A stretch of DNA of 64,000 nt. Source: Acorus gramineus (Eukaryota > Streptophyta > Magnoliopsida > Acorales > Acoraceae). The position numbers and the translations under genes are program-made. The notes beneath the pieces were generated by a model that saw nothing but the letters and a program-made list of their open reading frames with translations, did no database searches and was not told where the DNA came from. The stretch covers positions 7,671,774 to 7,735,773 of the forward strand of contig CM060851.1 in the NCBI GenBank assembly GCA_030737835.1, read 5' to 3'. Shown one piece after another: positions 1-64,000 of this stretch; the first letter of the stretch is position 1; every line of letters starts with the position of its first letter.

Positions 1-482
1 TCAGTGCTGGTAAATCTCTCCTCAGCATAACGACCAACAAGTATGCATGAGAGAGACAGTCTTGCTTGAGGGATGGGGAAATACTCGTACATCTAAAAGA
101 CTCTCTTTGTTTGCCAAAGAGGTTCAAAAAATTGTAGAAAGATTTTATGAATGCTACATCTTTGATAATTTCTATGGTAGATTAAATTAAATAAAGGACA
201 AAAGTTTAGTGACCAAGGAGACAGTGAACAATTTTTACACTAAGCATCAATCTTATTTTCTACAAGAGCAGAAAGAATTTAAGGGCATCAGTGAATGATA
301 GGGAAATAAAAGCAAAGCAGTGAACAAGATCTTGATGTGTTTGAATTTCTGGTTAGAGACTTGTTCTTCTTTTGAATCACTGGAGCTGACCGAAATATGC
401 TGATACTATGACACTGATGTAATTACATATAATTCATTATACTCATTGATATTGCCTCTGATCAGTGGATTTTGTTTTTCAG
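1..482. other. Left edge, no gene recognised
   Basis: AT-rich sequence with frequent stops in all frames and no recognisable domain. It could be intron of a plus-strand gene that ends at 518 (see next entry), because a pyrimidine-rich tract followed by TTTTTCAG precedes 483. Confidence 0.3.
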
Positions 483-518
483 GTGAACCTCGAAATGCTT
501 GATCCAGGATATGCTTAA
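483..518 (+). CDS. Possible terminal exon of a plus-strand gene
   Basis: A good 3' splice site (GTTTTTCAG) at 474-482 is followed by a short open frame that reads VNLEMLDPGYA and then TAA at 516-518. The rest of the gene would lie left of the window. No family is recognised. A stretch this short is easily open by chance, so this is only a candidate. Confidence 0.22.
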   Translation: MNLEMLDPGYA

Positions 519-912
519 AATGTGACAGTAAGCTAAGCCTGCTCTGTTAATTTAAATTTTTGTTTGGAGTCCAATTTTTCTGGTTGAATAATAAAAAAAA
601 AACTCTGTATGGTGGAGGGACCATTTTAGTCGTTTTGAATTCTGATGTAATTCTTATGCAATATGAATGTGATCGAAAACTTGTTAGTGTCGCCTTCAAA
701 ACTGAATGTGTTTTGAAAGCCATTCCTCGAGAAAGAGCTCTTCTTGAGTGTACATTTAGTCCATTTTGCAGTCCCATTTATAGTTTAGAAGCAGTCCCCT
801 AGCCGTCTATACACTATATAAATACACATATATATGAAAATTAAGTGCACTATTGCAGTGTAAGCAATTTAATTTTTAAATTTTTAAAGAAAAAAATATA
901 CTAAGTGTATGT

Positions 913-1161
913 TAGGGTGCATTTGGAAATACGGTTTGAAAAGCAGTTTTTAACTTTTAACTGTCTTATACATGGGTTTTAAGGATATAAAGATGATGGC
1001 TGGTTTTATGAAATATAGATTTTGAGGCACAACCCTTTCATAAAATTTAATAATGATGATACATGTAAATTGTAAGGTGACATGTTTGATAATAGTTTTT
1101 AATTTTTAGTTTTTTAAAAAGTTAAAATTCTCAAAATTTTTTTTTGCCAAACGCACCCTTA
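913..1161. mobile_element. hAT-type MITE, 249 bp
   Basis: The left end reads TAGGGTGCATTTGG. The right end is its imperfect inverted copy, CCAAACGCACCCTTA. The flanks carry an 8-bp direct duplication with one mismatch: GTGTATGT at 905-912 and GTGTATAT at 1162-1169. Eight-bp duplications and TAGGG ends are typical of non-autonomous hAT elements. There is no coding capacity. It lies between the left edge and the 3' end of the GGT gene. Confidence 0.75.
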
Positions 1162-2026
1162 GTGTATATTTCATATTTTTTAAGTGTACATGTTTAAACA
1201 AAAAATGGATGAGGGTTGCATATGGAGCTCCACAGAAGGCATGGACATAGCATATAACATTTTCCATGTAGACAAGCTCTGCTTTGAAATAGGAATCTCA
1301 TTTTGTGTAGGATAATTACTTTCACCGACTACTAGTATATTTTAAAATTTTTGAAAGATGGTTCTTGTTTGTGTTAAGTTCTTCGTATCATGTAGAACAA
1401 TGTAAAACTCAAAAATAAAAATATAAATCAATACAAATCTTTGTTAACAAAAACACACTTCACCATTCATGCATATGGATCTCTTTTTCTCTACCACCAC
1501 TCTTTCAAAAAAAAACCGCATGATTTGCAAATTTATGAAGGGATAATCCATTTTTAATTTTAGGTAGCCTGGTGAAGTTGTTTCTGTTATCATGTAATCA
1601 AACATCTTTAAATTTTAAAACTCAGATTTCTGTATAATCAATTTTACAATCACGGGACCAAACACACTTCATTAACTGCTATTCTCATACTATTAGTAAG
1701 GAATATGCCTTGTTTAGATTCTTTTATAAATAAACTCACAATTCATTAGAGGATAGACTTATCGACTACAAAAGCACCTTGAAGTTTCCTATTTCTCAGA
1801 AAATCAAAACAGTGAAAACTGAAAACGAGATGAAAAAGTGACTATAATCAAGATTTTCCATTTTTTTCCTTGCTTAAATAGTTGAATTACACAAGAAAAG
1901 AGAGCCCCTCCACCAATATATATACATACATTTCTTGAGTTCTCTCCAACGTGTACATGAATTATGTGGCATAAATGTTCAAACTTCACTATTCACTAAA
2001 AAAACAAAAAAATTTGATCCATAAAT
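1162..2026 (-). other. GGT 3' flank and probable 3'UTR
   Basis: No gene is seen. The part next to the GGT stop codon (about 1750-2026) probably holds the 3'UTR and polyadenylation signals of the minus-strand gene. The rest is AT-rich and unique-looking. Confidence 0.4.
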
Positions 2027-5000
2027 CTATACCCCGGCGGGTCTGCCGTCCTTCCTTGGATCGCTGACGGCGGTGAGCATCCCATGGAAGACCCGGTTCG
2101 AGGCGGCCCTCAATCTCCGGCCGCTATGAACTCCATCGTCGACAGATTTGTGAAGGTTTTGGACGATGAGCTGACAAATGGCCCCGCCCTCATGAGACTT
2201 CAAGGAGTGACCCCTCTGTTTGAGGAAGTCCCTCGTCTCGAGTGAGAGCTCGATCCGCTCCCCATCTATCACCGTCCAGTTTTCGTACAACGCTTCATTT
2301 GGAACTAGCTGTTAAAATTCAAATTTGTTAGGGTTGTGTCTCAGTATCTGGTGTACTCATTTCAGATGATCATGATGAGATTATTTGAGATTTTATAGAT
2401 ATTTCTTCTATGTTCTTTTCTTTTTTTTAACAATAAAATTGTAGCAAGTCATCTATCATTAAAAAAAAGAGAAGATTATTTGGGAAAGAAGTTAGATATT
2501 TATCTTTATGATACTCCATTAGGCATTGGATATTCTATCATAAAAAGGGATTTGTAAAGAAAGATTCTAGGGGCAGCTAAAAGAGAGAGAGTTACATGAT
2601 AGACTGAAAGAGTTCACGAGTCTCTGTAAATATTGTATCTCAATGTGTGTTATCATTTAATCTTGATCTTTCTGTTGGGTATCTTAATATCGTTTCAGTT
2701 TTTTTGGATTATGGATTTTTTTTTCTTTCATAATTGATATGTCTAAAATGAAAACATTTTTAAGGTTGAAATTGATGCTTAAGGTTTCTCACCTCCTACA
2801 GAGATCATATAAAGGAAATGCAAGTGCTATTTAAAATTTAAGGATTAAACATATAAGATATCTGTATTTGCTTTAAATTATTTTTAAATTATTGGATATT
2901 CAAATATCAGATAACTTCTAATTCTTAAGAAACGGGTTCAAAGAGAACGGGCTTAAGCTATGGACAATAAGAGGAAGTACTGATAGTCACTAGACATCTA
3001 CAATTGTTATGTTACTCTTGTGTTTGTGTGTGTGGTTTTGTTGGAATGTAAATAGGATAAAGAGCAGAGATACCTTATGGTAGACTCTGGGTTGTTGAAC
3101 TGCAGCGAGTGGTTCCATTTCCAGGACGAAGTGGTTCAGGAAAACTTGAATGACTGCTGGAATTATATAAAGACCACCACTGCCACCCACAACTCCTGCC
3201 AACTGATCATTCTGCAAAAAAATATAAAAAATAAAAAAATCCATCAGTGTCAAACCCTCTCAAAATTGTGCAACTTGGATGTGATTGAGTTGCACATCTT
3301 TCATCAATGATAATTCAAACAACCATGTCCTTTGTTGAGGTACTGCAAAGTATATGCTTCTCAATTTTATGAAATACTAATATCACAATCAATTGAATTA
3401 ATGATACAGTGATCTTAAATAAACCTTACATTAAAGAGTTGGGCTTTGCAAAACCTTGAGAAGCAGGACTGCAGATGTGCATTGTGAAAATAATGGTCAT
3501 ACCTTAAGTACAATGATGGGGGTCATTGAAGACAATGGTCTCTTGTTTGGCTCAATGAAGTTTGCTGGGGCAGGGGGAAGCTTATCTGGGGTCCTCTCTG
3601 TCGGGGTCGAGAAGTCGTCCATCTCGTTGTTGAGCACTATCCCTGTCGATGGTGAGAGCATCCTTGCTCCAAAGTAGTAATTCACGGTGGTCGTCATTGA
3701 AACCGCATTTCGATCTGCATCTACCACGCAGAAATGGCTCGTCCCGTGGTCTCTCAGCTGACTCCATCTGATGATACAGTTTTATATCATATCAGCTAAC
3801 AATAACAATAAAAATGAGTGATGATTCAGTGACCAAAAATTCGACTAATTTGGTGATCAAAACCAATCATATGAGTATGTCTTCATATCACTTTTTAGTA
3901 CGAGTTCTATCACTTCTGTGATTGATCCACATCACATTTGAGTATTTGGTAAAGACTTTGGTCAATAGATCATTTTCTTAGACAACCAAGTGAACAACGA
4001 TGATGTATGACAGCGATGAAAATGAAAGATAAAGAACAGTTCTTTGAAAAGAGAAGAAGAGGTGCTCCTCCTACCATACCACTGTCAATATGAGTGCTCA
4101 AATTATGTAAAAACTCAAGCAAATAAAGCTGTTCCCCCATATCCATACCTCGTCAAATAATAACCAGGATCAAAGGTAGTGTTGTCAAAGATCTTATGCT
4201 GAACTTTCTCTGCAAAAGACTTGGACAACATATCCCTCTCATAACTTGTTGCATTGACAAAATTAGAATCCCCGAGGTTCATTCGCACCGCAAACATGTG
4301 CTTCAGCGCCTCGATAAGCCGATGTACTCCAAGTGATCCCTTCACTGCATCAGGCGAACCATAGCTGCCTAAGACATTCAGAACCTAAAACAAAACACAA
4401 TCCATAGAATTTCAATTTTGATGCTGAAGTGGGTAGTACTTTGTTTAAATGAATATGAAAAAGGGAGGGACATGTCTCACCAAAGACATGCCAAGAGTGC
4501 CACTTGAAGGCAAAGGCATTCCAAGTATCTTGAACCCCATGACATCCACTTCCATGGCCTTGCTCACTTCAACTGTGTAACCCTTCAAATCCTCCTTCGT
4601 GATCACCCCTCCCGCCGCCTTCACGTCCTCGACGAGCTTCTCCCCGACCCACCCATCATAGAACGCCTTCGGACCCTCCTCTGAAACGGCTTCTAATGAT
4701 CTCGCCAGTTCGGGATTGCTGCACGTGTCGCCGGCTTTCAGGATCTTGTCATCCCGGGTGAACACACTGCGCAGACCCGGGTCTGCGAGTATCGCCTGCT
4801 CGGACCTGGCAATGGCCTGCGCGAGGTATGGCGCGACAACGAACCCATCCCGGGCGAGCTTTATGGAAGGCTGGAAGAGGGACTTCCATGGGAGGTGGCC
4901 GTGCTTCGACCAGGCTAAGTGGAGGCCCAAGAGCTCTCCCGGGATGCCCATGGAGAGCGGACCGACTTCCTTGGCTGTCGGATTGTTCGCATACATGTTC

Positions 5001-8000
5001 TGTTTAGGGGGGTAAAAAAACCATAAGAAAGGAATGGATTCATGGACACAGTTTTTGCTTTTGAGACTTACTGATTGAATTGATAATAAGGGATCATGTT
5101 ATGCGTTTGAGACTTCATTGGCTGTCGGATTGTTAATTGGACAACAAATCTTTCCCTTCTTTTGGAACATTCAAAAGAAAGTTTAATTAGCCTTTGTGTA
5201 TATATATTACATGAAAATAACAACAGATGTCCTCCAATCAATTAACAACAGGGTCAATTAGGTAAACTCTGACAAAGAAAGAATTTCTCATTCTCAAAAA
5301 TTCAGTTCAAATAGATGTCCTTCAAATACATGCTATGAAATGAGAAATTTTACCTCCAATGTATAAAAATGAACACAATAATTGGGAATTTCAAATGTAA
5401 GTTTTTAAAGTGTTCCGACAGAATAAAAATGAGAATGGACATCAAACTAGTCCAAATTCATAAAAAAAAAAAATAGTCCTAAAATTGATCCCAATTTTAG
5501 TTTCATTTCTGATCCTTAATGGCATACCATCTAAATAAAGATATATCAATGCTATATATATATGGTATATGATTTTATAAATGTAGGTATATGATATTAG
5601 GATGTGAAACGAAACAAAAAAAGTGGTACTAATTGTAGCAGCTCCCGCCTCCCAATTCAAAATCTACACCCTCAAAAAAAAAAAAGATGGGATGCAAGTA
5701 GAGGTGTAAAACAGGGTGTGCACGGCACGATGAGGTCTATGGGCAGTGCATAGCTAACCTTATGGCATATGAGTCTTTTTCAACATGACACGATAGTGAG
5801 CACAACACGACAATTCACAGTAAACGAAACATGTAATATATTAAATAAGTATCTTATCTCATTATTTTATCAAGTATATATAATGTTTTTGTGTGTATAT
5901 AAATATAGTTAATACATTTATATATTTTTTGTGTGTATAATATTAAGAAAAGTAAAGTTAAAATAAAAAATAAAAAAATATTTTAAAAATAAATTGTGGG
6001 CTGGCCTGTCAAAGTTAATGGCCCAACACGGTATGGCCCGTTTTACACCTCTAGATCCAGGTAGGTTTGTCAATTGGTTAGGTCTAGACCCGAACTTGAT
6101 CCGAACCTAACTCGATAAAATGCGTAAAATATCCAACTCGAAAGATCCGAGACCCGATCATCAAAACAGGTCGAATCCGGGTCCACCCTGATCCAATCTT
6201 ATGGACTCGATTGACCTAACCCAATCTTTGAAATTTTTTTATTTTATGATCCAACCTAACACATATATAACCCTACCCATGCCTTTAAGGCCCTGGACTA
6301 TCCACTACCCAGGCCCAGACATTCGTCTGCCTATTATCCAATTTGAGTGCTGTTACACTTGCCTTTAAGGCCCTGGACTATCCACTACCCAGGCCCAGAC
6401 ATTCATCTGCCTATTATCCAATTTGAGTGCTGTTACACCCAATTTTTTTTTCAGCCCCAATTTCTAGTTCTATATGCATTGATAGAAAATTAACAAAACA
6501 TACTCACATTAATGTGATATATACACCGATAGAAATTTTCAACATTTTCTATAAATGTGTTAATGCAATTTATTGGAACATATGCTTCATTTTTTATAAA
6601 AACATTTATCTCATTAGATGAGATATACTATTTTTAAAAAATTCAAACTACGTGTAAACTAAAATTGAGACTAAAAATAGGACTATTTGTAACATTATCC
6701 AATCCACTAGTCAGTACTCATAAGTCCGCTACCTAAAATGCAAGTGAATAGAAAAAAAAAATCCTTTTTTTCAAGAGAGAAAGAGAAGGAGACTTTTCTT
6801 TCACTTTCTCAACAGCTGCCCAATCCATTCTCTTTCCCTCTCATTCTCTCTCATAGGACCCAGGTCGATAGACCCAACTTTCGGGTCGAATCAGATCCAT
6901 CCTGACCCGGCCGAAACCTAATCTGGTGACAGTCACACAAAACTTTTTTCATTTTAAATAAATTAAAATGAGTAGTAGGGGACCAATTCCGTTTGAATCC
7001 TATGTGGCAAGCACAAGACATCAATTTAGTGGTACGACACGTTGCGGACACACTCACTTTAAATGGTGTGCAATGCATCTTATTGGACAATGCGCTGCTC
7101 TGAGCCTCCATATTGCCATCTGACTTATTATATTTTTCTAATAGATTTTCCCAAAAAAACAAAACTCACAGAGAGCCACACAACAATGAACCTCCCTATT
7201 TTGAAAAAAAAAAAGAAAAAAAAAAAGAAAAGGAATTTCGATCACCAGATTGTGGTGAACCAATGAAAACAAAAGATAAACATTTCCAAAAGTGATGGAA
7301 TGGTGTATATTTTTATATGACTTTTAAATGAAACAATTTTAAATTAATATGACTCTAGTTGGCCTCACATGAGGTGCCACGTCACAATTGACAGTTACGT
7401 GCGGGAGAAAACGACAGGACAACCACTGTGAGTTTTATATAGGTCACCTGCTGTGCCAAACCCGTTTAATCCTGTAGCCGTTAACATTAACACTACAAGA
7501 CAGGTTTAAATTAGAATTTTAATTTTCAAATTCGAGTTTAAACCAAATCCAATTCTGAACAACACATATCTAAATCTAATGCAAGTAAGAGTGATAAATT
7601 TAAATATTTTAAATCAATTTTTTTTTTGTTTAATTTGTGTGATAAAATTTTAATTGTCATTTTCATATTTTTCATTTATTTTTATTTTTTTTAGTATTAA
7701 AATGACACATTTTATAAATTAAAATCAAATAAAACCAGAACATAATTCGAATCTAACTTGAATCAAATTTAAACCTAACTTAAATCGAACTAAACTCAAT
7801 AAGCTGGATTCAGATCAAATTTTTCAATGTTTTGAAGTCGAATGGAGTTATATTCAAATTAACTTCTTTTGTATTCGAATTGTATTCATATTTGGCTCTA
7901 ATCAAATCCAACATGCCCGAGTTGCACCAAACCACCCCCTCCGTATCCCACTCCACACTTCACGCCACAACACGCAATCCGCCGGACACGATCGTCATTT

Positions 8001-8585
8001 AAACAAAACACTGATGCTAACTTCGGTACCAAAAAAATAAAGAAACCAACAAATCACCTGCGAAGCCGCCGAGGGAGCCGTCTCTCTCGCGTCGAACGCC
8101 TCGGCCACGGCCGTCTCCGCCGACCTCACAACGATGAACCCCCCTCCGCCGATCCCGCTCGACATCGGATTCACGACGCCGACGCACAGAGCGACGGCCA
8201 CCGCCGCGTCGACGGCGTGTCCGCCGGCCCTCAGCGCCTCCGCCCCAATCGCCGAGCACCTCCCGTCGTCGGCCGCCACCACCCCGTTCTCCGACTCCAC
8301 CACCTCCGTTTCCCCCTCCGAGAGCCATTTTTTGGGGCTGTCGACGTCGTTCGTGACGATGACGGCGAATACGAGGAGGAGAAGGAGAGACGCGATCACT
8401 GCAATCGCCGATTCGTTTGAGATTGAACGAAATCATGAGAAGAAATTGAGAGAAACAGACAGAGAGAGAGAGGGGTTACCGAGAATCGACGATGCGACGG
8501 TCCACGAGCGGCGGGAGGGTTTGGGATCCGACGGCGCACGATGGCCGAGGAGGGAAGATGAGAGCGTATCGTGCGCCGTCGCCAT
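2027..8585 (-). CDS. GGT4: Gamma-glutamyltransferase / glutathione hydrolase, membrane-anchored (GGT4 type)
   Basis: Cleaves the gamma-glutamyl bond of glutathione and glutathione S-conjugates; plant GGT4-type enzymes do this in the vacuole. Seven exons fit GT..AG rules and phase: 8585-8480, 8398-8058, 4999-4481, 4384-4149, 3767-3503, 3211-3074, 2308-2027, giving 628 residues, normal for the family. I start at ATG 8583-8585 because the frame of exon 2 alone has no ATG; the 106-bp first exon joins it in frame. A hydrophobic stretch (about residues 35-51, VIASLLLLLVFAVIV) behind a basic N-terminus looks like a type II membrane anchor rather than a cleaved signal. Family marks: GIGGGGFIVV, the nucleophile Thr410 in GTSHFCVVD at the autoprocessing site, the SSMTP loop, and GGSGG of the oxyanion hole. 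The second intron is 3 kb and holds a hAT MITE and an 80-bp duplication. The assignment to GGT is firm; vacuolar location is inferred from the anchor. Confidence 0.93.
5699..6053. mobile_element. hAT-type MITE in GGT intron 2
   Basis: The ends are inverted repeats: TAGAGGTGTAAAACAGGG at the left and CCCGTTTTACACCTCTA at the right. The flanks GATGCAAG and GATCCAGG match at 6 of 8 positions, as expected of an old hAT 8-bp target duplication. The 355-bp interior is non-coding. Confidence 0.7.
6281..6440. repeat. 80-bp tandem duplication in GGT intron 2
   Basis: Two head-to-tail copies, 6281-6360 and 6361-6440, both begin GCCTTTAAGGCCCTGGACTA and are nearly identical; the differences seen are one G/A change and the last bases. 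It is a local duplication inside the 3-kb intron, non-coding and probably recent. Confidence 0.9.
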
Positions 8586-8670
8586 CGCTGATTTTTTGTG
8601 TGTGTGAGAGAGAGAAGAAGTCGATGAAGAAGAACAAGAAGAAGAAATAGAGAGGGGTCATACGGAATCA
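8586..8670 (-). promoter_or_regulatory. GGT 5' leader
   Basis: On the minus strand this stretch is a CT-rich leader (TTCTTCTTCTTG, CTCTCTCTCAC) running up to the ATG, typical of plant 5'UTRs. No clear TATA box is seen upstream. Confidence 0.4.
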
Positions 8671-8995
8671 GTGACGACGGGTGTTAGAAAAAGATTCTGA
8701 CGGAAATGCCCTTGAAGGTGTGTGGATTCGCGTGAATGCCACCGGGTGTGGGTTTGCGTGTGTTGGTTCATCAATCAAGTAGATGTGATTGGTGTTAGGA
8801 TTATAATAATTGTTTTTTTTGTTTGTTTTTGTTAAGTTTGTTGGTTTTTTTTTGGACTTTTCATTTTGTTTGGTAAGATTTTGACATTTGTGTGATTATT
8901 CCGTTTTTCACATTCTAATTATCATACGTCGTATGGGCAGCCTTAATTTATTAATTATGAATTTTTTTTTCTCGAATATTAGGGTCACGTGTCGT

Positions 8996-9027
<32 letters not shown>

Positions 9028-10066
9028 AGAGAGAGAAAGTGTTAACTAATTTTTTTCAAAACTCAATTCACAATAAGGCTGGGTGTATCATTAGTACAGT
9101 CTCATACAATCTCTAACTTAAAGTTGATATTTTTTATTACAAACTTCAAAACTCAATTCACAAATAAAGTTGGGTGCCTTATTAATACAGCCCCATTACA
9201 ATCTCTAAGTTAAAGTTGATATTTTTTTATTACAAATATATTGGTTCGTTGGCATGATGTATCAGTTTTTCACAATGCTAATTAATTATGTTCGTGTGAG
9301 CTTAATTTTATTCATGATGAATTATTTCAAATTCGACAGAATTGGTTGTTTAATATAGTGATGGAGTGAGAATGCTGGTTCTTGGGAAACTAAAACCAGT
9401 GAACAGCTGGCTATTTAGATTATTTTTTGCATGATGTTCACCATGATCATATACATCTTGATCCCATGATCATATACATCTTGATCACATAGACAATTAA
9501 CATCGATACCTGCATTAATTTACACTCTTAACCAATGTTTGTTTAGTGAGTAAAGAAAATGGAAGAATAATCTTAATTCTTGGAACAAAGGATGTTCATT
9601 TAAACACTGTATAGGAGTGATTTTTCTGTGTCCAAGTTGACATTATTTTTAGAGTTAAGTTTTATTAATAATATTGTTGGGTTTTGTAATGGTCTCATAG
9701 AGGTATGTGTTTATAATTATGTTGTTAGGTTTTGTTATGGTCTAAGTTTATGTCATTTATGTAATTGGGTACAAGAAAAGGACTCCGGAGAATGGATGGG
9801 AGACTTTTCGATGCCTATAATCTATAAAGAAATGTAAAGAACTCAGCAATCTAAAATGCCAACTTGGACATGAATGAGTCACACCTGTGTCACACTGTAA
9901 TAACTATGCCCCAAAATAAGATACAATTAAAAACCTCATTATAAGCTTCATGTTAATCCATGAAAAACTATACCCACCGTTCTAGTAAAACAAATACCCA
10001 TCTAATTCTCCACATCCACCATGTTTTTATGAAAAATGGTGTTCAACCCTGCGTGTAAGGTGTAAG
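8671..10066. other. Intergenic region between GGT and UXS
   Basis: No gene is seen. It contains a 30-bp poly-T run at 8997-9026 followed by a short GA repeat, a diverged 91-bp tandem duplication (about 9057-9240, each copy with ACTCAATTCACA and AAAGTTGATATTTTTT), and a 22-bp duplication around 9443-9490 (ATCATATACATCTTGATC). An open frame at 9628-9837 shows no family resemblance. Confidence 0.6.
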
Positions 10067-10253
10067 TTTTTTTTTTATTTTTTTGGATATTCGGAAGGAC
10101 CCCTCGTGACTGACTTTACGGTCAAACTGAGACCCTCCACCTATTTATCCCGGTTCCACAAAAATTCTTTCGAATAATTACCAACAAATAAGAGAGTAAA
10201 TCAACGCCAAGACTCGAATTAACCGTTGTACTATGACCACTGAGGACACCCTA
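10067..10253 (-). mobile_element. tRNA-related SINE
   Basis: On the minus strand the head carries a box-A-like CTCAGTGGTCA and a box-B-like ATTCGAGTCTTGG. The body ends in GAATATCC followed by an A-rich tail, seen on the plus strand as a T-rich run at about 10067-10083. The element is flanked by GTGTAAG at 10060-10066 and 10254-10260. A short body, pol III-like boxes, an A tail and a flanking duplication are the marks of a SINE. The box spacing is tight, so the head may have diverged. Confidence 0.6.
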
Positions 10254-10813
10254 GTGTAAGTTGTAAACCTATCCACAGTCCTCAACGATTTTTTTAAAAA
10301 AAAACTCAACTTACTCAATACTAAGTTACATTAGTGTTTAACAACTGTGAGATTGTTTCTAGGCTATAAACAATATATTTACAGTACTACAATGTATAGA
10401 CGACCGATAAACCACTTCTAGACCACAGATAGGATTTTAAAATAGAGCTGCAAAAATAGATGGAACGTGACATAAGAGGAGTTTTCCGTATGCATAGCCA
10501 TTAATAAATCAACCTACGAGACCCAGTCAAATAAGGGCCCCTCCACGGAGGCGTTTAATAAAAGAACTTGACAAATATAACCAACGTATTTAATTTTTCA
10601 AAAGTAAAAATACCATAAAGCAAAACCTCCCCCCCAAAAAACTCTCTTTTTGCACCAGCTCAATCCAAGAACAGGAAATTCCCTTCTTTATTTGACAACG
10701 CCGAAAAGAAAAGAAAACAAAACATATATACCTAACCCATGAATGAAATTACATAAATGTATGCATCTCTCTGAACCCTCAATCAAACCTTTATTTGTTC
10801 AAAGCAGGATCTC
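10254..10813 (-). other. UXS 3' flank and 3'UTR
   Basis: No gene is seen. The last 200 bases before 10814 are the likely 3'UTR of the minus-strand UXS gene; the rest is AT-rich intergenic DNA. Confidence 0.4.
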
Positions 10814-13800
10814 TCACTTCTTCTTCTGGACACCGAGACGCAGCCTGAAATCTTCTTCCATCAATGGAAGGCCCTCGCGCAGAATCACCTTTGGTTCCCA
10901 TCCCAGCAGTTGCTTCGCCTTCGTGATGTCTGGCTTCCTCTGGCGAGGATCATCAGGTGTGTTCTCCACAATCTTCACTTCCACTGACGGGTCGATTAAC
11001 TGCAATCAAATTATAAAAAGGAGGTTAATACTTTGTATTCCGTCGCTAATATCAACAGATAACATGAAAAGTGAACAGTCAATGGATTACAACAAGAAAT
11101 AAACTGACCTCTTTCACTGTCTCTGCAAGTTCCATCATCGTAAATTCACCTGCAGGTTTTGTGGATAATTTAGAAGCAGTGAATTCTCAACCACAAAAAC
11201 TAAAATATTGTATGGAAACTGAAAAAAAATAATGATAAGTTACGATGATTAAAGGACAGATGTATCTGAACTGGGACAATAGGTGGGTCAGAAACAAAAC
11301 CCATTTGATTACCGAGAACCCACCCATAATTACCTAATGAAAAAATCCTAACCATAAATTATTATTGCAACTATATAGCACGAATGCAAGGTACTACATA
11401 GTTTGTCAACCAAACAATTCACAGTGTCACTGGTAAGGACAGTGCATCAAATCAACATTCATGAATAACAAAACTGTTGTAAATCATAAATGAAATAATG
11501 ACAAACCTGGGTTCCCAATGTTGATGGGTCCCGTGTTGTCTCCTCCCATTAGTCGGATAAGGCCATCAACCTAATGATGAAAGGGGAAAAAATGTTTAAA
11601 TAGAAAACCAACACATGAAGGGACAGTTGATAATGGAAAGATGAAATTCTTGAGATATTAAATAACACTGCATACCATGTCGGAGACATAACAGAAACTC
11701 CGAGTCTGTGTTCCTGGAGCCTGAACTGTCAAGGATTCACCCCTGTAGTTTGATTTCACCCAAAACATTAACAAACAAAAAAATAACAATGAGATGACTT
11801 GGTTACATATTATAAGCAACTAGAAATGAAGAAAATACTATAAACACATACCTGAGTGCTTGAGCGATGAAATTGCTGACGACACGCCCATCATCGATAT
11901 TCATCCGTGGTCCATATGTATTGAAAATTCTGGCAATTCGAATTTCTACAGCCAGAACACGTGTCAGGAGAGAAAAAATAAAAGCAAGGATGGGCTAAGA
12001 AGCTAAGATTCAGTTCTTAGAATTCATTTTCTAACCCACTGAATGGAAATGTTTGTTGCAAGCATATAGGGCATGGGATCTACCCAAGCTTCTTTGGCAT
12101 AGATACATTCAAGCTTACCCATAATACATTATGAGTCACTTAAAAATTCTACATGTCTAAATGAACAAAACTTCACCTAGGCCATGCTGCCTATGATAAT
12201 CGAACATCAAAGTCTCCGCCACACGCTTTCCCTCATCATAGCAGCTCCTAACACCTGCAATACAAGTCAATCTTCAACAACTAGAATCATATACTATTGA
12301 GTAAATGTGTGGGCTCATCATTGGACTATGTCACGCTACTTGGAACTCAATGTAGTACCGCTAGGTACAAATTAACATTAGCCCAGAGGCTACATGCGCT
12401 ATCACATTTTCACTATTTATACCATTGTACATGAGTTTGGAGAAAATCAATGAAATGACATAATAACATGCAAAAAGTACCTAAACAAGAATATATTGGA
12501 GAAAAATGGCTTTTCAAACTATCATTGAACCGCAAAAAATGTTGTTCGCTCAAAAAAATATAAACAGAAAATGACACAAAAATTGATGATGTTGGTGCTA
12601 TGATTTCAAGGACACAGATGTAATCTGTCTAAATTCAGAAAAAGAAACTGACACATTGAATCTTTACTGTTTGAAATCATTAAAATGAATGGAACAAAGA
12701 ACAAAATATTTTACATTTCCTAATAAGGCTTCATAGAATATCAAGGAAAACCTTGTAGCAACATCATCAATGACACTATATGACAATCAATGATAGAATC
12801 CATTCACATGACAAGCCAGTTTTATCTTCCAATTTAAGGAACACCTAATAACACCAATGACTTCGACAAGGGAGCATTATCAGCTTTACCAGTGGCAGTA
12901 CTCCAAGAAAATAACAAGGGCCAAAAGCCAACCTCAAAAGCAATCACAGCAATGTTAAATTTTGAGAAGAGTAGTACACACCAATAGGATTCACATTGCC
13001 CCAATACTCTTCTTTCTGGGGATGCTCAAGAGGATCACCATATACTTCTGAAGTTGAGGTCAGCAAAATTCTGTACCAAAAGAATAAATCTCAGAAAATC
13101 GAGCAACTGAATTAAGGCCCAGGAGTCAACAAAACAACACACAACCTTGCTCCAACTCGCTTTGCAAGACCCAACATGTTTAATGTGCCAATAACATTTG
13201 TCTTTATTGTCTGTAAATGTCACAGTTAAATTTAGATTGTTAGTAGCTAGTAAAGCATTAGCAATTACAGTGCACAAAAAACACAAACACCTACAGAAAG
13301 TTAATCATGAAACAAAATGAGTAAATGGTAAGATGATAATACAAATATACAACTAGATATCCCCTAACAGTTGCAGAATATGAATTATTTAGCGACAAGC
13401 TCGCATGAGTAGACAAATAAAGAAACAAGGTCACTTTGAACCAAAAAAAAACATAAAGGTAGGCCCACCTAACACTTACCATAAGGCGAAACACAAAAAA
13501 AGGGCTTGCACAAGCTGACTTCCTATTGTTGTCTATGGTGGATACTTCCAACAGAGAAGATACATAGAAATGAAAAAGAACAGGATTTCAAAAAATTGTA
13601 ATGGAGATGGACAACTAAAACTTTCCATCTATAATGAGGCTAATTAAGCAGCTGGTGGAAGCAACATAAACTTCATAGGCATTTTTTTAACAGGTAAGTT
13701 GGGTTCAAACTCCATGCTGTATGGGTTGCAGACATCCCTATAAGCAATGGTCAATGGGCTATAAAATCAAACCTAAGATATAGCATGCAATAAAACTGAG

Positions 13801-15590
13801 CACTACTTCCAGAAGTACACATTCAGTTTAATTAAAAAGAAAGTATAATCAGCACCTTCACAGGGTTGTATTTGTAAAAGATTGGTGAGGCAGGGCAGGC
13901 TAAGTGATAAATTTGATCCACCTCCACCAACAATGGCTCTGTCACATCTGCAATATTAATAATAAGTCAGCGTTAAATGAGTTGAAACAATTACTGACAT
14001 ACCTATGAAAAGCTTGATCCCTAATCTGTCACAAGGCACATATGATGTGAAATAAAAACCCATTGCAGGTTTCTTCTTAGATTTAAACATATAAGGTGAT
14101 CTAAATGTCAACAATATTAGATTTAAGAAGTTAATAGAATTAAGGCTTAATAGAGATGAGGTTGCATGAAATCAAAATTACATACAAAATTTTTCAACAA
14201 GTCTGGTACTGGATAAAAAAAAATACCATGACGAATGAGTTCAAATCTTGGATGACCAATCCATTTCCGGAGGTTGTCCTTTGAGCCAGTGAAGAAGTTA
14301 TCAGCAACGATCACCTGTATAACATTTTTTTTTAAAGAAAACAGAAACCACATTAGAGGAAACAACCATATATCCAGACTGTTTGTACAATCAATAGATT
14401 ACTAATGCAGAAAAGTCTGCAAAAAATGGGATCAACTCTGAAGGATGAATTCTGAAGCACAGTGAGTTGCATGTGAGCATAATGGATAACATTTAATTCG
14501 GATTGGCCAATATAAACCTCAAGATCAGGATGTAATCACCAAAAGAAAAACAATGGTTATACTTAATGATAATTGTTGCATAAATATTTATGTTGTAAAC
14601 AGAAGATTATAGAGTTACCTCATTCTTTTCATTTTCCATCAATTTATCCACCAGATGAGACCCAATGAACCCAGCTCCGCCAGTAACCAAAATCCTCAAA
14701 TTGGCCTGCCCAAAAGATTAAATAAATCAATAACATTACATCAACAGGAATCAAACATAAACCTTTTTCAAATGCTCTGAGTATAGATTTCAGAATCACA
14801 AATGATTTGAACTGAAAAGTCACCACTGAAAACCAAACAAGGGATACACATGCTGCTTTGTATACAGACTTCTAATTATTAAAATCATTAATATCATGAT
14901 TATCTGCAATGCATAGCATGCGCGTGACTTAAATTTAAAATAGTCATAAACAAGATGAATGAATGACACTCCTGAGAAAATGATGCATGCAAAATTACTC
15001 TAAAAGTTCAATTTGGACAATAATTTGTGCTTCATATATTTGTGCAATCACTTTCACCTCCAGAACAGAGAAATATAGAGCAATTCTGAATCGAGTCTTT
15101 TGGCAAATAAATAAATAAATAATGATGATAAACCCAGTTCCATCAGTGATCACATTGTTAATTATTCTACTAATTAAAAAAACTCGACTAATTATACAAC
15201 ACTTGATCACTTATTCAAAGATGTACCAAATTCCTGCCTATTTCAACGTCCTGATTCAGATCTTCCAATTAGATAATGGTTTTTCATTGATTTATTTTTC
15301 AATTTTAATTACGATCCAAATAAATGCCCAATCAAATACAAACCTCCTAAGACATCAAACGCTGGATCTACAGTAGACAGGATCATTTACATGCAACAGA
15401 TACAATGATCAACACAACAGCAGAAACAAGAGAACAACATTTCGAGAGAAATGCAAGCCAAATCGAGCAGGAAAAAAAAACACAAACAAAATGTGAATCT
15501 GAGAACCTGAAAAAACTTGGAGTTCCGAAGAGGAGACGGAGTCGGAGGCGGCTTCGTCGTCTCCCCATTCGCGGTGGTCTCCTTCGCCAT
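10814..15590 (-). CDS. UXS: UDP-glucuronic acid decarboxylase (UDP-xylose synthase), cytosolic type
   Basis: Converts UDP-glucuronate to UDP-xylose, the donor for xylan, xyloglucan and glycoproteins. Twelve exons fit splice rules and phase: 15590-15507, 14705-14619, 14314-14227, 13947-13856, 13210-13146, 13070-12982, 12254-12177, 11945-11852, 11742-11676, 11570-11507, 11149-11109, 10999-10814, giving 344 residues. It is a short-chain dehydrogenase/epimerase-fold protein: NAD-binding GGAGFIGSH (residues 37-45), [10 protein letters not shown] (143-152), catalytic Tyr174 and Lys178 in YDEGK, then [13 protein letters not shown] and the C-terminal [11 protein letters not shown]. The first 28 residues ([10 protein letters not shown]...) are hydrophilic with no membrane segment, which fits the soluble UXS3/5/6 group rather than the Golgi UXS1/2/4 group. 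The upstream in-frame TTG is not used; the leader has its own intron. A foldback transposon lies about 450 bp upstream of the promoter. Confidence 0.96.
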
Positions 15591-15945
15591 CTGCTCTGCA
15601 ATCAAATCCAAACAAAACCCTAAATCTTCAGATTTCCCACCAAAAAAAAATAAACAACTCTTCAGATCAACATCAACACAAGATTTTTCTCTTCATTCAA
15701 ACCTGATCGAATAGAACAAAATCAATTTCAGATAACTCAAACAAAACCCTAAAAAACAACAGTTATTTTTGTCGATTCACAGACACAACGATCCAACACT
15801 TCGAATGTCTGAGTTTATATACATCACAATCACCAAACGATCCTTACAAAACACGCAAAAAAAAAAAATCAAAATCACGCAAAGTGTACCCCACCTGATT
15901 TCGGATCTGAATCGAAAACAATGATTTAAAGTGAGATGTGAATGA
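15591..15945 (-). promoter_or_regulatory. UXS 5'UTR with leader intron
   Basis: A 3' splice site, TTTGATTGCAG, ends 5 bases before the ATG (intron edge 15596). A matching donor, AATCAG then GTGGGG, sits at 15895/15894. I infer a leader exon of about 15895-15945 and a 299-bp leader intron. cDNA would be needed to confirm this. Confidence 0.6.
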
Positions 15946-15965
15946 GAAGTGAAGATCAATTGAAC

Positions 15966-15978
15966 GCTTTATATATGG
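15966..15978 (-). promoter_or_regulatory. UXS TATA box
   Basis: On the minus strand the sequence reads CCATATATAAAG, about 30 bases before the inferred transcription start near 15940. Its position agrees with the leader exon model. Confidence 0.55.
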
Positions 15979-16405
15979 GGGAGAAATTCGGAACTTTTAA
16001 TGCTCGATTAGGATGATAAACGGACACGATTACGAGTTGATTATTTTGTGATTAGATTCTGACCGTTGGATCTACGTTTCCGTTTCGGACTCATTGTTTG
16101 GATGACACGTATGCGTGAGATGGAAAAATCGATGCTGAGTCACCACACAGTCAGCCAACATTTGAATGATTCAATGACACGCATTATTTGCAGACCAAAT
16201 AACGGAATGGAAAATGTCACAACCATATGTTCTTGGCAGTTTTTCTTTTTTTGGTCCTACTATATTTTAATTTTTTTAAATATGTATAGTTGTCTAACTT
16301 TATTTCTAAATTTAGATGAAAGGATATAGATTTATAACAAACCAATGAAAAGTGGTAGATGACATTTATCTAATTGAATGGAAATGCATTGGGTTAAAAA
16401 AATTA

Positions 16406-17354
16406 GGGTTAAAGACATTTAAGTCCCTACAAACATGAGAAAATCCATATAAGTCCCTATTAAAATTGGGACAGACGTACAAGTCCCTGAAAACTCAGAA
16501 AAACCCAATTATCATCCCTGAGTTAAATTTTCATCCAAACTTAACGGAATATTCCCAGAATATTCCATCACATATAATTGTGTTGACATTGAAGTCCTTA
16601 TAAACAGTCATAAAGACAAATTAATCCCTGCAAAAGATAAAATTGTCCCTAAAAGACTTTTACATTAAATTGTGTACACATAATAGACATTACAGTATTT
16701 ATAAATAATCGTAAAGACAAATTGGTCCCTGTAAAAGACAAAAATACCCCTGAATGATTTTTACATTTAATTGTGTAGACATTGCAGTCTTTATAAACAA
16801 TCATAAAGACAAATAATATAATTTTTTTATTTATTTTTTCATCTTCTATCCTATCAATCACACTCCACCTGAAGATCATAATTTGGATGTAAAACCAATA
16901 TTTTAACCGGTAGAATGCATTCTTCACTGGCATTTTAGTCTTTTATAGGGACCATTTTGTCTTTACGATTATTTATAAGGACTGTAATGTTTATCCAATT
17001 AAATGTAAAAATCTTTTAGGGGCAATTTTGTCTTTTGTAGGGATTAATTTATCTTTATGATTGTTTATAGGGACTGCAATGTGTACACAATTTAATGTAA
17101 AAGTCTTTCAGGGGCAATTTTGTCTTTTGCAGGGACTAATTTGTCTTTATGACTGTTTATAAGGACTTCAATGTCTATACAATTATATGTGATGGAATAT
17201 TCTGAGAATATTCCGTTAAGTTTGGATAGAAATTTAACTCAGGGATGATAATTGGATTTTTCTGAGTTTTCAGAGACTCGTACGTCTGTCCCAATTTTAG
17301 TAGGGACTTATATGGGTTTTTTCATATTTGTAGGGACTTAGATGTCTTTAACCC
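16406..17354. mobile_element. Foldback (long-TIR, Mutator-type) element, 949 bp
   Basis: Almost the whole element is an inverted repeat. The left end reads GGGTTAAAGACATTTAAGTC and the right end is its inverse, ending GTCTTTAACCC; the arms are about 400-450 bases and largely alike. A perfect 9-bp target duplication, AAAAAATTA, flanks it at 16397-16405 and 17355-17363, the size Mutator-like elements make. Inside each arm a block of about 100 bp beginning AAAGACAAATTA.TCCCTG is tandemly repeated two to three times. There is no open frame. A transcript crossing it would fold into a long hairpin. It lies upstream of UXS. Confidence 0.9.
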
Positions 17355-17363
17355 AAAAAATTA

Positions 17364-17862
17364 TCATGTTTATTGGTCCCTCAAATGAAAAATATATCTG
17401 CGTGACATTAGTTTGTAGTTTTTTTTATATTTTTAATAGATTATATATTTATATAATTGTATATTTGTACTATTAAAAATTTCATGAATTGAGTTAAGAC
17501 TACAAAATGAGTACATGGATGACTGAGTTAATTAACATGATAATTGTATGGTTTTCCAAAAAAAAATTATTCCTCATACATAGGTTGAAGTCACAATGCC
17601 CATCCATTTTTGAGGTTTAATACTTAATAGTATTGATACAAGTTTTTGGTGACCAACTTGATTATGAATCATTGGAAGACACATCTCATCTTTTTCATCT
17701 CTCAAAGTTTGGGTTATCAAATTAGTTATAACTCTTGTTATCATATTTTTTTCTTATAAGTTAAAGTTTATTGAGAAAAAATACTCAATAAACTATTCCG
17801 CCTGGGCATCTTTTCTTCTTGGCTTCTCTATCTCCTTGGATATCACTCAGAGCACTTGTAAC
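17364..17862. other. AT-rich spacer
   Basis: No gene is seen between the foldback element and the Copia 5' LTR. The five bases before the LTR are GTAAC, a possible target duplication whose right partner is lost. Confidence 0.4.
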
Positions 17863-18908
17863 TGTTAGTGTTGGGCTCATTTTGAATGGCTCATTTCTTG
17901 ATTGATCAAAAATTGAGTATTTCATTTTTCTCTTCCCAACACTTCAGTCCTACATCGGTTAAAACCACTTGATTCTTTCGCCTTGTATATAGAGTCAAAC
18001 CATTCCATTGTTGAGACTTGTTGGACCAAACCTCTACGCGTGCGCACACGAGGCCTAGCCCATCAACCTGCGGGGGCTTGGATGGATTTCTGTTGCAAAA
18101 ACTAGTTAACCGGGCGTGCGCACATGAGGCGGGTCGGGCCGGGCTGCGGGCCACACATGTGTGCACCTGCATGCATGCGAGGGGGGGGGGGGGTTGCAAA
18201 TCCCTCTCCTCTGAGCCCGCATGCGCGTGGGTTTCTTTTTATCAATCACAACATCTCTTATTTTGAATTTCAAATTTCAAAATGTTTCTAAAACCGTCCA
18301 AAAAAACATTTCTAAAACAGGCCACGCAGAGATCTCCTCCAATTAATTGTTCGGTTGCGTGAATTAATTTGTTTAATGAGCGCAATTAAGTTGTCAGGTT
18401 ACAATTTTAATGTACACAATTAAGTGGTCGGGTTAAAATTTTAATGTGCGCATTTAATTGATCGGTTTTCCTTTTTAAACGTTTGAACGTTGTTGTAGTG
18501 CCTATATAAAGGTGTCATATTGGTCTTATACATCATTAGCGAATATCACAAGTCTAGAGTCACCTATAATCAGTGTTCTTCCTCTGTTTTATTTTTAGCC
18601 TTTACAGAGAAGTCCTTCCTTCTCCCACTCTGTTCTGAGTATTTGAAAGGATCGCAGCTGTTCACTGTGGTCTCCTCGTAGCTTACACCCTGAGGAGGCA
18701 TAACCCTGGTGGTCGTATCTCTTAGTGGTAGGAGTCATTCAACCCTGTGCGTGAGGGGGCCTTATTCACTGAGGATAAAGCGTCTCTGCTCGTTTCCACC
18801 AAAACTGATATGCTTTTCTAATCCTCTACTCTTTATTTGTAGAATATTTTTGCTGTGTTTTCATATTGGTTTGAATCTGTGGCTTTATTAAGTTTTTTGC
18901 ATTGCCCT
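17863..18908 (+). repeat. 5' LTR of Copia copy 1
   Basis: It begins TGTTAGTGTTGGGC and matches, with scattered differences, the 3' LTR at 39364-40398 and the LTR stub at 23152-23303. It has a TATA-like CTATATAAAGG near 18502 and a conserved leader (CTCCTCGTAGCT). The matching stops at about GCATTGCCCT, so the right edge is approximate; I see no clear primer-binding site. Confidence 0.8.
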
Positions 18909-18990
18909 TTTTGAAATTTTTTAAACAATCTCGATGAATAATTGCATTTTACCTAGACCTTTTTTCAAACCTCCTTATGTTGTTTTCAAA

Positions 18991-21900
18991 ATGGGTCTTG
19001 TAGAGGATTTATCTGCTAAACCGGCTTTGTTTAATGGTACCAATTTTAAGAGATGGAAGCAGCAATGTAGGTACTGGCTCACCACCCTAGGATTAATTTC
19101 TGTTTTAAGAACTATCTTAGGTGAAACCAAGTCCATTTCTGAAAAGTAGTCCACTTCCAATGACCCTTCCATTGACCTTACCAAGACTGCCAATCCCAAA
19201 GATACCGATACTGATTAAATAGCAGATCCGAAAGGAAAAACTGTTGAATTAGACGGTGCATGGGAAGAGAAAGATTTCTTGTGCCATGGTCGAATCTTGA
19301 GTGCCTTAACCCCTGAGTTGTATGATATTTTTTTTACAACTAAATGCACTTTTGAACAGTGGATAGAACTCGAGAAAAAATACAGTCTTAAAGATGCTGG
19401 GTTTGACAAATATGCCGTTGAAAAATTTCTAAAATTCAACATGGTTGATGATCTGTCCATCATGAAACAAATCGTAGATCTGAAAACCATTATTCATGAC
19501 ATTAGGAAATATGGGATGATTCTTGATGACACCTTTCTTGCATATTCCATTATTTTAAAAATTGCCTCCCTCTTGGTCTGATTTTTGTGTCAAACTTAAA
19601 CATTGTACAAGTATACCTGTCTTGAATGATATTTTGACCACTATTAGGATAGAGGATGAGCATAAGCTTCAAGACAAGGTGTCTAAACTTCCTAAAGAGT
19701 TTTCAGCCAAAGCCCACATAGTCGAAGGTTTTAAACCCAAGTCCAAACCTTTTAAAAAGAATGGGGCAGCTAAGGGTCATGTAAAGCCACAGTTTAAAAA
19801 GAAAACCAATGATGAAGCTGGTTGCTATGTGTGGGAAGAAAGGGCATATTGCAAGAAGTTGCTACAAACGAAAGACCCTTCCTCAAAATCTGAATTATAA
19901 AAGCAACCATCCTACCCAGAAGGACTCAGAGAATAAGGTCCAAGCGAATGTGGTGATTCATGACCCTGCACCCTTTTCCTCCCAAATTAGGTTTGTCACT
20001 GTCCATCCTGAGTTAGACTTAGCTTGTCAATCTACTGATTGGTGGATAGACACAGGAGCAAACATACACCTTTGTTCTGATAGATCCTTATTTACTTCCT
20101 ATCAGGCCATTGATGGATATGTGAGAATGGGCAACAACTCTGCTGCACGTATCATTGGAGAAGGACATGTTGATCTACTCTTCACGTCCGGGAATGTCCT
20201 ATCACTTCAAAACGTGCAACACGTTCCTGATTTGAGAAAAACTTAGTTAGTGGGTCGTTGTTGATACAGCAAGGTTATAAACTAGTTTTTGAAGCAAATA
20301 AGGTTGTAATAACTAGGTTTGAAACCTTCGTTGGGAAAGGCTATGTGTGTGATGGTTTGTTTAAGTTGAATATTATGTTTGAATGTTCTTCCTCTTTATC
20401 TACTACTGCTTTGAATGTTGAATCTCATAATATGTGGCATGCTCGTTTAGGACATATAAACTTAAGTACCATAAAAAGAATGATGTTTCTTGATTTGATT
20501 CCTAAATCTCATCTTAATGAAACTTCTAAATGTCATATCTGTGTGCAAGCGAAACAGCCTAGAAAACCTTTTAAATCTGTTGATAGAATTTCTGAACTGT
20601 TAGGCTTAGTACATAGTGACATATGTGAAATGAATGGTATGCTTACTCGAGGAGGAAAAAGATACTTCATAACCTTTATTGATGATTTTTCAAAATTTTG
20701 TTATGTGTATCTGTTGCGTTCAAAAGATGAGGCTCTAGAATTTTTCAAAATTTATAAGGCAGAAGTAGAAAATCAATTAGATAGAAAAATCAAAGTGATT
20801 AGGTCTGATCGAGGAGGTGAATATACATCGAATGAATTTCTAAATTGTGTGAAGATAATGGCATCATTCATCAGACCACCGCTCCCTATTCACCCCAATC
20901 CAATGGTGTGGCAGAACGGAAAAATCGGACCCTGTGTGACATGGTTAATTCCATGTTATCAAGTTCTGGTTTATCTGAAAATTTTTGGGGAGAGGCCATA
21001 TATTCTGCTTGTCATATTCTAAATAGGGTTCCCCTTAGAAATTGTGATAAAACTCCTTATGAATTGTGGAAAGGTAGGAAACCCAACCTTAGTAGCATCA
21101 AAGTTTGGGGATGTTTGGCAAAAGTGAGTATTCCTCCTCCCAAAAGAAGAAATTAGGATAAAAAATAATTGATTGTGCATTTGTGGGCTATGCATATCAT
21201 AGTGCTGCATATAGGTTTTTAGTCCTACAATCTGGAATTCTTGAGATCAGTCCCAACTCAATTATTGAGTCTAGAGATATTGTCTGTTTTGAAGATACAT
21301 TTCCCATGAAAACCACTATAGCAGTTGGAGATAAATCAATTTCTGATCTAAAGGCTTCTTCTTCTTCCTTGGTTCCATCTCTTGAGAATGAACCTGAATT
21401 AAGAAGAAGTAAGAGACCTAGAGTAGAAAAAACATTTGGAGATGACTTCCTCACATTTCTTATTGAAGATGATCCCTTAACCTTCAATGAAGCTATGTCA
21501 TCTCCAGATGCACCTTTTTGGAGAGAAGCAATTAATAGTGAATTTGATTCCATTCTTCATAATAATACTTGGGTTCTTACTTCTCTCCCTCCAGGCAATA
21601 GGACAATTGGGTGTAAATGGATCTTTAAAAAGAAATTTCGTCTAGATGATAAGGCTAGGCTAGTAGCAAAGGGTTTTAAACAAAAACATGTTGTGGATTA
21701 TTTTGATACATATTCACATGTCACTAGAATTACCACTATTCGGATACTGATCACATTGGCATCAATTCATGGTCTTGAAATCCATCAAATGGATGTCAAA
21801 ACTGCATTTTTACATGAAGATCTCAATGAGGAGATCTATATGGACCAGCGTGAAGGATTTGTGGTTTCTGGACACAAACAAAAAAGTGTAAACTCGTGAA

Positions 21901-22897
21901 ATCACTGTACGGGCTCAAACAAGCTCCTAAACAGTGGTATGAAAAATTTGATAGAGTCATCGCTTCTTTTGGTTTTAAAAATAATGAGTATGACAGATGT
22001 CTTTATATGAAAGTGAAATCTGATGCTTGTGTTATCCTTTGCCTATATGTTGATGATATTTTAATTTTTGGGTCTAATCAGGACATTATTGAAGAAACCA
22101 AAATTTTTCTTTCTAAAAACTTTGATATGAAAGATCTTGGTCATGCAAGTCTAATTTTGGGAATAAAATTAGTCAAGACTTCATCTGGTATTACACTTTC
22201 ACAATCACACTATATTGAGAAGATACTCAAAAAATTTGATATGTATGATTTTTCACCTGTGCATACACCATATGATTCATCAATTAAGTTGAAAAAGAAT
22301 TTGGGAGAACCTGTTGGACAGGAATTATATGCACAAATGATTGGAAGTTTAATGTATCTTATGAATTGCACTCGTCCTGATATTGCATATGTTGTTTGTA
22401 GGCTAAGTAGATACACAAGCAATCCTAATAAAGAGCATTGGACTGCACTCACACGTGTATTTAGATACCTGCGAGGATCTATTTCACTTTCATTACATTA
22501 TACTGGTTTTCCTCCTGTACTTGAGGGTTATTCTGACGCCAACTGGATCTCTGATTCAGTTGATATTAAATCAACCAGTGGCTTTGTGTTTTTGATAGGT
22601 GGTGCAGCAATAGCATGGAGGTCTGTTAAACAGACAGTAATTGCTCGTTCCACAATGGAATCAGAGCTTATTGCGTTGGATATTGCAGCTTCAGAGGCAG
22701 AATGGCTTAGGAATCTGTTGAGTGAGATTCCATTGATGGGAAAGCCTATTCCAGCAATTTCCATAAGATGTGACAACAAAGTTGTAATTGCAAAATCATT
22801 ACAAAATAATGATAATGAGAAAATGTCTAGACACTTGCGCTTGCGATATAAATCAATTCGACACCTGATTTGGGCTAAGTCTCTAAGACACTCATGA
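18991..22897 (+). pseudogene. Ty1/Copia gag-pol, decayed (copy 1)
   Basis: Order of domains: gag (from MGLVEDLSAKPALFNG), a CCHC zinc knuckle near 19820, aspartic protease (DWWIDTGA near 20040), GAG-pre-integrase (MWHARLGHINL and CHICVQAKQ), integrase core (DDF, then RSDRGGEYTS), reverse transcriptase (YVDDILIF) and RNase H. This order is Copia. Breaks: an early gag stop at 19147-19149 and another near 19216, a frameshift inside the zinc knuckle, a stop after the protease region at 20244-20246, frameshifts near 20845, 21155 and 21890, a small deletion at the KFRxDGSIEKY site, and loss of the RNase H end by a 404-bp deletion at 22867-22871. It cannot make a working polyprotein. Confidence 0.92.
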
Positions 22898-23151
22898 AAG
22901 GATATGAGCACATGGTCGTAACGTGCTACCCCACAGAACATGACCCATATCCTGTACCGTGTGTGTGACTAGTGAATTCTGACTAAAGGGGTCGAATTCA
23001 AGGACATGGTCTATTCAGGCTTCTCAGTTGGATCTACTTTACACTAAGTGAAGGTTAAAACCCAAAAGATACCTTCATCTATTACATGGTATAAGATGCT
23101 CAGATCATATTCATAGTTCTTTCTCCTACAATTTTAGGTCAAGGGGGGGAT
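22898..23151 (+). other. Copia copy 1 3' untranslated segment and polypurine tract
   Basis: Non-coding segment that matches 39095-39363 of copy 2. It ends in the polypurine tract AAGGGGGGGA at 23141-23150, right before the LTR, where plus-strand DNA synthesis is primed in retrotransposons. Confidence 0.75.
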
Positions 23152-23303
23152 TGTTAGTGTTGGGCCTATTTTGAATGGCACATTCCTTGGTTGACCAGAA
23201 ATTGAGTATTCTTTTTTTCCCTTCCAAACACTTTAGTCCCACATCGATTAAAACCACTTGATTCTTTCACCTTATACATAGAGTCAAACCATTCCGTTGT
23301 TGT
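23152..23303 (+). repeat. Truncated 3' LTR of Copia copy 1
   Basis: It begins TGTTAGTGTTGGGC, follows the 5' LTR for about 150 bases up to CAAACCATTCC, then similarity stops abruptly. Only the first seventh of the LTR is left. Confidence 0.8.
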
Positions 23304-25393
23304 TGTTATTGTTGTTTCTCTTCTCTCTATCCCTTTCTCATGCCCCCTTTGCACCCCTATTTTCTACCATGAAGGACTTGAGGAGATGCTGATGAGGTGG
23401 TGGTAGTGGTGGTGGTGGTTGAGGTGGTCGTGGGTGTGTCGAGAGCCCCGCATCTCCCCATTTCCCTCCCCCTCTTTTGGTAAGGCAGATCTCTGTCTTA
23501 TAAAGATTACTGTGAAACTAGTATTTAGAGACATATTTTTAGGATTGTGTCCTCATGTGATATGATCCTTCATGTGTCTATATATTATATATGAAATTTG
23601 GGGTCATTATGATATCTGTGTTGTAAGTTAGAACCTGTTTTGCATAGCCTGTCCAGATTCGCGTGGGAATTGACCTGCTTCTGGAAATATTTTATTTCGG
23701 GCTTGTAGAGGCAAAATTAGGTTATGATGTCTTCATGGATTATGATCCCAACATGTCAGAAAATGTGTATGATTTATTTCATAATTTTTGTATGTGTATT
23801 TGGTGCTGTGGAGATCAATTAGTAGGGATGGTTGCAGCAGGTTTAGCAGTTTTGCTCGATTGTGTGTCAAGGAATTGTTATGCATGTTGTGGAAAGTATC
23901 AGGAGTTAGGGTCTTCATGAAGTAGGCTTATATGTGTGTCAGGAGGTTCCATATTTTAATTGTGGATCATTGGTTGTGTTTTACAGATCTCGTAGACTGG
24001 ACGTGCGGCGATCCGGGTATCGGTGAGTGGTCCGATCCAACCCTTTGGGAAGCGTTGGATGCACTTAGTCGTGCGTCACGCATTCGTTGGGCACCCTGAC
24101 TATACTACTTATTTAGATAAGTAGTATGGTCATGCCTAACCCATAATATGCTAGATATTTGCATGCTAGGTTAGTATAGCTCGTATATTGTGTAGAACCC
24201 CCTATTCTACTATATACTTGCCTATGTATCATATTCATGTGTGGATTATTATGTTTGCATGCGCCCTTCATGTATGGGCATGTGTGATGTGTGTTTATAT
24301 GAATGTATAGAATATGCATGTCTTAGGTAGTCCATATTTATAATACTACCTCCCTATGTTAGTAATATCTAGCATGATTAAACCTGGGTTAATAACCAGG
24401 CGCATACTTAATATTCCGTGGTCATAAGACTGGAGGACGTGGTATGGTTGTTGCACCCATCTTGTTGGGGAAAAACTATGACCAGCTTCTGAAGAGGATG
24501 AGACTTTCCCTCTCTCTCGCCCTCCCTCTTTGCGTAAACTGAGTAAGTAGATGTGGCTCCTGCTTGACTCAGGTCCGCTTGGGATTATCGACATGCACCG
24601 GTTGGTGTGCGAGATCGCGCTTAACCCTTCCCTCTTAAGTTGGTGATACCCAACGCATATTAGGGTAATGCTTGTATGCTTGTATGCATATTATTTAGGC
24701 CATGCCTGGTATGTATGATGTATATATATATACTGTTTATGTTTTATCCATGTTAGAGTATCTTTATAATTAATTGTTATGTTATCATGCATGTAAGTTC
24801 ATGTACATAACTATAATATAATTCTCCTGTAATGTATATGCGCAAGTTAAAACTGATTAGGCCTATCTGAAATAGGCGTGGGTATGACCCGCTGTCGGGT
24901 TGTACCTTACTAGTTAGAGCGCTAGCGATGTAATCGCCCCCGTGCATCCGAGCGATGCACTTGATTGGAATTCAGGAGAATTCATTATCTTATCAGTTTT
25001 ATTAAGCCGGTAGTTATGGCATTAAGTTAGGCCTACCCATGTTAGGCGAGTGCATGAACCGCCTGTGGGGTTGTGCCTTAGGGCTTATGTCGCGCGAGAG
25101 CAGAGGTAACTCCTCAGGTCCGAGCAACGCATCTGTGTGGGAGTTCAAGAGTATTCGATATCATCGGTATATGATTATCGAGAGTAGTTGACTTTTTCAT
25201 TGGGTTTGCTTTGCGAACATGGAGTATTTTCCTCCCAATATCGTCTGTGTTGAAGTGGCCTGGGTTGTAGCTGTCCTGATAGAGGGCCCCCACCTGTAAG
25301 TATTATCGATGCATGCGATAAAATGTACTGATCATGGGAGTATACCAGGTAGAGGCTACCCGAGAGAGGGCTAACGAATGGGAAAAAAGCCTA
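23304..25393. other. Unidentified 2.1-kb segment between two Copia copies
   Basis: No protein family is recognised and no long frame is present. It opens with a GTTGTTGTT-rich and GGTGGTGGT-rich stretch (about 23300-23430). A diverged tandem repeat of about 165 bp lies at 24850-25180; both copies share TTAGGCCTA, TAGGCG, GGGTTGTACCTTA or GGGTTGTGCCTTA, and GAGCGATGCA-like parts. It is richer in GC than its surroundings. It could be the long terminal or untranslated part of another retroelement, but I see neither TG..CA ends nor target duplications. Confidence 0.4.
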
Positions 25394-26283
25394 AACAACT
25401 CTGCTGCATGTATCATTGGAAGGACATGTTGATCTACTCTTCACGTTTGGGAATATCCCATCACTTCAAAATGTGCGGCACGTTCCTGATTTGAGAAAAA
25501 ACTTCGTTAGTGGGTCACTGTTGATACAGCAAAGCTATAAACTAGTTTTTGAAGCAAATAAAGTTGTAATAACTTGGTTTGAAACCTTTGTTGGGAAAGG
25601 CTATGTGTGTGATGGTTTGTTTAAGTTGAATATTATGTTTGAATGTTCTTCCTCTTTATCTACTACTGCTTTGAATGTTGAATCTCAAAATATGTGGCAT
25701 GCTCGTTTATGACATATAAATTTAAGTACCATAAAAAGAATGGTGTTTCTTGATTTGATTCTTAAATCTCATCTTAGTGAAACTTCTAAATATCATATCT
25801 GTGTGCAAGCAAAACAGCCTAGAAAATCTTTTAAATCTGTTGATAGAATTTATGATGTGTTAGGCTTAATACATAGTGACATATGTGAAATGAATGGTAT
25901 GCTTACTTGAGGAGGAAAAAGATATTTCATAACCTTTATTGATGATTTTTCAAAATTTTGTTATGTGTATCTGTTGCGTTCAAAAGATGAGGCTCTAGAG
26001 TATTTCAAAATTTATAAGGCAGAAGTAGAAAATCAATTAGATAGAAAAATCAAAGTGATTAGGTCTGATCGAGGAGGTGAATATACATCGAATGAATTTT
26101 CTAAATTATGTGAAGATAATGGCATCATTCATCGGACCATTGCCCCTATTCACCCCAATCCAATGGTGTGGTAGAACGGAAAAATCAGACCTTGTGTGAC
26201 ATGGTTAATTCCATGTTATCAAGTTCTAGTTTATCTGAAAATATTTGGGGAGAGGCCATTTATTCTGCTTGTCATATTCTAAA
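25394..26283 (+). pseudogene. Copia copy 2, protease-integrase part
   Basis: Resumes the same Copia family from the end of the protease region (AACAACTCTGCTGC, as at 20149) through GAG-pre-integrase and integrase (RSDRGGEYTS). It has stop codons, for example after HARL near 25712 and at 25909, and frameshifts. Its left part (5' LTR, gag) is missing. It is cut at 26283 by the Mutator-like element and continues at 36810. Confidence 0.9.
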
Positions 26284-26311
26284 GGGGGCATCTATCCCCA
26301 CACACCATTTA
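26284..26311 (+). repeat. MULE left terminal inverted repeat
   Basis: Identical over about 28 bases to the inverse of 36782-36809; beyond that the two ends differ. In MULEs the transposase binds near these ends. Confidence 0.95.
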
Positions 26312-27169
26312 CCTATTATCACCAACCTAAAATAAAAATGAAAATTAGATGCAGTCCTTGTTCTTTGCCACTGAAAACACCAACCACCTCTCCCCACCAA
26401 CCCAAAAATAAAGTTCTCTGTTCCCACCAACCTAATGAATTGAAAAACCCCAAACCCATTTCCTCTCTCTCTCTCTCTGCATTTCCTCGTCGTCGACCAC
26501 GACGTCCGCCATCGACGGCACCGGTCGGAAGCCCATTCACCCTCCGGCGACCCTCCCATTGACATTGCACAAACTATCCAACGATTCTCTATTGTATAAA
26601 TCGATGCCCTATTCCAAACCCTTCACTTAGGTGAGTATCCATGCTTCATCCTCTGTTTTTATAAAAAAAATTTGGTTGCCAATGGTGTTTTGGCATTGGT
26701 GATGTTTGTTTAGGGTTTGTGGGTTCCAAAATGGCTGTATTTTTAGGGTGTAGGGTTGTGGTAGTTGGGATGGTGTTGGAGGGTGATTCATTTGTGTGTA
26801 ATGTGTAGTTCATTGTAGTGTTGGTGGTGGTGATGGTTGTTGTTAAAGGATATGTGGTGGTGTTGTGGTCATGGTGTGGAAGGTGGTGATTGTAGGGTTA
26901 TTTGTTGATGGTTGGCTATAGTTATAGTCATTAAATTTATTTTATGTCCTTACTAACCATTTGTATTAAATTATTTCTCAACGAAATGTTTTTATAGGAA
27001 TTGGAGTTACACGGTTTATATTGATATATTCAATATCTAGACACACCACAGGAATTTGAAGTATGGGCACTGAGGTTTGTCTTTATATCTCCTAATATTT
27101 ATTTTTTCTATATTGAAAAAATACAAGTACATGACGGCCTATGTTTTATTACAATTGCAGAAGTATGTA
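26312..27169 (+). promoter_or_regulatory. MULE transposase leader region
   Basis: Non-coding. It has a CT run (26463-26480), a GC-rich tract (26485-26570), and a strong donor site, ACTTAG then GTGAGTATCC, at about 26630/26631, so a leader exon spliced to an acceptor such as TTTTTATAG at 26997 or ATTGCAG at 27160 is likely. No TATA box is certain. Confidence 0.45.
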
Positions 27170-29963
27170 ATGCCTATTGTTGAAGATGTTGAGGTGTCCA
27201 TGCAAGAGGAGAGGGAGGCCATATCCAATGAGGTGATCTCCAACATTGACACCACCGAGCATTTTTCTACATCCTTGGTAATGTCAACACAGAACCATTT
27301 GTAGATATGCGATCCTTGGTAATGTCACCTGAATATAAATGAATTCGTCATTGTTTCAGAGCTTTGACAATCGAGCGGAGCTAATTGATTGGGTTAAAAG
27401 AGTAGGTAGAAACATCGGAGTCATTGTAGTCATTGGGCGGTCGCATCAAGCAGACTCTCGTAGATCAGCCCGAGTGGATCTCATATGTGAAAGAGGGGGT
27501 AAGTTTGACAATCATCGAAGCACGAAAGACGCTGGATTGGAAGACACCGAGAAAAAAATAAAGAAGCGCAGCCAAACTGGTACGAAGAAGAGTGGTTGTC
27601 CTTTCAAGTTGCGCTCCATCAAAAATTCAGGAAGATGGTTATTAAGAGTTCTATGTGGTTTACATAATCATCCACTCATTGCCTACTTTGAGGGTCACTC
27701 ATTCGCTGGGAAGTTGATGGATGATGAATATACTGTGTTAGAGGGGATGTCATTGAGTGGTATGCGACCTCGCGATATCCTGACCCACCTGAAGAACAGA
27801 GATCCTGCCAATGTTAGCTCAATAAAGAACATATATAATGCTCGGGCAAAATTGAGGGTCCAGGAGACTTGTGGTCGTACACATATGCAACAATTGATGA
27901 AGTTAATCTACGAGCATGGGTATATTGAGCGGCATCGAGCACAAGAGGAGGTTGAGATCGTGTCAGAGATTTTTTTTGCTCATCCTACATCTGTCGAGCT
28001 AGTGAAAGCATTTCCTATTGTGTTTATGATTGACTGCACTTACAAGACGAACCGATATAGAATGCCACTATTGGAGATAGTGGGGGTCACTTCGACAGGC
28101 AAGACTTTTGCTGCTGCTTTTGTGTATTTGAGTGCAGAAAAGGAAGAGAATTACACATGGGCGATGGGGTGCTTCAATTCAATATTTGATGGTGCAACCC
28201 CCCCAAAGGTAATTATCACTGACCACGAACTTGGATTGATGAAGGCTATATCTGTAGTCTTTCCGTCGACAGTAAATCTCCTGTGTCGCGTTCACATTAC
28301 GAAGAACGTGGTGAAAAATTGTAGAAAAGAGTTTTCTGATGTAGAAACATGGGACGCATTCATGGGATCCTGGGCTGATGTGATGAAGTCATTCACCGAG
28401 GCGGATTTCTATAGAAAATTGCAACTTCTGGAAGATGAGTACCGTGCCTATCCAAATGTATTGTCATACCTTCATGCCACTTGGTTAGACAAGCACAGAG
28501 AAAGGTTTGTTACCGCCTGGATCGATAGGCAAATGCACCTTGGTAACACATCAACTAACCGCGTTGAAAGTCACCATTCAAAGCTGAAGAGGGCATTGCA
28601 AACATCCACTCACAATTTTGTGAGCTCGTGGCAGATGATCCACAATTTGTTGGAGTTGCAGATTTCTGATATCAGGGCTTCCTTCGAAGAGAGTCTAACA
28701 AAGATTCCACACAGGTTTCAAGGGTATCTATTCCGACATCTTGTTGGTGTAGTCTCCATTTATGCCCTTCAAAAGTTGCATATGGAGATATGTGCAAGTG
28801 ATGGAGTAGATCAATGCGAGAGCATATGTGATCATGCCTTGTACTCAAGCTGTGGATTACCTTGCGCCCATATGATCGCGGGATACAGGCGAGATGGCGG
28901 TACCATACCAATTTCAGAGATTCATCCATTTTGGCGAAAGCTTTGGATTACACCATTGATCGAGGACTTCGCTGATGAGGTCGATATTAGCCTGGAGATT
29001 GATATGCTTTTCAAACGCTTCACCGATGGAAACATCATACAACAAAAGGAGATCAAGAAAGTGTTGAAAAAATTGAGTGACCCAACTGCCACTCTCCTTT
29101 TAGAGCCCGTTGTGAAGGTGAACACAAAGGGTCGAAAGAGGAGCGGGAAAAAAAGAGCTAAAGCCCTTGCGGAAGAATCAACCAAACGATCTCCTAGTGG
29201 CTTTGAGTATGTCCTTCAGTCGGTGCATCGTCCAAATTCAGTTGATCCAGTTATTCCCATGCAAGCCACAGAAGCATCAAATCCCAAACAATGTAAACGA
29301 CCAAAGATGGTTATGCAAAGGGGAAGGGTTCTTCGGAATCGAGCCATCGAAGGTGAGATATGCATGGCCGAATTCCCACCATTCCTAAGCCCGTTCATCA
29401 GTAGCATATATGATGTCATTGGGGATGGTCATTGTGGCTTTAGGGTTGTTGCATCTTTCTTGGGTATGGGAAATGAAGGGTGGAGAGATGTGAGGAACGA
29501 TCTCCTTTTGGAGATTGAGCAACATCCAGATATGTACATGAGGGTGTTATATGGGTTGAGTCGAGTTGAAGAGTTGAAGAACATTCTCCATTGTCAATCG
29601 ACCTTTGCAGACAAAGAGCATTGGATGTCAATGCCAGACATGGGGTTTGTGATAGCTTCATGTTATAAGGTCGTGGTTGTGCATATATCCAAATCCCAAT
29701 GTCTCACCTTTTTCCCATTAAGAGATCCACCCCCACCAATCAGCTCTCATCGGATCCTCTCAATCGGTTATGTTCGTGGATGTCACTTCGTCGGTTTGGA
29801 GCTCAAATCAAACGCTCCACTACCTCCAGCTGCCCGAACGTGGGATCGTTTTCGTCTTGATGCGGCGAGTACATGGGTAATGCCATACGAAGATAGGATG
29901 CATCGATTCAGGGCTCTTGCCGGTACTGATGTAGCAGTGGTAGATGTTATTGATCTTAATTAG
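27170..29963 (+). CDS. MULE transposase fused to OTU-type cysteine protease domain
   Basis: Likely exons 27170-27277 and 27360-29963 (donor TCCTTG/GTAATG, acceptor TTGTTTCAG/AGC, phase 0), about 903 residues; the ATG at 27339 would lie in the intron. Order: N-terminal tail; FAR1/GCM-like zinc region (Cys79, Cys116, His138 and His140 in GLHNHP); MULE DDE core with Asp261 (DCTYKTN), Asp324 (ITDHELG) and Glu439 (NRVESHH); SWIM-like finger (SCGLPCAH, about 533-540); a basic linker (KGRKRSGKKRAKA); then an OTU domain from about residue 715 with DGHCGFR (Cys728) and the distal His845 in RGCHFVGLEL. The transposase cuts and joins the element ends. OTU domains cleave ubiquitin or ubiquitin-like chains; the domain's target here is unknown. 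The frame is open and the catalytic residues are kept, so it may be active. Confidence 0.93.
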
Positions 29964-30374
29964 GACACTAGCATATGTGTCCATTCAATGTATATGGTGC
30001 CCACATAATACCCAAAAAGTGTAAGCTTTCGTATTTTTTGTAAGACTTACACAAATTTGCCATTGTGAATCATTTTGTATAGGCAAATGTATAAGGGTAT
30101 GTCGTTTTGTATATGCAATGTTCACAGGAGAAGTCCACTGATTATGTAAATGTCTTGAAGCTCATTTTGTATAGACAATGTAATAGGTAGTGCAGTGGTG
30201 ATGTATATCTCTTGTTAGTACCTAGCATAGAAAGTGTGAAATGATATGGGGGAAGTGTTGATGTAAATGACCATAGAACAGTAAATAAAATAGTTTTATA
30301 TTCTATCTTATTGTGTTCTCATTTTTTACAAAATACATTGAAGTTCTTGATTTTGAAAATTCACCCACAGTTAT
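29964..30374 (+). other. 3' flank of the MULE transposase gene
   Basis: AT-rich and non-coding, with diverged short repeats of a TTTTGTATAG.CAATGT.. type (30076-30185). It probably includes the 3'UTR. Confidence 0.4.
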
Positions 30375-32045
30375 AAAATCTCCAGGTCGACAGACTTTTT
30401 GTCACCTACTAACACACCAGAACGACAGGATGTCTGTCGAGTCGGTATAAAACTCATCGACACACCCGCTGTCGAACATAATTTTCACAAATCTTTGGAA
30501 AAAATCTCCAGGTCGACAGAATGTTCGTCGCCCACTTATACATGAGGTCGACTAAAGGTTCGTCGACCAGGGGTCGCCGAAATCAAAGTCGACGAACAAA
30601 GGTCGGGTTGACTGAGAAGTTGTCGTTCTTTGGTTGAAGGATCTCTTCGCATATATCCAGTTCGACTTTCTTCTTGTCGAACTATTTGAAGAACTTCGAC
30701 AAAGCTTCTGTCGAACCTGTGTTTCAAGATTCCAATGTATAAAATCTCCAGGTCGACAGACTTTTTGTCGTCCGGGTAAACATTTGGTCGACAGAGGGTT
30801 TGTCGAACGCGGATCGCCGAAAGGGAAGTCGACGAACAAAGGTCGGGTTGACTGAGAAGTTGTCGTTGATCTGTTGAAGGATCTCTTCGTTTTAAGTCCA
30901 GTTCGACTTTCTTCTTGTCGAACTATTTGAAGAAGTTCGACAAAGCTTCTGTCGAACCTGTGTTTCAAGATTCCAATGTATAAAATCTCCAGGTCGACAG
31001 ACTTTTTGTCGTCCGGATAAACATTTAGTCGATAGAAGGTTTGTCGAACGAGGATCGCCGAAAGGGAAGTCGACGAACAAAGGTCGGGTTGACTGAGAAG
31101 TTGTCGTTCTTTGGTTGAAGGATCTCTTCGCATATATCCAGTTCGACTTTCTTCTTGTCGAACTATTTGAAGAAGTTCGACAAAGCTTCTGTCGAACCTG
31201 TGTTTCAAGATTCCAATGTATAAAATCTCCAGGTCGACAGACTTTTTGTCGTCCGGGTAAACATTTGGTCGACAGATGGTTTGTCGAACGAGGATCGCCG
31301 AAAGGGAAGTCGACGAACAATGGTCGGGTTGACTGAGAAGTTGTCGTTCTTGGGTTGAAGGATCTCTTCGCATATATCCAGTTCGACTTTCTTCTTGTCG
31401 AACTATTTGAAGAAGTTCGACAAAGCTTCTGTCGAACCTGTGTTTCAACCCAATGGAAAAAATCTCCAGGTCGACAGACCTGTTGTCGTCTGGATATGCA
31501 TTTGGTCGATAGAAGGTTTGTCGAACGAGGATCGCCGAAAGGGAAGTCGACGAACAAAGCTCGGGTTGACTGAGAAGTTGTCGTTGTTCGGTTGAAGGAT
31601 CTCTTCGTTTTAAGTCCAGTTCGACAAGATTCTTGTCGACCAATGATAAGAATTTCGACAAAGCTTCTGTCGAACCTGTGTTTCAAGATTCCAATGTATA
31701 AAATCTCCAGGTCGACAGACTTTTTGTCGTCCGGGTAAACATTTGGTCGACAGAGGGTTTGTCGAACGAGGATCGCCGAAAGGGAAGTCGACGATCAATG
31801 GTCGGGTTGACTGAGAAGTTGTCGTTCTTTGGGTTAATCCGCTCATTTTGTACTCCAGTTCGACTGAGCAGTGGTCGAGCTCTTATATAATAAATCGACA
31901 TACCCTTTGTCAAGCTGGTGTTTCAAAAATCCACATTAAAAAATCTCCAGTTTGACTGACTATTCGTCACCCACTTGTACATTCAGTCAATAAATACTTG
32001 TCGACCCGAAGCCGAGTAATTTTACGTCGCCCAATCACCACACAG
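30375..32045. repeat. Higher-order tandem array, about 240-bp units of TCGAC..GTCGA palindromes
   Basis: Units begin AAAATCTCCAGGTCGACAGA at 30501, 30741, 30982, 31222, 31459, 31700 and 31940 (last partial), with a degenerate start at 30375; spacing is 237-241 bp. Neighbouring units are almost identical in the middle and diverge at the edges. Each unit holds about six short imperfect palindromes of the pattern TCGAC, 8-10 bases, GTCGA (for example GTTCGACTTTCTTCTTGTCG), spaced 30-40 bp, so a smaller repeat is nested in the larger one. It lies between the convergent 3' ends of the transposase and the plant mobile domain pseudogene. Long open frames across it are by-products of a unit length near a multiple of three. 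Confidence 0.95.
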
Positions 32046-32386
32046 GTTGACGATATGCGTATGAAGTCTAGATTTATTTGCCTGACAAACTTGTACGTTG
32101 ACCTGCACATTTTGGGATTTTATTATCCATTTGGAGAACTAACACCACTTATGAATACTTTAAGACAACCAGTGAGCATTTCACACACATTTATAATTGA
32201 TTCGTTCACATACATAAAACCCTCCAATAAACTGGAACCTTTCACACACATTTATAATTACTCAATAATTCGATAACACTAGAAAATCACATACATTTAA
32301 CTTGTTTAAAGGATTCTAATTGTTGGTGAACCCTGTACGTACAAAATGATGCATTCAAATAATTGTCATACTCAAGGAAACAAGCA
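32046..32386. other. Spacer between array and PMD pseudogene
   Basis: AT-rich and non-coding. A short duplication (TTTCACACACATTTATAATT) occurs twice at about 32177 and 32239. Confidence 0.5.
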
Positions 32387-34475
32387 TCAATGTCGGTCAT
32401 GCTGCCTTTTCTTCATCCTACAAGCTGTTGTCGCTGCATCGTCCGGAGGTGTGCCATCTTGTAGATACTGAATCACCTCTCGAGCCACTCTTTGTGCTGT
32501 CGAAATGGTGGTTCCCCTAACCAAAATCAATTCCAGATGGCGAATAGCGATGGTACGCTATAGGAAAAATCAGAGGGCATTCAATACCAAGTCTCTAATG
32601 ACAGAATTAAAAATAGCATATTCTAGATGTAAGACATTACCGCATTAACGTCGACATCAGGGGTCATCATGAGCGACAGTTTCCTGTTTTGAGGGTTCTG
32701 TACAAACCTGTGACTCATCCTCTCAAACCACTCCATGCACCCAGTCACTGATTCACACGGTATACGTAATGGATCTCCCCTCGTAGCTGTGCTAATGACC
32801 TGATCCTCCCATTGCTCCAGCTGCTCAACTAAACCCCATAATCAGCCCTATAGCTATTAGCACCACGTGATCGTCGAACAACTCCCAGAGGGCGGATTGG
32901 TGGTTTTGGTATAGTCTGAACGTGCCCTAGTTGGCGTAGTACTCGATCTGGCATATATGGCTCGAAAAAACGATGGACACACAAACACCCCTTGTAGAAG
33001 GCGTACTCCTCAAGCGGTCTACGATCACGAACAGAGTGGTAGGGATCGAAATCAAACTACACACAGTGATGAGCAACCATTATAATATAATCATTACCCA
33101 TAAATCACAAATTATGTAAAAGAAATACCTGGTCAACTGTCGCCATGTCGAGGATCTCCCGAATTACATCTATTGAATTCTTCTGCAAACTAGGTACATG
33201 ACGGTAACGTCTCCATCGATCCGATCGGGGTTTTGCTCATTGTACATTGGATTCGGCACTGGTCTCAAAAATGGGAGGTGCTCGTAGATCCACACCTAAA
33301 TAGCACAAGATAATGTGAGTTATGAAAAAAATCACAATTATTAGCATCAATCAACCATTCAAACAAAAATTCATATAATATGGAACACTATGAGTACCTC
33401 TAAAAGTGTGAGATAACCACATATTTGCTTCGCTTTTGCACGAGATGCAATCCCTAGTTGTCGATAGAGTTGAGCAAGTGCACCCGCTCCCCATCCGTAT
33501 GAACTAATATCCGAGATGTCTATCAAAAAATTGAGATATGCAACAGGGACAGTGATGCCAGTCTTATCACTAAACAATGTACATCCTAACAAGAAGAGCA
33601 GGTACGCTCTAACAGCGCAATCGATATGATCGTCAGACAACCCAACCGACTTATATGCAAACTGATCCCTTAACCACACAAGTCTAACTGCACTACTATT
33701 GTACACTCGTAACTCATCTTGTGCTTTTACTAGTGGCACACCAAGATTGTCCTTCATTAACTTTGATGCATCAGTGATGGTCAAGTTTGTGTACCCATGC
33801 AAAGCCTTTCCCATCACAGGAATGCCAACTATTTGGGCAACATCATCAAGTGTCACTGTCATTTCCCCAAATGGTAGGTGAAATGAGTTGGTCTCGGGGT
33901 GCCACCGCTCAACCATTGCTGTAATTAATGGGTTGTTCAAGGTTTTGAAGCAATACGCTCTCAAGGGCCATAGCCCACTTTCTTTCAACCTATCAGTAAA
34001 TGTGAGGGATTCCTTCTCCAAATCCCAACTCTCGAGTGTTTTAGCAGTTGGCGACATCGCAATAAACGATCGCCCTACACGATATGATTTATCATATATC
34101 AAATGAAATTATTAACATTGAATTTTATAACATATCAATATAGACCAAATAAGAATTTCAATTGCATACCTTGCCATTCCACACACGATAAGCGATATGA
34201 TGTCTATAGTCCACTAAAAGTTCATTCGTTTGGGGCCCACCGGGGAAAGGACCTTTTATACTGAGTTCATCTATGTCAGAATCTGGATCTGGTCTTTCAA
34301 TTTCCCTCACTGCCACCTCCTGTGCATCTACCTCATCCTCAGATTCAAGAACATTATCATGGGCGACGTCTTCTTCGTGATATGGAACTATTGACGATGA
34401 AGGAGCATCTTTGGCCAATCTTTCTGAAACACGTTTACGAAGGGATGCAGTTTGTGGAACACGTTTAGGAGCCAT
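32387..34475 (-). pseudogene. Plant mobile domain (PMD) protein, frameshifted MULE passenger
   Basis: PMD proteins occur both as host genes (MAIN/MAIL family, involved in silencing and genome stability) and inside transposons. Pieces on the minus strand: ATG at 34475 (MAPKRVPQTASLR) to about 34170 with the conserved DYRHHIAYRVWNG; a core exon about 34073-33402 (SFIAMSPTAKTLESWDLE, LPFGEMTVTLDDVAQIVGIP, YGWGAGALAQLYRQLG); about 33297-33130 (VWIYEHLPFLRP, then RWRRYRHVPSL in another frame); about 33062-32820 (PYMPDRVLRQLGHVQTIPKP); and a tail ending at stop 32387-32389. Breaks: one frameshift near 33230, another near 32837 (after RADYG), and splice phases of the first two pieces that do not fit. 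It is recognisable but probably dead, unlike the transposase in the same element. Confidence 0.85.
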
Positions 34476-36781
34476 CCTGTGTATTTTTTTCAAACCATTA
34501 CCAACTATGAATGGGTATATTGCTTACACAAACACATCATTCAACGATGATAAAACATGGTTATAATGGTCATATATATTGACTTAAGTAAACAATAAGC
34601 AACTAAAAAAATTAAATTTCCAACAAATTGGAACGGGATATCCATGTCAACAATGAAACATATTCAAAGATTGGAGATTTATAAGTATATAATTAGGTGA
34701 TCATTGTCAACTACAGTTGGCGTATTTTAATAAATATATATACTTGTTATACATCAACTATATACTGAGATTAATCTCATGTACTTTTCTATGCTCACCC
34801 CTCCCTTACACGACATGCCTAGCTAGGCCCAAGAACACGTTTTTATACCAAACGTAGTGTTAATCAGAAAGAAATACAACTTCTCATCTAATTGTAGTCT
34901 AATTAAATTTAATATACATAAAGAATGCAGTTTAATCAAAGTATAGATATGAGAGAGAGATCTGGTGGTCCTGCATTGCGCATCATTTTCAAATGTATAA
35001 CAATATACAATCGGTTTGTTATTATATTATATGACAATCAATGTTTCATACAATTATATAGGCTAAGCTAACTTGGTTTATAGTGCACGAAATACTACTA
35101 AAAACAAAGCTAACAAATGTATGACATGCTGATAAAAACAATCCCATATATTAAAAGATAAGAATACAAAAAAAAAATACTGAATAATATCTCAATCTTA
35201 AGATGAACTTGAAAAAAATAATGTCAATATAAAGAGCCCAAAAGCCAAATCAAACCATTAGTAGGAACAGGTGGTCTTGTCCTAGTTCATGCTTATGCAA
35301 AAAATCATTTTTTCTTTCTTTGCTATTCACTCACTGATGACTAGAGGCATATGAGGAGACTAGATTTCATATATAAACCTACTATTTTTATCTATGATTT
35401 CTCCATACATCCCATTACAAACCAATGTTCTTTTATCCACAATGACAAAATATGGTTAGACAAGAACAAATGCGTTGAAAACCCTATTCTTTCACAGCAA
35501 CAACAATGATAGTCCCCATCTATAACCATACCAATTATAAAGAATTATTTGACAACCCCAATTTCATTCACAACCCACATTTTCTCTCTTTTTATTTCAC
35601 TCAACACACCTGAAAAACTGAATTTCTTTCACAACAATGATAATCCTAATTTCTCACCATGCCAAGAGAGCATGCATCTTAGCTTTAAAGTGTGAAATAA
35701 TCTTATCTTCGTAGTGTGAAATAAACTGATCTATGTCATTATTAGATCTACAAATCAGCTTCTTCTTATTTTCCCAATTGTTCTCAAAGAACATTTGATA
35801 CACAGTTACAATTTACAAAGCAACAATTTGTAATTATTGCTCACTCAAAGCGATGACTGAATTCATTCAATATCCCAATTAACAACTGACATAAACATCA
35901 AGAAGCATCTTAGCTTCTTCATGTTCTCTAAATTATTCTACAAGAACGCAGACACATGTGCATAACACCAACAAGTTATTGACTCAGAGTTCAACACTTC
36001 ATACAATGGTCATCCATTCATTACATATAATATAAATATTTTGCTTCAAATCATGCAATAATAAGACAGCTTTATATGATGATGGTCTTCACATCCAAAC
36101 AAAGATTTCAACACATTCAAGGCTGTGAAAAGAGAGAGAAAGCACACAGTATGATGCCCAAAAAAAAAAAAAAAAACTCATGACGATATATGCAGGGGAT
36201 GACTCACGATACCTCGATTGTACATTTCTTTTAGACCTAGGTAATGGAACAAATGCTCTCAAACACCCAACTTTCACTCAACAATTCAACAACATTTTTC
36301 CCATTAAACCAAACTCTGAAAACCCTAGTTTCTTATCCTATGAACAATAACAAACTAACAACAATGATAATCATCAATGGATCACCATACAAATCCTTTA
36401 AAAGGTATTGTAGTTAACATAAGTTGATATTTAGAGGGAGTGGATGAGCAAGAAGAAAAGATCATACGGCCATACCGAGTAGATAAGACAAGGGAACCAC
36501 ATCGGCGGACGGGGACGACGAAAGAGGACCGGGACAGCTACGGCAGCGGCACTGGACGACGGCGGCGGCGGCACAGGGACGATGATGAAATTTTGACAGG
36601 GAGAAGCAGTCGACTGTTTTATGAAGGAGAGAAGGGGAAAACAAAATGAAGAGAGAGTTTTGGGGTAAATGAAATGGTGGTTGGTGGCTTTAGGTATTCA
36701 GTTTAGGCATATTTATAGGATAGTGTGTTTAGTGAAACACTAAGTGATGGATTGTGAATAAAGTCGGTTGGTTGGGTGAGT
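34476..36781. other. Non-coding right third of the MULE
   Basis: Very AT-rich, no gene seen, frequent stops. A GC-rich patch at 36470-36610 mirrors the GC-rich leader at 26485-26570 near the other end and may be the promoter or leader of the PMD gene. Confidence 0.5.
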
Positions 36782-36809
36782 TAAATGGTGTGTGGGGATA
36801 GATGCCCCC
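36782..36809 (-). repeat. MULE right terminal inverted repeat
   Basis: Inverse of 26284-26311 over the full 28 bases; it abuts the right target duplication TATTCTAAA. Confidence 0.95.
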
Positions 36810-36818
36810 TATTCTAAA

Positions 36819-38815
36819 TATGGTTCCCCTTAGAAATTGTGATAAAACTCCTTATGAATTGTGGAAAGGTAGGAAACCCAACCTTAGTAGCATCAAAGTT
36901 TGGGGATGTTTGGCAAAAGTGAATATTCCTCCTCCCAAAAAGAAGAAGTTAGGACCAAAAACAATTGATTGTGCATTTGTGGGCTATGCATATCATAGTG
37001 CTGCATATAGGTTTTTAGTCCTACAATCTGGAATTCCTGAGATCAGTCCCAACTCAATTATTGAGTCTAGAGATGTTGTCTTTTTTGAAGAATTTTTCCC
37101 ATGAAAACCACAAATTCTAAAGCTATTGGACATAAATCTACTGCTGATCTAGGGGCTTCTTCTTCTTCCTTTGTTCCATCTCTTGAGAATGAACCTGAAT
37201 TAAGAAGAAGTAAGAGACCTAGAGTAGAAAAAACATTTGGAGATGACTTCCTCACATTTCTTATTGAAGATGATCCCTTAACCTTCAATGAAGCTATGTC
37301 ATCTCCAGATGCACCTTTTTGGAGAGAAGCAATTAATAGTGAATTTGATTCCATTCTTCATAATAATACTTGGGTTCTTACTTCTCTCCCTCCAGGTAGT
37401 AGAACAATTGGGTGTAAATGGATCTTCAAAAAGAAATTTCGTCCAGATGGCTCTATAGAAAAATACAAGGCTAGGCCAGTAGCAAAGGGCTTTAAAAAAA
37501 ACCTGGTGTGGATTATTTTGATACATATTCTCCTGTCACTAGAATTACCACTATTCGGATACTGGTCGCATTAGCTTCAATTCATGGTCTTGAAATCCAT
37601 CAGATGGATGTCAAAACCGCTTTTTTACATGGAGATCTCAATGAGGAGATCTATATGGACCAACCTGAAGGATTTGTGGTTCCTGGACAAGAACAGAAGG
37701 TGTGTAAACTCGTGAAATCTCTGTACGGGCTCAAACAAGCTCCTAAACAGTGGTATGAAAAATTTGATAGAGTCATCGCTTCTTTTGGTTTTAAAAATAA
37801 TGAGTATGACAGATGTCTTTATATGAAAGTGAAATCTGATGCTTGTGTTATCATTTGCCTATATGTTGATGATATTTTAATTTTTGGGTCTAATCAGGAC
37901 ATTATTGAAGAAACCAAAATTTTTCTTTCTAAAAACTTTGATATGAAAGATCTTGGTCATGCAAGTCTAATTTTGGGAATAAAATTAATCAAGACTTCAT
38001 CTGGTATTACACTTTCACAGTCTCACTACATTGAGAAGATACTCAAAAAATTTGATATGTATGATTTTTCACCTGTGCATACACCATATGATTCATCAAT
38101 TAAATTGAAAAAGAATTTGGGAGAACCTGTTGGACAGGAATTATATGCACAAATGATTGGAAGTTTAATGTATCTTATGAATTGCACTCGTCCTGATATT
38201 GCATATGCTGTTTGTAGGCTAAGTAGATACACAAGCAATCCTAATAAAGAGCATTGGACTGCACTCACACGTGTATTTAGATATCTGCGAGGATCTATTT
38301 CACTTTCATTATATTATACTGGTTTTCCTCCTGTACTTGAGGGTTATACTGACGCCAACTGGATCTCTGATTCAGTTGATATTAAATCAACCAGTGGGTT
38401 TGTGTTTTTGATAGGTGGTGCAGCAATAGCATGGAGGTCTGTTAAACAGACAGTAATTGCTCGTTCCACAATGGAATCAGAGCTTATTGCGTTGGATATT
38501 GCAGCTTCAGAGGCAGAATGGCTTAGGAATCTGTTGAGTGAGATTCCATTGATGGGAAAGCCTATTCCAGCAATTTCCATAAGATGTGACAACAAAGTTG
38601 TGATTGCAAAATCATTACAAAATAATGATAATGAGAAAATGTCTAGACACTTGCGCTTGCGATATAAATCAATTCGGCACCTGATTTCTCAGGGGATAAT
38701 TACTCTAGAGTTTGTGAGATCCGAGAGAAATCTCGCAGATCATTTCACAAAAGGACTTGTCAGACGACTTGTCCATGAGACATCGAGGGGGATGGGGCTT
38801 CAGCCCATTATATAA
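36819..38815 (+). pseudogene. Copia copy 2, integrase end, reverse transcriptase and RNase H
   Basis: Continues the frame cut at 26283: integrase C-terminal part (VPLRNCDKTPYELWKGRKP), linker, then reverse transcriptase ([23 protein letters not shown]) and RNase H ([20 protein letters not shown]), ending GMGLQPII at the stop 38813-38815. The last 435 residues (37508-38815) are one unbroken frame, better kept than copy 1. Frameshifts or stops near 37104 and 37495-37510 break the link to the integrase. Confidence 0.93.
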
Positions 38816-39363
38816 TTACCTACAGCGGGCTCCCTACCATTGTGATTGGAGATCCCATGAAGATGGTTTTCAAGGGGTTAACGAAGCTGTATTGGTAAAC
38901 ATGTGAGTACTGTAGAGGAAAACTCCTCTAACTCATCCCTATGATATCAGTACTATACTGTGGCGGAAGAAGGTTGAGCTTACGCTCTTAATGGGTTCAA
39001 GTCCTTTTCGGACAGGGTGTGGCCCACGCAGGCACCCTGGAGAACTCACCTATATGAGTGCACGGACGTGAGGCCGCGTTCTTTGAGATTTGGGCTAAGT
39101 CTCTAAGGCACTCAAGAAAGGATACGAGCACATGGCCGTAACGTGCTACCCGCAGAACAGGACCCATATCCTGTACCGTGTGTGTGACTAGTGAATTCTG
39201 GCTTAAGGGGTCGAATTCAAGGACATGGTCTATTCAGACTTCTCAGTTGGATCTAGTTTACACTAAGTGAAGGTTCAAACCCAGAAGGTACCTTCATCTA
39301 TTACATGGTATAAGATGCTCAGATCATATTCTTTCTTCTACAATTTTAGGTCAAGGGGGGGAT
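38816..39363 (+). other. Copia copy 2 3' untranslated segment and polypurine tract
   Basis: Non-coding; ends in the purine tract AAGGGGGGGA just before the LTR. The part from 39091 on matches copy 1, but the first ~275 bases have no counterpart there because copy 1 has a deletion. Confidence 0.75.
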
Positions 39364-40398
39364 TGTTAGTGTTGGGCCCATTTTGAATGACCCATTATTT
39401 GGTTGACCAAAAATTGAGTATTCATTTTTCCTTCCCAACACTTTAGTCCCACATCGGTTAAAACCACTTCATTGTTTCACCTTATACATAGAGTCAAACC
39501 ATTCCATTATTGAGACTTGTTGAACCAAACCCCTACGCGCGCGCACACGAGGCCCAACCCATCAACCCGTGGGTTTGGATTTCTGGTGGAAAAACTAGTT
39601 AACCGGGCGTGCGCGCTCGCACGCTGCACACGAGGCGGGCCGGGCCGGGCTGGGTTGCGGGCCACACTTGGGCGCGCCCGCATGCGCGCGCAGGGGGGGT
39701 GCAAATCCCTCTCCTCGGGCCACTCTGGGCCCTTTCCGCGGGCTCGGGCTTGGCCCGTACGCGTGGGTTTCTTTTTGTCTCTCGCGACAACTCCTTTTGA
39801 ATTTGAATTGTTTCTAAAACCGCCACGCCACCTTTCCAAAACCGTCCGCGCCGAGATCTCTCAACGGGCGTGTATTAATTGCGCGCAATTATTTCAATTA
39901 ATGTGCGCAATTAAGTGGTCGGGTTACAATTTTAATGCACGCATTTATTTTGTCGGTTTTCCTTTTTTGTGAACGTTGCTGCTGGACTGCCTATATAAAG
40001 GTGTCAAATTGGTCTCTCTCTATATCAACAAAATCACAAGTCCAGAGCCCACCTACAACCACTGTTCTTCTGGTTTTTGGTTTTTCCTTTACAGAGAGCG
40101 TCTGTTCTTTCCACTTTCTTTATTATCTGATCTGAGCGTCTGAAAGGATCGCCTGTTCACTGTGGTCTCCTCGTAGCTCGCACCCCGAGGAGGCATAACC
40201 CTGGTGGTCGTATCTCTCAGTGGTAGGAGCCGTTCAACCCTGTGCGTGGGGGGGCCTTATTCACCGAGGACAGAGCGCATCTGCTCGCTTCCACCAAAAC
40301 TGATATGCTTTCTAATCCTCTGTTCTTATTTGCAGAATATTTGCTGTGTTTTATATTGGTTTGAATCTGTGGCCTTACTAGGTTCTTTGCATTGCCCT
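39364..40398 (+). repeat. 3' LTR of Copia copy 2
   Basis: Starts TGTTAGTGTTGGGCCC and follows the copy 1 LTR to GCATTGCCCT. It has a TATA-like CTATATAAAGG near 39990 and a GC-rich, CpG-rich block at 39530-39760. The partner 5' LTR is missing. The right edge is approximate. Confidence 0.85.
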
Positions 40399-42556
40399 GA
40401 TTTTAATAAAGATTTTACAACATATAAAACGCTATTTGTTTGGCATCTTGAAATTTCATTAGTGTGATCGACTTGATTTAAGAAATTATTTAGGCCGGGT
40501 ATGACAATTTCGCACACTAGATGGGAAAAAAAGTTTCTCTTTAAATGAAATAGTAAATCATGTGACATGGAGAAGTGAAGCGTTGATACACTCATGTGCC
40601 CCCTGTTTGATTAGATAATAGGTCTGACATAAGTGAAAATTAATCTGAATAGTTTAAAAAATGGATATTTAGAATATTGAAATAAATAAAAATACGTATG
40701 ATAGAATTAATTGATATAACATTCAGGGTGGAGCCAGTACTTAATTTAGGGTGGGCTAAATTAAAATTTAGTAAAAAATTTAATCCATGTTAAAAAAAAA
40801 AATACAAAATTTAAAATATATATAAATTAAACAAGTTCATATTTATAATAAACATTATACATCTAGTAAAATTGATATATACACACAAAATATATATAAT
40901 AAAATGACACTATTAAATTGAGTGTTGTTACACTCAATCTGTGGTTAGCACCAAACACAATCCTGCATATCTCATTAGCTATTTAGAGGGCTGTATACCT
41001 CCTTAGGAGAGTATATACCTCGATAAATAAAAAATTACATTTGTTAAAAATATGTTGAAAATTGGAAATGAAGTAATGTACATTTTTTTTATTAAAATAT
41101 GTATTTCATTAAATGATGTTTTTTAATTTTAAAAAATAAAAAATTGTACGGACTATTCTTGGGACTATTCACATGAAACACCCTAGTATTTTCTATTAAA
41201 ATTAAGCCATAAAATGTTTCAAATAATAAAAATCACTTGTTAAGAGATTAATAGTCCACTCACAATAAAATGAGTTTTATAACCTCTTTAAAATAAATTA
41301 AAAATAAAATAATAATTTGATTTTTGATAAATCTCGGCCGAGTTGTAGCCCGGCCAAGCCCACTCATAGCTCAGCCCATGATAACATTGTATATGGATTC
41401 TAGTCAACCCCTGAAAATAAGTTATTCCATATTACCTCACCCAAAAGAATATGTGGGTTCATTGTCAAATAAATTGTCATCGTTATTTTTTCACATTTTA
41501 TAAATTTTTATCCACACTTTATTCATGTTTTCAAAAAAAAAAAAACTTTATTATTACGTTTTCCAATCAGAATAATTCAAAACACAACTAAACAAAAAAT
41601 CACTTTATCATTATTTATACTAGAATAATCATAAACCCTACCCCTGTATGGCGTGGAACATAAGACAAGAATAATGAAGAATAGATGAGAATAGCTAAAA
41701 AAAAGTTGTTTGTTTTGATAGAATAAACCCCGATAGTTGTATCTGGATAAGCTAGGATCAGGCCTGATAATTGTTCTAAGGAAATGTTGGAATTGCTTAT
41801 CAAAGCTTATCTATGCCAATGGATAAAAATACCATTCTTAGTCATTTTAAAAAAATTATCTCACCTAACAGACTCACACAGATTCCAAAAACTGTCACAT
41901 CTATCAAATCAATCATATATCTCTCACACTATTCCCAGGGGGTATAATTGTCATTTAAAAAATTATAAACTCTTATTCATCCCTTATCAACCATTTATCA
42001 TCACTTTATTCAAGATGAACCAAACAACAAAAAAGTCATTTTTACGTTTCCCAATGAGAATAACAAAAAGGACAACCAAACAAAAAGTTGCTTATTCAGC
42101 CTGGATTGTTATCTATCCTAATATAACTATCGGGAACGAATAACCTAATGTCGCACCTTATACGAGATATAATAACTTAATTCTCTATCCAAACGAGGTG
42201 TTTTGAAACCCCATCTATAATCTAAAATTGATTTTCCAACCACCTGTATATAGCAGTATTGCACAGTGTATACTACTATTGTAATGTATAAAAATTAATT
42301 TTTTTATGTATATTTTACTATTTATAACAATATATACTTAAGCATGTCAATTGGACGGATACGAATCAGATATGCTAATATCTATATCCTAACTTTCGGA
42401 TACGGATCAGATATGTTAATATCCATATCCAAACTTTTGGATTCGGATCCCTTCGGATACGGATCAGATACGTATATTTTTTGAATAATTAACATGTTTA
42501 AATATTGACATTAATTTAGATAATCAAGAGATATTTTAAAGAGATGTCAAAATTAA
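40399..42556. other. AT-rich repeat-derived intergenic DNA
   Basis: No gene is seen. The stretch 41390-41640 resembles 61500-61790 (shared parts include CAACCCCTAGAAT-like and GAATAATTCAAAACACAAC), so both are copies of one dispersed non-coding repeat. Around 42345-42480 lies a run of short GGATACGGATCAGATA-like repeats; related inverted sequence occurs at 48395-48500, so the Harbinger-type element seems to sit inside an older repeat. Confidence 0.5.
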
Positions 42557-42877
42557 GGGGCCGTTTGGTTCAAGGTTATTTCAGTGCTTATTCAGCTGAA
42601 AGCTGAAAATAAGTGATTTTTGAGGTGAAGTGTGTTTGGTTGGGGACAAAAAAAATACTGAATATAAGCCCTTAATCAGGTTTTACGTCTGATTTTTCTC
42701 AGTCCCTCGTCCCACACTTTTATTTCCGTCTTCAGCGTTTCTGTCAAGCCAAAAGACCAAAATGCCCCCACTGAAAACCACATATTACCACACATATATA
42801 AACCAACTTTCATTCTCTCTCTCCTCAAACATAACATTTTCAACCAAACCTAACCCTAAAATCCACGATTTCACCTC

Positions 42878-43075
42878 CGTCCGTCCGAGAATGTGCTCCG
42901 CCCCGTCACCTCCGACCGAGAATCTGCTCCGCCCCGGCACCTTCGTCCGAGAATCTGCTCCGCCCCGTCGCCTCGGTCCGTGAAATATTTTTTTTCCCCC
43001 ATCAGCTCCGTCCGAGATTCTGCTCCGCCCCGTCACGGAGGTTCGAGAATCTGCTCCGCCCCGTCCTTTCGTGCT
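42878..43075. repeat. Short tandem repeat in the Harbinger leader
   Basis: Five to six copies of a unit of about 30-35 bp built on CCGAGAATCTGCTCCGCCCC, GC-rich in an AT-rich element. It lies in the probable leader exon of the Myb/SANT-like gene; a donor-like GAG/GTATAC follows at about 43276. Confidence 0.85.
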
Positions 43076-43364
43076 CATCTGCTCCTTCGACCATCATCGA
43101 CCTCTCATCTTCGGCAGATCGAGCAGCACAGCAAATCGATCAGCTCTCCTCTTCCATTCTCCACGACATATCAAGTTCAAAAACCCGGGATCCGCCGCGT
43201 CAGGCCATCCTCGTCCCTTCAGGAACCACCCCTCGCCGCATCAGGCCATACCCATCGAAGAGGAGACCGATCCGAGGTATACTTTTTTGTACTCTGAACC
43301 CTATATTCGAAAAAAAACATTCTGAACTGATTTTTAGGGGTTCTAGTCCTCATTCCAGTGAATT

Positions 43365-43685
43365 ACAGGTTTTACTTATTAGTGGTGTCCATGCTGTGTA
43401 GGATTGTGTTTAATCTGTGCAGTTTTGGCGTTAACCCATCGTTCCAATGTTGTACATATATGTTGTACTCTTGTTTGTCAAATTTTACACACTGATGACC
43501 CCTTTTAGATAAGGATTGTGTTTAATTTACAGGTTTTAGTTATTAGTGGTGTCCATGCTGTGTAGGATTGTGTTTAATCTGTGCAGTTTTGGCCTTAACC
43601 CATCGTTCCAATGTTGTACATATATGTTGTTCATGTTTGTCAAATTTTACGCACTGATGACCCCTTTTAGATAAGGATGGACCGT
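43365..43685. repeat. 164-bp tandem duplication in the Harbinger element
   Basis: Two copies, starting at 43365 and 43529, nearly identical (ACAGGTTTTA.TTATTAGTGG ... CACTGATGACCCCTTTTAG). Non-coding, in the probable leader intron of the Myb/SANT-like gene. Confidence 0.88.
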
Positions 43686-44913
43686 AAGAAATGTTGGTGT
43701 GGTTTGTTAATTTAAACAGTTTTCTTTAATAGTTTCTAGTTTTTGAGGCTATAATGCATAATGCCCCTCATGAATCATTGAACTTGCTCGTGAGAATGAC
43801 ATCCAAGAATGTTACAAGTAATCAAAGTTTACCAGCATTGTTTGATTAGTGGATTTTTGGTTGAGGAGAGAACCACAATGTCTTGTATTTACTTGTAATT
43901 GTCATAAAAAGGGGCCTCTTTTTGTAAATAAAATTCTCTTTTACAAGGTGTGGTTGCATTATATAGCATATGGGGTTGTTAAAACTTGGTTGATATTTAT
44001 GATTCTCACATATGAATGATGTGAATTGTTTTGGTTGATCTGTTGTAATATACCAATAGTTGATTTTAAATGAGTATTCTTAAAATGATTGTTTTTAAAG
44101 TGTGTTGATAAATAGAGACAGAGATGTCTGGATATATTGTTTTCACTGATATGGTTTCTTGGTTCAATATTCTATTAATCTAGATTTCAGTGTTACACAG
44201 ACCATATGTTATTCAAATGGATCAAAGTAGTGGTGTTTATTTTAATGAGAGTTTTTTCAAGTCATTGGTCTCATCCAACTTTCGCGAATTTACACAATTT
44301 CCCTTGTCTGCTCATGTTATATAAATAGTTATGGTCTTGGTTAATGAGCCTCATTATCCAGTTATGAATCAGCATTGGTCAATTGATCAAATGTTGATCT
44401 CTATATACAAAATAATGTTATATTTGTTTTTATAGTCTATACAGTGTGATGTATTACATGCTTTGGAAGTATGGGATATGTTATGTTTTATTCATTTGCT
44501 ATGGTTTGATGAGATTTGTTCTTTTTATAAATCTGGTTGATGATATTGTATCTGATGGGATAGTTATTTGTCTGTGATGCAAACTATAAAATGGACCAAA
44601 TCTAACAAAGATGGGAATTAAAATGAGCCTAATCCTTGCAGGTTAATTATTTGTCCACGCGGGATAGTTATTTGTCTGTGATGCAAACTATCCTCTTGTA
44701 ATTGAAAGGTTCTTGTTTATATGAACAATCCCATGACAAAAGGTATATCCATTTAGAGACCTAGCTTTTGTACTGTATAATTATATATATCCAGGGTTTC
44801 GTAGCCCACTTTAGTTGAATTGAATGAACTTTGGGGAACTAATATACTCACACTTGTCTAATTAGGTGCATGAATTGAATGACAAGTTTCTTTCTCATTG
44901 TTGTTGGTAGATA

Positions 44914-45888
44914 ATGGAAGGCAGTCGTGGGAGGGCTACATGGAGTCCAGAGATGAAAAAAATTTTCATTGATCTATGCTTAGAACAAGTAAGATTAGGG
45001 GGTCGGCCAGGATCAAACCTGAAAACATCAGCATGGAAGAAGGTCAGAGAAGAATTTAATCAAAGGAACTTGGTCAATTATGAACAGAAACAATTCAAGA
45101 ACTATTGGGACATGTTGAGGAAACAATGGAATACATGGAAGAGATTGATTTCCTTGACTGGCATAGGAGAGGTTGCTCCTGGCCAAACTGTCCAGATGGA
45201 TCAGGAGAGATGGGATGAGCATATTACGGTAATCTATTTCATTGTTTATAATTTCTAAAGCCTCAGATATATTTGAATAACCCCTCAATTATTTTAAATA
45301 CAGGCTTATCCTGATGCTAAACAGTTTCGATACAAACCCCTTCTTCATGCCGATGAGATGGAACAATTGTTTGGGGGGGTCACGGCCACGGGGGAGCACA
45401 GATTTAATTCTACTGATGATGACCACCTTCTTGATGATTTACACACCTGGCCATCCACGTCCCAGAACCCAACACCGAATCCCGAAGACCAAACTCCACC
45501 ATCGGGTCCTGAAGGGCCGGAAGATCCCAACCTTCATCATGTCCAGACTGAGGCAAACTACGATGATCGTATGTCTAACATACGACGCAAACGGCCATGT
45601 CCCAGTAGACGTAGGAGGAACAGTTCAGATACCTTTGTGGAGAAGCTTGATGGGGTGCTAGATAAGATTGTCACTTCCGCTACTAGTCAAGCACCCTTTG
45701 GATGTTCAGTACCCACCGTTGCCACCTGTTATGAATCCCTCCGACAGACCCCGGGGTTTGTGCCCGGTACCTCGCTCTACATAAACGCACTGAGGTACAT
45801 CAACATTCCTGAGAATCGAGAGCTTTGGATGCTTGAGACGGATCCAGAGTCCAGGGCTATGTTGGTGCGGGCTTCTGTCAAAGATTAG
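44914..45888 (+). CDS. Myb/SANT-like (trihelix-type) DNA-binding protein carried by the Harbinger element
   Basis: Two exons, 44914-45228 and 45304-45888 (ACG/GTAATC, AATACAG/GCT, phase 0), 299 residues. Residues about 8-100 form a Myb/SANT-like domain: TWSPEMKKIFIDLCLEQ, then the second helix, then YWDMLRKQWNTWKRLI with the regular tryptophans. After it come AYPDAKQFRYKPL and an acidic DDDHLLDDLHTWPS stretch, a basic patch (RRKRPCPSRRRRNS) and a C-terminal helical region (NIPENRELWMLETDPE). Myb-like proteins are the first ORF of PIF/Harbinger elements, where they help the transposase bind the ends or enter the nucleus. The frame is intact. It could also be a captured host gene of the same family. 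Confidence 0.85.
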
Positions 45889-47286
45889 AGTCTCCAGATT
45901 GAACAATCCCACGAATGTTGTTGTGATGTGAACAATGTCCTTAATATTTATGTTTGTTATGTTTTATGAACACAGTCTATGTATGTTTAATTATTTAGTA
46001 TGTAGGGTAGCTTTATGAAGTCTTATGTTTATGAACAATGTTCTGTGGATGCTTTCATGTTTGTTAGGAGGGTTTATGTATTATGAATGTGTGGAAACAT
46101 GTGTTTGTTAGGTTGTATGTTGCTATATTAATGTTGATGTTTGTGTTTGTTTGGGTTTATGTATTACGTTTGTTGGGAGATCGGTATACACTAGTATTTT
46201 GTATAGAAATTGATGGATTGGTAGTTTATTTTGCCTTTTGGGTCTCTCATTTTACATTTATGGATTGTAGTAACAATGCTGATATTTTTTTTATACACAA
46301 CAAAGTGATCTCCTTGTGTACAATAGGAACAATGTGCATACATAGTCATATGGATTGATCAATTAAACCTGGGGATGTTTGATGCTTTCTGTCATACCTC
46401 AATTTGTTTTATTCCAAACCTATGTCTCTTTTGTGTGAATAGTATGTTATTTAGAATTTTAGGTTGTATAATACAGAAAATACCGGAAGTGAAAAATATA
46501 TCATCTGTTATATTTTCATGTAGTGGTTCAACTGCATTGTGTGATGTAATAATCAAATGCAGTGAGGATCCATTATTTATATTCCTCTTTCTTTGCCAGC
46601 TAGTGCTGCACCTTCTCTACTTTTCTCCTCTGGTACCCTTTTTTCCTGATTTTGACTTGATCACCTTACGCTGCAGTAGCAGCTGTTTCAAGCCCTTGAT
46701 CCACTGAGTAGTGCTTCAAAAAATACTATGAATACTCAGTGACATACACAAATATTTTTCGTCAGTATTTCTTTTGTTAGCACCATTGTTTTAGAGTGTG
46801 GGTTTTGTAGAGACATGTCAGAGAAAGGGATTACAATGTGCTGCTTGTTGTCATTTTCTCTTTCTTTGTGAACTTGGGCCTTGTCCACATATCATTCCAT
46901 GTTTTCATTCAAAGATATTGAAGTATTGGTCTCTTGTATATTTAGTATCATAAGATGTTATTTGATTTACTAGTATAATAATTATATATGTGTCTTACTG
47001 GGATTTTCATTATCATCTTTATTTCTTTCCTTGTGAATGCCCTGTCTGGACTATATAGATTTGTTGTGTAAATCTTCTTTTTTTTTCAGCGGAGATTACT
47101 ATATCTTGTCGTATCACTTAAGTGCATGTAAAATTTTCATCTACTTAGGATACGGCTCAACTACCCTTTTTCCTGTCCTAATATCTGACCTTGGGTTGTC
47201 CTGTCTTTGGATGATTCTGCCCTGGTCCTTTTAAACATATGTGTCATTTAACGTGTGATTAATTTTGTTGTCATTCATGATTTCAG
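45889..47286. other. Harbinger interior without recognisable gene
   Basis: AT-rich, with several open frames of 65-110 codons of low complexity and hydrophobic composition, none resembling a DDE transposase. Part is probably 3'UTR of the Myb/SANT-like gene. Confidence 0.5.
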
Positions 47287-47496
47287 GAACACCCACAATG
47301 TTTTGTGTGGGTTGATGAAGTGCGTCGGGCGCACGGACCCGAGGCTTACCAGGTGCCAGCTCAGGAGAAGGTTGAGAAGGCCGTCGCAGTTCAACGCCCC
47401 ATAGGGATACTCATCTTTGGATGTTGTTCATGCATATGTATCATATTGATGGTGTTTGTGATCTTTTTTTTGCTTGTACTCTTGGCCATCAAATGA
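47287..47496 (+). CDS. Terminal exon: GRF-type zinc-finger end plus membrane segment
   Basis: After a 3' splice site (TGATTTCAG at 47278-47286) an open frame reads EHPQCFVWVDEVRRAHG, like the end of a GRF zinc finger (C..F.WVDE), then a short charged stretch (QEKVEKAVAVQ) and a hydrophobic C-terminus of about 25 residues (cysteine-rich ILIFGCCSCICIILM, then VFVIFFLLVLL) ending at TGA 47494-47496. GRF finger plus C-terminal membrane anchor is a common arrangement of small plant proteins. The first part of the finger should lie in an upstream exon, which I could not find, so the gene may be partial. Confidence 0.5.
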   Translation, partial: EHPQCFVWVDEVRRAHGPEAYQVPAQEKVEKAVAVQRPIGILIFGCCSCICIILMVFVIFFLLVLLAIK

Positions 47497-48244
47497 CTGT
47501 AGAAGTTGGATTATGAAACCAGCACTGTAATGTAAATATTTACTGATCTTGGACTTTGTCTTTTATTTGAGAATGTTGTAACATACTCATGTGGCTATCT
47601 ATTGTAGCATGAAAAACATATGTAGCATGAGTATTACCTTTTCTTGGTTTCCAGGAATTTGAAGATCTACAGGTGTTTATTTTTGAATCATGATGTGTTA
47701 ATATTATTCTCTTGTATTTATAATGTGTAGCATGACAGGATATGCCACTTTCTATCAGGTTCTAGGTGAGAGTTGTATCAAAAATTTGACAGGTATGTGA
47801 TTGTTATGATATAACAAAATTGGTAAATATAGATTGCATATTTACCACATCATGAAAAGTCATTATGTCTTGAGTTATTTTTTTGTAAATCTATATAAGC
47901 TTGTATCAGGATCTAATAAGTAATGAAACTGTAGTATCTAATAATTTATTACATAGACATTTGTCAAATTTTTTTTTTTTAATAAATAGAAAAAATAAGC
48001 AAATAATCAAGTTTTCAACCAAACATCAAATTACATTCAGCACTTATTAAATGGACCAAAACACCCTTGTCATAAGCTCTACTCTTCAGTACTGAACCAA
48101 ACACACTTATTGCAATAAGTGCTTATAATTTCCGCTGAACCAAACAGTTTTTCTTCTGAACTGATTAAAACTTATCAGAACTTATACAATCTGCACTTAT
48201 AAATCAGGACTTAAAATCAGCTTTCCGCTGAACCAAACGGGCCC
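47497..48244. other. Right subterminal region of the Harbinger element
   Basis: Non-coding. From about 48020 to the end it holds repeated CTGAACCAAAC and AGTGCTTAT motifs, likely subterminal sites. Confidence 0.55.
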
Positions 48245-50689
48245 TAAATTGAGATTTTTGAGGCTTATTCTCTTTTTCAGATATTATAAAATATTGTAAA
48301 TTTAATAGTATTATAATATATTATCATTGTGTTTAATCATAAAAGATAACAATATGGGTAATATATAATTCAAATATATATATTTTTATAATATATGTCG
48401 GATACGGATATTTTTCGGATCGGATAGACTGACATCCATATCCACACTCTAGATCTTCTAATATCAGATATTTCTGATTTTTCAGATACAGATTCAGATT
48501 GAATTTGAATTTTTTTGAATAATTAGCAGGCTTATATATATTTGAATAAACAAATATGTAATTTTTATATATATAAAAAAAAAAAAATCGATGAGGGTTG
48601 TTGGCCAGAATGCGCTCAAAGGCTGGACATATAATCATTTTCTAAAAAGTGCATGTGATCAACAAGTTGGGCAGCACAAAAGTTTCACTTGCTTGAAATC
48701 GTACATCATGTGACGTGACATGGTTGGTTGAACCCTTGTTTTCCCCTTTTTACACGGTGCTTTCAGTTAATATCATAAATTGAGATCAAGAACATAATTT
48801 GGTTTCAACTCATTAAACTTTATGCATAATTACCATTCATTTAATCATATAATTTTCATCACATAATTTCATCATACTAAAAACATTTCCCACACAGCAT
48901 CCAAAATTAGCTGTTTTTTTTTTCTTTTTATCTGAATTGATCTGCTTCACCAAATCATTTAAGGCCAAAACAAACAAACAGAAAGCAAATCAACCAATGT
49001 TTTAAAGGTGGCATAAAAACATGGAAGTTGAAGATATGGACGTCTCACCTTATACAAAAGCCACTGTCTGCATGATCCCCCACCATGTCATGTCAAAAGC
49101 AAAACAGCTTCACCATGTATAGAAACCACCGGGTCTGGATCCAGTTAGGACTGGCTTTGGTCAATTCTGTCAGCACATGCATAGCCTATGAATCAAACTA
49201 TACAGCTTATAAATCGAACTGTTCAGCCAATCAATTATTGAATACATATTCCATTCTTTATTAGATCATATCAATAATTGGATAATACATGAATTCCTAG
49301 ATATCATTAATATCCGATCGAAGAGTGAACATGTACCCAACAATTGACTGTGCAGTTCCATTTATTGACTGTATAATTTGATTGATGGGTTGTGCAGTTC
49401 GATATTAATAGGACTTATCGAAGCCAATCCTGACAAGATCCAAATTCAAAACCACCACTGAAAAATGTTTTGAGTTATTTATATCGACAAAATATCAGTA
49501 CTAGTATATAAAAATCGAGTAATGATATGGTACGACCCATGCATACCATACATATACATCCCTTATTGAGGTACATGCGTTGATAGAGAAAGCATATCAT
49601 CTCATTGAAACATATATATCATTAAGCTATATGCTTCCTTTATCAACGCATATACACTTTTAAGGGGTGTATATACGTGGTTTGTACAAACCGCACGGAC
49701 CGCATATTATCATTCAACTAAAAAACCACCACACTAGTTGATGTCCAACAAATCTATTAGCATATCTACAACAAACATCAGAACCTTGATCACCACCAAA
49801 ATTTACATCTTATTTGCTTGCATTAACAGCTATAATCAAACGATTGATTTATTTATATCGACAAAATATCAGTTCACTATGAAACAGTTACACTGGTCAC
49901 TCAAGGTTAGCAAAAACACAGGCCTGGGACGACTACCATACATAGTTACATACAATGCATTGGACGATCACTAAAACCCTTTTCATTGGGCTGCTACTTC
50001 CTCCTCTTACGGAGTTTTGACGTGGGGCCTGTCAAATTGAAAACATGCAAAATTTCAATAATTGCAATTCATGGTCAAAGTATTTTTTTTGTGACATTAT
50101 TCCCTCATAAAAAAAAAAGTGACCAGAAGATAACAATGACATTGCGTCTAATTATAGAGGGTCTAAGTTTATCTCAAAAAAAATGATAACAATGACATGT
50201 CTATGATAGAATTGTCAATAATGTTTAGCAACCCATTGCATGGATTATATTGGAGTTGTGGAGAATGTGGATTGAATGGATTGTTAAAGCTCTTATTAGG
50301 AACTTGAAATTTTAATGTATTTGGCGATTAAGCTTTCAAATCTTTCCTCATACTAAGGCAATCACATCATCAAAAGTCCAAATGCCGGACCTCTGGGTTA
50401 AGTTATAGCAATGAATAGAAGATTAATTAGGGTAGCGCTTCAGAAAACATGCAATTGGATGAAGAAAAAATAATTTGCAACAAACTGCCACAATTTGATT
50501 CCTTCAATTAGAGCCTAGCAGCCAAAAGCTAGAAAGAAATGTGATTCACGCAGCAAAAAGAAATTTTAGAAACTAAAATCTTTGACAAATAGCATGGACT
50601 TTGAACAACTCTAAACGTTAACAGGATTAACTGAAAATCCATGAAGGCACTGAACCAATATAATCAGAATGTTTTTATTTGATTGTGTT
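48245..50689. other. Intergenic AT-rich region
   Basis: No gene is supported. Frames at 49738-49974 and 49986-50186 are open but show no family. A (T)n/(A)n-rich tract lies at 48560-48590. Confidence 0.5.
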
Positions 50690-51380
50690 GGTTAGCTTAT
50701 ATGGGAGGGGGAGCTAGGAATCTGACACTGGGAGTCAAAGAAACTGACCAACTATAGTTCGGAATGGTGTATCAAGGCCCCCCTCAAGGTGCAGGTTTCC
50801 CTTTGGTTGGCATATCAAGAAAGGATTCTAGTTAAAGCATACAGATCCAAGTGGTGGCCAGGTGATCCCATTGATTGTGTTTTATGCGGCTCCTGAGTCA
50901 ATTCCTCATCTCCTATGTCAGTGCGGGATTGTGAAAGAGGTTCGGAGGTTAATGGGGTTATCAATGGGCATTACCTTTACATTTGATTTGCTGGATCACA
51001 TGTGAAGGTTGGTAAGCGGTTAAAGGAGGGGGATTGCAGTAAGAAAGCCAAAATCTCAAAATCCTGGTTACGGCTGTGGTATGGGCTATATATGGTTGTC
51101 AAGAAATCAGGAAGACTTTCATGGTGGCTTGGTGTTGCCCGAGAGAATTTGGGAGCCTGGCAGGGTTGTTCATTTCTCAGTGGGACCGTTTTTGCGCAGG
51201 TGAAACCGGGGTTCATTCTGAGCAGGGGAGATTGGTCATTGAGGAGTAGAGGGTTTGGCTTTGTGGCTTGTAGACTTGTCTACATGCTATTTTTTTTGTT
51301 CCCCTGTTTTTCGGCTATGTACCCTTTTAAATTGTAATAAATTCATCGCTGGCCATTTCATTTTTCAAAAAAAAAAAAAA
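50690..51380 (+). mobile_element. 5'-truncated L1-type LINE, 3' end
   Basis: A broken frame (about 50740-50910) reads like the zinc-binding domain that follows reverse transcriptase in plant LINEs: W.IKAPLKVQVSLWLAYQ, then DPIDCVLCGS. A stop follows at once and the trailing frame ends near 51337. The element ends in AATAAATTCATCGCTGGCC..TTTTTC plus an A13 tail at about 51367-51380. Most of the LINE is missing. Target duplication not found. Confidence 0.65.
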
Positions 51381-51854
51381 TGTATGGACTGCAGGGATCA
51401 ATAAGGAATTAGCACGTGTAGTGAAAAAAAAGGGTAAGTGTCAAAATATCACAATGCTGTTTTTTGGTTGATATGAAACAAAGCTGGATAGGTCAAGTAA
51501 TACATAGTCCACATCCAAACAAGAAGAAGAGAGAAAATAGTAGTAGACAAAATATCTATACTATGTCCCCCCACCCCCACCCCCCAAATAGAAATACACT
51601 GAGTGACTCCTCCATCACAAGTCCCCCCACTCGAAGTGAACGCTAGAGGCACCCGCACAAAAACAATCCCAATCCGAAATGACTCTCCATGGAATCCTAT
51701 ACATTTGAACAAAGATGTCTCCATGGAAAATGGCTATATTGCCATGTTGACTCCAGGACAAGGATTTGAGAGATTTTAATCCGTGTTTGGTACGTGTCAG
51801 ACATGACCAAGGCATGTGCATTGAAATGGCCGTGCTCCCTAGATTTTTGGTAAT
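51381..51854 (-). other. 3' flank of the KNL2-type gene
   Basis: Probable 3'UTR and flank. A C-rich patch (CCCCCCACCCCCACCCCCC) lies at 51565-51585. A minus-strand frame (51615-51821) is open but resembles nothing I know. Confidence 0.4.
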
Positions 51855-54800
51855 TCACGGAATCTTAGACAACAATCTGTTTTTTTCTGTCAAATAGTGC
51901 CAGGCTTAGCCCACTAGCCATGAACTTAGCTAGAATCCTCATTAGTTCACATAAACAGACACAAAAAAATGCTTCATTGTCAAACCTAAGCAAAATTCAT
52001 GAGTCTGGACAATCCTCAGCACAAAAGTTGTAATGTAATAAACTACTTCACGAAGTTTCTACATTTAAAACTCTTCAAAGAAAGACCTCTCTCCATGTAT
52101 AGAGTGACAAACCAATTAGCAGAAAATTTAATTAAAAATAGAAGATTTCTAGAAGAAAAAAAAATGGATTGAAACAAACCTTTCCAAGGAGAGACTGGCA
52201 CATCTGCACAAGTTTTTATTCCTGTGACTGTCCCTTCCTGCAATGCAAATGTTTAATATTAGAGAAGGGAAACGGACAACAGACAGAGAAAGTTCTGAAA
52301 CATGAAATTTTACAATACATACCAAACTTTTGAACTAAAAAATAAAATGGTTTCATAAGAGGCACTAACAAATAAATTTTCCTCCCCCATACACCATGCA
52401 CATATCCATCCAAGGAAACTAAAGGGCATCCTACATCAGAGTCATTCTTAGGAACAATGCCACACCAAAAAGAACATGCTTTGTGCTTTTTCTTTGTGTT
52501 TGAAGAAAGTGGGATGTCTACCACTACATGCCTTCTACACTCTTCAAATTTTAGGAAATAAAGGTGTCAAGTCCATAATAAACTTCAAAAAAATATAAAA
52601 AAGGAGAAAAAATTTGGTGCCACCATGGCACCCCCTGACCTCCTTTCCAGAGAGGGGATTGCAAACCGGCTAAACAAAGCTCAGTTTAAAAAACTTCAGA
52701 AAATTGGTTCAATCATTGCATCTTTGAACCTTATTTCAACAGATGTTGGTGGTCAAATTGTCAAAACTTGAACTAATTATTTTATGAAACTAAGCTTGGT
52801 CATTCACCAACCTCCACTATATAAAAAAAATTAACATGCAACTTTGCAGTTTATAAGGATATAAACTCCCCAAATCGATATCAAATGTAGAGGATAAACT
52901 ATGAGATAGACATGAAAATGAGTACTAAAATGAATTAGAAAGAAAATTTCACAAACCATATCATAAATTAGTCGCTGGTTGAGCCCCGGATCAAGTCTAG
53001 GCACAAGTAGTCGCCCTGGAAAAAATTAGGCAGTTTATAGTGAGGAAAACAGAATAACATCTTTTTGGAAAATCAACAATTCTTTTCTACAAATAGGTTG
53101 GCAAGGAGAAGATGCTGAAACTAGAACAATTGTAAATATTACCAGATCTTGATCTTTTGCAGTTGAGTGATTCAGGAGTAACACATGATAACTCTTTTGC
53201 TCTTTCGCGTGTGATTGGAGATTGGTTTAATTGAACAAAAGGCTACAGTAAAACAATATAAGGGATCAAACAGAAACTTGAATGTATAAAAGATAGTCCT
53301 GAGAATAAAATTTAATGATTAAAAAATACAGCAATAAATAGCAAACAGAATAATACCCTACAGTGTTCAATTGCATAAATAAATAATTGATCTGACAGGA
53401 ACCAACAAAGATCCCGGAGCACAAAAAGATGCCAATTCCTAAATAAACTGATAAAATTCATGTAAAATCTGAGAAAGTCTATCCAGCTACTAGCTATACT
53501 GTGGGAGGCAAAGTTAAACAGCTCAGAAATTTGAAATCAGCTTATGCGGGTAAAAATTCTAAGATGAATGTGTGGCAGGTGCGTAAAGGTCCATGTCTAC
53601 AGTATATTATAAAACTTTTATAAGGTTTTCGGAGAAGCATTGATTCATAAAAATGTACGAGTGTTGTATATCTCAGTCTACTCATTTCTGTTGCTTTGGA
53701 AAAGAGATCTCCAAAGTAAAACATCATACAAGATACTTTTATTTGTTAATGCAGGTTTTTTGTATTAAAGCATTGAAATAGTATTACTTACTTCAAGTAG
53801 CAAAAAAAAATTTAGGAAAAAATTTGGAGCTATTTATTGAAATAAAGATGCCGTCAAGGGATCCCCCAATGAAAAGTAGAAAGGGAATAAAAAGAAAAAT
53901 AAATTAAAAAAGTCCCACTGAATCAGGGCATACGCTTTTTGGAAGCCTACCACCTGAACCCTAAAGCATCACATTCCGAACCATGGGTCACCCATGATGG
54001 TAGGAGAGTCCAAGCCAAGGAGCACAATGATCCAAGATTTATAGTGTGAGGATATTGTAGCCCAAGGATTTTGTTGAAAAATATGTTCATTGCGAGCAGA
54101 CCAAATGCAACTAATATACTGCATATGGAATGAGCCACTAGAACCAAATTTACCATGATCACTTTGTTATAGCATCTTCCGGAACTAATGCCACATCCCT
54201 TCAAATTCTTTAAAAGAACAGAGCCAAGCCCACCTTCTCCCAATTATGAGCGCTAAAAGGCACCCAAAGAAGAGGTGGTTCTGATCCACAAAGCTCACAT
54301 ATGGCATTTCTGTCGTCATCCCATTTCAATAGATTAGCATTGGTTAAGGTCTTGTCTAATGGAGCGACCACGTGAAGCAATGGATCTTCAGCGGCACAAG
54401 CACACCCCACATGAAGCACTCCACACTCAAATTGAGGGGACGTGATGTCAAGATTGGGGTTTTTGTTCAGTTTTCTATAAAAAGTCTTCACCATATATAG
54501 AGAGGTCAACCTCCAACTAACGCAGCCCAAACTCAGAGTAGCAAGACATACTATACGGCATAATAAGATATATCATGATACATTGAAATACCTAGTTATT
54601 TTCTATTCTAAAAGGTCATCACTTGGAGCAGTCCCACATATGGCAAGGTACTACTTTGAGTTTGAATTTCCATTCTTATTGGAGATGGCTTGATCTCTTC
54701 CTTTTTGAAGGAGTAGGGGACTACATGGAAAGGGCCAGCTATATATTCCAACTCCCCTTTTTTTTTTTCTTTCCTCTGCACTTTTTCTTTTATTCCATTT

Positions 54801-57800
54801 CCATTGCCTTCATCTTCTCTCGGTTTTTTTCATTTTGTTGGGAGATCCCTCATCTTTGTACGAGGGGTGACATTTTCTTAAAATGAAGCTCCAATCTTCT
54901 TTTTCAAAAAAGGTGTAACAAGGTGCTGTGAGGCGAAAAATACATATGGTCCAAACATTTTTTTGCAAAATGTAGACACTAACCTCTCAGGACTCAAACC
55001 CAAGACTTCGACTAGTTAGCACGAGCACTTGACCATTGATCCAAGCAACGATCCCGTGTGAAACTCCTAAAGAGTGCATCTGCTCCTTATAACCTCTTTT
55101 TATTCTCGAGGATTTAACTTCCACATTCAGAAACAGAAAAACAAAGGAAAAACAAAGAAGATAAAACAGGAAGGGAAGAAGAAGCTAAGAAAGGGGGAAA
55201 AATCAATGGTATCAGTAGGTCATCACTGGGGAATTAAAAGAATTACTTGTTTGTGTGTGTGCAAGTTATATAGATGACGCATATCAGGAAAAACACAGCT
55301 ACAAGTGAAGAAGTTCCAATGCTCGCAGATTTCAAGGACAAACAATACATTGGATAAGCATGCAGCAATAGCACTACAATTATTTTCTTACAGAAATTGC
55401 ATTTTAAATAGATTCTGGCTCAAAATATTTCATCAAAAATATTTTTTTATAAGAATTGATTGCGACTTACAGATGATTTTTGTTTTCTCCTCCTCAACTT
55501 GCTTGATGCTTTATCACTGCTTGGTTTTGCTTGTACAGAGTTGTTCAGATGAATTTCTTCAGTTGTTTCATTCTGAATTTCCTCAGTTGTTTCATTCTCA
55601 ATGGAGGGACTGATGCAGTTTTTTCCCCTCTTGATGGCTGTAGCTCTATAGCCCGAGACATGACCAATAATCAACTTTTGATTTCCATTGATTGGGCTAG
55701 GAGAAGACAGAAAATTTAATTTTCTTGCAACACCATTATCCTCATCAGTTAAGGCTTCAGAATCCGCTGGCCCTTGCCCAACTGTGTTATTCTCCTTCAG
55801 TTTACCCATCGCACTGTTCAGCTTACCTTCATTTTGCAAAATAGTCATGGATTCAGGCAGTTTGATCATTTCTGTCTTTTCCTGGAACATAAAATCATGT
55901 GAGGAATTGTTGCTGGGATTGGATGTCTCAAGGAAACAGTGTTCTCCGGAATCTCCAGTTCCTGGCTTGCTGCTACCAGCATGGTTGTGATTATCTGGCG
56001 GAATTGGTAGCAATGAATCTCTACAACCATGGTAATGATTATCTGGCTGAACTGATAGAAATGAATCACCACATTCTCCTATCCCATCTTCTCCTGCATG
56101 CAAAGCACTGCTTTTGGTCTCTTTTGGTTCAGGAGAGACCATGGTTTCACTGCTAAATTTGTTCATGTCAGTTGTTTTACTTTCCAGATCCTTACTGGTC
56201 CCTGTCATCACATGTTTACTCATGCTTCTCGTTATGGGCCGCCAACACTTTGCACTGCTCAGCCTGTCTTTATTTTTCATGTCACTCATGGTTTCAGACC
56301 GTCTGACCATTTCCGTATTTTCCTGGAACATGAAATCACGTAAAACACCATTACTGGACTTGGATGTCTCAAGTAAAATGTATTCCCCTGAAACTCCAGT
56401 TCCAGGCTTGTTTTTACCAGCATGTTTCTGATTTTCTAGTTGAGCTGATAGCAATGACTCTCCACATTCTCCAATCCCATTTTCTCCTGCATGCAAACCA
56501 CTGGTTCTGTTCTCTCTTGGTTCAGGGGAAGCCATATTCTGACTGCTACACTTGTTCATGTCAGCAAAGCTAATTGCTTTAGTTCCCTGCTCCTTACTTG
56601 TCGTTGTCATCACATGTTCACTCACACTTCTCATCATAGGTTGAGTACTGTTTTCCACATCCACAGGCCTTCCAGCATGTTTCTGATTATCTGGTTGAAC
56701 TGATAGCAATGACTCTCCACATTCTCCAATCCCATTTTCTCCTGCACGCAAGCCACTGGTTTTGTTCTCTCTTGGTTCAGGGGAAGCCATATTCTGACTG
56801 CTACACTTGTTCATGTCAGCAAAGCTATTTTCTTTAGTTCCCTGCTCCTTACTTGTCGCTGTCATCACATGTTTACTCAGACTTCTCATCATAGGTTGAG
56901 TACTGTTTTCCACATCCACAGGCCTTCCAGATGTGGCTCTCCTGGAAGAGTGGACGCTAAAAGTCCTCATAATTTCTGAAAGGAGGCTTTTTCTCAACTG
57001 ATCGTCAGGAGTGCCTGGGGTGGAATTCAAGAGATCATGCACTCGATGTATGGGCAACTCATCCCAGCTGAATGAGGGAGCCTGACCTGAATTGACAGCT
57101 GAAGATTTGGATGGATTGCCAGAACATGGGGTAATTAGGGGATTGCTTGTAGACTTGGGTTCCCCACAATACTGTTCGGCACAGACTTTCCAATTATAAG
57201 GGAAACCCATCAGAAAGAAATCACAGGCCTGCAAAATAGATGACCAAATATTTAAAACTAAGTATTACTGAAATTAAAATACCCTTTTAACACAGGAAAA
57301 CATAAATTATAAAACTGAAATACAAGCAGTTTTGTGCAAACACACTTACCCACACACGTCTGAAATGGACCGAAAATGATAAGCATATACAGGTTCATTT
57401 CGAAATTATTGTTTCAAATTTTGGGAACAAGAAAGTTTTATTATAATTATTTCGAGTACATGATTGACTATTTGATGCAAAAAAAGGAGAGCCCGCAATA
57501 AAGAAATAAAGAGAGTTTGTTGTCCACTGCCCGACAGCTCTTGAAAAAATCATCAGTTTGCCTCCGACGGCCCAAAAGACCAGCCGCCAAACAATTTTCC
57601 TGACTGATGAACAAGCAGAGTTGCCATCACTGATTGACAAACCAAAGCAATTGTCATTAGCTTTGATTGACCCAAACTCATATTTGAATATCATCAAAGA
57701 TTTAATGAGATATTTGAGCCCAAAATATCATGGGAAGACCAATTCAAATGATTCATGACGGCCAAGAACAATAGTTGTCAATGGGAGGGTCCAAGTAGAA

Positions 57801-60119
57801 GGCCTGGTCAACAAGCCTTCTGACAGCTAGGAAGACTAATCATCTCCATTAATAGCACTTCTTGACCGTCAACTAGGTCAAATGAGATTCTCATTCAATA
57901 TAGAAATCTCAGGAATTGTAACGGTTTTGAGACCTATAAAGGCCCTCGAATGTTTAGGGTTCAATAGGTTAGACTGAGAAGAAGAGTGAAATACCCGTAT
58001 CTTATTTGGTGAAACTTATTTAAGCTTCCAGTTTATCTAGTTGTTAGTCTCCAATGTCAGTTTAAAGTTTGTTTTCATCTCCATGAGTGCCACTGTTTCC
58101 CACCACAGTACCACACTCCCAAACCACATCATCAGAATGATGGAATAAGAACCTGTAATAAATAAATAAGATTTTGTTGTCTGCTGCCTGACAACTCTTG
58201 GAAAGAATCATCAGTTTGCTTCTGATGACCCAGAAGGCCAGCCCCCATCAGACAGTTTGCCTAACTGACAGCCTAGCAAAGTTGTCATCAGTGATTGACG
58301 ACACAAAATAATCGCCTTCAGTTTTAATTGACCTGAATTCAAATTTGAATCTTGTCAAAGATTTGGCGATATATTTGTACCGAGAAGCACAGGAAGACCA
58401 ATTCAGATGATCAATGACAGCCAAGAACAATAGCCGTCGATGGGAGAGTCCAAGCAGAAAGCCCGATCAATAAGCATTCTAACAGCTAGAGCACTTCCAT
58501 GCAGAAATATTTGTATCAAATTTAGTGAAGCTTATTTAAAAAAACAATTTGTGATGTTGTTAGTCTCCAATGTCAGTTCAAATGTTTGTTTTCATTTCCA
58601 AGAGTGCCTTGTTTCCACCACCTTTTCGATCCGTATCACTATTATTATCAATATTTCCATAAAAGAGTGTTGTCCTAGCCTACCTAAGAAAGGTAAAAAG
58701 GAGGTAAAGTATGTTATATTTATTGCTGGACATGTATTGGCATATGAATGCATGACTTGAAGGACTGTGGAGTTTTCCAGTCACTTCATAGGATCATGCT
58801 ATCATAGGAAATCAGTCAGCACTGTGTAAAAATGTCCATCGAGTTGAGGGTATGATGTGTAGCAATAATCAATAGATTTGATAAACTGCATCCAACTAAA
58901 ACTTGAGAATGCGCCACTAAGAAGGTCAGAATGTGGTGCTAGGTTTCCAAGAAGAGATAGAGAGACTGAGAAAGAGGACCTGGCTGAATTAAATGCTTAT
59001 GCTAAGTATGACATCAGGCCATGCACAGAAACATCACTGAGCAAATTCAGACCCAATCACTCTACGTGTATGCTTCCCACGTATATAGGTGGTTTGCAAG
59101 ATATGTTTTACATTACAAAAGGTCCAAAGAAATGACATCAAGTGGAATGCAGCTATTCAAAAGCAAAATGGTGGGGACGTCAAGACAAAAAATGATATAC
59201 CTCAGGGGGGAACCCGTTATCAAGCGTCCTCTGCCTGTTAACAAGGTTGTGGATCAGAATGGTGTTGTTGTCCTCACTCTCAAGTGTAAAGGTATCGCGC
59301 CGTCTCACAATCGGCGCAGACAAAAAAAGCCTTGGCGCATGCTGCCTAAATTTAAGAAGAAAATTTAGGAATCAAGCTGCGGCAATATTGATGAATGATG
59401 AGACTATAACCATACAGAATTTGAACTTAGTAGAAACTAGTGATCATTTCAATATCAAAACTTTCTTTATCAACAACAAATTTACAAAGCTTAAGACATT
59501 AAAGACTCAATCTTTCACTCTCCAAAGCACATTTTACCCCAGAAAAAGATATAATAACCAAAGTTTTAACCAATTTCTTGACATAAACTGATTTGAACAA
59601 ATCCCAAAAGTGGTAGAACCTATACCAAGTGATAAGCTGACATGTCCAGATATCAACTTGGGTCACCAAATCGACCATTGTGAACCAGAAAAAAAAAGGG
59701 GGGGGGGGGCACAAAAAGAGAGGTTACCCCTTCGTAGAGAATCCTCCGACGCCCAATCTGAAGACTCCATCACCGCCTTTGATTTTGGTCAGCCACCAGT
59801 CATACAAACTAACCTAAAAACACCCAAAAAAGGGGAGGGGGAGGATTTCAAGAGACATTTCAAGATCATCAAGAGCCAAACGAAGAGAATTGAAACCCTA
59901 TAAAGAAAACACAACCACGTTGACGAATCGCGAGGAGGAAGAAGAGGGGGTGATTGGCGTCGCAGTTGCAGGAGAAGCACCAAGACCGCCGCCGTCTCCG
60001 TCGCCGGTGGATGTGCTCCTGGGGTCGGCGACGGCGGGAGACTCTCCTCCGTTGACGGTCGGCACCTTCTTCAGAAACCCTCCCATTTGTGACCTTTCCC
60101 GCTCGCTCTCTCCCCCCAT
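51855..60119 (-). CDS. KNL2: KNL2-type centromere protein (SANTA domain plus CENPC-k motif)
   Basis: KNL2 sits at kinetochores and helps load centromeric histone CENH3. Exons with fitting phase: 60119-59916, 59814-59729, 59345-59201, 57228-55471, 53242-53143, 53015-52957, 52237-52180 and, less surely, 51886-51855 (stop TGA), about 813 residues. SANTA domain about residues 69-158: VSLYDWWLTK, LFLSAPIVRRRDTFTLE, NRQRTLDNGFPPE, FFLMGFPYNWK. The CENPC-k region, about 761-790, is KRSRSGRLLVPRLDPGLNQR followed by LIYDMEGTVTGI. The aromatic usually found near LDxW is absent. Exon 4 (586 codons) is low in order and carries tandem repeats. If the last splice is not used, the frame runs to a stop at 52043. 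Introns hold LINE pieces and an LTR-like direct repeat. The start has A at -3 and no competing upstream ATG in frame. Confidence 0.88.
53820..54540 (-). mobile_element. LINE fragment in KNL2 intron 4
   Basis: The minus strand encodes a broken LINE C-terminus: TLTNANLLKWDDDRNAICEL then CG, the zinc-binding domain downstream of LINE reverse transcriptase, in at least two frames (54210-54530, 53947-54243). It ends with GGGGGATCCCTTGACGGCAT and an AATAAA-containing tail near 53835, typical of plant L1 3' ends. Strongly 5'-truncated. Confidence 0.7.
54640..54915 (+). mobile_element. Possible second LINE tail in KNL2 intron 4
   Basis: A short stretch ending ACATTTTCTTAAAATGAAGC and an A-run near 54905 resembles a LINE 3' tail in the opposite orientation to the preceding fragment. 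No domain is preserved; tentative. Confidence 0.3.
56050..56935 (-). repeat. Tandem repeats in KNL2 exon 4
   Basis: Two in-frame copies of 88 codons (264 bp), at about 56671-56934 and 56407-56670, share GRPVDVENSTQPMMRS, HVMT.TSKEQGTK, DMNKCSSQNMASPEPRE and GENGIGECGESLL. A third, more diverged partial copy follows at about 56050-56250 (RSMSKHVMTGTSKD, SPEPKETKSSALHAGEDGIG). A second motif (KPGTG.SGE...LETS, FMFQE.TEM) also appears twice. Copies 1 and 2 are close at the DNA level, so that duplication is young. Confidence 0.92.
57475..58625. repeat. LTR-like direct repeat in KNL2 intron 3
   Basis: Two diverged copies in the same orientation: about 57475-58112 and 58150-58625. Shared parts include TTTGTTGTC.(A/G)CTGCC.GACA, GATTGAC, CCAAGAACAATAG and TAGTCTCCAATGTCAGTT. 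The second copy lacks about 140 bp present in the first (about 57850-58010), which contains a TATA-like CCTATAAAGG. Only some 40-60 bases separate them. It may be a remnant of a small LTR element (TRIM-like) or a plain tandem duplication. Confidence 0.6.
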
Positions 60120-61303
60120 TGTCACTCTAGTATAAACAGAGAATTAAGATAGTCTGATGTTGATCACTACTCTTTTTTTTTTTTTTTTAATATAAAATGA
60201 AGAAAAATTATCTTAATATAAATAATGATAATGGAAAAGTGATTATTATTTTTTTTTTTATGTTTTGAATTATTCATGTTAAAAAATATAATAAAATTTT
60301 GTTATTTTAATAAAATTTGAATATAAAATAGATAAAGATTTATAAAAAATAAAAAATAATGACGGCTTATTATAAGAAACAATGATAATTAAATATCATA
60401 TAATCTTTAAATTGAATAATTTGAAATAACCTAATTACAAGGGTTGACGAAAATCCATATATGAGTTTATCTCTAAACACATAAATTTTCATTTATTTCA
60501 ACCTCCCATATCAAACATGGGCTTCTTCTATGTCTATTCTTAAACCAAACATGAGCTTAAAGCAACCGCAACATTTGTTTTCATCTGAACCGTCGAATGG
60601 TATATGTAAACGTGTTCAAATTTGATCGGTTAAACCGAATCCAAATCAATTCAAATCAATTTTTTTTTAGCTTGGGTTAATAGTTTTTTTTTTTTTTTGT
60701 TTGGTTTGTGTATAGATTGAAAAATTAATAAACTGATTTATATTGGTTTTACTTCAAAAAAACTGAATTAATTAAATCGAATTAAATTTAAATACATGAT
60801 TATTCATAATTAATATTCATTTAGATCATTTTTTATATTAAAAATTATATTGTTATTTTACCTTTAATATTTATAAAAAAAAATGAATATACTAATTTAT
60901 ACCATTAATTATAGCATTTTAATATATTTATATAAAGATGTATACCAACCCTTAAAAAAACTCTAAACAACCTAAATTGGTAAGAAAAATAATAATTTAG
61001 TATATATATATATATATATATCTTTAACAATTCGATTTGCTTCAAGATAGTTCAGATTAACTAAACAAAAATCGATTTAGGTCAAATTTGAGTTTTCAAT
61101 TTGGTTCTTGGGTTACATGAAAATATAGTTTAGTTCAATTTTAGATTTATCAAAATCGTATCAAACCAAACGAATTATACCACTAATGTAAGGCCCTTGG
61201 TGGATTTCCATTCAACATTTAATTTTTCGGGTTGAAAACTCGGAAGGGCACAGGCTGAAATGCTATGGCCATGCCAAGTTTGTGTCGCAAGATTGTAAAT
61301 TTC
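60120..61303. other. KNL2 upstream region and AT-rich intergenic DNA
   Basis: The first tens of bases beyond 60119 are the likely leader and promoter of the KNL2-type gene; no clear TATA box is seen. Poly-T runs at 60171-60188 and 60682-60698 and an (AT)n repeat at 61001-61021. 60600-61180 is low-complexity repeat-derived DNA. No gene seen. Confidence 0.5.
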
Positions 61304-62208
61304 AGGGAAAAATCCAAATACCCCCTGTCAACCCTTTAATTTTTTCTGAAATCCATATAACCCCCTTGAAAACACTTGCCCGTTTATTTTCGGTATAACC
61401 CTCCGGATAATCCTAGATAAGTATTTTGGGGTGTTTGTTTACCCTGGATAACCCCCGATAAAGTTTGCTAGAATAAACACTGATAAAGTGATATATGGAT
61501 TCCAATCCAATCAACCCCTAGAATTAAAGTTATTATAGGTTATTCCACTCAAAGAATACGTGGGCCCACTGTCAAATCAACTGTCACCACCTCTTATAAA
61601 TCACCTGTCAAATCAACTATCATTATTTTTTTACCTTTTATAAATCCTTATCCATACTTTATTCACATTTTACCCAAACAACAAAACATTTATTATTACA
61701 TTTACCAACGAGAATAATTCAAAACACAACCAAACACAAAATCACTTTATCTTTATTTATATTCACTTATGCTCGGATAAATGTATACCCTAGAATAAAA
61801 CCTATCCTCGTTCTAAACGGGGGCTAATGATAGAAATTCAAATAACCCTCTGAGTTAGACTTCCGTTAACTCTGACTAAAAATACAGTATATTAAAAATC
61901 CTCTATAATTTATTAAAAAAGTGAAAAATCTTATATAAATGATGATATTACCATTCCAAATAGATTATATAACATTATCCAAAGAGGTAAAATCGTCATT
62001 TATATATAATTTTTTATATTTTTAAAACATTGTAGGGGATTTTTAGTATCTTGTGTTGTCAACGAAGGTTAATCGAATAGTAGTAGAATATTCCTCATCT
62101 TTTAAGCGGAAGTCTAATTCAAGAGGTTATTTAGATCTACATATGTGTTTTCAGGGTTTATATAGATTATAAGAAAAGTAAAGGGTTATTTGAATTTTTC
62201 CCTATAAA
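61304..62208. mobile_element. Old foldback or Mutator-type MITE, probably with a nested insertion
   Basis: The left end AGGGAAAAATCCAAATA and right end TTTGAATTTTTCCCT are inverted copies, and inverted similarity continues inward (GAAAACAC, TTAGACTTCCG-type parts). The region 61428-61827 (GGGGTGTTTGTTTACC ... ACGGGGGC) interrupts the left arm and resembles 41390-41640, so it may be a second element. Flanks TGTAAATTT and TATAAATGT match only partly. No coding capacity. Confidence 0.45.
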
Positions 62209-63148
62209 TGTTTTAAATAAATGTCCTACCATTTTAGTAAAAAAAATGTTTTAAATAAATAATAGATATTATTTTAGAGTATAAACATATTTATGTTTGT
62301 TGTAACTATTAAAAAGTTAATCATAAGCGAATATTTGTAGGATAAGTTGTAGTAGAACAGTCCTGTGATATGTAGTAATTGACAGAAATACTCTTTTAAC
62401 TTGTGAAATAGAAACTCTTTTAAATATGTTTATAAACTATAATTGATATTGTACATAAAACTTTGTGTAACAGCTCCCATTCAAACTTCAGAGGAGTTTA
62501 TTCTTCATTCACTTTGCTTTCAAAATTGAACTACAAAATCCTAATTTAATGTTTCCTTAAGTACATAATATCACAACATAATCATATATTTCAGTCTAAA
62601 GAAATAGTAATAATGTAATTCAAGATTTGCTAAGCTCAGCTTAATAGCTAAACCTGTTTATCCAGAAAATCATTTTAGGCTTGGTTAAAGGTGGGACTCA
62701 TATCAGCATCTTTAGGTTCTTTGAACAATGGACTATTTCTTCCCAATCTCAACAAAATCTACATAAAAATAAAGTACATTCTAATAAATCAAACAGGGGA
62801 CCTTTTTTTTTTTGTCAATAATTAGAAACATATTTGTTTCCAGAAGACAATGAGAAATAAAACATCAGGCACAATGGTTTCGATAAGGTCCAGCCAAATC
62901 CAGACCACTTACAACTTACAAATATATATAACAAAAAGTCAAAAACAAATGAAATATTTTTCTGTGTATACTCACTCATCAATCAGATGCTCGAATCCAC
63001 TCTCTCAGACGCCAACCTGCCACACCAGACCTAACCCGGACAAATGCAAATTTTGCTAAGAGAGTATAAGCAAAAACGACGAAAGCATCTATATCGACTT
63101 TGCTGTGATAATAATATAGATAGCTGCATCGGAAGATGAAGAGGTCAG
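62209..63148. other. AT-rich region and probable 3'UTR of the right-edge gene
   Basis: No gene is seen. The part nearest 63149 should be the 3'UTR of the minus-strand gene whose last exon follows; a minus-strand AATAAA occurs near 62500. Confidence 0.4.
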
Positions 63149-63235
63149 CTAGAATACATCTGGGTGAAAATGCCCAGGAATGGAACTGGGTTCCTGTGCC
63201 CTCTGCAGATGAAGCCTCAGAGTGTAATTGTTTAC
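63149..63235 (-). CDS. Terminal exon of an unidentified minus-strand gene
   Basis: After a good acceptor (TTTTGTGCAG, edge 63236) a 28-codon frame runs to TAG at 63149-63151. It starts VNNYTLRLHLQRAQEPSSIP and ends GHFHPDVF. The first half has leucines and hydrophobics at helix spacing, like the end of a coiled coil, and the IPGHFHPDVF tail looks like a conserved plant C-terminus, but I cannot name the family. The preceding intron runs off the window and holds a Tourist-like MITE. Confidence 0.6.
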   Translation of the reverse strand, partial: VNNYTLRLHLQRAQEPSSIPGHFHPDVF

Positions 63236-63301
63236 CTGCACAAAAGCAAGTCCATGTTCTATTATCAGGTCAAGAATAACTATTGGACACTAATACACTA
63301 A

Positions 63302-63528
63302 GGCTGTATTTGGAAACGAGTTTTAAACCACATCTGGGGATTCTGCTTCTGCAGAAATCACAATTAAACCACATTTGTTTCCAAACCCCTCCAATATTCC
63401 CAGCTTTTGGAAAAAACTGAAAAACAGCTTTTAATTATAAAAACAGCTATTCAGAAGTCTAACAAATATATGTTTATTGTAAAGCTATTATCAAAACCTG
63501 TTTTTCAAACTCGTTTCCAAATATAACC
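63302..63528. mobile_element. Tourist-like (PIF/Harbinger) MITE, 227 bp
   Basis: Ends are inverted repeats: GGCTGTATTTGGAAACGAG at the left and its inverse CTCGTTTCCAAATATAACC at the right, flanked on both sides by TAA (63299-63301 and 63529-63531). Non-coding. It lies in the intron before the terminal exon at 63149-63235. Confidence 0.8.
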
Positions 63529-63531
63529 TAA

Positions 63532-64000
63532 GTCATTCATGCAGTCCTAACTCAGTATATGAAGTCTCTAATATATACTCTATTAGAGAAAATGTAAAAA
63601 GGTATGAGTATATTCATTTTTTTGTGAAAGTATGTGTTTCATTAGACAAATATATACTTCAAAAAAAAAATCAAAATGTGTTCGGACAGCAAAAGTACTA
63701 AACCAAGCCTCTTTTATCTGCAACAACTGGAAATAACCTTGGGAATTTTGATTTAAGGGGTTCCATGTCACACCCCAGTGTCCACTTAATGGCTGAACTG
63801 AGATTTGCTGTTGTCACAACTCACAACAGAAACTAATTACATTCAGGATTCAGCACTATATAATTTTTTTTCTTTCCCGTTTTCTTTGCTCAACAGAAGC
63901 ATCATTAAAATAAAGTTTCAAGCACCGACATGAGAAATACCATATTCTTGCATTATAGATATAAACTTAAAATGCCAAAATTAAGTTAAAGCAAATGTTC
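63532..64000. other. Right edge, probable intron
   Basis: AT-rich with no recognisable exon; presumably continuing intron of the minus-strand gene that ends at 63149. Confidence 0.35.

Follow-up and report, generated by a model that had tools for sequence, protein, structure and literature searches.

OTU or ULP cysteine protease domains in transposons, one Mutator-like element (MULE) included, have already been published (PMC6446971, PMC2836005). Ginger1 transposases carry either an OTU or a Ulp1 domain, never both, and one of them lacks either; its authors propose an active role for the domain in transposition, for example via repair (PMC2836005). OTU also occurs in Helentrons, those of animals and of some fungi (PMC6431247). 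In Table 1 of PMC6446971 the Hydra MULE MuDR-6_HM (group 14) has a single ORF and the motif entry 'Ovarian Tumour Gene'. Among plant MULEs, KAONASHI and others encode Ulp1, and Ulp1-bearing VANC genes target motifs in non-coding DNA (PMC2528002, PMC13317346). MULEs with an antisense gene for a plant mobile domain (PMD) make up plant groups 42 and 47-50 of the same Table 1 (PMC6446971). Ginger1, the Helentrons, the Hydra MULE and the plant ULP-MULEs are unrelated carriers of ubiquitin or SUMO proteases, for which the available texts have so far no more than suggested a role.

The window analysed here, a 64,000-bp stretch of the Acorus gramineus genome with copia, MULE and PMD genes typical of a plant, contains a MULE whose transposase ends in an OTU-like domain. 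MuDR-6_HM is likewise Mutator-like with an OTU motif, but it comes from an animal and its table entry lists no terminal inverted repeat (TIR), zinc finger or PMD (PMC6446971). Ginger1 has the same arrangement of a C-terminal cysteine protease domain (OTU or Ulp1) on a DDE transposase; it differs in its Gypsy-integrase-type transposase, its occurrence in animals and its CCGG/CCGT target duplications (PMC2836005). KAONASHI and the other Ulp1 plant MULEs also encode a protease domain for ubiquitin-like proteins, but that domain has the ULP fold and is encoded by a separate gene from the transposase, whereas the Acorus OTU-like domain is fused to the transposase (PMC2528002, PMC13317346, as far as the available texts go). 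The antisense-PMD groups share with the Acorus element a 9-bp duplication, a SWIM-type finger and the antisense PMD gene, but the plant rows of that table list no OTU (PMC6446971). In grasses and Amborella, MULE transposases occur with PMD fused to them (PMC5418596); in the Acorus element PMD is a separate gene. A soybean BAC has annotated 'Ovarian tumor otubain' genes, and the available part of its description names no MULE fusion (PMC2613891).

No description of an OTU-MULE fusion in plants was recognised in the open-licence literature searched. MULE and OTU domains are often paired in plant database entries, and the pair may be mentioned in an older survey that deals with WRKY-GCM1 fingers and transposons. 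The fusion described below is real, conserved and family-wide, and is a plant variant of the known association of OTU with transposons. A single plant genome offers dozens of copies, some of them young and nearly identical, together with measured selection on both domains and an array that is a candidate docking site, which makes the role of the domain testable.

A MULE inserted into a copia element

The MULE that hosts the fusion ORF is 10,528 bp long (26283-36810). Its ends are TIRs of 28 bp, the left one at 26283-26310 (+) and the right one, an inverted match to it, at 36783-36810 (-). The element is flanked by a perfect 9-bp target site duplication (TSD), TATTCTAAA, the left copy at 26274-26282 being identical to the right copy at 36811-36819. 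The element landed in a copia element; elsewhere in the window, a paralogous copia copy carries the target site once, at about 21015-21023. A sibling copy of the element (L006/L057) has the same kind of ends and a perfect 9-bp TSD of its own, ATACTCCAA. The same 28-mer was found at the far ends of the sibling flanks, with 100% identity in L054, L055 and L056 and 96% in L057 and L058.

Some MULEs have lost their TIRs. The Acorus element has kept them, and combines a DDE domain and 28-bp TIRs with a 9-bp TSD that is perfect in both copies examined; MULE TSDs are given as 8-11 bp (PMC6446971, available part). With two copies bearing TIRs and perfect TSDs, the family has been mobile in the past.

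Domains of the transposase frame

An ORF at 27339-29963 (+) runs for 874 codons without a stop and joins FAR1-like, DDE, SWIM-like and OTU-like parts. Upstream of it, a putative first coding exon of 36 codons (27170-27277, +) can be joined in phase to position 27360. Removal of the intervening putative intron (82 nt, 27278-27359, GT..AG) puts the ATG at 27170 in phase with the ORF. The original prediction had claimed one continuous frame, which is correct for 27339-29963 with all four domains, but not for 27170-29963, which the putative intron interrupts. Its D261, D324, E439, C728 and H845 are D232, D295, E410, C699 and H816 in our numbering, an offset of 29 residues that fits a start at ATG 27170 with the predicted 82-nt intron removed.

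The N-terminal finger (residues 8-115, 27360-27683, +) is FAR1/AFT-like by its Pfam scores: 27.5 bits for AFT, above the cut-off of 21.6, and 27.0 bits for FAR1, just below the cut-off of 28.1. The MULE DDE core, with D232, D295 and E410, occupies residues 228-430 (28020-28628, +). Pfam MULE (PF10551) matched residues 228-323 with an E value of 4.7e-24 and Transposase_mut matched the core with 9e-9. The models matched by the core were MULE, Transposase_mut and IS256; an integrase model was absent among matches at E up to 1. A SWIM-like finger of the form CxH...CxH follows at residues 497-511 (28827-28871, +), recognised by reading the sequence as C497-D-H-x5-C-G-L-P-C-A-H511. The canonical SWIM motif begins with CxC, where this finger has CxH, and Pfam SWIM gave no match in the ORF. 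GLPCAH is present in 20/20 long-frame copies of the family, as defined below. A fast-evolving linker (residues 591-684, 29109-29390, +) leads to the OTU-like domain at residues 685-825 (29391-29813, +), with Cys699 at 29433-29435 and His816 at 29784-29786.

Identification of the OTU-like domain

The C-terminal part reads D-G-H-C-G-F-R around Cys699 and G-C-H-F around His816. The Pfam OTU model did not match the window ORF at E up to 10, nor any of 17 family members (0/17) at the same limit, and a genome-wide search with PF02338 gave 4 matches among those listed, none of them at family places. A profile of three solved OTU domains scored the OTU-like part at 9.9 bits, compared with a maximum of 7.1 bits in 5000 shuffles. 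Among the 268 stop-to-stop frames of at least 60 aa in the window, the fusion ORF ranked top on the OTU profile (6.8 bits, E 0.14) and the runner-up scored 4.0 bits. When the profile was applied to the 17 members, 15 scored 8.7-13.0 bits against a maximum of 6.0 bits in 5100 shuffles; the remaining two, L018 (2.8 bits) and L047 (-0.2 bits), lay inside the shuffle range.

Alignment of the OTU-like part to solved OTUs by hhalign placed both Cys and His on the catalytic residues (probability 49.5%, P 1.7e-4), as did alignment of the whole protein (25%, P 7.7e-4). Profile against profile, the Cys half alone was aligned (51%, P 1.5e-4). A profile of the 17 members matched 8 entries in the PDB at E 0.53-1.8, none significant singly. 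OTU proteins account for 5/8: three are entries of VCPIP1, which we take to be an OTU protein, and the other two, viral OTU chains, match an OTU consensus as well. With phmmer the whole protein found no OTU match in the PDB. The OTU-like part found the viral OTU chain 6dwx first (E 0.5), and the Cys-loop half found 6dwx second (E 0.075), after a repeat protein; the individual repeats of that protein score 2.4 bits. When L063, an OTU protein of the host, was the phmmer query on the set of 17, the best family E was 0.01 and the window member had an E of 0.35.

Searches of the OTU-like part against Pfam, PHROGs and NCBIfam returned nothing relevant; the only matches, NCBIfam glucose-6-phosphate isomerase (E 0.28) and Pfam ImmE5 in 3/17 members (best E 0.26), were judged irrelevant. 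The viral, GTDB and plasmid collections scanned contained no relative. A DNA pattern of the DGHC/DGNC type hit no viral contig and a single bacterial one (L001), where a stop soon follows the match and there is no further likeness, and this hit was judged to be chance. Two single-sequence AlphaFold models had pLDDT values of 37 and 36, too low to use.

Taking the weak profile matches and the motif order together, we call this part a diverged OTU domain. That the region is an OTU-like part with Cys and His, as originally proposed, was borne out by its motifs, by a profile score above all shuffles and by the joint placement of Cys and His in hhalign. The domain escapes the Pfam OTU model, and OTU counts based on that model alone would miss such domains.

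In the D-G-x-C loop, D and C are present in 20/20 long-frame copies and V replaces G in one. The catalytic His is followed by an aromatic residue (HF) in 20/20. The usual third OTU catalytic residue is N or D two positions after His. Neither occurs there in the 20 long-frame copies (0/20; V in 17, Q in 3), nor in the 17 profile members (V in 13, Q in 3, I in 1). The domain had also been described as apparently catalytic, and that description stands for Cys and His, invariant in 20/20 copies, but not for the third residue. An acidic residue is found five positions after His in 17/17 members.

Conservation of the fusion in the family

The A. gramineus genome (398.6 Mb, 137 contigs) was searched for the family. 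Of 1044 candidates 52 were scored, and at least 54 matches were obtained, which makes every count a lower bound. Retrieval of these matches yielded 52 places, one of which is the copy in the window. The DDE part was covered to at least half in 52/52 places and the OTU part in 49/52. Because both parts occur together in 49/52 related places, the fusion is beyond chance. The OTU part alone, used as the query, gave 138 matching pieces.

The OTU part was missing in L020, L042 and L048. In L020 the start of the OTU part is present and the remainder lies 3.0 kb on, in L048 there is, 10.9 kb further along, a piece that may belong to the same copy, and in L042 the frame is cut off. These three places look interrupted and not primitive.

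Places open from residue 10 or earlier to residue 815 or later were classified as long-frame copies, a definition that 20/52 places satisfy and 32 fail. Four of the 20 (L015, L028, L029 and L030) have one stop inside the family-search match, and L019 is included though masked after residue 823 (1497 N). D232 is present in 20/20, D295 in 19 with one gap, and E410 in 19 with one Lys. D696, Cys699 and His816 are each present in 20/20. Over all places, Cys was found in 50 of the 52 aligned, the other two having Tyr in broken frames, and His in 48/48 aligned.

Five sibling proteins are 97.6-98.4% identical to the window protein. The decayed relative L062 has the same domain order, with 48% identity over residues 165-638 and 42% over residues 637-869. 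Its OTU part is 42-47% identical and retains Cys and His. The same order at 48% identity indicates that the fusion is old within this lineage.

Selection on the DDE and OTU parts

Six representatives, our choice of one per subfamily seen among the 20 long-frame copies, were compared in all 15 pairs with 1000 bootstraps over codons. Uncorrected pN/pS was 0.199 (0.158-0.249) for the OTU part, 0.232 (0.190-0.277) for the DDE part and 0.466 (0.378-0.562) for the linker. Corrected dN/dS was obtained for 9-14 of the 15 pairs depending on the region, the rest being dropped for lack of a dS estimate, and several dS values were saturated; the ratios were 0.083 for OTU (11 pairs), 0.108 for DDE (13/15 pairs) and 0.295 for the linker (12 pairs).

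Six copies about 98% identical differ in the OTU part by 30 synonymous and 5 non-synonymous differences, and in the DDE part by 17 synonymous and 15 non-synonymous differences, each summed over 15 non-independent pairs. Ratios in these copies were 0.04 for OTU, 0.09 for the SWIM region and 0.24 for DDE, and rose to 0.53 for the FAR1-like part, 0.67 for residues 116-227 and 1.09 for the linker.

Purifying selection acts on the OTU part as strongly as on the DDE core. A frayed or neutrally evolving OTU part was sought in the homologues, with the DDE and OTU parts assessed separately, and the opposite was found. The original prediction that the fusion is under selection agrees with the family-wide retention of the domain, its pN/pS beside that of DDE and its invariant Cys and His. 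Since the copies preserve the OTU part about as well as the DDE core, the domain is probably of use to the transposon.

The antisense PMD gene

The second gene lies at 32387-34475 (-) and putatively consists of several exons, assigned by GT..AG reading with the ends placed by eye. Plant mobile domain PF10536 matched 33371-34108 with an E value of 3.7e-43. The window copy of the gene has three frame breaks. At all three positions the PMD exons are open in 4/5 close siblings (L054-L057); L058, the remaining sibling, has the first position open and is broken elsewhere, later on. Between subfamilies, PMD exons gave dN/dS values of 0.14, 0.15, 0.15 and 0.17 in the 4/7 pairs with a dS estimate, dS being 1.7-2.1 and thus near saturation; the other 3/7 pairs gave no estimate.

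The open exons of the siblings and the low ratios between subfamilies suggest that both genes are maintained in the family and that the window copy has lost one. Decay of the second gene, as originally reported, is therefore correct for the window copy but not for the family. The argument built on it, that the fusion is the selected part because it was kept while its neighbour decayed, must be rejected, as 4/5 siblings are intact at those positions.

Possible role of the OTU domain

The fused frame is present family-wide, and its Cys and His are invariant in the 20 long-frame copies. The explanation we favour, with moderate confidence, is that the window holds a copy of an autonomous-type MULE family whose transposase ends in a diverged OTU cysteine protease domain that the family needs and that removes ubiquitin at the element. 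We infer that the OTU domain takes off ubiquitin. The DNA-binding parts of the protein would bring it to the element, where it would most likely strip ubiquitin from the transposase itself or from element proteins such as chromatin, silencing or repair factors. As an outcome, the transposition complex might escape degradation or the element might escape silencing, and the domain may in this manner shield the transposase or the chromatin against ubiquitin. A role that involves ubiquitin or SUMO gains support from convergence, given the proteases of Ginger1, Helentrons, the Hydra MULE and the plant Ulp1 MULEs.

The strongest competitor, which we consider unlikely but worth keeping in mind, is that the OTU fold is a non-catalytic module that binds ubiquitin or a partner, or aids assembly of the transposase, and cuts nothing. 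V or Q in place of the usual N or D two positions after His in every long-frame copy would fit such a module, as would a divergence too great for Pfam. Binding would not obviously require both Cys and His, yet both are kept in 20/20 copies and also in the decayed relative at 47% identity. It is improbable that the domain acts as a processing protease on the protein of its own element, with the linker as one conceivable place of cleavage. The fast evolution of residues 591-684 points weakly in that direction, as loosely constrained regions evolve in the same manner. Against it, OTU enzymes in general cleave ubiquitin linkages.

MULEs often capture pieces of host genes (PMC6431247, available part), and the OTU part might be such a Pack-MULE passenger, still open by luck. 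A passenger would hardly be found in 49/52 places under constraint equal to that on the DDE core and be common to a relative at 48% identity, and the three places without it look interrupted rather than primitive. This explanation is very improbable and, provided that the alignment is right, is rejected by the selection result. A long open frame under selection could also belong to a host-domesticated gene that is no longer a mobile element. For the window copy that idea is least credible of all and was rejected, because the frame lies between TIRs and a TSD within a copia element whose paralogue has the site unoccupied, and because five more near-identical long-frame copies exist.

An internal array of dyads

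A non-coding stretch between the two convergent genes (30350-32060) contains all 23 CGAC-N9-GTCG dyads of the element (30423-31861). They have exact spacing, and the remaining 53,472 bp of the window contain none. The underlying tandem unit is 240 bp long and present in 5.6 copies (30501-31832). First-order Markov versions of the array contained a mean of 0.10 dyads, with a maximum of 2 in 500 versions.

The sibling arrays are 73-77% identical to the window array in L054-L057 and 92% in L058, although the alignments may pair unlike units because of turnover by unit duplication. The siblings have 19-25 dyads each. In L054 all spacers differ (24/24), and in the window 12/23 are distinct. Among other subfamilies, L059 has 17 dyads and L061 has 10, both with N9, and L060 has 25 with N8. 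The survey covered 20 loci with 1.5-kb flanks plus 8 downstream flanks, the 500-bp flanks of L022-L053 being too short. The array was found in 16 of these 20 loci, which are non-independent copies, and was absent in 4/20 (L015, L018, L019, which is masked, and L020). That the dyad spacing is conserved while the array sequence diverges was unexpected.

A fast-evolving set of binding sites would look like this array. If a protein encoded by the element, either the transposase or the PMD protein, has a docking site, the dyads are the best candidate. The N-terminal finger may be the part that binds them. In VANDAL elements, VANC likewise has short motifs as its targets, which lie in non-coding tandem repeats and differ from one related element to another; the motifs are different, and the Acorus dyads, with their fixed spacing, are candidate sites only (PMC5735166, available part). 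One could imagine a complete anti-silencing or self-protection module, in which a WRKY-GCM1-type finger protein docks as a dimer on the TCGAC-N9-GTCGA array and the fused OTU strips ubiquitin from chromatin or the transposition complex there. It would be a ubiquitin-based, independently evolved counterpart of VANC/VANDAL, in which subfamilies would be told apart by the dyad spacing, 9 bp or, in one of them, 8 bp. As a whole this scheme is speculative, and we hold it to be rather doubtful.

GTCGAC hexamers in the array are kept above all hexamers in comparison with L054 (0.65 vs 0.33) and L057 (0.85 vs 0.43). No such excess was seen against the closest array, L058 (0.75 vs 0.76), and several other hexamers are kept better than GTCGAC. 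A spacing of 28 between successive dyads is equally common in L059 (19). WRKY-type fingers bind TTGAC half-sites, and the TTGAC half-site resembles the TCGAC of the dyad.

A non-coding array of CGAC-N9-GTCG dyads lies inside the MULE, at positions 30350-32060 of the window, and is also present in the sibling copies and other subfamilies of the same family (L054-L061). When the window copy was compared with these siblings, the array sequence was found to diverge among copies while the dyad spacing was retained; in one subfamily the spacer is N8 instead of N9. The array looks like an array of binding sites.

The second gene of the element, encoding a plant mobile domain (PMD), is antisense (32387-34475, minus strand) and broken in the window copy. 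At the positions of the breaks the gene is open in 4/5 siblings. The MULE sits within the second of two related copia copies (19785-22897 and 25394-38815), which share ∼95% identity.

A host OTU gene was found in two places on one contig of the source genome (L063 and L064), ∼703 kb apart. Their frames, 289 aa each, are identical, and the pair is possibly a recent duplication or an assembly duplicate.

Elsewhere in the window are an inverted repeat (16403-17357) with arms of ∼400 bp and 88% identity, and a minus-strand open frame of 605 aa (55447-57264) that contains internal repeats.
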